Source: Methanobrevibacter millerae (lineage in GTDB: Archaea; Methanobacteriota; Methanobacteria; Methanobacteriales; Methanobacteriaceae). From it: a stretch of 64,000 bases of DNA. Made by a program: the position numbers and the translations under genes. Of this stretch, positions 1 through 64,000 are shown in pieces. Location: assembly GCF_001477655.1 (NCBI RefSeq), contig NZ_CP011266.1, forward strand, positions 1,968,001-2,032,000, read 5' to 3'. Below the pieces are notes generated by a model. The model did no database searches. It worked only from the letters and a program-made list of their open reading frames with translations, and was not told the origin of the DNA. The stretch's first letter is position 1; each line of letters begins with the position of its first letter.

Positions 1-608
1 CTAAAAATAAATTAAATATTGGTGTGGTCTTTTATATTACTTATCCGAAAGAAATAATTAGAAGAATGGTAAATGCGCCAACCCAAGAATATGTAGATGA
101 ATTAGTGAGCTTAAACACCAGATTAGATGCTTTGGGAATGAAATGCGAAGAATATTTGATTGAAAATGGTTATGAAGCATATGCGCAAACCAAAAAAAGA
201 TTAGGTACTGATTTTGGCGAAAATAATTCCTTTGAATTACCTCACAAAACAATAGCAACACGTGCAGGCTTAGGTTGGATTGGAAAATCAGCACTTTTTA
301 CAACATTAAAATACGGATCCGCTTTAAGACTATCATCAGTTTTAACCAATGCCCCATTAGATGTTGGAATACCAATTACTAAATCAAAATGTGGAAAATG
401 CATGGAATGTAAGAATGCATGTCTTGGAGGGGCAATAAGTGGGAAAGAATGGAATTACAAATTAAAAAGAAACGATTTTTATGATGATAAAAAATGTGAA
501 AAATATGCTCTAAAAATTTCTTATGAAAATTTAGGAAAAGAGGATACAGTATGTGGAAAATGCATTTTCGCCTGCCCACATACACAAAAATACATTAAAA
601 AATCATAA
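1..608 (+). CDS. Epoxyqueuosine reductase-like 4Fe-4S protein, 5' truncated by window edge
   Basis: The reading frame is already open at the first full codon (base 3), so the N-terminus lies outside the window. The C-terminal part has a ferredoxin-like double-cluster region: a C-x2-C-x2-C-x3-C motif (CGKCMECKNAC), then CGKCIFACP near the end. This arrangement is typical of the QueG-like/reductive-dehalogenase-related 'double cluster binding' family. The middle segment TRAGLGWIGKSAL is also characteristic of that family. QueG reduces epoxyqueuosine, but archaeal members often have no proven substrate, so only an electron-transfer or reductase role is inferred. The gene is convergent with the GNAT gene and overlaps its 3' end by six bases. 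Confidence 0.75.
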   Translation, partial: KNKLNIGVVFYITYPKEIIRRMVNAPTQEYVDELVSLNTRLDALGMKCEEYLIENGYEAYAQTKKRLGTDFGENNSFELPHKTIATRAGLGWIGKSALFTTLKYGSALRLSSVLTNAPLDVGIPITKSKCGKCMECKNACLGGAISGKEWNYKLKRNDFYDDKKCEKYALKISYENLGKEDTVCGKCIFACPHTQKYIKKS

Positions 609-1166
609 TTCCAAAGCATAATTAAAAGTAGAACTAGGAGATGTTATTTCAATACCCATTATCTTTTTATCCATATGAACCGTTTCCAGTTCGTCACCAG
701 CATCTATAGTAATAACAAAACCCATTTTCGTCCAAAATTCAAGAGCTCCATTCAATGTCCTATGAGTATGCAAATAAATGAAATCATAATCCTGTTGATT
801 AGCAAAAGTCTCAGCTACACCAAACATTTTAGAAGCCAAACCACAACGCCTATATTTTTCGTCAACAAATAATCTCCAAATGCTTGAAGTAGATTTACTG
901 GAATAAATATTTTTAAATTCAGTGAAATCTTTATCATAAGCCCTGATTCCAATAGTTGCTATAATTTCATTTGTTTTACTATTGAATGCAACAAAAAAAT
1001 TATTCCTTTCAGGATTGATATAATAGTTTTCTAAGTCAATAATATCTTGATGCCACTCAGGAACATACCCATAGCCAAATTCTTTTTCTATTTGATAAAA
1101 TAAAAATTCCTGAACATTTTTTATTAAATTTTTATCATTAGATAATTCCTTGATTATTACATTCAT
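603..1166 (-). CDS. GNAT family N-acetyltransferase
   Basis: A 187-residue protein with the GNAT fold signature. The central strand reads SIWRLFVDEKYRRCGLASKM, matching motif A (V-x-x-x-x-R-x-x-G-x-A) that binds acetyl-CoA. It is followed by FIYLHTHRTLNGALEFWTKMGF, the usual C-terminal N-x-x-A-x-x-F-x-x-x-G-F pattern. The substrate cannot be read from sequence. It is transcribed alone, convergent with the Fe-S protein to its left. The start at 1166 is preceded by a weak GGGAT-like site. Confidence 0.85.
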   Translation of the reverse strand: MNVIIKELSNDKNLIKNVQEFLFYQIEKEFGYGYVPEWHQDIIDLENYYINPERNNFFVAFNSKTNEIIATIGIRAYDKDFTEFKNIYSSKSTSSIWRLFVDEKYRRCGLASKMFGVAETFANQQDYDFIYLHTHRTLNGALEFWTKMGFVITIDAGDELETVHMDKKIMGIEITSPSSTFNYALEL

Positions 1167-1319
1167 ATAAATCCCTTTTAAATAGTATTACTTTTAATAT
1201 CAAATATATGTTATTGGTAATACTTTTTATTGAATTTTGAATAACTTTAATATTGATAAAGTTCAATATAATATATAAAAGTTATCATTTGACAAAAATC
1301 AGATGAACATGGTGAAAAA

Positions 1320-2267
1320 ATGGATAAATTATTGGACGTAGAAAATGTTTCTATTTCTTTTATACAATACACACAAGGACTAAATCAAAGAAATTTAAAA
1401 GTAATTACAGATTTAACATTAGATATAAACGAAGGAGAAATATTGGCAGTTTTAGGTTCAAGCGGTTCGGGAAAAAGTCTGCTTGCTCATGCGATAATGG
1501 GAATATTGCCGGAAAATGCACAGTTAAATGGAAAAATAAAATTTAAAGGTAAAGATTTATCACAAGAAGATAAAGAAGAAATACGAGGATCAAAAATAGC
1601 ATTTATTCCACAGTCAGTTAATTTTTTAGACCCATTAATGAAGATTTCAGACCAGGCAATAGGGCATACTGAAAGCGAAGAAGAAAAAAAATCTAAAAAA
1701 ATCAAACAAAGAGAGATATTTGAACATTATAATTTAGGTCCGGAAGTGGACGAAATGTATCCATTCCAATTATCCGGAGGTATGGCGAGACGTGTACTGG
1801 TATCTACAGCATTATTATCAGATCCAGAATTAGTCATTGCAGATGAACCGACACCAGGTTTAGATGAAAAAACTGTAAAAGAAACCCTCAACCATTTCAG
1901 ACATATGAAAGAGGACAATATTGGAGTTCTTCTAATTACACACGATATTCATGCTGCTTTAGATGTTGCAGACAGAATTGGAATATTTTACTCAGGTTAT
2001 GTTATAGAGATAGCTGAAACAAAAGACTTTACCGGAGATGGTGAAAATCTGCTTCATCCTTACACAAAAGCATTATACAAGGCATTGCCTGCAAATGGAT
2101 TTGAACTAAAAAAAGGACATCAACCATTGCACGGAGAAATTCCTGAAGGATGTCCTTATTACAACCGATGCGAAATGGCATTTGACAGATGTGAAAAAGA
2201 AAGACCTCAACTAATAAGTTTGGGCAATAAAAAAGTAAGATGCTTCAAATATGAAGAAGGTGCATAA
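1320..2267 (+). CDS. Oligopeptide/nickel-type ABC transporter ATP-binding protein (DppD/NikD-like)
   Basis: A 315-residue ABC ATPase with Walker A GSSGSGKS, an unusual signature LSGGMARR, Walker B LVIADEP and switch histidine ITHD. The C-terminus carries the Cys-containing oligopeptide-transporter extension (CPYYNRCEMAF...C), typical of DppD/OppD/NikD subunits. The start is preceded by GGTG, and a TATA-like AATATATAAAAG lies about 45 bases upstream. It is followed directly by a DppF/NikE-like partner, but no permease or substrate-binding gene lies nearby. The pair must work with membrane subunits encoded elsewhere, or be a remnant of a larger operon. Substrate unknown; nickel or peptides are the family norm. 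Confidence 0.85.
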   Translation: MDKLLDVENVSISFIQYTQGLNQRNLKVITDLTLDINEGEILAVLGSSGSGKSLLAHAIMGILPENAQLNGKIKFKGKDLSQEDKEEIRGSKIAFIPQSVNFLDPLMKISDQAIGHTESEEEKKSKKIKQREIFEHYNLGPEVDEMYPFQLSGGMARRVLVSTALLSDPELVIADEPTPGLDEKTVKETLNHFRHMKEDNIGVLLITHDIHAALDVADRIGIFYSGYVIEIAETKDFTGDGENLLHPYTKALYKALPANGFELKKGHQPLHGEIPEGCPYYNRCEMAFDRCEKERPQLISLGNKKVRCFKYEEGA

Positions 2268-2268
2268 A

Positions 2269-2883
2269 ATGAAATTAAAGGCAGAAAACATTTCCTTCAA
2301 ATATCCTTCAGCTAAAGAATATCTCTTAAAAGACATAAATTTAGAATTAGACAACACTAAAATAATGGGTTTAATTGGAGATAGTGGAAGTGGAAAATCC
2401 ACTTTATGTAAAATATTATCCGGATATGTTCAAAAATATGAGGGAAACGTACTATTTGATGGAAAAGAACTTCCAAAAAAAGGATTTAAACCAGTTCAAT
2501 TAATTTATCAACACCCTGAAAAAGTAATGAATCCAAAATGGAAAATGGATAAAGTACTTTCTGAATCATGGGATGTGGATGATGAAACATTATCCGAATT
2601 CGGTATTCAAAAAACATGGCTGACCCGTTTTCCACAAGAACTATCTGGAGGAGAACTCCAAAGATTTTCTGTTGTAAGGTCACTCAATCCAGAAACTAAA
2701 TTTTTAATAGCTGATGAAATGACAACAATGCTTGATGCCATAACTCAAGTACAGATATTGGATTCAGTGTTAAAAATTGTTAAAAAAAGACAAATGGGAT
2801 TTTTACTTGTAAGTCATGATATGGATTTGGTTGATACAATATGTGACGATAAAATATATCTAAAAGACATTAATGGTATTTAA
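2269..2883 (+). CDS. ABC transporter ATP-binding protein (DppF/NikE-like)
   Basis: A 204-residue ABC ATPase with Walker A GDSGSGKST, signature LSGGELQR and Walker B FLIADE. It is shorter than its partner and lacks the C-terminal Cys extension, as in some NikE-type subunits. I start it at ATG 2269, one base after the upstream stop, because GAAGGTG sits just before it; an in-frame ATG at 2251 lies inside the upstream gene and has no good site. It is translationally coupled to the DppD-like gene. Its stop overlaps the convergent MATE gene by four bases. Confidence 0.85.
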   Translation: MKLKAENISFKYPSAKEYLLKDINLELDNTKIMGLIGDSGSGKSTLCKILSGYVQKYEGNVLFDGKELPKKGFKPVQLIYQHPEKVMNPKWKMDKVLSESWDVDDETLSEFGIQKTWLTRFPQELSGGELQRFSVVRSLNPETKFLIADEMTTMLDAITQVQILDSVLKIVKKRQMGFLLVSHDMDLVDTICDDKIYLKDINGI

Positions 2884-4241
2884 TCATTAATGTTAATTAA
2901 CTTTTTAATTGCATAATCTGCCCAAATTAAAGTAATGTTATTTGATACAACCTCACCTAAAACAATACCCATCCACGCTCCCCAAACACCCCAATTGAAT
3001 ATAAATGTAAACAATAAAGCAAAGACTAATGTAAATCCAGTTTCTCTCATAATCGTTTGAAACATTGCAGTCATTCCACGACCTATTCCCTGAAAAACAT
3101 AAGTTGATGCTACACCCACAGCCATTGTAGGATAATACAGCACAATCCATGTTAAAAATGCAGCCAACTCACCAGAGATTCTAACACTGCTTGATGAAGA
3201 TGAGAATACAGAAGCAATTTGCGGAGCAAAAGCTATAGTAAAAATCATCACAAAAACTGCAAAAATCATTGAAATCTTCATTGCATATCTGTGAGCTGTT
3301 TGAATGTTTTTGTAATTGCGAGCACCATAATTTGCTGCAATAACCGATATTAATGCTGTTCCAATAGCCAAAATTGGTGTTGTTCCTATAGTGACTATTC
3401 TCCACCCAGTAGAATAAACCGCCACAGAATCAGTTGATGATATAAATACCAAAAGTACAGAAAACACCGCAGCAAAAAATGCATTGTTTAAAAGCTGCAG
3501 ACTTGCAGGAAAACCTACTTTTATAATATCAAATGAAATTTCTTTTTTGAAATTAAAATTACTTAAATAGGGCTTTAAATAGGTGTCCTTTTTAATATAA
3601 AACCAATAGAATTGTATTAATATGACAAAAAATGCGGAAATTAAAGTAGCAATTGCAGCACCTTTAACTCCAAGATTTAGAGTGTAAATGAAAATAGGGT
3701 CCAAAACCATGTTTAAAACAGCCGATGCAATCATAGCATACATTGGCCTTTTACTATCACCTTCACCTCTAAAGATACCATACAATGCATTGGACAAAAT
3801 TACAAATATCGAACCAAAAATGATTATCTGACCGTAATCCATCGCATAATTTAAAGTTTGTGATGCTCCCATAAATATTAAGATATCTTTTAAAAATAAA
3901 AGTAAAATAGCCGTAATGATAATTGATGTAATGACCATGATTAATATTGCATGTATTGAACCGTTATCTGCCTTTTGTTTATTATTTTCCCCAATATATT
4001 TTGAAATTGCAAAAGCAGATCCTGCACCCAGACCATTTCCAAAACCTATCAGAATCATAAATATTGGAGTTACAAATCCAACACCCGCAAGTGCATCAGC
4101 TCCAAGGCCAGAAACCCATATTGCATCGATTACATTATATAAACTTGAGATTAATAATGAAATAACAAGTGGAATAGACAAATTTATTAAAGCTTTTTTA
4201 GGATTGCCCAATAATACTTCCACATTATTTTCATTGAACAT
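2880..4241 (-). CDS. MATE family efflux transporter
   Basis: A 453-residue integral membrane protein with about 12 hydrophobic segments and the two-fold repeat of MATE/MOP transporters. The N-terminal part contains PLVISLLISSLYNVIDAIWV and then the conserved GIGNGLGAG-like loop (here GFGNGLGAGSAFAISKYIG). These proteins export drugs or metabolites using a Na+ or H+ gradient. The substrate cannot be predicted. It is a single gene, convergent with the ABC ATPase pair. Confidence 0.88.
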   Translation of the reverse strand: MFNENNVEVLLGNPKKALINLSIPLVISLLISSLYNVIDAIWVSGLGADALAGVGFVTPIFMILIGFGNGLGAGSAFAISKYIGENNKQKADNGSIHAILIMVITSIIITAILLLFLKDILIFMGASQTLNYAMDYGQIIIFGSIFVILSNALYGIFRGEGDSKRPMYAMIASAVLNMVLDPIFIYTLNLGVKGAAIATLISAFFVILIQFYWFYIKKDTYLKPYLSNFNFKKEISFDIIKVGFPASLQLLNNAFFAAVFSVLLVFISSTDSVAVYSTGWRIVTIGTTPILAIGTALISVIAANYGARNYKNIQTAHRYAMKISMIFAVFVMIFTIAFAPQIASVFSSSSSSVRISGELAAFLTWIVLYYPTMAVGVASTYVFQGIGRGMTAMFQTIMRETGFTLVFALLFTFIFNWGVWGAWMGIVLGEVVSNNITLIWADYAIKKLININD

Positions 4242-4315
4242 TAATAATAATATATTTCAAATAGTTAATAATATTTTCAGTGGTGTTAAAAAAAAGTTAA
4301 AAATGAATAATAAAA

Positions 4316-4579
4316 TTATTCATCATCAGTTACATAGATTTCTTTTTTAGTTTCTGCACTAGCATCAACAACAATATCTTCTGCATTTTCTTTCATGTCC
4401 TGGAAAACTTCTTCAGCATCCTTTTTAGCAGACATTACAGTAGCCATTCCTTTAGTAGCAGCATCTTTAACTACATCTGATTCGATAATTTTTTTACCTA
4501 CAATTGCAGTTGCAATACCTGCAGCAAAAATTAATGCATGTTTATGTTCTAGTGCTTGATCGACATATCTTCTAACCAT
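4316..4579 (-). CDS. Small DUF6110-like protein
   Basis: An 87-residue protein with one hydrophobic stretch (HALIFAAGIATAIVGKKI, about residues 13-30) and a charged, helical C-terminal half rich in Asp, Glu and Lys. It resembles the small DUF6110 proteins that accompany heavy-metal P-type ATPases in anaerobic bacteria and archaea; this is from memory. It lies downstream of the metal ATPase on the same strand after a 206-base gap. That gap holds its own TATA box and an 18-bp palindrome, so it is probably regulated separately. The start has a clear GGGAGATG site. Molecular function unknown. Confidence 0.6.
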   Translation of the reverse strand: MVRRYVDQALEHKHALIFAAGIATAIVGKKIIESDVVKDAATKGMATVMSAKKDAEEVFQDMKENAEDIVVDASAETKKEIYVTDDE

Positions 4580-4622
4580 TTTTACATCTCCCTAAATTTA
4601 AATCATTATTTATCTACAAAAA

Positions 4623-4640
4623 TTAAGTAATATTACTTAA
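4623..4640. promoter_or_regulatory. 18-bp perfect palindrome over the DUF6110-like promoter
   Basis: TTAAGTAATATTACTTAA is a perfect palindrome about 45 bases upstream of the DUF6110-like start. On the minus strand a TATA-like TTTATATACTA lies at 4661-4670, so the palindrome falls near the expected transcription start. A repressor bound there would block initiation. Its TAATATTA core also occurs at the centre of the palindrome upstream of the arsR gene (8000-8019), so the same metalloregulator might bind both. This is inferred from position and symmetry only. Confidence 0.5.
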
Positions 4641-4728
4641 ATAAACATAAGTAAAAAGTAGTATATAAATTATTCGATTTTAAGTGCTTTTTTAGGTAAA
4701 ACAAATAATTAAATTTAGTTATATCAAA

Positions 4729-4744
4729 ATTAGGCTAATCTAAA
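4729..4744. promoter_or_regulatory. Weak DtxR/IdeR-like box
   Basis: ATTAGGCTAATCTAAA resembles the better box at 22965-22980 (TTTAGGCTTACCTAAA), with three differences. It lies between the metal ATPase stop and the DUF6110-like promoter, about 60 bases upstream of that gene's TATA-like element. It may be a metal-dependent operator, but the symmetry is imperfect. Confidence 0.25.
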
Positions 4745-4785
4745 CCTTTAAAAATTTAGCAATACCAAAAAAATAAAAAAAGTAA

Positions 4786-7542
4786 TTAGAATAGTGGATC
4801 TTTCACCATTCCAATCCTAAATGAGTTCAAAATAACTAAAAGTGTTAATCCCAAATCACCAAAACCAACAGACATCATCAATGTGATTATTCCCATAATA
4901 GCCAATACTACACATAATAATTTAACAGCAATAGCTACTGAAATGTTTTGTTTAATAATACCCATTGTTTTACGACTTAAACTGAATAGATATGGCAATT
5001 TTGAAATATCATCCTGCATCAATGCCACATCCGCAGTTTCAATAGCTACATCAGAACCTGCAGCACCCATTGCAATACCAATATTTGATCTAGCCAGTGC
5101 AGGTGCATCATTAATACCATCACCAACCATAGCAACATTACCGAATTTATTCCTAATAGTGTCTAAAATATTCAATTTATCTTCAGGCATCAAATTGGAA
5201 TAAACATATTTTATTCCTATTTGATTAGCAACATTACGAGCAGCAAGTTTATTATCACCAGTCAACATTACTGTCTGTACACCTTGTTTGTTTAAATCAG
5301 CAATGACTTCTGCAGCATTATTTCTGATTTTATCAGATACTGTAATTATTGCCAATAATTCTTTTGAGTTACCTACAAATATGACTGTTTTACCTTCAAC
5401 AGAGTATTTATTTACATCATCATGAGAAATTTCAAATGCACTGCCTTCAATTAATGATTCATTAGCAGCATAATATTGTTCGCCACCAATAACACCAATA
5501 ATTCCTTTTCCAGGAACATTTTTAAAGTCATCAATTTCTTCAAATTCAATATCTTTCATTGTTGCATAATTGACAATTGCCTGTGCAATAGGGTGGGAAG
5601 ATCCATGTTCAAGAGATGCTGCTATTTTAACTACTTCCTCTTCAGATACTGAATCACTTACCACTTCAATTTCACTTAATTCAAGTTTTCCTTCTGTTAA
5701 AGTACCAGTTTTATCAAATATGACTGCTTTAATATCCCTCATTTCTTCAACATATGTACTTCCTTTAATTAAAACACCGTTTCTGGTAGCTGAAGTAATA
5801 GCAGACACCATACCCACAGGTGTTGAAATCAGAAATGCACAAGGACATGAAATTACTAGAAGAGAAAGTGCTTTATAAACCCAATCAACTAACGGTTGGC
5901 CTAATAAAACTGGAGGTATTAATGCTACACAGAGTGCAGCCACCATCATAACAGGAGTGTAATACTTAGCAACTTTTTCAACTAAAGATTCTGTTTCAGA
6001 CCTGTTGAGCTGAGATCTTTTAACCAATGTAACGATTTTGGAAATTACGGAATCTTTTGCCTTTTTGGTAACAACCATTTCAAAGTAACCATCTTCATTA
6101 ACTGTTCCGGAAAATACTTCATCACCAACTTCCTTGTGTACAGGAACACTTTCACCAGTGATTGATGCCTGATTTATGGAAGAAGAACCTGAAATAACAT
6201 TTCCATCCAATGGAACTTTATCTCCAGGTTTTACAATTACAATATCACCAATATTTACATCATCAACATTTTTTTCCACTTCAGAATCGCCGACTTTTAC
6301 CCTAGCAGTTTCAGGAGCGATTTCTACTAAAGATTTGATTGAACGTTTAGCTCTGTGTTCCGCATAATCTTCCAAGAATTCTGCAATATAGTAAAGGAAT
6401 GTTACTGCTGCACCTTCTTCAGGATGTCCAATGATAAATGAAGCAACACATGCAATACACATAAGCATTGCAGGACCAACAGTATGTCTTTTAACTAATG
6501 ACCTATATGCCATACCAGCAATTTCATAACCTGCAATAATAGCAGCACACATGAAAACAAGTGTTACAATAGTTGAGTTGAATGACAGGAATTCTAAAAT
6601 ATGTCCTGCTGCAAATAGTATACCACTTGCAACAATGATTTGGATTGGCCTATTAACTATTAAAGGTTTTCCTTCAGCTAAAAGTTCCTCATTGCTATGT
6701 CCATGGTCATGACCGTGATCATGGTCGTGGTCATCATCCGCACAGTCAGGACAACCACAGATACTTATTTCAACATCATCATCGTCATGGTCGTGACATC
6801 CACAGTCAGGGTCTGAGCAAGTATCCTTTTCTTCATGTTCATGATGATGTTCATGTTCATCATGACAACCACAATCCGGATCAGAACAAGAATCCTCATC
6901 CTCATGCCCATGATGATGCTCATGCTCGTGCCCATGGCCATGCTCATCATGACAACCACAATCCGGATCAGAACAAGAATCCTCATCCTCATGCCCATGA
7001 TGATGCTCATGCTCGTGCCCATGGCCATGCTCATCATGACAACCACAATCCGGATCAGAACAAGAATCCTCATCCTCATGCCCATGATGATGCTCATGCT
7101 CGTGCCCATGGCCATGCTCATCATGACAACCACAATCCGGATCAGAACAAGAATCCTCATCCTCATGCCCATGATGATGCTCATGCTCGTGCCCATGGCC
7201 ATGCTCATCATGACAACCACAATCCGGATCAGAACAAGAATCCTCATCCTCATGCCCATGATGATGCTCATGGTCATGATTGTGGTCATGGTCATCTGCA
7301 CAGTCAGGACAGCCACAAATATTGATATCTACATCCTCATCATAGTCTATTTCTTCTCTGTGATTATAAACACTTAAATCAGCATTAGCCTGATAATCTT
7401 TTAATAATTGCTTATCAAAATGTTGTTTGTTTTCACAGTGAATATCTTCACAATTAGGATCAAAACAAATGAAATTGAAATGTTCCGGATTATGACAATC
7501 CCCATCATCACAATCAGGTTCATAACACCTATTTTCCGCCAT
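4786..7542 (-). CDS. Heavy-metal P1B-type ATPase with expanded His/Cys-rich N-terminus (Zn/Cd/Co/Pb-like)
   Basis: A 918-residue metal-exporting ATPase. The core (from about residue 297) has the metal-site motif C566-P-C568 in a membrane helix, the phosphorylated aspartate D610 (DKTGT), TGES in the actuator domain and GDGIND near the C-terminus. The context SCPCAFLISTP is closer to ZntA/CadA (P1B-2) than to CopA. Instead of HMA domains, the N-terminus has two C-x4-C-x4-C-x4-H motifs, a block of 29-residue repeats (about residues 91-250) rich in HEHEHHHGH with CSDPDCGC, and two copies of ICGCPDCADD flanking that block. These probably bind or sense metal. It follows arsR by 17 bases, with GGTG before the start, so the two form an operon. 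Confidence 0.93.
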   Translation of the reverse strand: MAENRCYEPDCDDGDCHNPEHFNFICFDPNCEDIHCENKQHFDKQLLKDYQANADLSVYNHREEIDYDEDVDINICGCPDCADDHDHNHDHEHHHGHEDEDSCSDPDCGCHDEHGHGHEHEHHHGHEDEDSCSDPDCGCHDEHGHGHEHEHHHGHEDEDSCSDPDCGCHDEHGHGHEHEHHHGHEDEDSCSDPDCGCHDEHGHGHEHEHHHGHEDEDSCSDPDCGCHDEHEHHHEHEEKDTCSDPDCGCHDHDDDDVEISICGCPDCADDDHDHDHGHDHGHSNEELLAEGKPLIVNRPIQIIVASGILFAAGHILEFLSFNSTIVTLVFMCAAIIAGYEIAGMAYRSLVKRHTVGPAMLMCIACVASFIIGHPEEGAAVTFLYYIAEFLEDYAEHRAKRSIKSLVEIAPETARVKVGDSEVEKNVDDVNIGDIVIVKPGDKVPLDGNVISGSSSINQASITGESVPVHKEVGDEVFSGTVNEDGYFEMVVTKKAKDSVISKIVTLVKRSQLNRSETESLVEKVAKYYTPVMMVAALCVALIPPVLLGQPLVDWVYKALSLLVISCPCAFLISTPVGMVSAITSATRNGVLIKGSTYVEEMRDIKAVIFDKTGTLTEGKLELSEIEVVSDSVSEEEVVKIAASLEHGSSHPIAQAIVNYATMKDIEFEEIDDFKNVPGKGIIGVIGGEQYYAANESLIEGSAFEISHDDVNKYSVEGKTVIFVGNSKELLAIITVSDKIRNNAAEVIADLNKQGVQTVMLTGDNKLAARNVANQIGIKYVYSNLMPEDKLNILDTIRNKFGNVAMVGDGINDAPALARSNIGIAMGAAGSDVAIETADVALMQDDISKLPYLFSLSRKTMGIIKQNISVAIAVKLLCVVLAIMGIITLMMSVGFGDLGLTLLVILNSFRIGMVKDPLF
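6861..7272. repeat. 87-bp perfect tandem repeat, 4.7 copies, inside the metal ATPase gene
   Basis: Copies begin at 6861, 6948, 7035, 7122 and 7209; the last is partial and ends about 7272. I compared the copies by eye and found no base differences. Each unit encodes 29 residues, so copy-number change keeps the frame. The unit carries three cysteines in CSDPDCGC and many histidines in HGHEHEHHHGH. A degenerate copy flanks the block at about 6825-6860. Perfect identity at silent positions implies recent expansion or continual homogenisation. Confidence 0.97.
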
Positions 7543-7559
7543 TTAAAACACCATTAAAT

Positions 7560-7940
7560 TTATTCTAAAATATGTTCCAAACCAACTTTATAAATCATTT
7601 CAATATGAAGATCTGTAAGAGAGTATCTTGCCATTTTTCCTTCTTTTTGATATTTTACAATATTATTTGCTCTTAAAATCCTTAATTGATTTGAAACAGT
7701 AGTTTGATTTAAATCTAATGCATCACAAATGTCACAAACACATAAATCTTCAATAGCAAGTAATGAAAGAATTTTTAATCGTGTAGGATTACCAAATATT
7801 TTAAAAAACTCAGCTAATTCTGAATATTGGTCTTCTTCAATCATACGTTTTTGTACACGTTCAATAACATCTTCGTGAGAATTGAAAACTTCACACATAT
7901 CATCATTGTTATTTTCAAGATTATTTTTGTCTGCCATCAT
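7560..7940 (-). CDS. ArsR/SmtB-family metalloregulatory repressor
   Basis: A 126-residue winged-helix repressor. It has the SmtB/CzrA alpha5 zinc site in exact spacing: D110-x-H112-x10-H123-x2-E126, with the last ligand as the C-terminal residue. It also has C67-V-C69 in the recognition-helix region plus an N-terminal Cys (C16), like the alpha3N site of CadC. Metal binding would release it from DNA and allow expression of the downstream ATPase. I start at ATG 7940, with GTGAT just upstream; a GTG at 7946 is less likely because it would be part of that site. A perfect 20-bp palindrome lies 60 bases upstream. Confidence 0.9.
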   Translation of the reverse strand: MMADKNNLENNNDDMCEVFNSHEDVIERVQKRMIEEDQYSELAEFFKIFGNPTRLKILSLLAIEDLCVCDICDALDLNQTTVSNQLRILRANNIVKYQKEGKMARYSLTDLHIEMIYKVGLEHILE

Positions 7941-7981
7941 AATCACATTAAATTTTATCTAGTTCATATTTTATAATGTTT

Positions 7982-7991
7982 ATATATATAA
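7982..7991 (-). promoter_or_regulatory. TATA box of the arsR-ATPase operon
   Basis: On the minus strand TTTATATATA sits about 45 bases upstream of the arsR start, between the start codon and the palindrome at 8000-8019. Archaeal initiation would be expected about 25 bases downstream, leaving a short leader with the GTGAT site. Confidence 0.5.
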
Positions 7992-7999
7992 ATATTTTT

Positions 8000-8019
8000 A
8001 TATCATAATATTATGATAT
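8000..8019. promoter_or_regulatory. 20-bp perfect palindrome, candidate ArsR operator
   Basis: ATATCATAATATTATGATAT reads the same on both strands. It lies immediately upstream of the TATA-like element of the arsR-ATPase operon and would overlap or abut the TFB recognition element. The AT-rich interrupted symmetry resembles SmtB/CadC-type operators. Autoregulation by the downstream ArsR protein is the obvious inference. Confidence 0.6.
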
Positions 8020-8039
8020 GTTAATCTAAAAAAAATAAA

Positions 8040-8390
8040 TTAAAATAAATCATCAAAACGATGTTTATCTTCTTTAATAGCTTCCAAATATCTAGTTTTT
8101 GATATTTTAGTGATATTTAAATCTAAAATATGTTCAGGATTTAGCATTTCTTTTGTATTGTTAGCTAATTCAAAAGTGATACAATCATCACTTGTATCCA
8201 ATACAACCGTATCCACGTAGAATTTATCTTCAACAATCTTTTCTTCACCATCCCAAAGATAACGAATATCACATCTAACAGGAACCACACCAAACTCGTT
8301 GAATGTGAAATAATCCCCATTTTCTTTTGAAATGACATCAATAGTTGTAGATACAGCTTCAAATTTATCTAAAATGGTTTGGGTTTTCAT
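8040..8390 (-). CDS. Hypothetical protein, 116 aa
   Basis: Not recognised. The protein is acidic and soluble, with no signal peptide or membrane segment and no cysteine cluster. The sequence alternates predicted strands (YFTFNEFGVVPVRCDIRYLW) with acidic loops. The start at 8390 has a strong AGGAGAATT site, so it is probably translated. It sits upstream of the arsR operon on the same strand, but its end is separated from arsR by the promoter region, so it is a single-gene unit. Confidence 0.6.
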   Translation of the reverse strand: MKTQTILDKFEAVSTTIDVISKENGDYFTFNEFGVVPVRCDIRYLWDGEEKIVEDKFYVDTVVLDTSDDCITFELANNTKEMLNPEHILDLNITKISKTRYLEAIKEDKHRFDDLF

Positions 8391-8485
8391 GATAATTCTC
8401 CTAAAAAACAGTATTATTATATTGTGTGTAAAAAGTATTTAAACTTTTTGTTAAATAAAAAATCAACATATCTCTGCAGCCACCA

Positions 8486-8932
8486 TTACTGCAAATCAGT
8501 TATATTTTCCCCAACATACTTTACATTTTTCACAAGCAAAACATCACGAGGATTCTTAACATTGCCTAAAGAATGATTTTCCAAAATAACACAATCAAAG
8601 TACTGTTCAATGTAAACATCAGTTACATCCTCACATTTAAGTTTTGCAGCATCATGAGAATCCATTATCACAATAAATCCATTGCCATTAAACACAGATT
8701 TATCTCCCAAAGACTTCATCCACCCCAAGGTTTCATTATCATAACCTGCATAATAAGACTTATTTTCAACATCACCTATGAAATCAGTTAATTTATACAT
8801 TCCGGAGGACACAGCCAATCTTTTAACATCCGAAGAATCATTACCCTGATTCTCACCAAAAGAATAGGCGAAAACTATTGATAATACTACTAAAAGAATT
8901 ATTAATATTATGACATTACTTTTTTTGACCAT
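8486..8932 (-). CDS. Membrane-anchored extracytoplasmic protein, 148 aa
   Basis: An N-terminal hydrophobic helix (residues 6-24, VIILIILLVVLSIVFAYSF) follows two lysines. The rest is a hydrophilic domain that would lie outside the cell. No family recognised. It begins 16 bases after the last FtsX-like permease, with GGGTTG before the start, so it is probably the last gene of that operon. It could be an accessory or substrate-handling partner for the permeases; that is inferred from position alone. Confidence 0.65.
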   Translation of the reverse strand: MVKKSNVIILIILLVVLSIVFAYSFGENQGNDSSDVKRLAVSSGMYKLTDFIGDVENKSYYAGYDNETLGWMKSLGDKSVFNGNGFIVIMDSHDAAKLKCEDVTDVYIEQYFDCVILENHSLGNVKNPRDVLLVKNVKYVGENITDLQ

Positions 8933-8948
8933 AATTACAACCCATTAA

Positions 8949-11207
8949 TTATTCAACATCTTTTAGAGCTTCAACCATATTTAAATTCTTAATTTTACTT
9001 GAAAATAATAAATTAACCACAATTGATACAGCAAATGTTATCACACCACTTAATATTATATTTCCCAAAGTTAAAGAAGGAATATAATACAGAGATTCAC
9101 CTGCAGCATCCACCATTAATGTCATTAGGTAAAATCCTAAAGGAATACCCAATATAAATCCAATAGCAGCGAATATTATGTTTTGTGTCAATAGTAATTT
9201 TCTTAAATCACCAGTTTTAAATCCTAACACCTTAAGAGTTGCAATTTCACGTTCAATTTCTGTAAATGATAAAATTCCAAGATTATATAATACCACAATA
9301 GCTAAAAGTATTGCAAAGAATATTAAAATTGAAACCATCATCATTATAGATCCAGACATTTCATCCCAATTTTCTTTCATTTCACTTAATGTAGTGACAC
9401 TTTTAATTGAATCATATTCCTTATCAACATTCTGGGAAGTTATAATGCTTGTTGGTGTGAAATTTAATCCTAATTCATCCAATTTATCAGATGACAATAT
9501 GATTCCCTGGGACAACGGTTCACCATGAATATTAGTTATTTTACATTCAACCCAATCATCAGACCCTATGACATGCCATTTTATTGTATCTCCAACACCA
9601 ACATTTAGACTTTCCGCCATTTTTGCAGAAAGTGATATATCTGTATTGGATAAACTGAGTGGATTTTTATTTTTATCTGTCTGAGATATCAAATTCGTAT
9701 CATTTAATATAAGAAGTGATGCAGTCTTTTCATTTCCTTGAGCTTTTATTTCAATAGCTTGCTCCATTATAGTATGCCCATTTACATCCTTTCTGACATC
9801 ATCAATATCACTTAATGATGCACCATTATTAATAATTAATTTAGACTCAAAATGAGAAATATCATCATATTCCCAAGTTTTTAAATTATCCATAGAATCA
9901 TTCATACCAAAAGCTGAAACCAAAAGAGCAACACAACCCATAACCCCAACTATCGCCATCAATGCTCTGAATTTATTTCTTTTAGCATCCCTGTAATTCC
10001 AACGAAGATTGAAATTTAACCTATTCCATAATGAGGATTTTTCCAAAAATCCTGAAGATGAAATGTTTGGAGCTTTTGGTCGCATAGTATTTGCAGGATT
10101 TTCTTTTGAAATATTTCGAGCAGCCAAATAAGATACTAAAAGAGATGATAAAACCATCAAGGCAGCCACTACAACAAAACTAATGTCAAAACCAGGATTC
10201 CATTCAGGAAGTGAATATCTGTAAGTCATGGTTGGATAAAATAAATTTGGAATAATCATAGGCCCTAAAATTAAACCTAAAATAGCACCAGCTAAAACCA
10301 ACCAGAACCCATAGGACATAAAATGAAGAATTATAGTCCTATTTTTATAGCCCACTGCCTTTAAAACTCCAATTTGTGTTCTTTGATGAGATATTATACG
10401 AGTCATTGTTGTTAAAAGAGTTAAAAATGTAACTAAAATAAACACTATTGGAAAAACATCACCAATCATTTTATGTTGAGCCATTTCCTCATTAAACTGA
10501 GAAACACTTACATGTTCTGATTGCTTAGTGAAAGACAGATATTCAACAGAATCATCCAATGAATTCTTAAAATCATCAGGACTTTGGTTGAATTTAACCA
10601 ATAATACATTATATTTAATATCTGAAGGAAATGCCTTATAAGACATATAAGCAAAACCCATATCTTTAAAATCAGGTATTATAGACGTTGGTGAAGCCTC
10701 ATAAACATACTCCGGAGAGTAACCGATTCCTTTAATTTCCTTTTCAATTTCAATACCATTAAATTTAAAACTAATATTGTCCCCAACAGATAAATTTTGA
10801 GCATCAGCAAACCTTTTATCTAACCAAACTCCAGATTCATCAGATAAATTAAACTCCTGACCTTGAGATACATAAAATATAGATATTTCATTATCTTCTA
10901 CAAAATGCAGAGTAATGTCAGGATCATTTGAAAAATTGGCAACAGACTGAACAACAAGTTGTTTTTCACTATTCGTCGTAAAATTATTTATTTCATCAAT
11001 AGCATCGTCTGTAATTGTGGTATTATAAATCCAACCATCTGCAAGATTAGTATTTGTATAAAAATCAGAACTAGTTTGTTCTAAACCATAATACTCACTA
11101 CATACTCCACAAAATGCAAAAATGCCTAAAAATGCCATTAAAAATATGGAAATAAATTGAGTTTTGTTAATTTTTATATCCCTAAGCATCTTTTTAGATA
11201 ATGACAT
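8949..11207 (-). CDS. FtsX/MacB-like ABC transporter permease, paralogue 3
   Basis: A 752-residue permease with an N-terminal helix (about residues 17-37), a large extracytoplasmic domain, an FtsX core with helices about 250-380, a second extracytoplasmic domain, and three C-terminal helices. Motifs shared with its two neighbours include HQRTQIGVLKAVGY, NLRWNYRDAKRNKFRALM and SFTEIEREIATLKVLGFK. Such proteins use an ABC ATPase to drive work on extracytoplasmic substrates or to extract lipids or proteins. It is separated by 65 bases from paralogue 2. No clear ribosome binding site is visible, but a TATA-like stretch lies near 11250, so it may also have its own promoter. Confidence 0.88.
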   Translation of the reverse strand: MSLSKKMLRDIKINKTQFISIFLMAFLGIFAFCGVCSEYYGLEQTSSDFYTNTNLADGWIYNTTITDDAIDEINNFTTNSEKQLVVQSVANFSNDPDITLHFVEDNEISIFYVSQGQEFNLSDESGVWLDKRFADAQNLSVGDNISFKFNGIEIEKEIKGIGYSPEYVYEASPTSIIPDFKDMGFAYMSYKAFPSDIKYNVLLVKFNQSPDDFKNSLDDSVEYLSFTKQSEHVSVSQFNEEMAQHKMIGDVFPIVFILVTFLTLLTTMTRIISHQRTQIGVLKAVGYKNRTIILHFMSYGFWLVLAGAILGLILGPMIIPNLFYPTMTYRYSLPEWNPGFDISFVVVAALMVLSSLLVSYLAARNISKENPANTMRPKAPNISSSGFLEKSSLWNRLNFNLRWNYRDAKRNKFRALMAIVGVMGCVALLVSAFGMNDSMDNLKTWEYDDISHFESKLIINNGASLSDIDDVRKDVNGHTIMEQAIEIKAQGNEKTASLLILNDTNLISQTDKNKNPLSLSNTDISLSAKMAESLNVGVGDTIKWHVIGSDDWVECKITNIHGEPLSQGIILSSDKLDELGLNFTPTSIITSQNVDKEYDSIKSVTTLSEMKENWDEMSGSIMMMVSILIFFAILLAIVVLYNLGILSFTEIEREIATLKVLGFKTGDLRKLLLTQNIIFAAIGFILGIPLGFYLMTLMVDAAGESLYYIPSLTLGNIILSGVITFAVSIVVNLLFSSKIKNLNMVEALKDVE

Positions 11208-11272
11208 GAATAATAATATGAAAAAAATAATTGTTAAAATTAATGATTATAAAAAAATAAAGAAAAATATGG

Positions 11273-13543
11273 TTATTCATTATCCTTTAACGATTCAACC
11301 ATATTCAATTTTTTAATTTTACCTGAAAACATTAAATTAACAAGAATAGAAACTACATATGTAATTAAAAATGTTATTATTAATGTTTTAAGAGAAATGT
11401 TCGCTTTCAAGTAAAATGAATCACCCATTGTTCCCCACAAGTACTGTAATACTTCACGTCCTAAAGGAACACCAATTACGAAACCTATTGTTGTAAACCA
11501 CAGATTTTGCGTTAGCAATAGCTTCCTCAATTGAGAGGACTTAAAACCTAGAACCTTTAATGTGGCAAATTCCCTTTTGATTTCAGTAAATGACAACAAT
11601 CCAAGATTATATAACACAATAACAGACAACAATGATGCAAAGGCTGCCAACAGATATATTATAGTCATGGAAGATTCCATCATATCATCCCAACTGTCAG
11701 TCAGTGAATCCATTGAAAATATGGTTTTGACCCCAGAATAATTTTTATCCACACCATGAGAAGAAATTACACTAGTTGCAGTGTAATTCAATCCTAAATC
11801 ATCTAACTTCTCTTTGGATACGATTATACCCTGTGATGTTGGATCAGAATGAATTTTATCAACTTTTGTACTAATCCATTTATCAGAACCCATAATATGC
11901 CATTTTATAGTATCGCCAACACCAACACCCAACAATTGAGCCATCTTTGTAGAAATGGAAACCTCATTGGAAGAGATGCTAATTGGATTTTTATTATCAT
12001 CCGTTGGAGTGTATAACTTATTATCATCAAGAACTGTAATGACACCCGATTTTTTAATATCTCCCGATTTGATTTCTATCGAACTTTCCATCAATTTTTC
12101 GCCACCAACGTCATCTGCAATATAATCAACCTGTGAAGCTGTAATGTTATCTTCAAGAACCAGTTTTGATGAATAATGATTAATATCTGTGTATTCCCAT
12201 TCTTTCATCTCATCAAAGCCATCCATACAACCAAATGATGCAACAATGATCAATGTACATGCCATTACACCAACAATACTCATCAATGCCCTGAACTTAT
12301 TTCTTTTTGCATCACGATAATTCCAACGAACATTAAATGAAAATTTTTTCCATATTCCCAACTTTTCTAAAAATCCTGAAGTTGACACCTTTGGAATCTT
12401 AGGTCGTATTGCGCTTGAAGGAGACTCATTTACAATATTTCTGCATGCAAAGTAAGATATTAATGCTGCCAAAACAACCATCAACAAAGTAACCACGATA
12501 AAGCTAATGTTGAATCCAGTTAACCAGTAAGGAATAGAATACAAATCAGCCATCTCTTCAAACATTATTGGAGGCAAGGTTAAAGGTCCTAAAATCAAAC
12601 CCAAAATGCTTCCTGCCAACACCATCCAGAACCCATAGGAAATGTAGTGAAACATTATCGTGCGATTCTTAAAACCTAATGCCTTTAAAACACCAATTTG
12701 CATTCTTTGATTGTTGATGATTCTGGTCATTGTCGTTAGTAGAGTCAACATTGAAATTATTATGAATATTACAGGTATTACATCAGTCATCATTTGATGC
12801 TGTTCTGTTTCATCCTGAAACTCTGCAAAACTAGGATATTGGGCTCTTGGAAGAAATGAAGAGTAATCTCTTGTCAAATCATCATCCAACTGTTTTTCAT
12901 AATTTGAAGAGTTCCCATCATATTTAACCAATAATACATTATATGGAACATCAGATAATGGAAAAGCATTATACGAAAGATAAGCAAAACCCATCTTACC
13001 ATAATCAGGTATCATTGATGAATCAGATGTCTGATACAAGTGCTCCGGCGAATAACCCAAACCTTTAATTTCCTTTTCAACAGTTATTCCTTCAAAAGTA
13101 AATGAAATATTATCGCCAACAGTTAAATTTTTAGCTTCAGCAAACCTAATATCCAACCATACCCCATCACCATCAGATAAATTAAATTCTTCCCCTTTTA
13201 CGAGATAAAATTTTGAAATATCATTATCCTCTAAAAAGTGTAGAGTAATATCCGGATCATTGTCAAAATCGGCAATCGAGTTTACAATTAGTTTACGTTC
13301 AGAGTCTTTCGTTGAAGACAAATCATTTACCTTATTTACAAAATCACCATCAATATTAGATGCGTAAATCCAGCCGTCAGCCAGATTAGTTTCACCATAA
13401 TATGTTGAAGCAGTTTCTTCAAATCCGAATGATTCTGCTCCAAAACCTGTAAAGACATATACTCCTAAAAATGCCATTAAAAAAATGGAGATGAATTGAA
13501 TCTTATGATTCTTGATATCCCTAACCATTTTTTTGAATAGCAC
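11273..13543 (-). CDS. FtsX/MacB-like ABC transporter permease, paralogue 2
   Basis: A 756-residue paralogue with the same architecture as its neighbours, including NVRWNYRDAKRNKFRALM and SFTEIKREFATLKVLGFK. I start it at GTG 13543, one base after the upstream stop. This gives an N-terminus (LFKKMVRDI) matching paralogue 1 and the same predicted length of 756. A longer reading from 13579 would overlap the upstream gene. One-base spacing implies translational coupling with paralogue 1. Confidence 0.88.
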   Translation of the reverse strand: MLFKKMVRDIKNHKIQFISIFLMAFLGVYVFTGFGAESFGFEETASTYYGETNLADGWIYASNIDGDFVNKVNDLSSTKDSERKLIVNSIADFDNDPDITLHFLEDNDISKFYLVKGEEFNLSDGDGVWLDIRFAEAKNLTVGDNISFTFEGITVEKEIKGLGYSPEHLYQTSDSSMIPDYGKMGFAYLSYNAFPLSDVPYNVLLVKYDGNSSNYEKQLDDDLTRDYSSFLPRAQYPSFAEFQDETEQHQMMTDVIPVIFIIISMLTLLTTMTRIINNQRMQIGVLKALGFKNRTIMFHYISYGFWMVLAGSILGLILGPLTLPPIMFEEMADLYSIPYWLTGFNISFIVVTLLMVVLAALISYFACRNIVNESPSSAIRPKIPKVSTSGFLEKLGIWKKFSFNVRWNYRDAKRNKFRALMSIVGVMACTLIIVASFGCMDGFDEMKEWEYTDINHYSSKLVLEDNITASQVDYIADDVGGEKLMESSIEIKSGDIKKSGVITVLDDNKLYTPTDDNKNPISISSNEVSISTKMAQLLGVGVGDTIKWHIMGSDKWISTKVDKIHSDPTSQGIIVSKEKLDDLGLNYTATSVISSHGVDKNYSGVKTIFSMDSLTDSWDDMMESSMTIIYLLAAFASLLSVIVLYNLGLLSFTEIKREFATLKVLGFKSSQLRKLLLTQNLWFTTIGFVIGVPLGREVLQYLWGTMGDSFYLKANISLKTLIITFLITYVVSILVNLMFSGKIKKLNMVESLKDNE

Positions 13544-13544
13544 C

Positions 13545-15815
13545 CTATTCAACCCCTTTAAGAGATTCGACCATGTCAAGCTTCTTGATTTTGCGTGAAA
13601 ACAACAAATTCACAAGAATAGATAATGCAAATGTTATCACAGCAGTCAACAGGAAGTTTGAAAGTGATATTGAAGGCAATATATAGAATGAATCACCGGA
13701 AGACTGCCACATGATATCCAAAATATAATAACCCAATGGAAGACCTAAAACAAATCCAATAGCTGTAAACCATAAATTTTGAGTTAACAGCAATCTTCTA
13801 AGAGAACCTGTCTTAAATCCTAAAACCTTTAATGTGGCAATTTCACGTTCAATTTCAGTGAAAGATAACAATCCTAAATTGTAAAGCACAACAACCGCTA
13901 AAAGACATGCAAAAAATATTAGAATGTAAACTAAAAGCATCATTGATTCAGTCATTTCATCCCAGCTGGTTGTCATGTCATTCATTGAATTAACAGCCTT
14001 AATGTCTGAGTAGTTCTTATCCACATGCTCAGAAGTGACAATGCTTGTTGGAGTATAGTTCAAATCCAATGCACCCAATTTATCAGATGACATTATAAAC
14101 CCTTGTGAAATAGGATCTGCATGTATTTTATCAATTTTTGTTGATACCCATTTATCTGAACCCATAATATGCCATTTGACAGTATCACCAACACCAACAC
14201 CCAGCAAATCAGCCATTTTTTGAGATATTGAAGTTTCATCGTTTCCGATTTTAATTTCATTCCTATCATAATCGGTAGGCGTTACAAGATTCGTGCCATT
14301 CAGTACCAGAAGTGAACCTGACTTTTTAGCATTGCCCGATTCGATTTCTATAGCACTTTCCATTAACTTATCACCATTGACTTCATCGGCTATATTATTT
14401 ATGCTTGATATGCTTGCATTATCATTTACAATCAATTTTGAATCATAATGATTGATTTGTGAGTATTCCCATTCTTTCAAATCATGCATTCCATCATACA
14501 TGCCGAATGCAGATACTAAAAGTGCAGCACAACCCATAACACCAACAATTGTCATTAATGCTCTGAATTTATTTCTTTTGGCATCACGATAGTTCCAGCG
14601 AACATTAAATGAAAACCTTTTCCATATGCTTGTTTTTTCTATAAATCCTGAAGAAGAAATTTTAGGCACCTTAGGCCTTATTGTATCTGCAGGATTTTCA
14701 CTGGATATGCTTCTAACAGCAAAATATGAAACTAAAAGAGACATTACAACCATTATGATTGCAACATAAACAAAGTTCATGCTCCATGCAGGTTTCCATT
14801 CCGGTAAAATGTATGTGGCACTCATTGATGGATAAAATAAATTAGGCAATGTTAAAGGACCAATAATAAGACCTAAAATTGCTCCAGCCAATACCAGCCA
14901 GAAACCATATGAAACATAATGGAAAATTATACTTTTATTTGTATATCCAACTGCTTTCAATATACCGATTTGTGTTCTTTGATGGGCTATGATACGAGTC
15001 ATAGTTGTCAATAAAATCAATAAAGCAATTAAAATGAATACAACTGGGAAAATATCCCCCATCATCTTATGCTGGTCTATTTCTTCTGAAAATTGAGACA
15101 CACTCGGATTTTCTGATTTCTCAACAAATGAATTATAATCTCCGTCCAACTTATCTGAAAGCAAATCATTATAATTACCAGCAGATCCATCAAAATCAAC
15201 TAATAATACATTATATGGAACATCAGATAATGGAAATGCTTCATAGGACAAATATGCAAAACCCATTTTATTGAAATCCGGGATTATTGATGAATCAGAT
15301 GCATGATAAACATATTCTGGAGAATATCCCAATCCTTTAATTTCCTTTTCGATGCTTACTCCATTGAAAGTGAAAGAAATATTATCTCCAACTTTTAAAT
15401 TCTTTGCATCAGCAAAACTCTTATCTAGCCATACTCCATCTTCATCACTAATGTTTACATCTTCACCTTCAAGAAGATAAAATTTAGAAATAGTATTGTT
15501 CTCTAAAAAATGCAATGTTATTTCCGGATCGTTTGAGAAATTTCCAATCGAATCTATTACAAGTTGTCTTTCAGTATCTTTTGTAGGTGATAGGTTATTT
15601 ACCTTATCAACAAAGTTATCATCCAAGTTTGCTGAATAAATCCAACCATCTGCTAGGTTAGTTGCATCATAATAATCATTAACACTAACTTCCAAACCAA
15701 CTGATTCTCCTCCGACACCAGCGAATACAAAAACACCTAAAAAAGCCATTAAAAAAATAGATAGAAACTGTGTTTTATGCTTCGCGATGTCTCTCAACAT
15801 CTTTTTAAAAAGCAT
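13545..15815 (-). CDS. FtsX/MacB-like ABC transporter permease, paralogue 1
   Basis: A 756-residue permease directly downstream of the ATPase gene. The start is ATG 15815, with GGTGAG overlapping the ATPase stop codon; a TTG at 15830 inside the ATPase gene is unlikely. The N-terminal helix reads FLSIFLMAFLGVFVFAGVGG, followed by an extracytoplasmic domain with repeated aromatic/Asp motifs (DADGWIYS-like LADGWIYSAN). It shares long identical blocks with paralogues 2 and 3, so the trio arose by tandem duplication. Probable partner of the ATPase upstream. Confidence 0.9.
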   Translation of the reverse strand: MLFKKMLRDIAKHKTQFLSIFLMAFLGVFVFAGVGGESVGLEVSVNDYYDATNLADGWIYSANLDDNFVDKVNNLSPTKDTERQLVIDSIGNFSNDPEITLHFLENNTISKFYLLEGEDVNISDEDGVWLDKSFADAKNLKVGDNISFTFNGVSIEKEIKGLGYSPEYVYHASDSSIIPDFNKMGFAYLSYEAFPLSDVPYNVLLVDFDGSAGNYNDLLSDKLDGDYNSFVEKSENPSVSQFSEEIDQHKMMGDIFPVVFILIALLILLTTMTRIIAHQRTQIGILKAVGYTNKSIIFHYVSYGFWLVLAGAILGLIIGPLTLPNLFYPSMSATYILPEWKPAWSMNFVYVAIIMVVMSLLVSYFAVRSISSENPADTIRPKVPKISSSGFIEKTSIWKRFSFNVRWNYRDAKRNKFRALMTIVGVMGCAALLVSAFGMYDGMHDLKEWEYSQINHYDSKLIVNDNASISSINNIADEVNGDKLMESAIEIESGNAKKSGSLLVLNGTNLVTPTDYDRNEIKIGNDETSISQKMADLLGVGVGDTVKWHIMGSDKWVSTKIDKIHADPISQGFIMSSDKLGALDLNYTPTSIVTSEHVDKNYSDIKAVNSMNDMTTSWDEMTESMMLLVYILIFFACLLAVVVLYNLGLLSFTEIEREIATLKVLGFKTGSLRRLLLTQNLWFTAIGFVLGLPLGYYILDIMWQSSGDSFYILPSISLSNFLLTAVITFALSILVNLLFSRKIKKLDMVESLKGVE

Positions 15816-15819
15816 ACAC

Positions 15820-16524
15820 TCACCATTCAAGTTCGTCTACTTTTTTAGGATGTTCATTAATTGCAATATCTTCAATTTGGCCGTTTTTAATTCTGATAAC
15901 CTTATCGGCCGCTTCAGCCAAAATTGCATTGTGAGTAACTATGATAACAGTCGTATTTCTGTTATTACTCATATCCTGAAGCAAGTTTAAGATTAAAACC
16001 CCAGTATTAGAATCAAGTGCACCAGTAGGCTCGTCACATAAAAGCATGGCAGGTTGTTTGGCAACAGCTCTTGCAATTGATACCCTTTGTTGTTCACCTC
16101 CGGAAAGTTGTGCAGGGAACTGATTGGCATGGCCAGCTAAACCAACGGAGTTGAGAACTGCTTTTCCGTCGATATTAACGTCGACAATATCCTTCATCAA
16201 TTCCACGTTTTCAATTGCAGTTAAATTTGGAATTAAATTATAAAATTGAAAAATGAAACCTACATTTTTAGCACGATATTTGGTTAATTCATTGTCATTG
16301 AAGTTTTCCACATGTTCCCCATTCACAACAATCTGACCACTGGTTGCAGAATCAAGTCCGCCTAAAAGATTTAGAAGGGTTGACTTACCCGCTCCAGACG
16401 GTCCGAGAATTACAACAAATTCTCCTTCATCTATTGTGAAGTTAACATTATCCATCGCTCGTAAAATGTGATCTCCAGACTTATATTCTTTTACCACATC
16501 TTTAAATTCTATTAATGTGCTCAT
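15820..16524 (-). CDS. LolD/MacB-type ABC transporter ATP-binding protein
   Basis: A 234-residue ATPase with Walker [11 protein letters not shown]-loop [14 protein letters not shown], signature LSGGEQQR and Walker [13 protein letters not shown]. The wording of these motifs is that of the LolD/MacB/FtsE group that powers FtsX-like permeases. It is the first gene of an operon with three such permeases and a small anchored protein. A GGGAG site lies upstream of the start. A TATA-like element (GATTATATAAATAC on the minus strand) is at about 16561-16574, and a DtxR-like box lies beyond it at 16588-16603. Confidence 0.93.
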
Positions 16525-16587
16525 TAAATTAATCTCCCGTATTATTATTTAACACTTAATGTATTTATATAATCATCTATTTAATAT

Positions 16588-16603
16588 TTAGGTTAACCAA
16601 AAA
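16588..16603. promoter_or_regulatory. DtxR/IdeR-like box upstream of the ABC-FtsX operon
   Basis: TTTAGGTTAACCAAAA is a near-perfect inverted repeat with one mismatch in the outer arm. It closely resembles TTTAGGCTTACCTAAA at 22965-22980. It lies about 15 bases upstream of the TATA-like element of the ABC-FtsX operon, in the gap between that operon and the end of the ECF operon. An iron- or manganese-dependent DtxR-family protein would be the expected binder; none is encoded in this window. Confidence 0.45.
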
Positions 16604-16627
16604 ATTGTATTGAAATATCAAATATGC

Positions 16628-18058
16628 TTATAAGAAAAACTTCTTTAGTTTTTCTTTATTAATTTTATAATTATCCACAATTTTTCCATTTTCCAAATGC
16701 AAAATATGTGAACAGCATTCCATTATCAATTCAAAATCATGTGTTATGATAAATGAAGTAATTCCCAATTTCTGAAGATATCTGAGATTTTCAGAAACTT
16801 TAAGCATATTTTTTAAATCAAGACCACTGGTTGGTTCATCAAATATTAATATTTCTTTTTTAGAGGCAATAGCTGATGCTATAGCAACTCTTTGTTTTTC
16901 ACCACCAGATAATGCCATCGGATGCTTGTCTTTTAAATGATACAAATTTAAATTAGACAAAATATTTTCAGCCAATCCAATATTTTCCTCATCCATACTT
17001 AACAGTACTTCATCCAAGACACTTTCTGTAAATAATTGATGGTTTACATCCTGCATTACCATATAAGTCTTTTTAAGTAAATCTTTTCTTTTTAGATTTT
17101 CATTTTTATAAATTACCTCACCTTTAAATGATCTTTTAAGGCCACATAAACAATTGGCAAAAGTGGATTTTCCAGCACCATTTTTTCCAATTATTGCAAT
17201 AATCTCATTTTTAGGAATTTTAACCTGATCAATGTCCAAAACATGTTTTTTACCATATTTAAAATTAAAATTTCTGAACTCTAAAAACTCATTATTTTTA
17301 GAATAATATTCATTTTGTTTTATTTTTAGATTATCCAAAGTTATTTCTCTTAAACCAAAATCCCTATGATTTATATTATTAAACTCAGAAATCATCCATT
17401 GATTAAATATTTTACCTTTTTTTAAAAATATAACTCTATCAACGACATTTTTTAAAAAGAATAATTTATGTTCTGCAATTATTACAGTTTTACCCTGATT
17501 TTTCCAATTTTGAATTATGTTTTCCAATTCCCAACTTGATTCAGAGTCTAAATTAGAAGAGGGTTCATCTAAAACAAATATATCGGGAAAAACCGCTGAT
17601 ACTGATGCACATGCAATTTTTTGTTTTTCACCACCGGACAATTTAAAAATATTTTTATCCAACAAATTTTCAATTTTAAACTGGTTGACAACAATATTTA
17701 ATCTGTTTTTTATTTCAGACTCATCAATTCCCAAATTTTCACATCCAAAAACTATTTCGCTTGTTGTATCAACATTGAAAAACTGTGTTTTTGGATTTTG
17801 AAAAACAGACCCAATATATCTAGATATTTCATAAACAGGCATTTCACTAATCAAATCATTATTTAAATAAACTTCACCTTGCTTTTTTCCATTAAAAAAA
17901 TTTGGAATGAGACCATTTAAAAGGCGTGTTAAAGTAGTTTTTCCACACCCTGATTCACCACAAAGCAATATTACTTCACCTTTTTTAATATTTAAATCAA
18001 TATTTTCAAGACCAGAATCATTATTATAAGAAAAAGAAACATTATTAACATTAATCAA
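16628..18058 (-). CDS. ECF transporter fused double ATPase (EcfA-type)
   Basis: A 476-residue protein with two complete ABC ATPase domains in one chain. Domain 1 has Walker A GESGCGKTT and signature LSGGEKQK; domain 2 (from about residue 265) has GKNGAGKST and LSGGEKQR. Each also has a Walker B with FVLDEP or LIFDEP. It would energise the ECF transporter with the T and S components encoded just upstream. The start is TTG 18058, placed by a GGGGGT site overlapping the end of the EcfT gene. Fused double ATPases are common among ECF modules with MptD-type S components. Confidence 0.9.
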   Translation of the reverse strand: MINVNNVSFSYNNDSGLENIDLNIKKGEVILLCGESGCGKTTLTRLLNGLIPNFFNGKKQGEVYLNNDLISEMPVYEISRYIGSVFQNPKTQFFNVDTTSEIVFGCENLGIDESEIKNRLNIVVNQFKIENLLDKNIFKLSGGEKQKIACASVSAVFPDIFVLDEPSSNLDSESSWELENIIQNWKNQGKTVIIAEHKLFFLKNVVDRVIFLKKGKIFNQWMISEFNNINHRDFGLREITLDNLKIKQNEYYSKNNEFLEFRNFNFKYGKKHVLDIDQVKIPKNEIIAIIGKNGAGKSTFANCLCGLKRSFKGEVIYKNENLKRKDLLKKTYMVMQDVNHQLFTESVLDEVLLSMDEENIGLAENILSNLNLYHLKDKHPMALSGGEKQRVAIASAIASKKEILIFDEPTSGLDLKNMLKVSENLRYLQKLGITSFIITHDFELIMECCSHILHLENGKIVDNYKINKEKLKKFFL

Positions 18059-18059
18059 A

Positions 18060-18767
18060 TTAATGACCCCCTATAAAGTAAAATACGTATATTAAAAATC
18101 CAATTACAGATATTAGAAGCAATGAATAATCCAGTTTACTAAATTCAGTATCAACCAAATGTGTTCTTTTTTTAGGATTGCTCAAACCCCTTGTTAAAGA
18201 AGCGGCAGATAATTCATCACTTGTTTTAACTGCACTAATTAATATTGGAACCATATAAAATTCTATTAATTTCAATGGATTTTTAAAGGATTTGACAGTT
18301 AAACCAAAACCCCTCATCTTCATTGCATTAGTTATTGATTTAATTTCTTCAATGATAGATGGAATATACCTAAAAACAACTGAGAGAGGAATGATAATAT
18401 CTTTTGGAACATTACTTTTTTCCATTGCAGAAATAAATTCACTTACCTTAGTTGAAGCTATTGTATAATATCCCATAATTAAAATAGGCAGCATCCTCGA
18501 AGAGGTGTAACTAAAAATCACCAGGATAATTGATATTATGCCTGTTGAATTTGGAAGTAAAAAAATTTGAATATATTTTGCAGCCACATACAATACAACA
18601 TAAATTACTGCTGCTTTTTTATAATTCGAGAAAAATAAGCAGATAAATGGAATTAAGACTAAAATTCCACTAACATATATCGGTGCTTCATTAAATACCA
18701 TGAAACTTATAATTACAAGAATTATAATTTTAGTTCGAGGATCTAATTTAAATTGGCCTAATTCCAT
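18060..18767 (-). CDS. ECF transporter transmembrane component (EcfT/CbiQ family)
   Basis: A 235-residue membrane protein with about five hydrophobic segments. It has the two coupling motifs of T components, MRG (in KMRGFGLT) and TRG (in SLTRGLSNP), which contact the ATPases. It lies between the S component and the ATPase genes with near-zero spacing. I start at ATG 18767, preceded by GTGAT that overlaps the upstream stop; a GTG at 18776 is part of that site. Confidence 0.88.
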   Translation of the reverse strand: MELGQFKLDPRTKIIILVIISFMVFNEAPIYVSGILVLIPFICLFFSNYKKAAVIYVVLYVAAKYIQIFLLPNSTGIISIILVIFSYTSSRMLPILIMGYYTIASTKVSEFISAMEKSNVPKDIIIPLSVVFRYIPSIIEEIKSITNAMKMRGFGLTVKSFKNPLKLIEFYMVPILISAVKTSDELSAASLTRGLSNPKKRTHLVDTEFSKLDYSLLLISVIGFLIYVFYFIGGH

Positions 18768-18776
18768 TTTTATCAC

Positions 18777-19358
18777 TTAAGCAATACCCGCTTTTTCAAA
18801 ATGTTTTTTCAAAACAATTTTACCCACATATGCACTAATTAAACCGACAATGAATGTTACAATAACTAAAATAATTAAAACTTCATATGTTAAAAACGGT
18901 TCAATAACAGCTACATAGTCATTACCCATTGATGTTCTGATAGATTCTACAAAAAAATCTCTCAAAATAAAAAATGGCAACATGTTACCGAATATTCCCA
19001 ATATAAAAACACCAAAACTAATAATGGAATTTTTAACTGATGAATAGTTACCTGCTTTTAAAATTAAATCTGCAATCAATGCAAATAATGTGAAAACCAA
19101 AATTGGTATCCATGTGTGTCCGGATAGAAACATGATAATGCCTAAAATTAATCCCATTAAAGTTACCATTCCAAATTTATTAACTCTTGTTAAAAACAAC
19201 ATATACGGAATTCCAGCAACTAATGCAGCCAATATCGGAAGTGCTATCATTAATATGGGAATATAACCCAACATACCAAATATAAATATCAAAACAGTCA
19301 GTATGACTGAAAAAATACCTACAGTAATTAAATCTTTCACGTTCAAACGTTCACTCAT
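18777..19358 (-). CDS. MptD-family putative ECF transporter S component
   Basis: A 193-residue protein with about six membrane helices and a short, charged N-terminus (MSERLNVKDLITVGIFS). It resembles the MptD/Trep_Strep family of predicted substrate-capturing subunits. The ATG at 19358 is chosen because GGAGG lies nine bases before it; an ATG at 19367 directly abuts the site. It would bind the substrate and couple to EcfT and the double ATPase. In bacteria this family often sits next to paired YbtP/YbtQ-like ABC genes, as here. The ligand is unknown, but a metal chelate is a reasonable guess from context. Confidence 0.75.
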   Translation of the reverse strand: MSERLNVKDLITVGIFSVILTVLIFIFGMLGYIPILMIALPILAALVAGIPYMLFLTRVNKFGMVTLMGLILGIIMFLSGHTWIPILVFTLFALIADLILKAGNYSSVKNSIISFGVFILGIFGNMLPFFILRDFFVESIRTSMGNDYVAVIEPFLTYEVLIILVIVTFIVGLISAYVGKIVLKKHFEKAGIA

Positions 19359-19408
19359 TAAAATCATCCTCCATATTTTTTAATAAATTAATGAGAATTA
19401 TTGGGGAA

Positions 19409-21154
19409 TCAAATTTTCCATTCCCCACTTAAATTTTGTAAATCCACCATTCTCTTAAACAAACCATCTTTAGACAGCAACTCTTCAGGTGAACCTTGCT
19501 CAGCAATTTTACCGTCATCTAAAACCACGATTTTATCTGCATTAGATATAGTTCGCATTCTATGAGCAATAATAATGACAGTTTTATTCTTGATTAATTC
19601 AGATAATGCCTTCTGGATTTTTGATTCGTTTTCAACATCCAAAAATGAAGTTGCCTCATCAAGCAAAATTACATTGGCATCTTTTAGAAGTGCTCTTGCA
19701 ATAGAAATCCTTTGTCTTTGACCACCAGAGAGCAGTTCACCATTTTCGCCTATTACAGTATCATATCCTTCAGGCAATTTTTGAACAAATTCATCACATT
19801 CCGCTAATTTTGCGGCATTAATTACTTCTTCATCGCTTGCATCTTTTTTTCCAATGCGAATGTTTTCCATTATGGTATTGTTGAATAAAATCACGTCCTG
19901 AAATACAATTGAAAAGTTTTCTAAAAGTTTTTCTGAATCTAATTTAGATAAATCCTGTCCACCTAAAGAAACTTCTCCACTCACAGGATCCCAGAATCTG
20001 GCTGCAAGTTTTGAAACTGTCGATTTACCACCACCAGATGGTCCGACCAAAGCTGTTACCTCACCTTGTTTTGCAGTGAAATTAATATCGCTCAATACAT
20101 CTTTCAAGTCATCATAATTGAAATTGACATTATTAAATTCAATGTCATAACCATCCAGTGAATACTCAGTCAGTCCACCACCAATGACAAGCTCTTCAAT
20201 TTCTTTTGTACGGTCAACCTTCATATCCATCATATATATTTCAGATAAAAACATCAATCCGTTTTCAACAGGAGCATAGATTGTAGCTGAAGCTATTAAG
20301 AAGATTAAAAATGTGAAAATGCTTATTTGAGAATTCATGATTAAATAAGATCCGACCAATATTACTGAAACAAATCCTAATTTTAAAACCATATTCCCCG
20401 AAATTACTCCCATGGCAGTCATAAGTTCCGCTTTTATTCTTGATTTTTCAATTTTTCTTGTAAGGCCATTTAATTTAGATGAATATTCTGCCTCATGATT
20501 ATATGATTTTAAATCTCTAATTGACTCAATGCTTTCCTGCATAGAATCCCCGCAATCAAGCAAATTATTCAATACAACATTTCCTTCCCTATAAATCAGT
20601 GCTCTGGAAACATACAATATAACAAAAGCAACAGGAACTACCCATAAAAGTGCAATAGCCAATCTCCAATCAAATACGAACAAACCAATTGCAGCAATAA
20701 TCAATGAAATTATAGATCCTATAAGCTGTGGAACTGCATGTGAAAAAACATGTTCCAGGTCTGTGCAGTCATTCATAATTGTTGATGTTAAATCGGCCAA
20801 GTCCCTATTTTCAAAAAAGGATAATGGAAGCTTTCTTAAATTTTCACCCAGGTTTATTCTTCTTTTTTCACTTTCACCATAGGTGGTATTATAAACAAAG
20901 TGATATTGTTTCCATGCAAATACAAAAATTATCCCAAGAGCAATTAATATCAGAACTATGAAAAGTCCTAAATTTGGTTCTATGATTTCACCGCCAGTTA
21001 ATGGGGACAACCACATGTAAAGCAATAGTGAGTATAATCCAATAGGGATCATAAATGAGATATTTTGAAGTGCGGTGTATATTATTCCCTTAACGAGATT
21101 ATTGGAACCCTCTTTTGTTAGGCCAAATCTTTTTGATAAGTACTCTGAAATCAT
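19409..21154 (-). CDS. ABC half-transporter (YbtQ/IrtB-like), ATPase fused to permease
   Basis: A 581-residue type IV ABC half-transporter: six membrane helices in the first ~310 residues, then an ATPase with Walker A GPSGGGKST, signature LSGGQRQR and Walker B VILLDEATS. The exporter-type fold is used for import of metal-siderophore complexes by YbtPQ and IrtAB. Its ATG follows the stop of the partner gene directly (TAAATG), with AGGCGAT just upstream, so the two halves are translationally coupled and probably form a heterodimer. Import is inferred from the neighbouring ECF and AraC genes; a drug or lipid exporter is the alternative. Confidence 0.85.
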   Translation of the reverse strand: MISEYLSKRFGLTKEGSNNLVKGIIYTALQNISFMIPIGLYSLLLYMWLSPLTGGEIIEPNLGLFIVLILIALGIIFVFAWKQYHFVYNTTYGESEKRRINLGENLRKLPLSFFENRDLADLTSTIMNDCTDLEHVFSHAVPQLIGSIISLIIAAIGLFVFDWRLAIALLWVVPVAFVILYVSRALIYREGNVVLNNLLDCGDSMQESIESIRDLKSYNHEAEYSSKLNGLTRKIEKSRIKAELMTAMGVISGNMVLKLGFVSVILVGSYLIMNSQISIFTFLIFLIASATIYAPVENGLMFLSEIYMMDMKVDRTKEIEELVIGGGLTEYSLDGYDIEFNNVNFNYDDLKDVLSDINFTAKQGEVTALVGPSGGGKSTVSKLAARFWDPVSGEVSLGGQDLSKLDSEKLLENFSIVFQDVILFNNTIMENIRIGKKDASDEEVINAAKLAECDEFVQKLPEGYDTVIGENGELLSGGQRQRISIARALLKDANVILLDEATSFLDVENESKIQKALSELIKNKTVIIIAHRMRTISNADKIVVLDDGKIAEQGSPEELLSKDGLFKRMVDLQNLSGEWKI

Positions 21155-22945
21155 TTATATCGCCTCACTTTTGACTTTCCATTGAATGGACTGATTAAAT
21201 TCATCCCACATTCTTGAATATAAACCATTACTGCCAACCAAATCATCATGATTGCCTTCCTCAACAATTCGGCCATTATCAATAACATAAATCTTATCAA
21301 CATTCCTGATACTGGACAAGCGGTGTGCTATCATTATGACAGTTTTATCTTTTGTAATTTCAGAAATGGCCTTTTGAATCAGATATTCATTTTCCGGGTC
21401 TGCCAATGCAGTTGCTTCATCCAAGATAATGACTGGAGCATCTTTTAAAATAGCTCTTGCAAGTGCAATTCTTTGCTGCTGACCACCTGAAAGATAAGTA
21501 CCTTCAGAACCGATGACGGTATCTATTCCATCTGGCAATTCATCAATTATATCATCGCATTGAGCTAAACTAATTGCTTCAAGAACTTCACTTCTAGACG
21601 CACCCTTACGACCAATAGCTACATTATTATAAATTGAATCTTTAAATAAAGTAGTGTTTTGGAAAACAAAGGAAATATTTGACATTAACTCTTTAGTTGA
21701 AATATCTCGAACATCAACATCCCCTAACTTAATAGTACCTTTATTTACATCCCAGAATCTTGGAATTAATGAGGCAATTGTAGTTTTTCCTCCACCTGAC
21801 GGACCGACCAATGCAACTGAATCATTTTCATTAATTTTTAAATTAATATCATTTAAGATATGTTCATCACCAGAGGTTTCATCATAATCAAAGTAAACCC
21901 CTTCAAATTCTATAGCATGACTTTTAGGTTTTTGAGGGTTTTGAGGTTCAACTAGAGGTTTTTCGTTTAAAATCTCTTCAATATTGTCCAATGCATTACT
22001 TGCCAACATCCAATCTTGTGAAACCATCATTATTTTATTCATCATAACAGCACAAATTGGAGTAAATATTATGTAAAATAAGAAATTTGACAAAAATTTT
22101 ACATCAACAACAGACCCTGCAAGCAGAATTCCCGCTGGAATCAGCAATGCGAAAAAACCATTAATAGATACTGTGAATGAAGTCATAGGAAGCTGTGTTG
22201 AAAATGCATATTCTGAAGAAAACTTGGCATAATTTTTAATTGCCAGTATAAAATTTTTATATGAATAAACACTTTGTTGGAATGCTTTTGTAACAGGAAT
22301 TCCTCTTATATATTCAACAGCTTCAGCATTCATTTTTTCCAAGTATTTTTGATATTCCATCATGAAATTTTGGGATTCCCCTGTAAACATAGGAATCATA
22401 AACAAGAAACATAAAATTATTGGAATTAAACAAATCAATCCAAGAATCCAATCAAAACTAAACAATAAAATCAAAAATACTATTGGTGTTACAATAGCAC
22501 CTGATAAATCAAATAATTGGTGTGCTAAAAAGCCTTCTGTTTTTGCTGTACTGAAATCAATTATTTTTCTTAAACCCCCGCTAGTATGGTTGGAAAAATA
22601 TCCTAATGGTAATTTAAGCAAATGATTAAATGCTGCATCTTTCATATTTTTCTCATTTCTAAATGCGGACAAATGGGTGCACATCAAACCTGCAAAATTA
22701 AGGACAATTCCCAAAATTGCAAATAAAAATGCCCTAATTGCATAAACATCTATATTTTGTGCTTTTGTAAAGTCCGGAGCGACCACCAAAAGTGCATTTA
22801 CTACATGCCAAATGTAAATAAATGGAATTAGCATGGAAATTGCACTTAAAGCAGACAATATAATACCAACGATTGAGAGGTATTTATATTTTCCAGAATA
22901 ACTAAGCAATCTAAAAAATTTATTTTTACTTTTATTTTCTGACAT
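21155..22945 (-). CDS. ABC half-transporter (YbtP/IrtA-like), ATPase fused to permease
   Basis: A 596-residue half-transporter with six N-terminal membrane helices and a C-terminal ATPase (Walker A GPSGGGKTT, signature LSGGQQQR, Walker B VIILDEATALADP). The ALADPEN sequence after Walker B replaces the usual SALD. It is the first gene of a probable five-gene operon running down to the fused ECF ATPase. The leader contains a DtxR-like box 20 bases upstream of the ATG and direct repeats about 185-215 bases upstream. AGGCGAT precedes the start. Confidence 0.85.
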   Translation of the reverse strand: MSENKSKNKFFRLLSYSGKYKYLSIVGIILSALSAISMLIPFIYIWHVVNALLVVAPDFTKAQNIDVYAIRAFLFAILGIVLNFAGLMCTHLSAFRNEKNMKDAAFNHLLKLPLGYFSNHTSGGLRKIIDFSTAKTEGFLAHQLFDLSGAIVTPIVFLILLFSFDWILGLICLIPIILCFLFMIPMFTGESQNFMMEYQKYLEKMNAEAVEYIRGIPVTKAFQQSVYSYKNFILAIKNYAKFSSEYAFSTQLPMTSFTVSINGFFALLIPAGILLAGSVVDVKFLSNFLFYIIFTPICAVMMNKIMMVSQDWMLASNALDNIEEILNEKPLVEPQNPQKPKSHAIEFEGVYFDYDETSGDEHILNDINLKINENDSVALVGPSGGGKTTIASLIPRFWDVNKGTIKLGDVDVRDISTKELMSNISFVFQNTTLFKDSIYNNVAIGRKGASRSEVLEAISLAQCDDIIDELPDGIDTVIGSEGTYLSGGQQQRIALARAILKDAPVIILDEATALADPENEYLIQKAISEITKDKTVIMIAHRLSSIRNVDKIYVIDNGRIVEEGNHDDLVGSNGLYSRMWDEFNQSIQWKVKSEAI

Positions 22946-22964
22946 CTTATCGCCTTAAATTAAA

Positions 22965-22980
22965 TTTAGGCTTACCTAAA
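22965..22980. promoter_or_regulatory. DtxR/IdeR-like box in the leader of the ABC/ECF operon
   Basis: TTTAGGCTTACCTAAA has 6-base inverted arms (TTTAGG/CCTAAA) around four bases. The arms match the TTAGG...CCTAA halves of DtxR/IdeR operators. It lies 20 bases upstream of the first gene's start codon and downstream of all TATA-like elements, which fits repression by a metal-loaded DtxR-type protein. Confidence 0.55.
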
Positions 22981-23104
22981 AATTTAAAATAACCAAAAAA
23001 GACAACTCTTTTAAAAATATTTAAAAATAAAATAAAAGAGTAAATTTAGTTATTTAAATAAAAAAAATTAAATAAACCTATTTTCAATAATAAAATTAAT
23101 TTAA

Positions 23105-23116
23105 TTTAGTATATAA
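23105..23116 (-). promoter_or_regulatory. Candidate TATA box of the ABC/ECF operon
   Basis: On the minus strand ATTTATATACT is the clearest TATA-like element upstream of the YbtP-like gene. It lies just downstream of the two direct repeats (23130-23160), a typical arrangement for an activator binding upstream of the promoter. It implies a leader of roughly 140 bases. An alternative AT-rich element lies nearer the gene at about 23010-23025. Confidence 0.4.
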
Positions 23117-23129
23117 ATATATTTGAACT

Positions 23130-23160
23130 AAAAAGACAAATACTATACCAAAAAGACAAA
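23130..23160. repeat. Pair of 11-bp direct repeats, candidate AraC-type operator
   Basis: AAAAAGACAAA occurs at 23130-23140 and again at 23150-23160, exactly 20 bases apart, about two helical turns. A related copy (ACCAAAAAAGACAAC) is at about 22992-23006. AraC-family proteins usually bind direct repeats with this spacing. The repeats lie between the AraC gene's 3' end and the operon's TATA-like element, so activation of the ABC/ECF operon is a plausible role. Confidence 0.5.
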
Positions 23161-23163
23161 AAA

Positions 23164-24102
23164 TTAATGAAGATATTCAGAGGGAGTACATCCAACATAA
23201 TCCTTAAAAGCTTTTGAAAATTTAGAAGGAGAACTATAACCGACCATTTTAGAAATTTCAGAGATATTATATTTACCTTCCCCAATTAACCTGCAAGCAT
23301 AATCAAGCCGATATTCTTTTCTCCATTTAATAATAGGTTTTCCATATACTTCCTTAAAAGAATTCTTTAAAGAAGTTTTACTGATACCATATTTATTAGA
23401 AAGTTGATCAAGAGTTATTTTACTATCCAAATCTTTAATTAAATCCTTTTTAACATTTTCAACAATTTGAACCTGATTTTTAGAGAGGGAAAATTCATCA
23501 TTTGTAAAATTCGTAATGGAAAAAAACAGCAATAATTCAACACATTTTAATTTGAAATATGATTCTTTAATTCGCTCATCAACATTATATAATTCGCCGA
23601 TAACATGGTCAATGCGTTCATTGGAACGAACTAGCACATAGCCTCGGGATTTCTCTAATTCTTCATAAAACTCAATAACATCAAAATCAGGAATGAATTC
23701 TTTAATATGTTCATTTGCTATGTCTATATCAATAAAAAACTCAACACCATTATAAAATCCTAATGGAAAATCAGCCAATGTTTTTGTCATATCATAAATA
23801 CTTATGCATAAATCACCCTTTCCAAAGTAAATTACCTTATCCTCCCCTACAGTATAAGCATATCGACCACTGGAACAATGATTAATTTCGAGCAATCTGG
23901 AGGGCAATTTATTTTCAATAAATACATTACTATAATTTTCCACATTAATATCAATGAAAGCTAAAACAATACCTGGAAATAATGAATATGTTTCCAATTT
24001 GCCATATTTGCCCAAATCAATTATTTTTTTAAATCCCTCACCATCAACATTAAAATCAGAAATAAAAACATTACCAAATAATTCATAAAGATTTTCATTC
24101 AT
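23164..24102 (-). CDS. AraC family transcriptional regulator
   Basis: A 312-residue protein with a C-terminal AraC/XylS DNA-binding domain of two helix-turn-helix units (last ~90 residues). The first contains LSNKYGISKTSLKNSFKEVYG and the second ISEISKMVGYSSPSKFSKAF, followed by the conserved YVGCTPSEYL ending. The N-terminal ~200 residues are a putative ligand-sensing domain. It lies upstream of the ABC/ECF operon on the same strand, like YbtA near ybtPQ. AraC proteins are rare in archaea, so transfer from a bacterium is likely. The start is uncertain: ATG 24102 fits a leaderless transcript from a TATA at about 24126-24134; an in-frame start at 24138 is also open. Confidence 0.88.
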   Translation of the reverse strand: MNENLYELFGNVFISDFNVDGEGFKKIIDLGKYGKLETYSLFPGIVLAFIDINVENYSNVFIENKLPSRLLEINHCSSGRYAYTVGEDKVIYFGKGDLCISIYDMTKTLADFPLGFYNGVEFFIDIDIANEHIKEFIPDFDVIEFYEELEKSRGYVLVRSNERIDHVIGELYNVDERIKESYFKLKCVELLLFFSITNFTNDEFSLSKNQVQIVENVKKDLIKDLDSKITLDQLSNKYGISKTSLKNSFKEVYGKPIIKWRKEYRLDYACRLIGEGKYNISEISKMVGYSSPSKFSKAFKDYVGCTPSEYLH

Positions 24103-24184
24103 ACAAATATTTTTATATAAACAATACATATAAAACATTTCAAAACATATAATTTATTATAATAAATATTTAGGAAAAATCCAA

Positions 24185-24922
24185 ATGTCATTTAAAAAAG
24201 ATGAAATGTTAATAATGCCCGCAGTTGACATAAAAAATGGAAAATGTGTTCAGCTCGTTCAAGGCAAACCCGGCAGTGAAATGGTTGAAATAGAAAACCC
24301 AGAAAATGTTGCCCTACATTGGGAAAATGAAGGTGCAAAAAACATCCATGTTATAGATTTGGATGGAACAATTGACGGAAAAACCAGCCTGCCAGTGATT
24401 AAGAAAATATTAAATGAAGTCTCTGTTCCAATACAGCTGGGCGGCGGAATAAGAGATATCAAATATGCGAAAAAACTTCTGGACTTGGACATTGAACGAT
24501 TAATAATCGGAACAATGGGAATACAAAACCCGGAAACAATAACACAATTATCAGAGGAATATGGCTCTGAAAGAATCATGATTTCTCTAGACAGTAAAGA
24601 CAATAAGGTTGTCATTAAAGGATGGCAAGAAAAAATCGATAAAAGCCCCTCTGAAATTTCCAATGAATTCAAAGAGCATGGAGCAGGAAGCATTCTATTT
24701 ACCAATGTTGATGTTGAAGGCCTATTGGGCGGATTTTATACAGACCCATTAATTGAGCTTAAAAATTCCGTAGATTTGCCAATTGTCTATTCTGGCGGAG
24801 TAACGACAATAAATGACATTAAACAGCTTAATGAAACTGGAGTGGAAGGTGTTGTTATAGGTTCTGCACTTTATAAAAATAAAATCGACTTGAAAGAAGC
24901 ATTGAAATACCAGAAAAGGTAG
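24185..24922 (+). CDS. hisA: Phosphoribosylformimino-AICAR-phosphate isomerase (HisA)
   Basis: A 245-residue TIM-barrel protein for the fourth step of histidine biosynthesis, an Amadori rearrangement. It has MPAVDIKNGKCVQLVQG with the catalytic Asp, IQLGGGIRD and IVYSGGVTT phosphate-binding loops, and the second acidic residue in FTNVDVEG. Length is normal. AGGAAAA precedes the start. It is divergent from the AraC gene and followed ten bases later by ribL, with which it is probably co-transcribed. Confidence 0.95.
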   Translation: MSFKKDEMLIMPAVDIKNGKCVQLVQGKPGSEMVEIENPENVALHWENEGAKNIHVIDLDGTIDGKTSLPVIKKILNEVSVPIQLGGGIRDIKYAKKLLDLDIERLIIGTMGIQNPETITQLSEEYGSERIMISLDSKDNKVVIKGWQEKIDKSPSEISNEFKEHGAGSILFTNVDVEGLLGGFYTDPLIELKNSVDLPIVYSGGVTTINDIKQLNETGVEGVVIGSALYKNKIDLKEALKYQKR

Positions 24923-24931
24923 TGAATATTT

Positions 24932-25378
24932 ATGAAAAAAGTAATGGCAAGTGGAACATTTGATTTATTGCATCCCGGACATGGCATTTATCTGCAGGAA
25001 GCAAAAAATCTTGGAGGATATAATTCTAAACTTTATGTTGTTGTTGCAAGAGATTCTACTGTAGAAAAAAGAAAAAGAGTCCCTATTGTAGGTGAAAATC
25101 AACGTTTAGAATTAATCAAAATGCTAAAACCCGTTGATGAAGCTTATTTAGGTAATGAAGAAGGAGACATTTTTAAGATTGTTGAAGAAATTGACCCGGA
25201 CATCATTGCAATAGGACCTGATCAAACCCATAATGTTGAAAAATTACAGAAAGCTATCGATGAAAGAGGGCTTAAAGCACGTGTTCAACGAGTAAGTGTT
25301 TATCATCAGGATGAACTTGACAGCAGCTGTAAGATTATTAAAAAAATAAAAATACCGATTTTGAAGGAAAAATTTTAG
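24932..25378 (+). CDS. ribL: Archaeal FAD synthetase (FMN adenylyltransferase)
   Basis: A 148-residue nucleotidyltransferase with the HxGH motif as HPGH in [14 protein letters not shown], plus GPDQTH in the second half. Archaeal RibL transfers AMP from ATP to FMN, and its sequence is closer to glycerol-3-phosphate cytidylyltransferases than to bacterial RibF. Length and motif wording fit RibL. It lies between hisA and argC in a plus-strand run; GTGAA precedes the start. Confidence 0.88.
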
Positions 25379-25403
25379 ATAACTGTGAATAGGAGGAATC
25401 AAT

Positions 25404-26417
25404 ATGTATGAAGTAGCAATAATTGGAGCAAGCGGATATACCGGCGGAGAACTTTTAAGAATGTTATTAAATCATCCTGATGTAGAAGTAACTGATATTA
25501 CTTCAAGACAATACGATGGTACACCAGCACATAAAATTCATCCACATATTAGAGATTCTGGGCTTGTATTTACAAATAAAAGTCCGTCAGATTTGGATGT
25601 TGATGTTGCTTTTACCGCAACCCCTCATGGTGCGTCAATGAAAATCGTGCCCGAATTATTGGATGCAGGCATGAAAGTAGTTGATTTAAGTGGAGATTAT
25701 AGATATCGTGATACAGCAGTATATGAAAAATGGTATGGTATGGAACACACAGATAAAGAAAATAAAGGTGTATTCGGGCTTCCGGAATTATACCGGGACG
25801 AAATCAAAAAAGCAAAACTTGTTGCAAATCCAGGATGTTTCCCAACAGGAGCAATCTTGTCATCTTATCCATTAGTTAAAAATAATTTAGTTGATAGAAT
25901 AATTATTGATTCAAAAACCGGTGTTAGTGGAGCCGGTGTTAATCCATCTTCAACTACACATTACCCAAATATTGCAGATAATGTTAATCCATATAAGATT
26001 TCATCACACAGACACATGTCAGAAATTCAACAGGAACTGCATGGTTTTGAAGATGTTAAAGTGTCATTTACACCACATTTAGTTCCAGTTATTCGTGGAA
26101 TCCAGACAACAAGCCACAGTTTACTAATCAAAGATATCACACCAGAAGAATTAAGAGAAATTTATGAAAAAGAATATGGAGGAGAATATTTCATTAAATT
26201 AATGGATGAAGGAGAAATCCCTCATTTAAGCTCAGTTAGAGGATCCAATTTCGTCCATATCGGAGGATTTGAAATAGATGAAACAGGAAGAGTAGTGATG
26301 CTATCAGTTATCGATAATTTAGTCAAAGGTGCTTCAGGACAGGCAATTCAAAACATGAACATTTTACTTGGACTTGATGAGAGCACAGGCCTAAAACACT
26401 TTGGTCTTCATCCATAA
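25404..26417 (+). CDS. argC: N-acetyl-gamma-glutamyl-phosphate reductase
   Basis: A 337-residue NADPH-dependent reductase of arginine biosynthesis. It has the N-terminal dinucleotide site [16 protein letters not shown], the active-site cysteine in [10 protein letters not shown], and [11 protein letters not shown] in the C-terminal domain. GGAGGAATC precedes the ATG. It belongs to the same plus-strand cluster as hisA and ribL and is followed by flavodoxin after 12 bases. Confidence 0.95.
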
Positions 26418-26429
26418 GAGGTAAAAAAA

Positions 26430-26930
26430 ATGAAAACTTTAATAATATACTATTCAGGAAGTGGCAGTACAAAGATAATGGCCAGAACATTATCCATGCA
26501 TTTGAAAGCAGACATAATTGGAATAAAAGATTTGAAAAATAGGGAAGGTTTTGCAAACAGATTATTATCTTCAATTGATGCATTCAGAGAATCAAAAACA
26601 GAAATCTCCCCATCAAAAGTAGATTTAACAGATTATGATTTAATATATGTGGGAACTCCAACCTGGGCAAATAAACCTACTCCTGCAATAATTACTTTGA
26701 TTGATAGATGCAATTGGAAAGGCAAAGATGTGATTCTATTTACAACTATGAATAAAGACGGATCTGACGAGCCAACAATTGAAAGACTTGAAGAAAAAAT
26801 AAGTATGCGTGGGGGAAGAATTGTTGAGAGCTTTTCACTTAAAACAATGGATAAAAGTCCTGAAGATATAATTAACGATACTGAAGGAATTATCCAAACA
26901 TTAGTTTTGAAAATGTATAGTGGTGTATAA
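26430..26930 (+). CDS. Flavodoxin-family protein
   Basis: A 166-residue protein with the FMN phosphate-binding loop [12 protein letters not shown] near the N-terminus and the second flavin loop [12 protein letters not shown]. It resembles small NAD(P)H:flavodoxin-like oxidoreductases of methanogens. Redox partner unknown. AGAGGT precedes the start. A related but distinct flavodoxin is encoded at 51818-52276. Confidence 0.85.
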
Positions 26931-26931
26931 A

Positions 26932-27399
26932 ATGAAATCTGAGTTGAAAATCAAAGCTATTGAAAATGGTACTGTAATTGACCATATTACTGCAAATAAA
27001 GCGCTTCACATTCTTAAGATTTTAGGTCTTCCAGATGAAGATGTTATAAATGTTACAGTAGCTATGAATGTATCTTCTAGAGAAACTGGAAGAAAAGACA
27101 TTGTAAAAATTGAAAACAGAGAAATTGACCATGAAGAATTAAATCAAATTGCATTAATAGCTCCAAAAGCTACAATAAACATCATAAGAAATTATGAAGT
27201 TATAAAAAAAGATAAGATAATTCTTCCACAAGTCATTAAATCAATAATAAAATGTACAAACGACAAATGCATTACAAATTACGAAAATGAACCTATTAAT
27301 TCAAAATTTAATGTGATTGAATCTCAGCCACCAGTACTCAGATGTCATTACTGTGAAAAATTAATAAAAAATGAAGATATCGAAAAACAATTCGAATAA
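26932..27399 (+). CDS. pyrI: Aspartate carbamoyltransferase regulatory subunit
   Basis: A 155-residue protein with the N-terminal allosteric nucleotide-binding domain and a C-terminal zinc domain whose four cysteines are in C-x4-C and C-x2-C pairs (CTNDKC and CHYC). It regulates PyrB in pyrimidine synthesis. No pyrB gene is adjacent. I start at ATG 26932, with GGTG at 26922 and a one-base gap to the flavodoxin stop; an upstream GTG at 26920 is inside that gene. Its end is five bases from the convergent GMC gene. Confidence 0.93.
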
Positions 27400-27403
27400 T
27401 CTT

Positions 27404-28609
27404 CTATTTATTTTTTAAATAATCTGAAAGTCTTTTTGATAATGCAAGGATAGTCAATATTGGTGGCTTTCCCGGAGATATTGGCAATACACTTGCATCA
27501 CTGACGAATAAACCTCCAATCTCTGTTTCCTGATTTGAATCTACAATCTTTCCGATTGGAGCTGTTCCTCCAGGATGTGCTCCCCTGTAAACTGTTGATC
27601 CGATTGTTGAAGGGTCAACACCTGCTTTTTCTAAAATAAAACCTGCTGTCGCAACACCTTCAGCCAAATAACGAATGTCCTGAATTGTATTGACTTTTAC
27701 CACATCTCCGTCATCATCCACATATCCTTTAGCTTCATCGGATGTTTTAACCATAATACTTAAAATATCCTTGTCATCAACATTTTTATCGTCAATATTG
27801 CCTTTAATGAATGATGAAAAATGTGGTGATAAAACAAAGTTTTTGCCAACAACCAAACCGGCCATTTGCACTTCTGTGTTAAAATTAATATCTTTTAAGT
27901 ATCCTCCAACAGATACAAACGGATCAAAGAATAATTCACGACCCGCATCTATTCCAACACTCCTTAAAATTAATGTTGAACCGATAGCCCCAGCAGATAA
28001 AACAACAGTATCTGAAAAAATTGACTTTTCTACACCATCTTTTATATATTTGACTCCTTTTACTTTGGAATCATCAACAATGACTTCGGTCACTTCTGCT
28101 TCAGCAATTAATGTTGCTCCATTCTCAACTGCTTCATCAACAAAGTCTTTTCCAGACCATTTTGCATCAGCAGGACATCCGAATGCACATTTTCCACATT
28201 GAATACAGTCTTTTTCACGAATTGCTTTAGGCATTTTAACTGTATTTAATCCGAGTTCACGACCAGCATCCAAAAATAATTGAGTACCACGGCCAATATG
28301 TGAATCATCCAACTCATGCACATCAATTAACTCTTCAACATACTTATATTCTTCTGAGATATCAATACCATACTCATGCAATTCACTGTCCAGTGCATGA
28401 ACCATATTTGACATGGATACAATAGTTGCTCCGCCAATGCATGTTGTGGTCAATAAATCAACATCATCATTATACGCATCATAATAATTAAATGCATCTT
28501 TAGAATGAATATAAGGACCTTTTTCAATAATTGTTACATCAATATTATCTTTTGCTAATTCTCGAGCAATAATTGCCCCGCCGGCACCAGTACCAACAAT
28601 AATTACCAT
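27404..28609 (-). CDS. GMC-family FAD oxidoreductase with ferredoxin-like Cys motif
   Basis: A 401-residue flavoprotein. The N-terminus has the FAD site VGTGAGGAIIARELA and then IIEKGP. The C-terminus has HPGGTAPIG and ASVLPISPGKPP, as in GMC oxidoreductases. At about residues 135-147 the sequence CIQCGKCAFGCP carries four cysteines as in a [4Fe-4S] site, unlike alcohol or glucose oxidases. GGTGAT precedes the ATG. The substrate is unknown; an anaerobic dehydrogenase linked to Fe-S electron transfer is more likely than an oxidase. Confidence 0.85.
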   Translation of the reverse strand: MVIIVGTGAGGAIIARELAKDNIDVTIIEKGPYIHSKDAFNYYDAYNDDVDLLTTTCIGGATIVSMSNMVHALDSELHEYGIDISEEYKYVEELIDVHELDDSHIGRGTQLFLDAGRELGLNTVKMPKAIREKDCIQCGKCAFGCPADAKWSGKDFVDEAVENGATLIAEAEVTEVIVDDSKVKGVKYIKDGVEKSIFSDTVVLSAGAIGSTLILRSVGIDAGRELFFDPFVSVGGYLKDINFNTEVQMAGLVVGKNFVLSPHFSSFIKGNIDDKNVDDKDILSIMVKTSDEAKGYVDDDGDVVKVNTIQDIRYLAEGVATAGFILEKAGVDPSTIGSTVYRGAHPGGTAPIGKIVDSNQETEIGGLFVSDASVLPISPGKPPILTILALSKRLSDYLKNK

Positions 28610-28730
28610 AAAATATCACCAAATATTAAATTATGTCAATTGTTATATTTTACTCTCTTACTATAAAAATATTAATATTAAGTATTATGAAATCCAATAT
28701 ATTTAATGATTAAACTTTTTGAGTGATAGA

Positions 28731-30101
28731 ATGGAAGAATACATTAACTTATTTGAAAAAGTTATAGAAAAAACAATCCCTAAAGTTGATTATATTGATA
28801 TCAGAGCTGGAAAAGGAAATAGCACATCAATTTTAATGAAAGATGGAGAAATTGATGAAATTAACACTGGAATGAGTGTTTCAGCAAGGATTAGGGTATT
28901 AAATAATGGAGCTTGGGGATTTGCATACACAACAGACATGTCTAAATTTGATGATATCACCGAAACAGCACTTAAACTTTCAAACTCTCTAAAAGGAGAT
29001 ATTGAATTAGCTGAAAGTGATATTGTAAAAGATAAAATAGCAACTGATGTAAAAATACCATTTGAAGATATTTCCATTGAAGAAAAACAGGAAATAATGA
29101 AAGAAGCAAGCGACAGTGCAATGCTTGAAAATGTAAACAGTACAACAGTTGGCTATGGGGATATAGAATCCAATGAATTATTTTTAAACAGCGAAGGAAG
29201 TCAAATTGAAGTGAAAACAAGCCGTGTGAGAATGGCACTTAATGCTACAGCAACAGACGGACAAATAATACAATTTGGACATGGAAGCCTTGGTGGAGTA
29301 AAGGGATTTGAAATAATCAAGGATGCAGATATTGAAGAATTCGCAAGAAATGTAGGCAATAAAGCTCAAAGATTATTGAAAGCTGAACCTGCACCATCAG
29401 GAAAATTCAAAATCATTGCAGATCCGGAATTAACTGGAGTGATGATACATGAAGCATTAGGCCATGCAACTGAAGCAGATTTAATATTGCAAAATGATTC
29501 CATTCTTAAAGATAAATTAAACACAAAAATAGCTTCAGATATAGTCAATATATTCGATGATGCAACAATAAAAGACGGATTTGGATATTACCCTTATGAT
29601 GTAGAAGGAGTTAAAACCAAACCTAACCAATTAGTTAAAGACGGTGAACTTGTTTCATTATTATCTTCAAGAGAAACCGCATCAAAATTAAATATGAAAT
29701 CCTCAGGAAATGCAAGATCAATTATTGCAGATGCACCAATAGTAAGGATGAGCAATACGTACTTACAGCCGGGCGACATGACCTTTGAAGAATTGATAGA
29801 AGATATTCCTGATGGAATTTACTTAAAAGGTTCAAGAGGCGGACAAGTGGATACGGGTAAAGGAATTTTTCAATTTAATGCTGCTGAAGGATTTAAAATT
29901 GAAAATGGTGAACTAACAACAGCATTACGTGATGTGTCATTATCCGGAAATATCCTTGAAACATTAAACAATGTAGAAGCACTTGGAAATGACTTCAAAT
30001 TAAGTGTGGGATTCTGCGGAAAAGACGGACAGACTGCACCAGTGGGAGATGGCGGACCACACACAAGAATCAATGATGCTATGGTTGGAGGAAGCAGTTA
30101 G
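28731..30101 (+). CDS. TldD/PmbA-family metalloprotease
   Basis: A 456-residue protein of the TldD branch, with the zinc-binding HExxxH motif as MIHEALGHATEADL (about residue 243). TldD/PmbA proteins process small peptides or unfolded segments. ATG 28731 is chosen for its GTGAT site; a TTG at 28719 is also in frame. It begins a run with an AMMECR1 gene 8 bases downstream and NOG1, which may be one operon. The PmbA partner is not in the window. Confidence 0.9.
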   Translation: MEEYINLFEKVIEKTIPKVDYIDIRAGKGNSTSILMKDGEIDEINTGMSVSARIRVLNNGAWGFAYTTDMSKFDDITETALKLSNSLKGDIELAESDIVKDKIATDVKIPFEDISIEEKQEIMKEASDSAMLENVNSTTVGYGDIESNELFLNSEGSQIEVKTSRVRMALNATATDGQIIQFGHGSLGGVKGFEIIKDADIEEFARNVGNKAQRLLKAEPAPSGKFKIIADPELTGVMIHEALGHATEADLILQNDSILKDKLNTKIASDIVNIFDDATIKDGFGYYPYDVEGVKTKPNQLVKDGELVSLLSSRETASKLNMKSSGNARSIIADAPIVRMSNTYLQPGDMTFEELIEDIPDGIYLKGSRGGQVDTGKGIFQFNAAEGFKIENGELTTALRDVSLSGNILETLNNVEALGNDFKLSVGFCGKDGQTAPVGDGGPHTRINDAMVGGSS

Positions 30102-30109
30102 GTGATAAT

Positions 30110-30667
30110 ATGATAAGTGAGGAAAACGGACAATACTTAGTTGAAGTTGCTAAAAATGCAATATCAACATATTTGGAAACAGGTAGGAGACCATTTATTC
30201 CTGAAGATTGTCCTGAAGAATTAAAAGAAGAATTAGGAGTATTTGTAACTTTAAATAAAAAGCATAGGCTAAGAGGATGCATCGGATATCCGGAACCTGT
30301 AAAAAGCCTTATCGAATCAACAATTGATGTGGCTATTGCAGCAGCATTTGATGATCCTAGATTTCCTGAGTTAAAAAAAGAAGAGTATAATGATCTTGAA
30401 TTTGAAGTAACCGTTTTAACTCAGCCTGAACTAATTGAAATTGCACATCCAGACCAATACCTAAAAGAAATTGAAATTGGACGTGACGGATTAATCATTC
30501 AAAAAGGATATGCGAGAGGATTGCTTTTACCACAAGTTGCACCGGAAAATGGTTTTAGTGTGGAAGAATTCTTAGACCATACATGCATGAAAGCAGGAAT
30601 AAGCGCTGACAGCTGGATGGATGAAAGCTGTGACGTGTATAAATTCCAAGGACAAATTTTTAAATAG
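30110..30667 (+). CDS. AMMECR1-domain protein (TIGR00296)
   Basis: A 185-residue protein with the family hallmark RLRGCIGYPEPV, and further along PRFPELKKEEYNDLEFEV. The family is conserved in archaea and eukaryotes; its molecular function is not settled. GGTGATAAT precedes the start. It is encoded between TldD and NOG1, and its stop overlaps the ribosome binding site of NOG1. Confidence 0.9.
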   Translation: MISEENGQYLVEVAKNAISTYLETGRRPFIPEDCPEELKEELGVFVTLNKKHRLRGCIGYPEPVKSLIESTIDVAIAAAFDDPRFPELKKEEYNDLEFEVTVLTQPELIEIAHPDQYLKEIEIGRDGLIIQKGYARGLLLPQVAPENGFSVEEFLDHTCMKAGISADSWMDESCDVYKFQGQIFK

Positions 30668-30675
30668 TGATATAT

Positions 30676-31707
30676 ATGATGATACCAACGATACCGACCC
30701 CAGATGAAATTTTGGATAAGGGATTTAGCAGAGGAAAAAAGGCTGCAGATTTACTTAGAACACAAAAAATCCCAAAACATCTTAAGGGTAAGAAACTTGA
30801 AGAAAGAAGAGTAGTTACAGCATGTCAAGTTATTAAAGATAAATTAAAATCAATTCTTGATGCAGTTCCAGAAATTGAAGAGTTACATCCATTTTATCAA
30901 GATTATATTGATATTACAGTAGGCGTAGATTCCATGAAACAGGCATTAGGTGCACTTAACTGGGCATATGGAATTCTAGCCCAATTGGAAAGAGAATATT
31001 CCAATAAATTTAAAAGAAACCCTTCTGAAAGAGCAAGTTCCATTCAAAGAGAGGCATATGGAAGAATTGCATCTGTTGTTAATAAGATTGAAAAAGATCT
31101 GGACTTTTTGGACTTTGCAAAGGCAAGTTTAAGAAATATGCCAACGATTGATTTTGATGCAACAACCATTGTAATTGCAGGATTTCCAAATGTGGGAAAA
31201 TCAACTCTCTTAAGACAGCTCAGCGGTGCTGATCCACAGGTTGCCAATTACCCATTCACAACTAAAGGAATCCAAATTGGACACACTGAAAGACACTGGA
31301 AAAGCATACAATTTATTGATACCCCAGGATTGCTTGACAGACCAGTCCTAGATATGAATGATATTGAAATGAATGCGATTGTAGCATTAGAGCATTTGGC
31401 CGATGCAATATTATTTATTTTTGACGGATCTGAAACCTGCGGTTTCCATTTGGAAAATCAATATAATTTATTAAAGCAAATAGAAAAGATATTTAGCGAA
31501 ATTCCAATCATATATCTATTTAATAAGATGGACATTGAACAGGATGAAGAATACATTAATCAGTTTATAGATAATCCGGAAAATACATTGTTTATTTCAG
31601 CCATGGATGGAGAAGGAATTGATAAAATTAATGAAAAAATAGATAAAATCAAAAAAATTGACAGAACCCCGGATGATGTAGATGAAGAAGAACTTGATTA
31701 TTATTAA
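30676..31707 (+). CDS. NOG1-family GTP-binding protein
   Basis: A 343-residue GTPase with N-terminal helices and a G domain starting at about residue 160: G1 GFPNVGKST, G3 DTPG and G4 NKMD. NOG1 acts in large ribosomal subunit assembly. The archaeal form is short and lacks the eukaryotic C-terminal extension, as here. ATG 30676 (or the adjacent 30679) follows AGTGAT overlapping the AMMECR1 stop; the GTG at 30667 is part of this site. Confidence 0.93.
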   Translation: MMIPTIPTPDEILDKGFSRGKKAADLLRTQKIPKHLKGKKLEERRVVTACQVIKDKLKSILDAVPEIEELHPFYQDYIDITVGVDSMKQALGALNWAYGILAQLEREYSNKFKRNPSERASSIQREAYGRIASVVNKIEKDLDFLDFAKASLRNMPTIDFDATTIVIAGFPNVGKSTLLRQLSGADPQVANYPFTTKGIQIGHTERHWKSIQFIDTPGLLDRPVLDMNDIEMNAIVALEHLADAILFIFDGSETCGFHLENQYNLLKQIEKIFSEIPIIYLFNKMDIEQDEEYINQFIDNPENTLFISAMDGEGIDKINEKIDKIKKIDRTPDDVDEEELDYY

Positions 31708-31777
31708 AGGCAATATTTATATATTTTAATGAATAATCTAATATCAACATAAAATAATTATAAACCCCGGTGAAATT

Positions 31778-32398
31778 ATGGTAGAAAAAGATGTTCTTGA
31801 AGAAAAAATGAATGAAAGAAAAGAAAAATTCGATTCAGCAAAAGAAAAAGTTGAAGAAAAAGTCGACGAAAAATATAACGAGAAAAAAGAAAAATTCGAA
31901 CAAAGAAAAGAAAAAGGTAAAGTTTACTCTGAAAAATTTGTAAACGATTTAAACTGTACCATCGAAGAATTTAAAGAAAATTTCAAAAGTATGCAAAAGT
32001 ATGCTGATGAAAAATTCAATGAATACAAAAATGCTACAATAAGTAACTTAGCTGTTGATTTAGTAGAAGCAGACGATATTTACTACTTAAAAGTTGCAAT
32101 TCCAGGAATTACAAAAGATGATGTTGAAATTGAAGCTGGTGACAATGACCTTGTTATTACAGCAACATTCAAACCATTCGTCGAAGAATTAGGTTTTAAC
32201 TTAGAAGCAGAAGACGAAGAAGATGCAGATGATGTTAGAATAATTGCATCCGAATTAACTGTTGGAAAATGTTCCAAAACTGTAAGATTTGAAAACAGCA
32301 TTGATGTGGAAAAAATTACTGCAAAATATAAATCAGGTATAGTATTAATAACTATTCCTAAATTAATTATTCCAAAACACAAAGTAACTGTAGAATAA
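31778..32398 (+). CDS. Hsp20/alpha-crystallin small heat-shock protein with K/E-rich N-terminus
   Basis: A 206-residue protein. Residues 1 to about 85 are almost entirely Lys, Glu and Asp in a probable coiled coil. The alpha-crystallin domain follows (residues ~95-206) with YYLKVAIPGITKDDVEIE and the ending GIVLITIPKL. An insertion of acidic residues (EAEDEEDADD) lies in the middle loop. The family prevents aggregation of unfolded proteins. Its promoter region has TTTATATATTTTAATG at about 31712-31730 and GGTGAAATT before the ATG. The N-terminal extension is unusual and might control oligomer size. Confidence 0.88.
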   Translation: MVEKDVLEEKMNERKEKFDSAKEKVEEKVDEKYNEKKEKFEQRKEKGKVYSEKFVNDLNCTIEEFKENFKSMQKYADEKFNEYKNATISNLAVDLVEADDIYYLKVAIPGITKDDVEIEAGDNDLVITATFKPFVEELGFNLEAEDEEDADDVRIIASELTVGKCSKTVRFENSIDVEKITAKYKSGIVLITIPKLIIPKHKVTVE

Positions 32399-32412
32399 AT
32401 TTTAAATAAAGT

Positions 32413-32433
32413 CTACTCTGCACCGCAGAGTAG
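32413..32433 (+). terminator. Stem-loop terminator after the Hsp20 gene
   Basis: A perfect 9-base stem CTACTCTGC/GCAGAGTAG with loop ACC begins 15 bases after the stop codon and is followed by a T-rich stretch (TTTTATTTTTTT). This is the clearest plus-strand terminator in the window. Confidence 0.75.
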
Positions 32434-32498
32434 TACCCATTTTATTTTTTTACCAAAAATAACCAATCACAAAAAAAGAATTAAATAAATTAATAACA

Positions 32499-32513
32499 GT
32501 AGATAGAATCTAC
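32499..32513 (-). terminator. Stem-loop terminator of the SIS-domain gene
   Basis: GTAGAT/ATCTAC with loop AGA lies 17 bases beyond the SIS gene stop. On the minus strand it is followed by an AT-rich stretch ending in a T7 run. Moderate support. Confidence 0.45.
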
Positions 32514-32529
32514 CGTATTTAAAAAAAAA

Positions 32530-33537
32530 TTAGTATCTGACTTTACCAATGTGTCTTGTAGCACCAGGATCTTCACCATTGAAATGTGCCAAATAGTAAA
32601 CAAACCATTCAAGAGGAACAACAAAGATTAATGGAGATAATAACTTATCCACATCAGCATAGTCGCTTAAATTAAATAAAATTACTTTTGCTTCCAAATT
32701 ATTGGAAAAATCAATAGCTTTTCTTGTAATTTCATCGGATTCAAAATCACAATCAAAGATAATCATCGGGACATCCTTTTCAGCACGTTCAATTAATCCA
32801 TGCCTGAATTCTGATGAATACAAAGGACATGCATGCTTTATAGCACCCTCCATAAGCATGGTCATTGCTAATTTAAATGAAAGACCGAAGTTAGGTCCGC
32901 TTCCCAAACAGTAGAAAATTTCTTCATCCTTATACTGTTCAGCCAATTTTTTATTGTCTTCTTCAGTAGTCTTAAGCAATTCTTCAATGATATCTGGAAT
33001 TTCTTTTAATTGAGATAACAATTCATCTTTGTTTTCATAATCAGATGCTGAAAATAAAATTTGATAAAGACAAGCGATTTGAGTTACATAAGTCTTTGTA
33101 CCAAGAATAGCGGTTTCTGTTTCACACCTAGTTACAATTGGAGTTTTAGCTTCTTTAATCATTGAACTATCCGGTTCATTTGAAATTGAAACTGTGTGAA
33201 TTCCGTATTCATTAGCACGTCTAAGAGATGATAATGTGTCTGCAGTTTCACCAGATTGTGAAGTGAAAATTGCCAGTGAATTTTCCCCTTTTTGTAAAAA
33301 TTTATTATAATAAAACTCATAACCTGAGAATACTTCAATATTCATAGCAGTAGACATTCTAAGTGCATCCCTAACACTATAACAAGTTGATATTGAACTT
33401 CCACATCCAATTAAGTATACCTTATCTACTTTTTTTACTAACTCTGAAACTTCATCCATAGTAGATAATTCACTTTCAAAGGTTTTTCTTAGTGAATCTG
33501 GTTGTTCCATCATTTCATCATACATTTTATAGTTCAT
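32530..33537 (-). CDS. Double-SIS-domain sugar isomerase-like protein
   Basis: A 335-residue protein with two SIS phosphosugar-binding domains: the first has LIGCGSS and [15 protein letters not shown], the second CLGSGPN. It lacks an N-terminal glutaminase domain, so it resembles GlmS-like deaminases/isomerases of the AgaS/FrlB type rather than full GlmS. The substrate is unknown. AGGAGTTTT precedes the ATG. It is divergent from the DUF447 gene. Confidence 0.88.
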
Positions 33538-33630
33538 GAATAAAAACTCCTATAATTTTTATATAATATCTATATTTTATTTTTTAAAATATAAAAAGTT
33601 TTTTTAAAAAAGAGTTACAATGTTATATTG

Positions 33631-34257
33631 ATGGAGATTGATTTAACAAAAATTAGCATGTTTAAAGGCCAACAATATGAAACTATCATAACTACAATCA
33701 ACGATGACGGCAGTTTGAATGCCGCGCCGATAGGCATTTTATGCAGAGGAAAAGACAAGGTAATGTGCCGTATTTTTAAAGGAAGTCATACTTTAGAAAA
33801 TATTATTTCCCAAAAGGAGTTCATTGTTAACATCTGTGAAAATCCTGAATTGTTTACATGGTCTTTATTGGACAATCTTGAAAAGGACGATTTTAGTGAA
33901 GATCAATCAATAAAAAATGTTGATGCTTATTTTAAATGTAAAGTTACCAGTATAAAAGAAGCCGTTAAACAAAGCGATCCAGTTAAAAAGAAATCCGAAG
34001 CAAATGTCATTAAGGCAGATGTCTGCAAACTGATTATCAGAAATCCTGTAAAAGCATATAATAGGTCATTCAGTTATGTTGTAGAATGCCTGGCCAATTT
34101 TTCAAGAATAGATATTGTCGATGATGAAAAAAGAAAATATTATCTTGATTCGTTTAAAGAAGCCCGTAGAGTTGTAAAAAAAGTAGGCTCTAAACAGGAT
34201 AAAGAAGCTATGGATATGATAAAAAGTAAATTAAATGAAAAGGGATATGACATTTAA
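33631..34257 (+). CDS. DUF447 family protein (flavin reductase-like fold)
   Basis: A 208-residue soluble protein. [20 protein letters not shown] at the N-terminus fits the split beta-barrel flavin-binding fold of the DUF447 family found in methanogens; family assignment from memory. Function unknown. A TTG at 33628 is in frame, but ATG 33631 is adjacent and preferred. The gene overlaps the convergent adenine deaminase by four bases. Confidence 0.7.
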
Positions 34258-35969
34258 TCTACAATAACATCTATGAATTCAAAATTATCCCCATCAAATA
34301 ATCCCTTATCAGACATTTTTAAAGACGGAAGTACTAAAAGTGACATGAAAGCCATCGTCATGAATGGAGCATCAAGTTTACAACCTAATGCAGAAGCCAT
34401 TTTCTGCAATACCCTCAATTTTTTAGCCACATCAAATGCATCCTTATTACTCATCAAACCGGCAATAGGAAGAGCTAAAGAATCACTGAAATCTTCACTT
34501 ACAACAGCTATTCCACCTTTATTATCTATTACAGTATTTACTGCATTAGCCATCATTTCTGAATTATATCCGATGACAATAATATTATGAGAATCATGAG
34601 AAATTGATGATGCAATAGCTCCTTTTTTAAGGCCAAAACCCTGTATAAACCCATTAGCTATATTATTCCCACCATAACGTTCAACAACAGCTATTTTTAA
34701 CACATCATGATAAATATCTGGTTGGACTTTGCCATCAACACATTTTAAATCTGCAGTTTTCTTTTTGGTCAACAATTCACCATTGTAACATTTTATTAAA
34801 TTAACTTTACATTGGTCACCATCATAATATATGTCAAAATCTTCAGGCTGCTTTTTGGATGCATTAATAGTATTTTCAAATTCAACTTCACCACAATCAA
34901 ACAAAACATTTTCACCATCGAATACGCATTCACCTGAAATATAAGTTTTTAATATATTAAAATCAACTATATTATCAATTATGACAAAATCTGCTTTTGC
35001 ACCTGTTACAATAGCTCCAGCATCCAAGTTATAATGTGCTGCAGGATTGATAGTTACCATTTCAATAGCTTTAATTACATCCACACCTAATTCACATGCT
35101 TTTTTTACAGATTCATTTAAATAACCTCTAATCAAATCTCTAGGATTCTTATCGTCACTTACAATAAAGTCAAAAATCGGGGAGTGGATTCTTCGCTCAA
35201 GAACTTCAGTAGGTATTATTCCGAAACTATCCTGACTTTTCCAATAATTTACCCTTTCACTAAAATCAAAAAGAGCTTCCATATTCTTAGCAGATGAACC
35301 ATCACGAACCATAATTTTCATGCCTTTCTGCTTTTTTTCAATAGCTTCTTTAAAATTACTGCATTCGTGGTCTGTAATGATATATTGTTCTAAATATTTA
35401 TCCAATTCTTTACCTGAAAGCAATGGAGCATGACCATCAATAGGCAAATTATAATCTCGAGCCAACTTTAATTTTCTTAAAACTTCCTCATCCCCATTTA
35501 AAACACCAGGAAAATTCATCATTTCTCCAAGTGCTACAACTTCATCTTTTTTAAGTAAAAATTCAATATCATCAGAGTTCAAAGTAGCACCAGCAGTTTC
35601 AAAAGTAGTTGCTGGAACACAAGAAGGAGCAGAGAAATAAAAATTAAATGGAACTTGACGGGCATTTTCAATCATGAATTCAATACCTTCAATTCCACAA
35701 ACATTAGCTATTTCATGAGGATCACAAACAACAGATGTAGTACCATGTCTAACAGCAATTTTAGCAAACTGCGCAGGTGTCAACATGCTGCTTTCAATAT
35801 GAATATGGGAATCAATAAAACCTGGAATCAATAATCCTTCAACATCAACACTTAAGTTGTCATCAGAAACAATAGGAACAATTTCTTCAAAAACCCCATT
35901 ATTGATAGTAATTCTGGCAGGATAAACTGAATTTGTTAATACATCCAAAATATAAGCAGTGAATGGCAT
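34254..35969 (-). CDS. ade: Adenine deaminase
   Basis: A 571-residue amidohydrolase with the metal motif [31 protein letters not shown], and the conserved GVLNGDEEV and [15 protein letters not shown] segments. It converts adenine to hypoxanthine. Length and domain order match the archaeal/bacterial Ade family, with a C-terminal domain ending in [24 protein letters not shown] precedes the ATG, two bases after the stop of the upstream LOR/SDH-type gene, so the two are an operon. Confidence 0.93.
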
Positions 35970-35971
35970 TT

Positions 35972-37192
35972 TTAATCCTCTTTTAATGCATTATAAAGCA
36001 ATGGCAAGAATGTTCCAATATCCGTAACAATACCAACTACCTGTGCACTACCCCTATCTGATAACTTAGTAACAGTGGATGGATTTATATCCACACAGAT
36101 ACTTTTAACTCTTGAAGGAAGCAAATTACCTGTTGCAATTGAATGGAGCATAGTTGAAATCATGAGAACCATGTCAACTTCCTGAGCGTATTTTCTCATG
36201 ACTTTTTGCGCTTCAATAACGTCCGTCATGACATCAGGAAGAGGCCCATCGTCACGAATGGAACCTGCAAGAACAAATGGAACATCATTCTTTATGCATT
36301 CATACATGATTCCGCCGGTTAAAGTACCGTCTTCAACAGCTGCTTTAATGGAACCTGAACGATTGATTTTATTGATTGCTCTCATATGGTGAGTATGTCC
36401 ATGAGCAACAATCTTACCTGTTTCTACTTCAATACCTAAAGAAGTTCCGAATAAGTTTGATTCAATATCGTGAGTAGCTAAAGCATTTCCTGCCATTATA
36501 ACATCAATATAGCCTTCCCTAATCAATGATGCAAGATATTTTCCTGAACCGGTATGAACAATAGCTGGTCCTCCGACAATACCTATTTTACCGCCTTTTG
36601 CTTTGATTTCTTTCATTTCTTCAGCAATACCGTTGATTAAATTCATTAAAGGTTTTTCAGATGAAACTTCACTGTTCATAAATTCAAATACTTGCTGTTC
36701 ATCCCTTGACCTATGTGGAGGAGAAACTTTAACACCATCCAAACCAACTACAATTTTATCTCCGGATTTTACTTCTGCAATCGGTTTTACAAATGCACGA
36801 TTTTCCTGTTCATCCACAACAACCAAACAGTCCATTTCAATATCTTCAACAGGAATCCAATTACCATTATAAAAAATATGAGTAGTGTGGTTTGATGAAG
36901 AGTAAAAACCTTCAGGAGCAACCTTATCTTTTGTAGATGCAACTAACTGAACTTCCTTAAGTTCATCAATTGATGCACCAAGAACAGACAATTCATCCAA
37001 TATAGATTCTAATAATTCGGGAGATTTAGCGGAAACTTCTATTTTCGCTCTACTAATATCAGATTTCTTTCTTCCAACATTAATTTCCAAAATATCAAAT
37101 TCTCCACCTTTGTCCATAATTATTGCCATTGTTTTAGTTAAAGTTAATGAATCAATAATATGTCCAGAAAGGCCAATAGTTCTTTTATACAT
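35972..37192 (-). CDS. LOR/SDH-domain protein (TIGR00300; ornithine cyclodeaminase-type)
   Basis: A 406-residue protein of the LOR/SDH conserved-domain family (TIGR00300). It has [24 protein letters not shown] as nucleotide-binding segment and [20 protein letters not shown] near the end. A methanogen member has been reported as an unusual ornithine cyclodeaminase, so a role in arginine/ornithine metabolism is possible but not proven here. I start it at 37192 (MYKRTIG...) because GGAG lies nine bases before it; an ATG at 37207 has no site. It is the first gene of an operon with ade. Confidence 0.75.
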
Positions 37193-37308
37193 AACATTTT
37201 GCTCCATTTTAGTTAATATTATAATTATATTAACCGTGATATTTAATGGTATTGTTAAAAATAAGAAAAATGAAGTTGGAATAAATTATTAACACACAAT
37301 ATGAACAT

Positions 37309-37330
37309 TGCTATTATCATGCTAATAGCA
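37309..37330. promoter_or_regulatory. Inverted repeat upstream of the wHTH gene
   Basis: TGCTATTA and TAATAGCA form an 8-base inverted repeat around TCATGC. It lies about 40 bases upstream of the winged-helix gene and between the divergent LOR/SDH and wHTH genes. It could be the operator of that regulator. Position and symmetry are the only evidence. Confidence 0.4.
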
Positions 37331-37370
37331 TATACAAACCCATAAAATAGCAAAAAACAATATAATAATC

Positions 37371-37646
37371 ATGGATATTAAAGATGACATGAGAATCATA
37401 TCATTATTACTTCGTTCCAAAAAAAGAGTTGAGGTATTAAAATCTTTAGAATTTGAAGATAAAATTCCATCTAAAATCAGTAAGGATATTGGTGATAACA
37501 GCAATCATGTATCAAAATATTTAAAAAGCTTAAAAGATGCAGATTTAGTTGTTTGTTTGAACGAAGAAGATAACAGATATAGATTTTACAGCATTACAGA
37601 TAAAGGATCTTATTATCTAAAGCAAGTAAAAGACAAATATGAATAA
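37371..37646 (+). CDS. Small winged-helix transcriptional regulator
   Basis: A 91-residue protein consisting of one winged helix: KKRVEVLKSLEFEDKIPSKI, recognition helix DNSNHVSKYLKSL, and wing RYRFYSITDKG. It has no metal-binding cysteines or effector domain. A TATA-like CATAAAATAG lies about 25 bases upstream of the ATG with no ribosome binding site, suggesting a leaderless mRNA. It is convergent with the membrane ferredoxin gene; stop codons abut. Confidence 0.85.
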   Translation: MDIKDDMRIISLLLRSKKRVEVLKSLEFEDKIPSKISKDIGDNSNHVSKYLKSLKDADLVVCLNEEDNRYRFYSITDKGSYYLKQVKDKYE

Positions 37647-38468
37647 CTACATATCCAAAGCATTAACAGAACAGTTTCTAATACATTCACCACACAATAT
37701 ACATTCAGTCCCATTCACTCTTTTTCTGGAATTATTTAGCATATCAACATCCATTGGACAATTTTTTAAGCACATATTACAATTAACACATTTATCTTCA
37801 TCAACAGTTACTCTTAAAAGAGAATAATAACTACTTATTTTTAAAAATACTGCAATTGGACAAACATATTTACAAAAAGCCCTGTTGTCTTTAAATATGA
37901 AGGCCAGTGAAATGCCCAATACATAATATACAATATTTCCAAGGATAAATGTATAATACATTATTATCTCCAGATTTGGAATTTTAAATAGGAATAATCC
38001 TAAAATAAAAGTGAAAATAATTATGAATAACACATATCTAATATATCCATAGTTTTTTCTTGGATTTTTAGGTGCTTTATATGGAAGCAAATCCAGTATC
38101 ATTGCAGTCCAGCATGCATATCCACACCATCCACGGCCAAAAAGTAAAGGTCCAGCAATTTTTGCAACCAAAAAATGAATTACAGCCGCTTCAAATACTC
38201 CTAAAAACAAATAATACCAGAAACCTGAAATCAGCATGTTTTCATGACCGATTATTCCTAAAAAAATCAGCAAATAACATCCTATACCAAACATTACTAT
38301 ATTACGACCATATTTGTAGCCATTTACAAGCAATCCTATTCCAATAGCTAGAGCAGTCCCAATATAAACAAAATTATAAATATAGAAATCATTGCCAGTT
38401 ATAAAATAAATTAAAAAAGCTATAACTAAAAAAGTTATTTCAATAATTAATGGTGCCTTAATTTTCAT
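37647..38468 (-). CDS. Membrane-bound 4Fe-4S protein (NapH/YccM-like polyferredoxin)
   Basis: A 273-residue protein with about six membrane helices, a conserved LLFGRGWCGYACW motif, CKYVCPIAVFLK, and two C-terminal [4Fe-4S] motifs (CVNCNMCLKNCP and CILCGECIRNCS). NapH-like proteins pass electrons across or near the membrane. The partner here is unknown. Its ATG follows the speB stop directly (TAAATG), so it is translated with speB. Confidence 0.85.
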   Translation of the reverse strand: MKIKAPLIIEITFLVIAFLIYFITGNDFYIYNFVYIGTALAIGIGLLVNGYKYGRNIVMFGIGCYLLIFLGIIGHENMLISGFWYYLFLGVFEAAVIHFLVAKIAGPLLFGRGWCGYACWTAMILDLLPYKAPKNPRKNYGYIRYVLFIIIFTFILGLFLFKIPNLEIIMYYTFILGNIVYYVLGISLAFIFKDNRAFCKYVCPIAVFLKISSYYSLLRVTVDEDKCVNCNMCLKNCPMDVDMLNNSRKRVNGTECILCGECIRNCSVNALDM

Positions 38469-39338
38469 TTAAATCAAAGATAAAAAATCATAAATGATTT
38501 TAGCAGCAGTTACTGCAGTATTTTCGCCCAACCGATCAGTTGCAGTTTCAACTACATCCATCCCAACAACATTCTTAAAAGATAAAGACCTAATCAAATC
38601 CTCTATTTCAGAAATGAATAAACCACCAGGAGTTGGGTTTCCAACAGAAGGAGCAATAGCTGGATCTAAAACATCCATATCAATTGACAGATAAATAGGA
38701 GTGTCTACAGTTGTTAAATAATATTCTACAGCATCCATATGACGATGAACATCCTTATTTTTAAATGTCTGAATATTATATGTAGATTTAACAAAGTCTT
38801 CTTCTTCAATTGATGAGGATCTTATTCCAATCTGAACCAAATCCACACCGAATTCATGAGCTCTTCTCATAACAGTTGCATGAGAGTATTTCTCACCAAT
38901 GAAATCAAATGCCAAGTCCCTGTGTGCATCCAAATGAACTACAGTTAATTTTTCATATTTTTCAGATAATGCTTTTATCACACCGATAGATGCTGAATGC
39001 TCACCACCAATAGTAATCGGCTTAATGCCCAAATCAAACAGTTCATTAACTGTATCTTCAACGATGTTGCATGTAGCTTCACAATTTCCAGGAACTACAT
39101 TCACATCACCGAAATCATAGAATATACAATCAAGAGATGTTTTAAAATTAATATTATAATTTTCAAAACCATATGACGCTTCACGAACAACAATAGGACC
39201 TAAACGAGAACCTGAATGATATGATGTTGTGCTGTCAAAAGGTACACCGATTATGCCATATGAATCCTTTTCAATGTTATCAAAATCAGTTTCTGCGGAA
39301 AATGCGAATTTCCACGGTTCATAAGTATTCAATAGCAT
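38469..39338 (-). CDS. speB: Agmatinase
   Basis: A 289-residue ureohydrolase with the Mn2+-binding motifs GGEHSASIG, VVHLDAHRDL and SIDMDVLDPA. It hydrolyses agmatine to putrescine and urea. It lies just downstream of aIF5A, near pdaD, which makes agmatine from arginine. Polyamines feed hypusine formation on aIF5A, so the clustering is functional. The start has no strong ribosome binding site. Confidence 0.93.
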   Translation of the reverse strand: MLLNTYEPWKFAFSAETDFDNIEKDSYGIIGVPFDSTTSYHSGSRLGPIVVREASYGFENYNINFKTSLDCIFYDFGDVNVVPGNCEATCNIVEDTVNELFDLGIKPITIGGEHSASIGVIKALSEKYEKLTVVHLDAHRDLAFDFIGEKYSHATVMRRAHEFGVDLVQIGIRSSSIEEEDFVKSTYNIQTFKNKDVHRHMDAVEYYLTTVDTPIYLSIDMDVLDPAIAPSVGNPTPGGLFISEIEDLIRSLSFKNVVGMDVVETATDRLGENTAVTAAKIIYDFLSLI

Positions 39339-39370
39339 AATATATCTTAAAAAAAAGAATAATAGAGAAC

Positions 39371-39760
39371 TTATTTAGTTCTCATGATTTTCATATTGCC
39401 TAAAGCTACAATATATTCCACTTCAATACCTTCAGAGATTTGGTCTTTTAAGTCTTCAGGCATTGGTAAATCTAAAGTGTCGTAACTTTCCATATCCATT
39501 AACTGAACATTGTCACCTTGGATAGATAATACTTGACCTACTCTTTTATCAATAATAGGAATATCTACTTTAGTATCTACAGGTTTAACAATACTTCTTT
39601 TTTGATTATCAAAGATACCTACTGCTTCTAATCTTGCTTTAGCAGCCCCGTGTTTACCCGGGGATGAGGTAGTTAAACTAGTGATTTTAGATGCTTCTCC
39701 ACCTAATACAATATATTTTCCAACTTTTAATGTTTTAATCTCTACAACTTTAGTTGACAT
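39371..39760 (-). CDS. Translation initiation factor aIF5A
   Basis: A 129-residue protein with the hypusine loop [14 protein letters not shown]36 is the residue modified to (deoxy)hypusine. N-terminal SH3-like and C-terminal OB domains fit. It relieves ribosome stalling. GAGGAAAAT precedes the ATG. Linked to speB downstream (32-base gap). Confidence 0.95.
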
Positions 39761-39859
39761 TAATTTTCCTCCATAAATTCCAGAATTTTTATAATCTATA
39801 ATAAGAATTATTTTAGATTAATTATTAATTTTATTTAATATTTTATATAAACTATTCGA

Positions 39860-40192
39860 TTAACCTATTATAACAAAGGTTACTGCTAAAAGAATTGTCA
39901 TCAAAATAACCCAAAAAATTACAAATATCTTTTTTATATCGCTTTCACCTTTGGTGATATATGATTCACCTTTAACATCAGAAGACCTTTTTCTTGTATT
40001 CTTATATTTATCATCATTTCTCAGATAACTATAAAATGCCCTGCATATAAAAACGAATGCAATCATCAAAATTCCAGAAAAAGCAATGTTTAATCCGGGA
40101 CTAATCCACATTACAACAGACGATAGAAGTAACATCAGCATTAAAAATAAAACTCCCGTGAGTACCAATGAAATATATTTGTTTATAATCAT
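39860..40192 (-). CDS. Small membrane protein, 110 aa
   Basis: Three predicted membrane helices: two near the N-terminus (ISLVLTGVLFLMLMLLLSSV and GILMIAFVFICRAF) and one at the C-terminus (IFVIFWVILMTILLAVTFVI), with a basic loop between. The frame stays open to 40588, but that part is antisense to pdaD, so I start at ATG 40192. A TATA box about 25 bases upstream suggests a leaderless transcript. No family recognised. Divergent from pdaD. Confidence 0.65.
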   Translation of the reverse strand: MIINKYISLVLTGVLFLMLMLLLSSVVMWISPGLNIAFSGILMIAFVFICRAFYSYLRNDDKYKNTRKRSSDVKGESYITKGESDIKKIFVIFWVILMTILLAVTFVIIG

Positions 40193-40235
40193 ACTTTTAT
40201 ATAAATAAAAAGTATATAATAAAATTAGTGATAAA
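40193..40235. promoter_or_regulatory. Shared divergent promoter between the small membrane protein and pdaD
   Basis: Only 43 bases separate the two start codons. The stretch contains TATATAA elements readable on both strands and, on the plus strand, AGTGAT before the pdaD ATG. The two promoters overlap, so initiation in one direction may limit the other. Confidence 0.5.
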
Positions 40236-40682
40236 ATGAAAATAGCGATTGTTAGTGGAAAAGATGAAGGACCTACAAAATTAAATGCTTTTGACAATGC
40301 TTTAACTGATGCTGGAATTGGTGACGTGAATTTGATTAAAGTATCCAGCATGTTATCAGAAAATACTAAAATTACTGAATTACCTACACTTAAACCAGGA
40401 TCTATGGTAAACTGCGTATTATCCGAAATTACTTCAGATAATCCTGGAGATGAAATAAATGCAGTATTGGCAGTGGCTATTGGAAAAGAATTAGGATGTG
40501 TTGTTGAAACAACAGGAATTAACAAAAATGAAGATGATTTGATTGATGAAGCAAAATTCATGGTTACATACATGATGGAAAAGCGCAATGTTGAGATTGA
40601 AGAATTAATTGTCGAAAAAGCTACAACAAAAGTTAAAGAAATAGCTTCTGTTGTAGCATCTGTAGTTTATTTAGAAGAGTGA
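40236..40682 (+). CDS. pdaD: Pyruvoyl-dependent arginine decarboxylase
   Basis: A 148-residue proenzyme that self-cleaves at a Ser-Ser pair (S37-S38 in IKVSSML) to make the pyruvoyl group. It decarboxylates arginine to agmatine, used for putrescine via speB and for agmatidine in tRNA-Ile. Length and motif fit the archaeal PvlArgDC family. AGTGAT precedes the ATG. It is followed closely by the NAD kinase gene. Confidence 0.93.
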   Translation: MKIAIVSGKDEGPTKLNAFDNALTDAGIGDVNLIKVSSMLSENTKITELPTLKPGSMVNCVLSEITSDNPGDEINAVLAVAIGKELGCVVETTGINKNEDDLIDEAKFMVTYMMEKRNVEIEELIVEKATTKVKEIASVVASVVYLEE

Positions 40683-40686
40683 AAAC

Positions 40687-42540
40687 ATGGATGCTAAAGA
40701 TAAAAAAATAGCTACCGATTTAGCTTACGAAATAATTAGAGAAGTAAGTATAGCAATTAGACCTTATGCCGGAACTCCTGAAGCCGGTGAAAAAGTAAAG
40801 ATGGGTGCTGACGGAACCCCTACATCCTACATAGATATTATTGCTGAAGATAAAGTAATAAATATCTTAAAAAATGCACCTGTTTTATCATACATCATCA
40901 GTGAAGAAGTTGGTGAATTAAAACTGGGAAAAGGAACTAAAAGAAGCATCAATTTATCCGAAGAACTGAAACGTGACGATTTGACTGAAGAGGAAACTCC
41001 GAAATTCATATTTTTAGTTGATCCTATTGATGGGACAAGCAATGCAATTAAAGAAATACCTGCATATGGAATTTCAATTGCAGTAGCGAATGTTCCTGAA
41101 GGCAGATTGGCTACATTGAATGATGTGGAATTAGGTTTTATCAGCAATTTTGGAAACGGAAACTTTTTTGAAGCTGAAAAAGGCAAAGGATGTTGGCTAA
41201 ACAATGAAAGAGTTCACCCAAGTGATGTTATAAACATTAGTCAGATGACATTAGGAGGATTTACAAAAAGCGGAACATCTTCAGCATCAAAATTAGTTGA
41301 TAATGCTAGAAGAATGCGCGTTTTAGGTTCTGTGGTGTTAGAATTATCCTATGTTGCAAGCGGAAGATATGATGCATTTCTTGATTTGAGAGGGAGTAGA
41401 ATTATTGATGTCGCCGCTTCAAAACTAATTGTTGAAGAAGCTGGAGGAATTATTACATCAAAACATGGTGAAAAACTAAATAACAAGCTAAGCATATATG
41501 AAAAGGCAATAGTGGTAGCAGCCAATAATAAAATTCTTCACAAACAGATAATCAATATATTAAACGATAATGAAGCAGATATTATTGGAAAAGTTGGTAT
41601 TTTAAGTCGTGTTGATCAGGAAAAGGCAATATTGTTCTCTGCGAAACTTGTCGAATACTTTTTAACAAACGGTATTGAAGTTGTTGTGGAAAAAAGACTG
41701 GCCAGCAAAATTGAGGAATTAAAACAGGATCCTAAAATCGAAAAAATTATTGAAAAAATAATTAAAAAATGCCCGGACATTGCAGAAGCGCTGCATGATT
41801 TGAATTTGAATATTGACTTTATGAAAATTGCAAAAGACACCCATGAGTTTGAATGTGATATGGCAGTTGTTTTAGGTGGAGATGGAACATTACTTAGAGC
41901 TCAGGCAAAACTTAAAGAAGAAACCCCATTGCTTGGAATAAATATGGGTACAGTTGGATTTTTAACTGATGTTGAAGTAAAGGAAACATTTAATGCACTG
42001 AATAAAATTATTAAAGGAGACTATTATAAAGAAAAAAGAAGCAAATTAATGGTTTCACACGAAAATCACTATTTTAATGCGATGAATGAAGTAGTCATAA
42101 TGACAAACAAACCTGCAAAAATGCTGCACTTTGAAATTCAGGTTGATGGAGAAACAATTGAAGAAGTAAGAGCTGACGGACTTATAATATCTACACCTAG
42201 CGGATCTACAGCTTATGCAATGTCAGCAGGAGGTCCGATTGTTGATCCTAAGCTTGAAGGGCTCATCATCATACCAATATGTCCATACAAGTTAGGTGCC
42301 AGACCATTTATTGTATCGGATACCAGCGAAATAACTGTAAAATTACTTAAGAAAGGTAAAAGTGCAGTATTTGTAATGGATGGCCAAATCAATGAAGAAG
42401 CAGATTATCTTGAGGAAATCAAATTTAAAAAAGCAGATAAAGACGTTTATTTCATAAGAACCAGCAGCAAATACTTCTATGAAAAAGTTAAAGATAAATT
42501 AAAAGAAGGTGGACTCAAAAAACAAGAAGGGTGTTTATAG
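40687..42540 (+). CDS. Fused NADP phosphatase/NAD kinase
   Basis: A 617-residue two-domain protein. Residues 1-~285 are inositol-monophosphatase-like, with VDPIDGTSNAIKEIP and IIDVAASKLIVEEAGG. Residues ~300-617 are an NAD kinase with VVLGGDGTLLRAQ and ISTPSGSTAYAMSAGGP. This fusion is known from methanogens and balances NAD and NADP. GAGTG precedes the ATG. Its stop overlaps the GTG start of cfbE by one base. Confidence 0.93.
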   Translation: MDAKDKKIATDLAYEIIREVSIAIRPYAGTPEAGEKVKMGADGTPTSYIDIIAEDKVINILKNAPVLSYIISEEVGELKLGKGTKRSINLSEELKRDDLTEEETPKFIFLVDPIDGTSNAIKEIPAYGISIAVANVPEGRLATLNDVELGFISNFGNGNFFEAEKGKGCWLNNERVHPSDVINISQMTLGGFTKSGTSSASKLVDNARRMRVLGSVVLELSYVASGRYDAFLDLRGSRIIDVAASKLIVEEAGGIITSKHGEKLNNKLSIYEKAIVVAANNKILHKQIINILNDNEADIIGKVGILSRVDQEKAILFSAKLVEYFLTNGIEVVVEKRLASKIEELKQDPKIEKIIEKIIKKCPDIAEALHDLNLNIDFMKIAKDTHEFECDMAVVLGGDGTLLRAQAKLKEETPLLGINMGTVGFLTDVEVKETFNALNKIIKGDYYKEKRSKLMVSHENHYFNAMNEVVIMTNKPAKMLHFEIQVDGETIEEVRADGLIISTPSGSTAYAMSAGGPIVDPKLEGLIIIPICPYKLGARPFIVSDTSEITVKLLKKGKSAVFVMDGQINEEADYLEEIKFKKADKDVYFIRTSSKYFYEKVKDKLKEGGLKKQEGCL

Positions 42541-43940
42541 TGAACACCCTTGTAATCGATTTAACACATGGGGGAGTTAAAATTGCAGTAAGCCTTGCAA
42601 AAAAAGGAGATAATGTTTACTGCTATGATATTTACAATACACTCAAAGACATTGAAAAGAGAATGCTTGATGTCTATAATATCGAATTGATTCAATTAGA
42701 CGATTTAAAAAAATTTAATGATGATTTAAAAGTTATTTACCCAATACATCTACCATTAAGCAATGATGAAATAAAAGAATATAATCCAGATTTGAATTAC
42801 ACATTCATTACACATCACCAAGCAATATCTGAAATTCTAACAGGCTGGGGAAAAGACATAAATAAGATTGAAGTGACTGGAGTTAAAGGCAAAACAAGTT
42901 GCGTATTCATGCTTAAAGAAATATTCATGGATTATAACCCTTTGATATTATCAAGTTTAGGTGCATTAATCTATGAAAATAATAAAGAGATAATTTTACA
43001 GAAAAATATATCCATTACTCCTGCAAACATCAAAGAAACAATTGATTTGGCATATAAGCTAGCCAATCCAATTTGTGGTGGACAAAAAAAAGATCAGATT
43101 TATAAATGTGCAATTTTTGAGTCATCGCTTGGCACCAGCGGAATTGGTGATGTAGGTCTTTTGACAAATATTGTAGAAGACTATCCGATAGCCAAAAACA
43201 AATCTTCAGCAAGTGCTGCAAAAAAACAGGTTTTTAACTGCAAAATTGTTTGCTGCAATAAGGAATCTCTGGACAAATATTATAATAATATTAATCACAC
43301 CAAAATCAATACATTCAGCATAAATGATAAATCTGCCAATTTATATGTTAAAAACGTTGACTATTCACTTGATGAAACTAAAATCAGCATCATTTTTAAT
43401 AACATTAAAACGAAAAATGATGATGTGATTAATGGTGAAATGAAAATAAAAACATTTGCTCCAGGACCACACCATGTTTTAAATGTTTTAGGTGTTGTAG
43501 AAACTGCATTATCCTTGAATATTGATAAAAACAAAATAATTTACGGATTAAGAAATTATAAAGGAATACCAGGAAGAACAAATAAAAGAAATGTTGAAAA
43601 TAGCATAATTATTGAAGAAATAAATCCTGGAATCAATACAAAAGCCATTGAAGCATCAGTTAACATGTTAAATGATGAATCAAATTACCTCATTTCAATC
43701 GGAGGAGATTACGGAATAACCTGTGAAGAAATTAATGAAGATTCTGTTGCAAAGTTTATTGAAAACATAGACAATGAAATTATTTTAACTGGAGAAGTTG
43801 GAAAAAGCATTTCTGAAAAGATTAGTAAAGAAGTATTGTTTATTGAAGATTATAATTCTGTTTTTGACTTTGCAATTAAAAATAATAGAAATTTACTTTT
43901 TATTTACAGATCAGACTACAGAAAACTATCCCAAAGATAA
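42540..43940 (+). CDS. cfbE: Coenzyme F430 synthetase (Mur ligase-like)
   Basis: A 466-residue ATP-dependent ligase with the Mur-type P-loop GVKGKTSC at about residue 117, FESSLGTSGIGDVG in the central domain, and GPHHVLNVLGVVE as in Mur ligases. Its N-terminus LVIDLTHGGVKIA is unlike MurC-F and fits CfbE, which closes the last ring of coenzyme F430. The start is GTG 42540 with GGGTG upstream; a GTG at 42531 is inside the NAD kinase gene. The downstream hemC gene feeds the same tetrapyrrole pathway. Another Mur-like ligase is possible. Confidence 0.78.
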   Translation: MNTLVIDLTHGGVKIAVSLAKKGDNVYCYDIYNTLKDIEKRMLDVYNIELIQLDDLKKFNDDLKVIYPIHLPLSNDEIKEYNPDLNYTFITHHQAISEILTGWGKDINKIEVTGVKGKTSCVFMLKEIFMDYNPLILSSLGALIYENNKEIILQKNISITPANIKETIDLAYKLANPICGGQKKDQIYKCAIFESSLGTSGIGDVGLLTNIVEDYPIAKNKSSASAAKKQVFNCKIVCCNKESLDKYYNNINHTKINTFSINDKSANLYVKNVDYSLDETKISIIFNNIKTKNDDVINGEMKIKTFAPGPHHVLNVLGVVETALSLNIDKNKIIYGLRNYKGIPGRTNKRNVENSIIIEEINPGINTKAIEASVNMLNDESNYLISIGGDYGITCEEINEDSVAKFIENIDNEIILTGEVGKSISEKISKEVLFIEDYNSVFDFAIKNNRNLLFIYRSDYRKLSQR

Positions 43941-44045
43941 TAATTACCAGTTAATAACAAAAAAATGTAATATATAATTTACTAAAAATTGAAACATTTA
44001 ATTATAATTAAAAATAGAATATATTTTGTAAATTTGAATAATAGT

Positions 44046-44063
44046 TATAAGTTAAAACTTATA
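44046..44063. promoter_or_regulatory. Inverted repeat in the hemC leader
   Basis: TATAAGTT and AACTTATA form an 8-base inverted repeat separated by AA, about 60 bases upstream of the TTG start of hemC. The left half also fits a TATA box, so the repeat may overlap the promoter core and be an operator. Confidence 0.35.
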
Positions 44064-44122
44064 TGCAAAATAAAAAAAAATTGAATTTTTTCTGCAATAC
44101 TATAAAATTGGAGACGATAATT

Positions 44123-44992
44123 TTGATTGTTGGAACAAGAGGTAGTCAATTAGCGCTTGCACAAACAAAACAAGTTTGTCAGGATTTAACCAAAATAACT
44201 GGAGAACAAATTGACTTAGAAATCATTAAGACGAAAGGAGATAAAATCACTACTTCCCAATTATACAACATGGATTCCAAAGGTCTTTTTACAAAAGAAT
44301 TGGATATTGCATTGTTAGACGAAGAAGTTGATTTTACTGTCCACAGTTTTAAGGATTTGCCTACCGAGTTAGATGAAGACTTGGAAATTGTTGCAGTTCC
44401 AATACGTGAATCTCCTCGAGAAGTATTGATATCTGAAAAAAGTTGGGAAGAATTAGAACCAGGTTCCAAATTAGGTACCAGCAGCCTCAGACGCGAAGCA
44501 TTTTGTAATCACTATGAAAAAGACTTTGAACTTAAGCCTATTCGAGGAAACATCGAAACAAGAATTAATAAAGTTTTTGAAAGTGATTTGGATGCTACGA
44601 TAATGGCCGAAGCAGGATTGAAAAGACTCGGTTTAACAGAAAATATTAAAACAGTATTTCCAATCGATTATATTACTCCACCTGCAGGACAAGGCGCATT
44701 AGCAATAATAACCAGAAAAGATTCAAATAAAAAGAAAATCATTTCCAAATTAAATGATTATACTTCAATGCAAGAAGTATTTGCTGAAAAAAAAGTATTG
44801 GAAGAATTGGGTGTTGGTTGCCAATGGCCAATTGGTTCAATAGCACAAATGAAAGATAAAAAGTTTAATATTTACTCAATATTATTAACAAGAGACGGAG
44901 AAATCCTAAAAGAACAAAATGAAACTGGTTCAATTAAAAATGCAGTTGAATTAGGTAAAAAAATTGGGAAAGTATTCGAGGATTATGTTTAA
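44123..44992 (+). CDS. hemC: Hydroxymethylbilane synthase (porphobilinogen deaminase)
   Basis: A 289-residue enzyme that joins four porphobilinogens. It begins IVGTRGSQLALAQTKQ and has the cofactor-binding cysteine in GVGCQWPIG. TSSLRREA is the conserved substrate-binding segment. I start at TTG 44123 because GGAG lies nine bases upstream and the protein then begins just before the conserved strand; a longer frame from 44063 has extra, unconserved residues. In a methanogen the product feeds F430, corrinoids and siroheme. Confidence 0.92.
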   Translation: MIVGTRGSQLALAQTKQVCQDLTKITGEQIDLEIIKTKGDKITTSQLYNMDSKGLFTKELDIALLDEEVDFTVHSFKDLPTELDEDLEIVAVPIRESPREVLISEKSWEELEPGSKLGTSSLRREAFCNHYEKDFELKPIRGNIETRINKVFESDLDATIMAEAGLKRLGLTENIKTVFPIDYITPPAGQGALAIITRKDSNKKKIISKLNDYTSMQEVFAEKKVLEELGVGCQWPIGSIAQMKDKKFNIYSILLTRDGEILKEQNETGSIKNAVELGKKIGKVFEDYV

Positions 44993-45007
44993 GTGGAGGA
45001 ATTAAAA

Positions 45008-45967
45008 TTGAGAACTGTTAATGTAGGAGTTATCGGAGTAGGGGCAATGGGTGAAAACCATGTTCGTGTATACCATAAAATGGATGAAGCTAATTTAATT
45101 GCTGTTTCTGATGTTAATGAAAGAGCACTTAAAAAAATTGAGCGAAAATATGGTGCAAAAGGATACACTGAATATAGCGAACTACTCGAAAATCCAGATA
45201 TTGAAGTAGTAAGTGTATGTGTTCCAACTACTTTCCACCATGCAGTTGTAATGGAAGCTATTAAAAATAAAAAACATGTGCTTGTTGAAAAACCAATAGC
45301 ATTTACATTGAATGAAGCTGAAGAAATGATTGCTGCTGCAAAAGAAGCTGGAGTAATTCTTGCAACAGGACATGTCGAAAGATTCAATCCTGCTGTTCAA
45401 AAAGCTAAAGAACTCATTGAAGAAGGAGTAATTGGTGACATTGTATCTGCATTTGCAAAAAGAGTAGGACCACTCCCACCTAGGATAAAAGACGTTGGTG
45501 TTTCAATAGATTTAGCAATTCACGATTTAGATATTATGAATTACCTGTTTGAAGAGGAAGTTACTCAAGTTTATGGAACTATGAACAGTATACTTAATGA
45601 TTGTGATTTTGAAGACCATGCAGAAATAATGGTAAGTTTCGATAACGAATCAACAGGAATAATTGAGGTAAATTGGTTAACTCCATACAAAAGAAGAGAA
45701 CTTGAACTTACCGGAACAGATGGAATTATCTCTGTAGATTACATCAAACAAAGTATAGAAGTTTTTGGAAAATTTGCACAAGATATCCAAATCACACATG
45801 AAGAACCTTTAAAAGGAGAATTAAAATCATTCTTAAATGCTGTTGTTAATGAAGAAGAACCAGAAATTACTGGTGAAGATGGGCTTAAAGCTCTTAAAAT
45901 GGTAATAGCAGCAAATAAATCATCTAAAGAACATAGACCAATTAGTTTAGATGAACTTGGGGAATAG
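45008..45967 (+). CDS. Gfo/Idh/MocA-family dehydrogenase
   Basis: A 319-residue NAD(P)-dependent oxidoreductase with Rossmann motif [19 protein letters not shown], the family EKP motif in VLVEKPIAF, and [10 protein letters not shown]. The substrate is probably a sugar or sugar nucleotide. I start at TTG 45008, eight bases after a GGAGG; a GTG at 44993 is part of that site. It is followed nine bases later by a GfcR-like regulator. Neither substrate nor link to that regulator is clear. Confidence 0.87.
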
Positions 45968-45975
45968 TGATATTT

Positions 45976-46587
45976 ATGAAAAATAAATTAATTCAAAAAG
46001 CTCAAGAGTTAAGGCAACATGGATTTACAACTGGTGAAATAGCTGATGAACTTAACGTAAGTATGGACACAGCAAGATGGTTAACTCTTCAGAAACCTAG
46101 TGAAGAGAAAATTGAATCCCCCGGAGACTTTGCCATCAATTGGAAAAGCATTGGAGGAAATTCAACCCGTTTAAGTTATGTTTCAGGTGCTTTAAGTGAT
46201 TTAGCATTATCCCATGGTGAAGCAGATGTTGTTTTAGGAATTGCAGTTAGTGGAATCCCATTTGCAACAACAATGGCCGACTTTTTAGAAGATATGACTG
46301 GATTTGACACATCTTTAGCCATTTTCCACCCAAACAAACATAGAAAAGATCAGGACAAAACAGATGATGAAGGTACTATCAGTACAAATTTCGGAACTGT
46401 CGAAGGTAAAAAAGTCATCATCGTTGATGATGTAATTACAAGTGGAAAAACCGTTAAAGAAGTAATACATACAGTTAAAGACAATGGCGGGGAGCCTACC
46501 TGTGTTACTGTCCTAATCGATAAAGCAGGACTTTCAGAAATAGAAGGAGTTCCTGTGGAATCTTTAATTAAAGTAAGTAGATTATAA
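45976..46587 (+). CDS. GfcR-like regulator (HTH plus orotate phosphoribosyltransferase-like domain)
   Basis: A 203-residue protein. The N-terminus is a helix-turn-helix ([20 protein letters not shown]). The C-terminal domain has the PRPP-binding loop [14 protein letters not shown]. Such PyrE-like proteins act in archaea as transcription regulators rather than enzymes. ATG 45976 is preceded by AGTGAT that overlaps the upstream stop. Target genes are unknown. Confidence 0.85.
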
Positions 46588-46762
46588 TCATCTACTTTTA
46601 ATTCTATTTTTTATCTATCACCACAATATTAAAAAATTTTAATTTAATATGAACAAATTACCATGAAATTACATTAAATTTATAATAAATTTAATTAAAA
46701 ATATCTTTAAATAATATCAAAAACATACAATATAACAGAAATTATTAAGGAACAACGAAATT

Positions 46763-48709
46763 ATGGACATATACTTATTACAAAACGTGGCAATGATTTT
46801 AATCACTGCGGTAATAGTCCTTCTAATTTTTAATAAACTCAAATTACCTACAATGATAGGTTTATTCATTACCGGAATCGTAATCGGTCATGTCATCAAC
46901 GACACGAGCATGATTTCAACATTATCAGAATTAGGTGTTGTATTTTTATTATTTATAATAGGACTGGAATTCTCAATAGAAAAGTTCTCTGCAATAAAGC
47001 ACTATGCTCTATTTGGAGGTATTCTACAGGTTAGTCTGACAACAATCTTAGTAACACTGCTTGGACTAGGATTAGGCCTTGTATTAAACAGTGCAATATT
47101 TTTAGGATTTTTAGTGGCATTTTCAAGCACTGCTATCGTAATGAAAATAATGCAACAGAAACATTTAAATCACTCTGTTCAAGGAAGAGTTACCTTAGGT
47201 ATTTTAATATTTCAAGATATTGCAGCCATTGTTGTAATTTTAATCACACCTCTTCTTGGCGGACAATCAATTGAATTGCACACATTTCCGGAATTGCTTA
47301 TTAAGTTAATTGGTGTGGCAATATTAATAGTTATTGGAGCGAAATGGTTTATCCCATTAGCTCTAAAAGATGCTGCCAAAACCAAAAATAGAGATTTATT
47401 CATGCTCCTGACATTATTCATTTGTATGGGAACCACATTTGCAACCAGCCTAATCGGTATTGGACCAGAACTTGGTGCATTCCTTGCAGGATTGCTCATT
47501 TCAAATACAGAATATTCACACCAGACATTAGGTTATATCCAACCATTCCAGGATGTGTTCATGAGCCTATTCTTCATCAGTATCGGATTGATGGTTAACC
47601 TGCATTTATTCATATACAATATTGGCATAATTTTAGCTTTAACGACAATTATACTCCTCATCAAATTTGCAGCTACCCTATTGACCGGAATCGTGTTAAA
47701 ACTTCCAAACAAGATATCCATTTCAATAGCTATTCTTTTAAGCCAAATTGGGGAATTTTCTTTTGTTCTTGCAAGGGAAGGAATGACATATGGATTAATG
47801 ACTCAAAGATTCTTTTCAATATTTTTGGGCGTCAGTATTTTAACGATGTCCGTTTCACCATTTTTACAAAAATTCACACCACAAATAACAAAATTATTGA
47901 GCAAATCCAGTTATTTCCAAGAAGAAGGAGAGTTAAAAACATTACCGGAAGAATTAACTGAAGCTCAACCCATAAAAGATCATGTTATTCTGGTCGGTAT
48001 GGGTCGTGTCGGAAAGCAAATGACAAAGGCATGTAATCAGTTCAATGTTCCCATCCTTGCTGTTGACATGAATCCTATAGTTGTTGAACAGCAGCAGAAT
48101 TTAGGTGTTCCAATCATATATGGTAATGCATCAAATGAGAATGTTTTAAAGCAGCTTCGAGTAACCAGCGCACAGTGCATTGTCATATCTGCTTCAACAT
48201 ATGAAGGAACTCTCAACACAATCGATGCGGCAAGGAGATTGAACCCAGATATCCATATCATTGTAAGAACAAAATATCTGAAAAATATTGAGGAAGTTAT
48301 CGAAGCAGGGGCTGATGAAGTAATTCCTAAAGAATTTGAAACAAGTATTTTAATGTTTACAAGAATCATGGACTATTATAATAAGGATATGGATGAAATT
48401 GCTGATGCTGTCAATGACTTAAGATCAGATAACTATGATGCATTTCGTAGCGTATCATCAGAGGACGTTTCAGCATACTTAAGCAACTCATTTACAGAAG
48501 TGGAACTTGATTCGCTAAGAGTTTATAATGATGCACACATTAGCGATTTTCCTTTTGAAAAAAACAATCTGACTGTCACAAGCGTTATCCGTGACAATTC
48601 AACAATCATATATATCGATGAAAAGTTCCAATTCCTGGAAGACGATATCATCTTGTTTACAGGATTGCGACATGATATAAACAAATTTTTTGAAGATATT
48701 GAATTTTGA
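46763..48709 (+). CDS. CPA2-type cation:proton antiporter with RCK domains (KefB-like)
   Basis: A 648-residue protein: about 12 membrane helices (residues 1-~375), then an RCK_N NAD-binding domain with HVILVGMGRVGKQMTKAC at about residue 410, and an RCK_C domain at the end (residues ~565-648). FLLFIIGLEFS in helix 3 is typical of the CPA2 family. It exchanges K+ or Na+ for protons under control of nucleotide binding. AAGGA precedes the ATG by about 9 bases. Transcribed alone. Confidence 0.92.
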   Translation: MDIYLLQNVAMILITAVIVLLIFNKLKLPTMIGLFITGIVIGHVINDTSMISTLSELGVVFLLFIIGLEFSIEKFSAIKHYALFGGILQVSLTTILVTLLGLGLGLVLNSAIFLGFLVAFSSTAIVMKIMQQKHLNHSVQGRVTLGILIFQDIAAIVVILITPLLGGQSIELHTFPELLIKLIGVAILIVIGAKWFIPLALKDAAKTKNRDLFMLLTLFICMGTTFATSLIGIGPELGAFLAGLLISNTEYSHQTLGYIQPFQDVFMSLFFISIGLMVNLHLFIYNIGIILALTTIILLIKFAATLLTGIVLKLPNKISISIAILLSQIGEFSFVLAREGMTYGLMTQRFFSIFLGVSILTMSVSPFLQKFTPQITKLLSKSSYFQEEGELKTLPEELTEAQPIKDHVILVGMGRVGKQMTKACNQFNVPILAVDMNPIVVEQQQNLGVPIIYGNASNENVLKQLRVTSAQCIVISASTYEGTLNTIDAARRLNPDIHIIVRTKYLKNIEEVIEAGADEVIPKEFETSILMFTRIMDYYNKDMDEIADAVNDLRSDNYDAFRSVSSEDVSAYLSNSFTEVELDSLRVYNDAHISDFPFEKNNLTVTSVIRDNSTIIYIDEKFQFLEDDIILFTGLRHDINKFFEDIEF

Positions 48710-49231
48710 TACAAACATGATAGAAAATTATTCATTTTTAAACATGTTTTCAGGTATAGTACTTTACCAAATTATTATGTTGGATTTGGTAAAAATTCTT
48801 GGGCTGTTACACTTTTAGTAGTATAAGGATTACCAAGCTATCCCCGGATTACTTTCCGGTTTGTTAATTTTATTAACAATTATACTTAAGTAATATAAAT
48901 ATAAGTAATTTTATGATTAATATAAATCATATTACTTTATGACACAAATATTTCTTTAACTCATTTGCACATATCCCAATTTATTTTGTTAAAAATGATT
49001 ATTTTAAACAATATTCCATTAAATAAGTCAAAATTTATTGCATGCAAAAACTAGATTAAAATAGGTATAATATTTGAGAAAAAAAGATAATAATTTAGAA
49101 AAGTAGAAAATCTACAAATCCAAATCAAAATTTCGCACACGAATAATTAAAAAAAATATGGATTTTTTTAATTTTCATTAATTACTATGTCATGATTAGT
49201 ATATAAATATTATAGTCATATAAAAATTACA
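48710..49231. other. Intergenic region of about 520 bases
   Basis: The first ~190 bases have higher GC content and hold a degenerate coding-like stretch (48744-48893). Within it are a 10-base inverted repeat TTTACCAAAT/ATTTGGTAAA (48763-48793) and a short stem CCGGA/TCCGG (48844-48859), which may be a weak terminator. The remaining ~340 bases are AT-rich with no gene, tRNA or clear RNA structure. Confidence 0.6.
48744..48893 (+). pseudogene. Possible relic of a small membrane protein
   Basis: A frame opens at ATG 48744 and runs 24 codons to a double TAG (48816-48821), then continues another 23 codons to TAA at 48891-48893. The second half would encode QAIPGLLSGLLILLTIILK, a plausible membrane helix. 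Local base composition looks coding-like, but no ribosome binding site or homologous partner is visible. Chance is possible. Confidence 0.25.
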
Positions 49232-50128
49232 TCAATCGAGTAAAAATTTTAAATAATTATATGATACATAAACCACCAAAATAACAGCAATTATTGTTTG
49301 GATTAAAATAAGAATATTTAAAGAATCATAATTTATAATTTTAGAAACTTCTGTTGATGCAATTGCAGTTATAACAAATGGAAAAGTGAATGCAGAATAA
49401 CTTGGATAAAAATCCAAATTCCGATACTCTATTACTTTTATCAATGCAAATATGAAAAACACAAAAGCAGTCAAGTATAATCCAAGTAAAAATTCCATAG
49501 AAATAACATTTGCGGAATTTGTATATCCCACAATCAATATACTGAAAATAGCTGTAAAAATACAGATTAATGGCTTATTTTGATCCAGCTTATTCGGATA
49601 CTTCAAATATCTATAAACCACTAAAGGCAATGTAACAATCATTGCAACAAAACCGAATATGAAAAAGTAAAATCCGATTTCATTAAGGCCATGAACATGT
49701 GCAGTAATAGCACCCATAGTTATTCCAATAAAGACTATCCACCAACTGGGATAGACCACATTTATATCAAATTTACATATAATATAACGATAAGTAAACC
49801 AAACAATCAATAGAATATGTAAAGCTACACCCAAAATCCAAACACTTAATGCCAAAGTGCCATTAAATTGATTAAGGTATGTAGATAAAATCATCAAAGC
49901 CATGGAAAAAGTTCCGGAATTTGACAGAATTACTGGATTGGACAGGTCTTTTTTAATTTCCTCCGGATAAAAAACTAACTTTAAAACAAGTAATAAAATC
50001 AATAAAATACCAATTATTCCACAAATTAACCTGATATTTGAATTATAAACCGCCAAAAGATTTCCTAAAGATAAAATAGCTAAAATCAATCCAGAAACTG
50101 GAACAGGTATTTTTTTTATAATATTCAT
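49232..50128 (-). CDS. TDT-family transporter (TehA/SLAC1-like)
   Basis: A 298-residue membrane protein with about ten helices. PVPVSGLILAILSLGN at the N-terminus is the first-helix pattern of the tellurite-resistance/dicarboxylate (TDT) family. These are channels or transporters for anions, C4-dicarboxylates or sulfite. Substrate unknown. I start at ATG 50128; a TTG at 50134 is also in frame. The ribosome binding site is weak. Confidence 0.78.
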   Translation of the reverse strand: MNIIKKIPVPVSGLILAILSLGNLLAVYNSNIRLICGIIGILLILLLVLKLVFYPEEIKKDLSNPVILSNSGTFSMALMILSTYLNQFNGTLALSVWILGVALHILLIVWFTYRYIICKFDINVVYPSWWIVFIGITMGAITAHVHGLNEIGFYFFIFGFVAMIVTLPLVVYRYLKYPNKLDQNKPLICIFTAIFSILIVGYTNSANVISMEFLLGLYLTAFVFFIFALIKVIEYRNLDFYPSYSAFTFPFVITAIASTEVSKIINYDSLNILILIQTIIAVILVVYVSYNYLKFLLD

Positions 50129-50165
50129 CAACAATATCTTTCGTTGAAAAAATTAATAAAATTAT

Positions 50166-51254
50166 CTATTGAAGTCTGTTACCACAATTAGTACAAAAAA
50201 CATCTCCTTGTGTTACTATCTGACCACAGTTAGGACATTTTGACTTGTCATCATGTAATTTAAAACCGCATGAAGTGCAAAATTGATCACTTTCACTAAT
50301 GTTTACACCACAATTTGGACAAAACAGATGACTATCAAATTTAGACCCACAATTAGTACAGAATACCGCATCTTCATATTCTTTATGCCCACAATTTTTA
50401 CAGGCCTTCATTGAAGTGTTTTCGACTTTAGGAGCATAATTGGCATCAGGACGATCTGCCAACACAGGCCTTGAATAATCAATGCCATCTTCAATTTCAT
50501 CCACTAAAGACCTCATGACAGCAATTCTTTTATCATCTGCAGGATGTGTTGAAAAAAAATCAAAGTTGTTGGCATTCTGACCGCTCATTTTCTGCCAGAA
50601 TGCAGGAACACCCGTGATATCATAGCCTGCCCAATGAATAATTAACATACCTAATCTGTCTGCTTCAAGTTCCTGGTCTCTTCCCCATGGATTCAATAGT
50701 AAAAACTGAGAACCAATATCCACACCATTAACGGCAGCTCTTGTAAGGCCACCTATCTCTCCCATACCAATTAAATCAAAAGCAAAACTGCCGAACCATG
50801 AGACAGTGGTCAGTGTATTTTTTGTATTTTGAGCACTGGCTCTTGTTCTTGTGTGGTCAAGCAATGCATGAGCCATTTCATGACCTAAAATAAAAGCCAA
50901 TTCCTCTTCACTATTGGCAACAGATAAAATTCCAGAAAATACTGCAATCTTACCTCCAGGAATACAGAATGCATTTACAGTATTATCTAAAAGCAAATGA
51001 AATTCCCAATCATAATAATCTTCAACATAGTCAAGTCTTCCAATTGAAGACAGATAATTATAAACTGCCTTAATTAAATTGGTTGCAACATTATAAATTA
51101 ATTGACCTTCAGGCGTATTATCTATAATTTGAGCTTTGTTAATAATAGCATAATATTCACGATAGCATTCTGCTAAAAATTGATCATCATTAACTTTATC
51201 ATAATGTTTACGTCCAGTGAATGGATTTAATGGACTCCTGTCATCTTTTGCCAT
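50166..51254 (-). CDS. M48-family metallopeptidase with C-terminal zinc ribbons
   Basis: A 362-residue protein. The zinc protease motif is H125-E-M-A-H129, with the third ligand E195 in ELEAD (E-x3-D). Unlike HtpX it has no clear membrane helices or signal peptide, more like the soluble BepA/Oma1-type core. Residues ~275-362 carry three C-x2-C ... C-x2-C zinc ribbons (CKNCG...CTNCG, CPNCG...CTSCG, CPNCG...CTNCG). The ribbons may recruit protein or nucleic acid substrates. Transcribed alone. Confidence 0.85.
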   Translation of the reverse strand: MAKDDRSPLNPFTGRKHYDKVNDDQFLAECYREYYAIINKAQIIDNTPEGQLIYNVATNLIKAVYNYLSSIGRLDYVEDYYDWEFHLLLDNTVNAFCIPGGKIAVFSGILSVANSEEELAFILGHEMAHALLDHTRTRASAQNTKNTLTTVSWFGSFAFDLIGMGEIGGLTRAAVNGVDIGSQFLLLNPWGRDQELEADRLGMLIIHWAGYDITGVPAFWQKMSGQNANNFDFFSTHPADDKRIAVMRSLVDEIEDGIDYSRPVLADRPDANYAPKVENTSMKACKNCGHKEYEDAVFCTNCGSKFDSHLFCPNCGVNISESDQFCTSCGFKLHDDKSKCPNCGQIVTQGDVFCTNCGNRLQ

Positions 51255-51367
51255 AATATGAAATTTATTGTTGCAATAATATAAATATTGTTATTAATAT
51301 GTTATTAAATCCATTACTAGAATATTCTAGTAACTGGAAAAAAATCCATTTTGAAATAAAAATAAAA

Positions 51368-51757
51368 TCAATAATCCTTAATTTCATTAATTTTTTCATC
51401 CAATTTATTTTTAATTATTTTAACACATTCTTCGCCTTCACTATCCAATCTGAAAGGATCTTTACTTGAAACGCCAAAATCCTTTAAAACATCAACAACT
51501 GCAACAGTTTTAAAGACATTAATGCCCTTATTTTCTAGAATCTTATTTACGCATGCACCATCGCAGCCATTGACTGCAATAATAGGGTATTTTTTAAGCA
51601 TTTCATTATTTTTTCCATCAATATCCGCTGAAGTTGAACCCATACATATGGATATTACATCATCATGTTCCTCCCGACAATCCCCCACGGCGACACGTGA
51701 AACCAAACCGTTAGGACTCATGCCATTACATGGTGCCAGTGCAATCTTATCTGCCAT
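51368..51757 (-). CDS. DGC-domain putative zinc-binding protein
   Basis: A 129-residue protein with cysteine motifs APCNGMSPNGLVSRVAVGDC and NGCDGACVNKILE. The DGC segment in the second motif names the family. These small proteins are predicted to bind zinc; function unknown. GAGGTGATATT precedes the ATG. It is divergent from a flavodoxin gene. Confidence 0.75.
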   Translation of the reverse strand: MADKIALAPCNGMSPNGLVSRVAVGDCREEHDDVISICMGSTSADIDGKNNEMLKKYPIIAVNGCDGACVNKILENKGINVFKTVAVVDVLKDFGVSSKDPFRLDSEGEECVKIIKNKLDEKINEIKDY

Positions 51758-51817
51758 AATATCACCTCAATATTTAATTAATATTATACATCATATTTTA
51801 TATAAAGAGTGATTATT

Positions 51818-52276
51818 ATGAGCATTTTAGTAGCATATTATTCCAGAACAGACATAACAAAAAAAGTGGCTGATGAAATAGCTGGCAGATTGAATGCAGA
51901 TAGTGAAGAAATAATATCTGAAGTAAAATATGATGGAAAAATAGGTTATGCACGTGCAGGTAAAGACGGCATGACTGCAAAAATCATTAAAATCGGAGAT
52001 TTAAAGTATGATCCGTCAAATTATGATATGGTATATCTTGGAGTTCCGGTATGGGCAGGAAAAGCCGCAAACCCTATGATTTCATACATCAAACAAAACG
52101 AAGGTAAATTCAACAATGTAAAATTTTTTGTTACTGCAGGTTCAAGCGGTTTTGAATCAGCTTTTAAACAGATGGAAGACTTTGTTGGAAAATCACCATT
52201 GAAAACACTATCATTAACAACAAAAGAAGTTAAGAAAGGAGAATATATGGAAAAATTAGCATCATTTTTAGAATGA
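51818..52276 (+). CDS. Flavodoxin-family protein
   Basis: A 152-residue flavodoxin-like protein with the FMN loop VAYYSRTDITKKVA and second loop GVPVWAGKAANPM. ATG 51818 is preceded by GTGAT at 51809. It is about 42% shorter in its variable regions than classical long-chain flavodoxins and related to, but distinct from, the copy at 26430-26930. It converges on the interrupted DUF3795 gene. Confidence 0.82.
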   Translation: MSILVAYYSRTDITKKVADEIAGRLNADSEEIISEVKYDGKIGYARAGKDGMTAKIIKIGDLKYDPSNYDMVYLGVPVWAGKAANPMISYIKQNEGKFNNVKFFVTAGSSGFESAFKQMEDFVGKSPLKTLSLTTKEVKKGEYMEKLASFLE

Positions 52277-52283
52277 ATTTAAA

Positions 52284-52829
52284 TTATTTACGTAATTTAA
52301 GTTCAATATTTCTTTTTTCACCACAATGAATTAGCTTTTCTTTTATGAATAGTGATTTTTCATCCAAATTCATATTAATAGTTGATTCATCACATTCTTT
52401 TAATACATTGTTCAAATCATCAAGTTCAAGCAAATTAACGGCAAGAGCGAAAAAAACATCCCTGTGACCAGCATCATAATCAGACAGAAACTTATTAAGA
52501 ATCTTCTTTTTTTCCAGTTGTTTTTCATGATACTTTTCAATGCCAATTGTTTTTGCCTTTTGCATGTCTTTTAATTAATTTTTGTGTGAAATTAGGGAAT
52601 CACGCTTATCTATTCCATCATACTTGGAGCATGGATACTCCCCACATTCAAAACAATAGTCAATGTTTCCATGCTCAATGCTACATGGTGCTATTCCACA
52701 TATTAATGCACAGGAACTTCCCTCCCGACATCCAGTACAGTTTCCACGAATGAATGAAAGACACAAACTGCAATTCAACCCACATAATGAAAAAAGCAAA
52801 TCATTTCTTTTTAATGTATTTTTTGTCAA
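52284..52829 (-). pseudogene. DUF3795 gene interrupted by an in-frame stop
   Basis: Two frames, 52575-52829 (84 codons) and 52284-52565 (93 codons), are in the same phase. The only barrier is a TAA at 52575-52577; the four-codon link reads stop-Leu-Lys-Asp. The first half has the Cys-rich DUF3795 start (LCGLNCSLC...CTGC...CFECGEYPC), and the second continues in the way full-length members do (KAKTIGIEKYHEKQLEKKK). The first half begins at TTG 52829 with GTGAT upstream. The stop is TAA, not TAG or TGA, so pyrrolysine or selenocysteine decoding is unlikely. It follows the flippase gene by 15 bases. Confidence 0.75.
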
Positions 52830-52844
52830 GATATCACATCAATA

Positions 52845-54404
52845 TTACTTTCTAAACTCCAATCTCTCAACAAAATTCAAAATTTTATTAACGACTTTGG
52901 ATAATGGGCCTAATTTTAATGAGTATTCCCTTAAAGTTAGAATATCTTCTTGTGTGAAAAATTTAACCAAGATTAATGCAAAGAAATATACAATTATGCA
53001 AATGATAATGCCAGGAAACAAAAATAAAGGAGTTTTTGGAATGAAAAATCCAACCAAACCCATGATTAAAGCAGCTGCCACAATCTTAGCAATAGGAAGT
53101 TTAGGTGCTTTGGTTTTAGTTAGTTTAAATACAAAATACATACATGGAACCATCATGCAGAAACAAGCAATGGTTGTAGCAGTCGCACCTCCGGCAATAC
53201 CCAAATATGGAACAAATATCCAGCAGAGAGCGGCTGTGACAACAGAACCAAAAATCAAAATATACATAGGAATTCTAGGATTTCCAACACCCTGAACAAT
53301 ACTTGTGGATATGGAAAATATTGAATAAAATGTCATTCCAATAGACAGTATTGCTAATGCTGAAGCTCCCGCAACATAATCAGGATTTTTGAAGTATAGG
53401 AGCTGCAATGTAGGAACTGCAAACAATGCAAGTCCAATACACATAGGAATAACAAATAACATAGATATCTTATAAGCTTCGCCAACATATTTTTGAAGAG
53501 AATCAATATCATTAACCTTGAATGCTTCAGAAGAGGCGGGCAAAATAGTAGTTGCAATAGAAATGGAAATCATCAAAGGTAATCTCGCAATAGGATCTGC
53601 AGCTGTGAAAAAACCAATATCCGCCAATGTCAGAAATTTACCCATAATAATTGTACAAATATTATAAATGAGCATTTCAGCAATTGCAGTAATAATTACA
53701 GGAATGGAAAATTTAACCAGCATTGCACCAAGTTTAAGCTCATCACGCAATGAAAATTCAAAATCATCACTAGGTTGAGGAATATATTGTCCCATATATA
53801 ATTTAAATATGACCACACATGAAACAGCGGAAAGAGAATATCCGATGACAGTACCCCATAATGCACCAACAACTGAAAATCCTATCAAAACAAACGCAGT
53901 AGCGAATAAAATCATTGCCAACTGTTCAATAGCACGGGAATAAACTATATACTCCATTTTATAGACTCCCTGAAATGCCCCCCTAAATGCTCCCATAATA
54001 ACACTGAATGGAGTAATCAAACCAATGATCTGCAGTGGAACCATAACCTCAGGCTTATGCATAAAATTATTAGCAATAAATGGGGCAATGACAAAAATCA
54101 TCAAAAATCCCAAGGATAAACCCAGAAATACCATGATTTTTAAAGCGGTATAAATTGTCTGGCGAGCCATATTATAGTCTTCAACGGCATTATATTCAGC
54201 AATGTATTTAGATATTGCAGGCGGAAGTCCCCCCGCTGCCAATGTCTGAAATATTCCTTGAAATGACATGGTAGTTCCTAAAATACCATTGTTTACCGGA
54301 CCTAAAAGTGTGGCCATTAAAAAACGATACAGATAACCTCCGATACGGAAAATTATATTACCAACAAAAATAATTAAACTACCACGCACTAACTTATTTC
54401 CCAT
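52845..54404 (-). CDS. Oligosaccharide/lipid flippase (MOP superfamily, SpoVB/MurJ-like)
   Basis: A 519-residue protein with about 14 membrane helices. The N-terminus LVRGSLIIFVGNIIFRIGGYL and the GGLPPAISKYIAEY segment match polysaccharide-type flippases. In an organism with pseudomurein it could flip cell-wall or glycan lipid intermediates, but no sugar genes lie nearby. AAGGTC precedes the ATG. The broken DUF3795 gene follows. Confidence 0.88.
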   Translation of the reverse strand: MGNKLVRGSLIIFVGNIIFRIGGYLYRFLMATLLGPVNNGILGTTMSFQGIFQTLAAGGLPPAISKYIAEYNAVEDYNMARQTIYTALKIMVFLGLSLGFLMIFVIAPFIANNFMHKPEVMVPLQIIGLITPFSVIMGAFRGAFQGVYKMEYIVYSRAIEQLAMILFATAFVLIGFSVVGALWGTVIGYSLSAVSCVVIFKLYMGQYIPQPSDDFEFSLRDELKLGAMLVKFSIPVIITAIAEMLIYNICTIIMGKFLTLADIGFFTAADPIARLPLMISISIATTILPASSEAFKVNDIDSLQKYVGEAYKISMLFVIPMCIGLALFAVPTLQLLYFKNPDYVAGASALAILSIGMTFYSIFSISTSIVQGVGNPRIPMYILIFGSVVTAALCWIFVPYLGIAGGATATTIACFCMMVPCMYFVFKLTKTKAPKLPIAKIVAAALIMGLVGFFIPKTPLFLFPGIIICIIVYFFALILVKFFTQEDILTLREYSLKLGPLSKVVNKILNFVERLEFRK

Positions 54405-54599
54405 AATATGACCTTAAAAAAAGTATTTAATATATTTTAACTTGGTTATAGTATTTAAATGTATTATTTAAAAAATTTTCAAAACGACAAAAGAAATAAT
54501 AATTAAGAAAAATACGAAAATCCTCGTTTTATAAATGGAAATACTTATTACTTGCATTATTTAAAGGTATTATTAAAAAAACTTTATTATTGGAAAATT

Positions 54600-56375
54600 A
54601 TGATTCAATCTTTAAAGCCAAAACTCATCATGTTTCTTGCAATGTTTTCATTCATGGCATTATACATGATAGTTTTTGGAAGCAAAAACGCAGTTATTGG
54701 ATTAATAATGGTATTGGCAGCATTCATGAGTTTGGGCAATGACTTATCGTTCAAACCTAAGACTTCTTTTATCAAAGTACTGTCATTGCTGTTGATTTTA
54801 GGGATTGCCTCTTATTTAAACAATCCTTTGACAATATGGGGATGCATATTTACGTTCATTGTGGTGTTTGGAACCACTTTTACATCACATAACCTATTCG
54901 GAACTGATGTTTATATACCTTATCTTATGTGCTATTTCATGATGGTGGGAATTCCTATAGATATTGAACTGTTGCCTATGAGACTGCTGTCATTGGCATT
55001 CGGAGCAGTCTTTATTGTGGGATTGAATATAATAGTCAATAAGAAAAAAGATTATAAATTAACTAAAACTACAATATCCAATCTGATTGATGAATTGAAC
55101 AAAGCAATCGACTTGAAATTGGCAGGAAAAGAGGTTTCATCCAATAGCTTCAAAACAGCCAATGGATTCTATTTAGCCATTTACAATAAGTTTGAATACA
55201 AATATTTTCCAACAAAAACCCACCAATCTGTTTTAAATGTAGTGAAGTCATTTCAATATATAGGACATATAATCTCCACTAAAAATCTAACAGAAAACGA
55301 ATTAATGTATACAAAAGATACCCTATCTAAAATCAAGAAAATTAATCCCGATGATATTTTTCAAGGTATTGAATTAAAGACAAAGGATATGGCTTTGATT
55401 CTGTTGAACTTAGAGATTATTGCAAATGAAGTAAACAATGACCTTGCCTCTGATGAAAATATTCCTGATAGAAATACCGTGAAAACATTGTTGAAACCAA
55501 TCATTAAAAGCCAGATTACTTTCAAATCTCCCAAATTCATATTTGCATTTAAAATGGCTTTTATAATGTTTATTTGGCAATTATTGACATTAATGTTCAA
55601 CTTGACATTCAGCAAATGGTTATATTTTATCACAATTCCCCTGATGATGCCTTACATTAACGATTTGGCATACACTGCGAAGGCACGTATTAAGGGAACA
55701 TTTTTAGGAGCGTTCATATTTGCAGTAATTAATGTCTTGATGCACTACATCCCAATATCTCAAGCAGCACCACTTATGGTAATGGTTGTCTGTATTTTCG
55801 TCATGGCCTTGAAGAGTGAAGACAAATTCATTTTAACGACATCTACAACAATAATGTCTTTAATGGCTGCGTTAATCTATATTTCGCCCCAAGAAGCTAT
55901 TGAATTAAAAATATTATGGGTAACAATTGGAGTATGCGTAGTATCATTGTTCAACTTCAAATTCATGCCATACTCCGTTGAAATAGAAACTGAAAACAAT
56001 TTAAGAGAATGCTGCAGATTAAATCTGAAATCATTTGATTTAATAAAGGAAAAATGCAGAGGAAGATTTGTTAATAAAACCACTTTACTCGTCGTGACAA
56101 ATATCATTCGTGAAAATATTGAAGTCACTGATGAAAATCGTGAATTATATTATTTACAGATTAAAATAACAGACATCTGTAATTTTATATTGAGTTACCT
56201 CGATGTTAATATTGTTTCAGATGAATTGAAAAATAATTTAACAGACATTATTGATAAAGATAGTGATGTTGATGAAAATTTGAATGATAAGGAGAAGATT
56301 ATTGCATTAACTTTAAATTATGTCAAAGAGTTATATGATCATGAAAAAGCTATTATGATAGATTTAAATGAATAA
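54600..56375 (+). CDS. FUSC-family membrane protein
   Basis: A 591-residue protein. Two membrane domains of about six helices each (residues ~10-150 and ~325-460) flank two cytosolic helical domains, as in FUSC/aromatic-acid-exporter-like proteins. FAFKMAFIMFIWQLL starts the second membrane block. The family is linked to efflux of aromatic acids or related compounds. I start at ATG 54600; an upstream in-frame ATG at 54552 gives an N-terminus without family character. Confidence 0.8.
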   Translation: MIQSLKPKLIMFLAMFSFMALYMIVFGSKNAVIGLIMVLAAFMSLGNDLSFKPKTSFIKVLSLLLILGIASYLNNPLTIWGCIFTFIVVFGTTFTSHNLFGTDVYIPYLMCYFMMVGIPIDIELLPMRLLSLAFGAVFIVGLNIIVNKKKDYKLTKTTISNLIDELNKAIDLKLAGKEVSSNSFKTANGFYLAIYNKFEYKYFPTKTHQSVLNVVKSFQYIGHIISTKNLTENELMYTKDTLSKIKKINPDDIFQGIELKTKDMALILLNLEIIANEVNNDLASDENIPDRNTVKTLLKPIIKSQITFKSPKFIFAFKMAFIMFIWQLLTLMFNLTFSKWLYFITIPLMMPYINDLAYTAKARIKGTFLGAFIFAVINVLMHYIPISQAAPLMVMVVCIFVMALKSEDKFILTTSTTIMSLMAALIYISPQEAIELKILWVTIGVCVVSLFNFKFMPYSVEIETENNLRECCRLNLKSFDLIKEKCRGRFVNKTTLLVVTNIIRENIEVTDENRELYYLQIKITDICNFILSYLDVNIVSDELKNNLTDIIDKDSDVDENLNDKEKIIALTLNYVKELYDHEKAIMIDLNE

Positions 56376-56727
56376 TTCGGGCATTAAAATATGGGACTCT
56401 GTTTCTGGATAAAAAGGACTTTACAAGCATTGACCATGACCAGTAAAACGATGCATATGAATGAAGATTCAACCACTTTGATTCAGAATATGTGTTCAAA
56501 AGATATGTTTTCAAAGCAATAGACATTAAATTTAACTTTTTCATTGTCAAATTTACAATTTGCTTAACTTGATTGAAGTTAAGTTTAAAAAACAATTAAT
56601 ATACTGATTCAGAAAAGTTCCAATGGCGAAATAAAAAAATAAGAGTTAAAAACAAAAAAATAAACAAGGAAATCTATACGATTTCTATGTAGGAATTGGG
56701 CGATACCAGTCAACTTTTTAGACAATA
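56376..56727. other. Intergenic region of about 350 bases, with a possible decayed gene
   Basis: In the plus frame from 56381 to 56572 a coding-like stretch (e.g. FDSEYVFKRYVFKAIDIKF) is broken by stops at codons 22, 28 and 64. It might be the end of a decayed transposase or other protein, but I could not place it in a family. A second short coding-like piece is at about 56680-56720. The rest is AT-rich, and I see no RNA gene. Confidence 0.35.
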
Positions 56728-57912
56728 TTAATCTAATCTAAATGGATATGTTCCATTTTTCTCATATTCCAATTCTAACCATCTTTTAAGTATTGGTTCA
56801 GACAAATAATAGAGATTATTATCCAAAATCATTAATTCTTGATGTTGGAGATTAACTAATGGTTTACTGATAGAACCAGTAGTAACATTTAGTGTTTTTG
56901 CAATTTCGTTTCTTTTTAAAGGCCCATCTATTAAAGATATTATAATGTATTGTTCACGCAATGTTAATTTATCCCACATTACAATTAAATGAGTGTTAAT
57001 GACTTCAATTTTATCTTCAAATTCTGATTTTACAAGATTTTCATCTAGTTCAATGTCTTTCGGAAGCAATGTTGCAAAAATATTGACATATGCAGGAATC
57101 CCCGAAGTGCATTTAAAAAACCTGTCAAATCCCTCATCGGAAAATTTTAAATTCGGAACCTCTTGTGTTAGATATGATTTAACAGTTTCCTTACTGAATG
57201 GAGATATGTTGATTGTAAGCATTCTACCTCCAAATGCACCTCTTTGGCTTGCAATTTCAGAAATTAATTCATCCTGCATACTCATTGATCCGGAAAAAAC
57301 ATAGGACACATAATTTTGATTTTGAATATAACTTCTTAATTTCCATAAGAATGATTCCTTATAATCGTCCAATTCCTTAATGATTTGAAATTCATCAATG
57401 AAAATCAAAACACCTTTTATTTTATCAGAATTGCTTTCATGAATTTTTTCAGGCAATGTTAAAACAAAATCCATTAATTTTTCAACATTAGTCTCACTGC
57501 CAAAAACAGGTATTGGGAACTTATCAAGTTGAATGAACTCCTTGATTTTAAAATCATTTACTTTAAAGTATTTCTCAATTCTTTTATCCAATGTGTTTAG
57601 ATTCTTGTTTTTTGCTTCAATTAAAAATTCCTTAAAGAAAAATTCCATTAATCCCATTACAGACATGTTTCTTTTTTGATAACATTCTGCCTTAGAAAAA
57701 TTAATGTATACCACTAAATAATCATTATCTAATTCTTTTTTAATTTTTTTAAGAAAAACTGTCTTTCCAACACCTCGAAGACCAGTTAATAAAATTTGTG
57801 GCGCATTGCCATTAGATGTTGTTTGTAAAAGACTTTTAAGATTATCTATTTCTGCAATCCGGTTATAAAATTCATCTTCACGAAGATTTTCTCTAGTCCC
57901 CCAGGGTATCAT
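56728..57912 (-). CDS. Archaeal AAA ATPase with winged helix (PF01637-like)
   Basis: A 394-residue protein. The P-loop is LTGLRGVGKTVFLKK at about residue 45, Walker B is LIFIDEFQ, and sensor segment SYVFSGSMSMQDEL follows. The C-terminal ~110 residues include a winged helix (IIISLIDGPLKRNEIAKTL). This is the archaeal 'ATPase domain' family often found in mobile or accessory DNA. I start at ATG 57912 because GTGAGGATG precedes it; longer frames to 57966 run into the inverted repeats upstream. Function unknown: defence, replication or regulation are possible. Confidence 0.85.
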   Translation of the reverse strand: MIPWGTRENLREDEFYNRIAEIDNLKSLLQTTSNGNAPQILLTGLRGVGKTVFLKKIKKELDNDYLVVYINFSKAECYQKRNMSVMGLMEFFFKEFLIEAKNKNLNTLDKRIEKYFKVNDFKIKEFIQLDKFPIPVFGSETNVEKLMDFVLTLPEKIHESNSDKIKGVLIFIDEFQIIKELDDYKESFLWKLRSYIQNQNYVSYVFSGSMSMQDELISEIASQRGAFGGRMLTINISPFSKETVKSYLTQEVPNLKFSDEGFDRFFKCTSGIPAYVNIFATLLPKDIELDENLVKSEFEDKIEVINTHLIVMWDKLTLREQYIIISLIDGPLKRNEIAKTLNVTTGSISKPLVNLQHQELMILDNNLYYLSEPILKRWLELEYEKNGTYPFRLD

Positions 57913-57955
57913 ATTTACATCCTCACTATTATATAACATTAAATAATATATAAAA

Positions 57956-58068
57956 TTATTCATCAAGAGAATAATTATTCACCATTAGAATAAGTATAAA
58001 AGTTATTCACTAAGAGAATAACTATTCATAACTTAAATAAAAATTAAAGTTATTCCAACAGAGAATAT
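57956..58068. repeat. Four 19-bp inverted repeats upstream of the AAA ATPase gene
   Basis: The unit is TTATTC-N7-GAATAA. Copies lie at 57956-57974, 57975-57993, 58003-58021 and 58050-58068 (the last ends GAATAT). The seven-base spacer often ends AGA. The cluster sits just upstream of the ATPase promoter (TATA-like TATATA at about 57943-57952). It could be an operator array for autoregulation or an origin-like iteron set. Confidence 0.65.
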
Positions 58069-58202
58069 ATTTTGAAGATCAATAAAAATTTGAGAACAGT
58101 GATTTTGCACAAAAACACATTAACACAAAAAACACTCTACTTTCAGCCAAAAAAATCAATGAAATAAACTCTCTTCAAAAACGATGAAAATAATAAAAAA
58201 AA
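58069..58202. other. AT-rich gap between the repeat array and gdhA
   Basis: No open frame or structured RNA is seen. The final ~15 bases form the T-run of the gdhA terminator when read on the minus strand. Together with the repeat array this makes a gene-free stretch of about 320 bases. Confidence 0.6.
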
Positions 58203-58221
58203 TAAGAGTTAAAAACTCTTA
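58203..58221 (-). terminator. Stem-loop terminator of gdhA
   Basis: TAAGAGTT and AACTCTTA form an 8-base stem with an AAA loop, nine bases past the gdhA stop. On the minus strand it is followed by a run of T residues. This is the best minus-strand terminator in the window. Confidence 0.65.
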
Positions 58222-58230
58222 AAAATAAAT

Positions 58231-60025
<1,795 letters not shown>

Positions 60026-61270
60026 CTAGTGTCCTACATAGTATCTTAAAATTGCCCCAATACCACCAAAAGCACGGTAAAGTTGCATTCCTTCTTCAGT
60101 TTCAGTAGAAATAAACTCAACAGACGTATTCATTTCTTCAGCCATTTCAACAAAATCATCAACTAAAAGCTCAGAAGAATCTTCTTTAAGCAATTCATTA
60201 CAATTAGGACAACGTTCTTCAAGTGAATCTGCTTCAGATTGATTTTTAACAGTGATTCCTTTTTCAAAACCACAGCTTCCACATTTGAAAGTTTTACGCA
60301 TTGAATCCAAATCTTCGGATAAGAGCAAAGTATCAACAGCACCAATAATCAAGTTGTTTCTAACTTCCTCTTCACCATAGGAATACAAACCATCATCTTT
60401 TCTAAGTTCACCCAAAAACTTTTGAATAACTTCTTTTTCATGGATAACATCCAATTCATTTAAAAGATCAGTTGATTTATTTATAACTTCACGAATACCA
60501 AATTCACCAGTGTAGGAAGTATCAACAGTTGCAATGATTTTATCCTTAATCTCATATTGGATATAATCCGCATCAACCAAATCATTTTTAGTAAAACCCG
60601 GTCCACCAATAACAACCGCTTTCAAATCATCTTTTAATGGTAAAAATTCATCATTGATACGCCTAGCAATACGTTTCAAGAATTCACGAGCTTCATCCTC
60701 AATTACACGGTCAAACCTTCTTTGTGATTGTCCCCCTGCCTTATGTTTTCCTGGAACACCACTGGTCAAATGACCGACAAGAGTAATTTTTTTACCTTTT
60801 AATGTTGCAATAGTAGCTTCTTTTCTGTCGACTACTGCCAAACCATAAGTGTCCCTTTCCTCAATCATGTATTCAAGAGGTTCTAAGAAAAATTCATTAT
60901 TACATTTATACCAGTAAGTTGTAACCGGTTCAGGTGGCTCCAAAATATATTTTTCCATCTTTTCAGTACCAGGACCACCTTTAGGAATCATACCAACAAA
61001 TAATACAATACCATTTTCCGGAGGTTGTTTGTATAAACGTATGCTTTGCAAAATAACCTCAATAGCTGACTGAACATTCTTTTTGGTTTGTTTACTCTTG
61101 ATGTTAGCACTCTGCCCAAGTTCATCCCTCATATGTTTACCGACATCACTGAGCTGTTTGTCAGGAGGGATATATACTGAAACAAGTTCTGTACCTCTTC
61201 CTCTTTTTTGTGATAACTCTTTTAAAGTTTTTTTAAATTCATATAATTCTTTTGATGAGACTTCTGACAT
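60026..61270 (-). CDS. Archaeal peptide chain release factor aRF1
   Basis: A 414-residue class I release factor. N56-I-K-S59 is the stop-codon decoding motif, GGQ (in [12 protein letters not shown], about residue 180) triggers peptide release, and the C-terminal domain has a C-x2-C/C-x2-C mini-domain (CGSCG and CPNC). I start at ATG 61270 because GGGGGATATC precedes it; the ATG at 61282 overlaps that site. Transcribed alone. Confidence 0.96.
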
Positions 61271-61354
61271 GATATCCCCCATAATAAAAATTAATATAAT
61301 ATATAAAATTATCTACTTACAAATATAAATAATTAATGAAAAATAAGCTATTTT

Positions 61355-62320
61355 TTACAATAATTTTTCTTTTCCATAATTATTAAATAATTCAATTTCC
61401 TCTTGAGGAATGCTTTCGATTTCAAGCAAATCCAAACCGGTTAATTTTTTAACATCATATGCCAGACACAAATAAGTATCTGGATATTCATTATGTCCTA
61501 GAATATTCCATATGATAGAATTATTGAAAACAAGCTCCAAATACCAGTCATATCCGTCCAATACAGGAGAATCATGATTTTTAGATTTATTTTGATAACT
61601 TTCAAAAATCCATTCATAGACACCGTACTTTTCTAAAAGATTATACAGAACTGTAAGGTCAATATCTTCCTTTTCATAATAACCAGTAATTTCCCGGTTT
61701 TCAACATCCACCATTACGCTAGGGTGTGGCGTATCATAAGGATAAACCTCATAATGGCCGAATTCAATTGAAGTGAGTTCCAGTCTATTATTTTTCTTAT
61801 CATAAACCCCATCATGTTGTATATTGAAAAATAAATTTGTAACTATTTTTTCTAGATTGGATATATTCAAAACATCGAAATTAAATAAATTAAATAGCAT
61901 TTCTCCAAATTCAATCCAATTTTCAGGAAAATTATTTTTTATACAATATTCCTGATAGTCTCCTGAAAAATAGAGATTAATGTTGCATGAATAGACATTT
62001 TCCAGTTTCTCAAAATATGAAAAGCTTTCGGATTCAAAATCATTAAAAAGCTTCAAATCAGCAAACTTCTTTTGAATATAATCTATTGATTTTTCGTCCA
62101 GATGATGAATCTTACTTGAAACTCTCTTTTTTAAATCATTTAAAATTGGAGACCAAGGATAACTGGCCAAATAATTAGTTTCAAAGAATCTGTCAGGATA
62201 AATCATTTCATTTATATTAAAATAAGCATTTCCACGAACTAAATCTATAATAAAACAATCATAATGCTTATTTAATTTTTTAAAATTGAATCTTTGGATA
62301 ATCTCTATTTTTTCAAGCAA
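61355..62320 (-). CDS. Hypothetical protein, 321 aa
   Basis: Not recognised. A soluble, acidic and aromatic-rich protein with many Tyr and Phe residues and no signal peptide or membrane helix. The C-terminal part has a beta-rich segment with EITGYYEKEDIDLTVLYNLL. It starts at TTG 62320, placed by GGTGA four bases upstream. It lies between aRF1 and a divergent zinc-ribbon gene. Confidence 0.6.
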   Translation of the reverse strand: MLEKIEIIQRFNFKKLNKHYDCFIIDLVRGNAYFNINEMIYPDRFFETNYLASYPWSPILNDLKKRVSSKIHHLDEKSIDYIQKKFADLKLFNDFESESFSYFEKLENVYSCNINLYFSGDYQEYCIKNNFPENWIEFGEMLFNLFNFDVLNISNLEKIVTNLFFNIQHDGVYDKKNNRLELTSIEFGHYEVYPYDTPHPSVMVDVENREITGYYEKEDIDLTVLYNLLEKYGVYEWIFESYQNKSKNHDSPVLDGYDWYLELVFNNSIIWNILGHNEYPDTYLCLAYDVKKLTGLDLLEIESIPQEEIELFNNYGKEKLL

Positions 62321-62408
62321 ATTTTCACCGACACAGATTATTGATAATAATATTTGTAATGAATACTTTTAAATAATATTGATTAACTAATTTTAATTTA
62401 GTGATAAT

Positions 62409-62930
62409 ATGGTTATAAGAAGATGCCCTAAATGCCACACAACAAGTGACGACCAATATGGATTTTGTATAAAATGCGGATATGAATTTCCAGAATTAGA
62501 AGTTGATGCAAACACATGCCCATTATGCAATTATTCAAATCCTGAAGAGGCAGATTACTGTGTAAAATGCGGTAGCCCATTGATTTTTAAAAAACAGTTT
62601 GAACAGGAACAGTCACTCAATCCCATTATCATTCAAAGAAAAATATCTGAAGATGCCCAAAGAATTAATGCGCCACATACCAGCAGATTTTTAATTCTTT
62701 TAGGATACATCTTCTCAATTTTAGGTGGACTTTTAGGTCTAATTATTGCAATTTATCTTATAACAAGAAAAGATCCTGTCGCAAAAAAACACGGACGCAT
62801 TCAGCTTGCAATATTCATATTCTATTTAGTGCTGATATTAATATTGATATTGACTGGCACGATAAATACCGATACATTAATGAACTATAGCCAAATGAAT
62901 TTTGCTAATTTGACTAACGTGACCTTATAA
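62409..62930 (+). CDS. Zinc-ribbon membrane protein, 173 aa
   Basis: Two N-terminal zinc ribbons: C-x2-C ... C-x2-C as CPKCHTTSDDQYGFCIKCG and CPLCNYSNPEEADYCVKCG. After a linker there are two membrane helices (FLILLGYIFSILGGLLGLII and LAIFIFYLVLILILILTG). This layout is frequent in methanogens; function unknown. GTGATAAT precedes the ATG. The 3' end overlaps the convergent rimI by 17 bases. Confidence 0.8.
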   Translation: MVIRRCPKCHTTSDDQYGFCIKCGYEFPELEVDANTCPLCNYSNPEEADYCVKCGSPLIFKKQFEQEQSLNPIIIQRKISEDAQRINAPHTSRFLILLGYIFSILGGLLGLIIAIYLITRKDPVAKKHGRIQLAIFIFYLVLILILILTGTINTDTLMNYSQMNFANLTNVTL

Positions 62931-63360
62931 TCGGTAAATACATCACAATAGCCCCATCACCACCATCATAATAATTCGGAACTATCCTATCAACTTTAAA
63001 ATTAAACTGCTTATAGAATTTATATGCACCACAGTTATTTTCATTAACTTCCAAATAGATATTTGCTATGTCAAACATCATTAAAACTTGAATAGCTTTG
63101 GATAATAAACGAGTTCCTGCCTTTAATCGCCTGTAATTCTTATCAACTGCAAGAGAAATAATGTGGCCCTGATTTTCATACTTAATCCAGAAAATTATAT
63201 AGCCGATTACATAGCCGTCTTCTTCTGCAACCAAAAAACCAGTACCCATATCATATAATCCCTTAAATGTATTTATCCCATATGATTGACTAAATGACAT
63301 GTTTTCAATTTCAAAAACTCTCTTTAAATCACTCGGCCTGAACTCACGTATTATCATCAT
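62914..63360 (-). CDS. rimI: RimI-type N-alpha-acetyltransferase
   Basis: A 148-residue GNAT enzyme. IISLAVDKNYRRLKAGTRLL is the acetyl-CoA loop, and IYLEVNENNCGAYKFYKQFNF is the conserved C-terminal part typical of RimI/Ard1 (E-V-x-x-x-N-x-x-A). Archaeal members acetylate protein N-termini. The first two codons are both ATG; either could start it. Confidence 0.87.
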   Translation of the reverse strand: MMIIREFRPSDLKRVFEIENMSFSQSYGINTFKGLYDMGTGFLVAEEDGYVIGYIIFWIKYENQGHIISLAVDKNYRRLKAGTRLLSKAIQVLMMFDIANIYLEVNENNCGAYKFYKQFNFKVDRIVPNYYDGGDGAIVMYLPIIRSR

Positions 63361-63496
63361 ATCAATAATATAACAAAGAAGTTATTTAAATATTATTAAG
63401 AAAAAAATATACATCTTTTTGTAACCAAAATTATTAAGAAAAATTTAATATTATAAATTACTTAAATATTAAAGATATATTATAAGAGTTGATTAT

Positions 63497-63889
63497 ATGT
63501 GGCAGAATTTCGCAGAATATATTTTATCACGATGTGAAAAAAATCCAACCAGAATATGTGAAATAGCTGTTGGAAAATTCACACAGGTTTTTGATTATTT
63601 AAATGAGCAGGAAAATGTTGAAATTATAAAAACAGACATTTCTCCAAACGATCCAAGTGTGATAAAAGACGACATTACTAATCCAAATTTGAAAATATAT
63701 GAAAATTTAGATATAATCTATTCAATAAGGCCACCAAGCGAGTTGCAACCATATATAATTAATCTGGCATTAAAAACGGACACAAAACTAATCATTAAAC
63801 CGTTATTTAATGAAGATATAAATGGAAAAAATGTAAAATTAAAATTAAAAAACTATAAAAAAGCAAGTTTTTATACATTGGGTGTCTAA
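63497..63889 (+). CDS. UPF0146 family protein
   Basis: A 130-residue Rossmann-like protein with EIAVGKFTQVFDYL near the N-terminus and TDISPNDPSVIKDDITNPN, as in the archaeal UPF0146 family. The fold resembles a methyltransferase lacking its catalytic part. Function unknown. The next gene starts at the base directly after its stop. Confidence 0.85.
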   Translation: MWQNFAEYILSRCEKNPTRICEIAVGKFTQVFDYLNEQENVEIIKTDISPNDPSVIKDDITNPNLKIYENLDIIYSIRPPSELQPYIINLALKTDTKLIIKPLFNEDINGKNVKLKLKNYKKASFYTLGV

Positions 63890-64000
63890 ATGACAAACGA
63901 CATTTTATCAAAATATCAAACATCGAAAAATGGATTAAACGAAAGCGAAGTTCGAAAAAGACAAGAAAAATACGGTCCGAATAAACTCTTAGAACAAAAA
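63890..64000 (+). CDS. Cation-transporting P-type ATPase, 3' truncated by window edge
   Basis: Only 37 codons are visible. They match the N-terminal cation-ATPase domain: GLNESEVRKRQEKYGPNKL is the typical start of P2-type Ca2+, Na+ or Mg2+ pumps. GGTG inside the UPF0146 stop region precedes the ATG. The ion cannot be told from this part. Confidence 0.8.
   Translation, partial: MTNDILSKYQTSKNGLNESEVRKRQEKYGPNKLLEQK

Follow-up and report, generated by a model that had tools for sequence, protein, structure and literature searches.

The region around the repeat was analyzed within a 64-kb stretch (positions 1,968,001–2,032,000) of the genome of Methanobrevibacter millerae SM9 (the window). A gene for a heavy-metal ATPase of 918 amino acids lies there on the minus strand, preceded at a distance of 17 bp by a gene for an ArsR/SmtB-type metalloregulator on the same strand and followed by a gene for a small DUF6110 protein (Table 1). 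The ATPase scored well above the cut-offs of both TIGR01525 (609.8 bits; cut-off 346) and TIGR01512 (513.4 bits; cut-off 313.5), and the closest solved structure to its core was 4umv, a zinc-transporting ATPase. The DKTGT motif (residues 610–614), the HP motif (650–651), the CPC motif of the transport site and two membrane residues, Lys874 and Asp896, were invariant in 34 relatives. Because CPC, HP, Lys874, and Asp896 do not vary, and because the latter two align with the corresponding lysine and aspartate of 4umv, the enzyme is P1B-2–like. Judged by its sequence, the SM9 pump belongs to the P1B-2 (Zn/Cd/Pb) class, which refines the P1B assignment of the original prediction, and it is predicted to be an exporter. 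No Pfam match to an HMA domain, which is typical of P1B-2 ATPases but not universal among them, was obtained for the ATPase, and its N-terminus matched no other known domain either.

The ArsR gene is kept upstream of the ATPase gene in nearly all Methanobrevibacter-type loci for which enough sequence is available. Approximately 50 bp upstream of arsR, a perfect 20-bp palindrome (8000–8019) is embedded in a 22-bp operator-like site. The 22-bp consensus, CATATCATAATATCATGATATG, was found with at most four mismatches in all of 55 upstream regions, and the palindrome was located at 39–54 bp in each of them except one (75 bp). When the upstream sequences were shuffled, only 2 of 2,750 contained a match to the palindrome with five mismatches or fewer. 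The 19-base core pattern of the palindrome occurs a single time in the SM9 genome. The site at 7999–8020 is, thus, a strong candidate operator for the ArsR group, and both hallmarks of ArsR/SmtB-regulated operons, an adjacent regulator gene and an upstream inverted repeat, are present at this locus. The DUF6110 gene, whose PF19605 score is just over the cut-off, accompanies the ATPase gene in only part of the clade, the part of SM9 included. DUF6110 is described as a relative of PacL (DUF1490), which serves a P1B zinc exporter as a scaffold and chaperone-like partner (PMC9374683). Elsewhere in the SM9 genome, a second match to DUF6110 (876508–876702) adjoins another P-type ATPase match (877244–878797), and in one relative (G062:C8:27213–28137), four DUF6110-like matches follow the ATPase gene immediately and in tandem. 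Beyond the arsR side of the locus, two adjacent long genes for FtsX-like permeases (752 and 768 amino acids; 8949–13579) appear to be a tandem duplication.

Table 1. Features of the ATPase locus of M. millerae SM9, with positions counted from the first nucleotide of the window.
Feature	Position	Strand	Basis or conservation
DUF6110 protein (PacL-related group), downstream gene of the likely operon	4316..4579	-	PF19605 just above cut-off
P1B-2-type heavy-metal ATPase gene, 918 aa	4786..7542	-	ORF; TIGR01525/TIGR01512 above cut-off; nearest PDB 4umv
Membrane Lys874 and Asp896, P1B-2 signature residues	4855..4923	-	Invariant in 34 relatives; aligned with K and D of 4umv
CPC motif of the transport site, residues 566–568	5839..5847	-	Invariant in 34 relatives; aligned with 4umv
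Second CGCPDC block, residues 262–267	6742..6759	-	Nearly invariant in 34 relatives
Sixth, diverged copy EEKDTCSDPDCGCHDHDDDD and junction to the array	6781..6856	-	Differs from the other copies at silent sites and in amino acids
87-bp tandem array, 29-aa unit HEHHHGHEDEDSCSDPDCGCHDEHGHGHE	6857..7272	-	Exact-period scan and TRF
First CGCPDC block, residues 76–81	7300..7317	-	Three Cys invariant in 51 relatives
Two C-x4-C-x4-C-x4-H modules, residues 6–21 and 26–41	7420..7527	-	No variation of the eight Cys/His among 51 relatives
Metalloregulator gene of the ArsR/SmtB type, on the strand of the ATPase gene and 17 bp upstream of it	7560..7946	-	NF033788 and PF01022 above cut-off
Operator-like palindrome, CATATCATAATATTATGATATA on the minus strand	7999..8020	.	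Perfect 20-bp palindrome at 8000–8019

The N-terminal tail of the ATPase is composed, in this order, of two C-x4-C-x4-C-x4-H modules, a CGCPDC block, a zone of His/Cys repeats, and a second CGCPDC block. In SM9, the zone between the blocks comprises 180 amino acids, 52 of them histidine and 18 cysteine, and a total of six C-x4-C-x-C-H motifs is found in the array. The N-terminal module was present in 88 of 150 genomes sampled across the order, representing 5 of 19 genera; in several genomes of genus g12, the C-x4-C-x4-C-x4-H domain is itself doubled in tandem (G115, G116, G117, G122, G124, and G126; loci L161, L162, and L163). AF2 gave a mean pLDDT of 47 for the N-terminal module and of 52 for the full protein, that is, no confident structure of the tail; therefore, neither fold claims nor fold searches were based on the models. 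A weak PDB match of the N-terminus to NKG2-D (E 0.036) was not considered credible.

Exact 87-bp periodicity spans positions 6857–7272 (416 bp, 4.78 copies, no mismatch). TRF independently reported 6852–7272 (4.8 copies, 99% matches, score 835), by a wide margin the strongest tandem repeat of the window; a 38-bp unit present in two copies at 97% beside an A-rich repeat (59896–60006) was also reported by TRF. The array, which had originally been described as four full copies plus a partial one beginning at 6861, is real, except that it starts at 6857 and that its 4.78 exact copies are joined on the C-terminal side by a sixth copy (Cys motif at residue 242), which is diverged at silent sites, too. 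An end copy resembling this sixth one is present in relatives L010–L015. As had been proposed, the array is in frame (within the minus-strand ORF 4786–7542, encoding the 918 amino acids) and identical at silent sites, with no mismatch over 416 bp and the same codon at every position of the interior copies. The three cysteines claimed for each unit were confirmed, and the histidines amount to 9 per 29-amino-acid unit. Given the codon usage of the gene itself, two copies of 29 codons would match completely with a probability of ∼10^-6.4, and in 40 synonymous-codon shuffles, the exact tandem repeat never exceeded 140 bp, compared with the 416 bp observed; chance is, therefore, ruled out for the SM9 array. 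The 87-bp unit occurs at this single locus of the SM9 genome. Its absence elsewhere, together with periods that are all multiples of three and units that differ between species, excludes that the array is a DNA element, be it a set of regulatory sites or CRISPR-like. Two further ORFs overlap the array, one of 180 amino acids on the plus strand (6835–7377) and one of 183 amino acids in another frame of the minus strand (6765–7316). Both were taken as by-products of the stop-free 87-bp period rather than as genes, and they are likely to be annotated wrongly.

The closest relative of SM9 is the M. millerae SIG13 MAG (L009), a sister species with a core DNA identity of 0.90. Six motifs were counted in it, as in SM9, a provisional equality since one unit of this MAG contains Ns; motifs one to five have the same offsets from the first CGCPDC block in both genomes (28, 57, 86, 115, and 144). 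Among units 1–4 of SM9, no pair shows a difference at any of the 87 bases, and among the units of L009, pairs differ at 0–3 bases. Between SM9 and L009, the units are ∼10% diverged, which is the same as for the core. Independent evolution of the copies since the split would predict ∼33 differences over the SM9 array, and none was seen (P ∼7e-15). The fact that the six motifs and the first five offsets are shared, yet the units are ∼10% diverged, argues that the array predates the split. Most likely, it is older than the separation of SM9 and L009 and was afterward homogenized in each lineage separately (concerted evolution) or re-amplified; homogenization per lineage is the parsimonious reading, contraction followed by re-amplification the alternative. 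The description of the repeat as recently expanded was, thus, overstated.

The same behavior was observed across the relatives. In 30 of 55 genes, exact in-frame tandem DNA repeats were present that were longer than in any of 40 synonymous shuffles. The periods in these 30 genes ranged from 36 to 174 bp, all of them multiples of three, and the units were mostly different. Where identical Cys-containing stretches of 10 residues were compared, silent codon identity averaged 0.95 for stretches of the same gene (23 genes) and 0.67 for those of different genes (659 pairs). The zone between the CGCPDC blocks measured 40–207 amino acids (median 93; 53 genes), in a set in which each species is represented by one genome, mostly a short-read MAG whose array is possibly collapsed or broken. 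Even pairs with 98–99% identical core proteins differed in the length and make-up of the zone (102 versus 114, 59 versus 128, and 99 versus 67 amino acids). The more distant relatives L012 and L037 have clearly different arrays; unit number, therefore, changes over longer times. The repeat is concertedly evolving: copies are closer to each other within a species than between species, silent sites included, and length varies among relatives. In 12 genomes of the genus, a contig ends inside the ATPase gene, and in 10 of these 12, the end falls within the array (under uniform breaks, P lies between 4e-8 and 2e-6; counted by hand). This concentration of contig ends implies that short-read assemblies under-report long arrays. 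Two loci were unusual. In L040 (L040:4001–6316), a frame shift inside the array opens a long out-of-frame stretch rich in Met/Thr, the array having slipped or, alternatively, been assembled wrongly. In L055 (L055:4001–4968), a Methanobrevibacter tail runs into unrelated-looking coding sequence just beyond the second CGCPDC block; this is probably a chimeric contig of RUG11987, the ATPase core of which is found on another contig (L035).

The locus is probably a metal-responsive operon with a P1B-2 exporter, the tail of which binds Zn/Cd-like ions at multiple sites and the repeat zone of which evolves by turnover of its units. The anatomy of the locus and the conservation of its motifs and of the operator-like site are observed; the identity of the metal, repression, ion capture, and hand-over are read from that anatomy and would fit together as follows. 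The operon would comprise an ArsR-type repressor, the P1B-2 exporter, and, in the clade of SM9, the DUF6110 protein. When the metal rises in the cytosol, the ArsR protein would leave the conserved 22-bp candidate operator, and the pump would be made. The cytosolic N-terminal tail of the exporter, acidic and presumably flexible, may bind Zn/Cd-like ions at many sites, its six C-x4-C-x-C-H motifs and many histidines capturing several ions beside the membrane at its inner face. Ions bound there would be either buffered or handed to the CPC/Lys/Asp transport site. Between the two CxCPDC blocks, unequal recombination, gene conversion, or replication slippage would duplicate and remove repeat units and let one unit overwrite another. 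Such turnover would lead to copies that match within a species and to unit sequences, periods, and numbers that differ between species; both the homogeneity at silent sites and the turnover between species were observed directly.

It is also conceivable, if somewhat improbable, that the repeats are a neutral by-product, any acidic His-rich tail being sufficient and low-complexity coding DNA slipping and homogenizing while copy number is unselected. The great freedom in unit sequence, period, and number, next to fixed flanking Cys blocks and N-terminal modules, agrees with this notion, as do the short tails of some relatives (40 amino acids between the blocks). However, the composition of the zone (34% His, 38% Asp plus Glu, and 6.5% Cys over 53 genes) is preserved, and so is the reading frame, which is why the metal-binding character seems to be selected even if the number of units is not. 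Some relatives lack the Cys motif of the array and keep only stretches of His/Asp/Glu; the Cys sites are, therefore, not essential to the family. Unlikely is the view of the original prediction that the array is an adaptive contingency repeat, the copy number of which changes frequently between strains and cells and is selected as a rheostat of metal tolerance. Instability is to be expected of perfect tandem DNA such as this, the species pairs with 98–99% identical core proteins differ in array length, and repeat number differs among species in Brassica HMA4 as well, but the sister species L009 seemingly has the same six motifs, with the first five offsets equal. More doubtful still is the notion that in host-associated Methanobacteriaceae, the clade-wide, repeatedly rebuilt tail constitutes an evolvable metal-buffer dial on the P1B-2 exporter, such that gain, loss, and homogenization of units would be selected and would set the Zn/Cd held at the membrane.

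One 454 read is approximately as long as the 416-bp perfect array, and the exact copy number in SM9 is uncertain for that reason; the array itself is supported by the similar arrays of independently sequenced relatives. The SM9 genome, a single contig of 2,543,538 bp, was assembled with Newbler from 454 paired-end and mate-pair libraries, followed by Sanger gap closure (PMC4987999). That the assembler created the copy number or the perfection of the array is very improbable, despite this procedure and the fact that contigs of related MAGs often end within the array, considering that the reading frame is intact throughout, that the terminal copy retains silent differences of its own, that independent arrays with their own units exist in 30 of 55 relatives, and that the L009 units show species-specific differences at matching positions.

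The cytosolic tails of P1B ATPases are very varied, and their purpose is debated. The probable metal-responsive operon described here, from a methane-producing archaeon of the rumen whose pump tail is rich in Cys/His, presents an orthologous pump for which core, regulator, and operator-like site are conserved and which comes in dozens of natural tail variants that differ in unit and number. With these variants, a series is already at hand to test whether tails with many metal-binding sites serve buffering, delivery, or regulation. Related species with comparable tails rebuilt from different repeats also offer a good natural experiment on the question of whether metal handling is tuned by the number of repeats. 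The locus is also a case of strong concerted evolution within a single archaeal protein-coding gene, and a site where short-read assemblies tend to break.

With ZntA-type P1B-2 ATPases (e.g., 4umv), the SM9 pump shares the core fold, CPC, the membrane Lys and Asp, and the HP motif. ZntA carries an HMA-type domain at its N-terminus, whereas the tail of the SM9 pump, for which no HMA match was obtained, consists of the C-x4-C-x4-C-x4-H modules and the repeat array. In the PacL1–CtpC pair of Mycobacterium tuberculosis (a DUF1490 protein and a P1B ATPase), the ATPase gene likewise lies beside that of a small membrane protein of the DUF1490/DUF6110 group (PMC9374683). An accessory metal-binding segment, which in PacL1–CtpC is important at high zinc (PMC9374683), is counted here as a further shared feature. 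In M. tuberculosis, the metal-binding motif is situated on PacL, whereas in SM9, the predicted binding capacity resides on the ATPase itself. Unlike PacL1, DUF6110 is described as being without the metal motif (PMC9374683), and it is found beside the SM9-type ATPase in part of the clade only.

A functional precedent comes from HMA4, a P1B-2 ATPase of Brassica, which belongs to the mustard family. The repeat of its C-terminal tail, BjHMA4R, raises Cd tolerance in yeast on its own and varies in number among Brassica species (PMC6394093). In both systems, the pump is of the P1B-2 type, its cytosolic tail contains repeats with Cys, and repeat number varies among related species. The plant tail is C-terminal with the motif CCGDKK, whereas the archaeal one is N-terminal with C-x4-C-x-C-H and runs of His; the two are not homologous, and by analogy only, the archaeal tail would work like BjHMA4R. 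No paper describing the archaeal repeat tail was found in open-access text. Repeated metal-binding tails on P1B-2 ATPases are already known as a kind, as is the concerted evolution of intragenic repeats; new here are the position of the tail, its motif, its archaeal distribution, how far the repeats have turned over, and the conservation of the operon frame.
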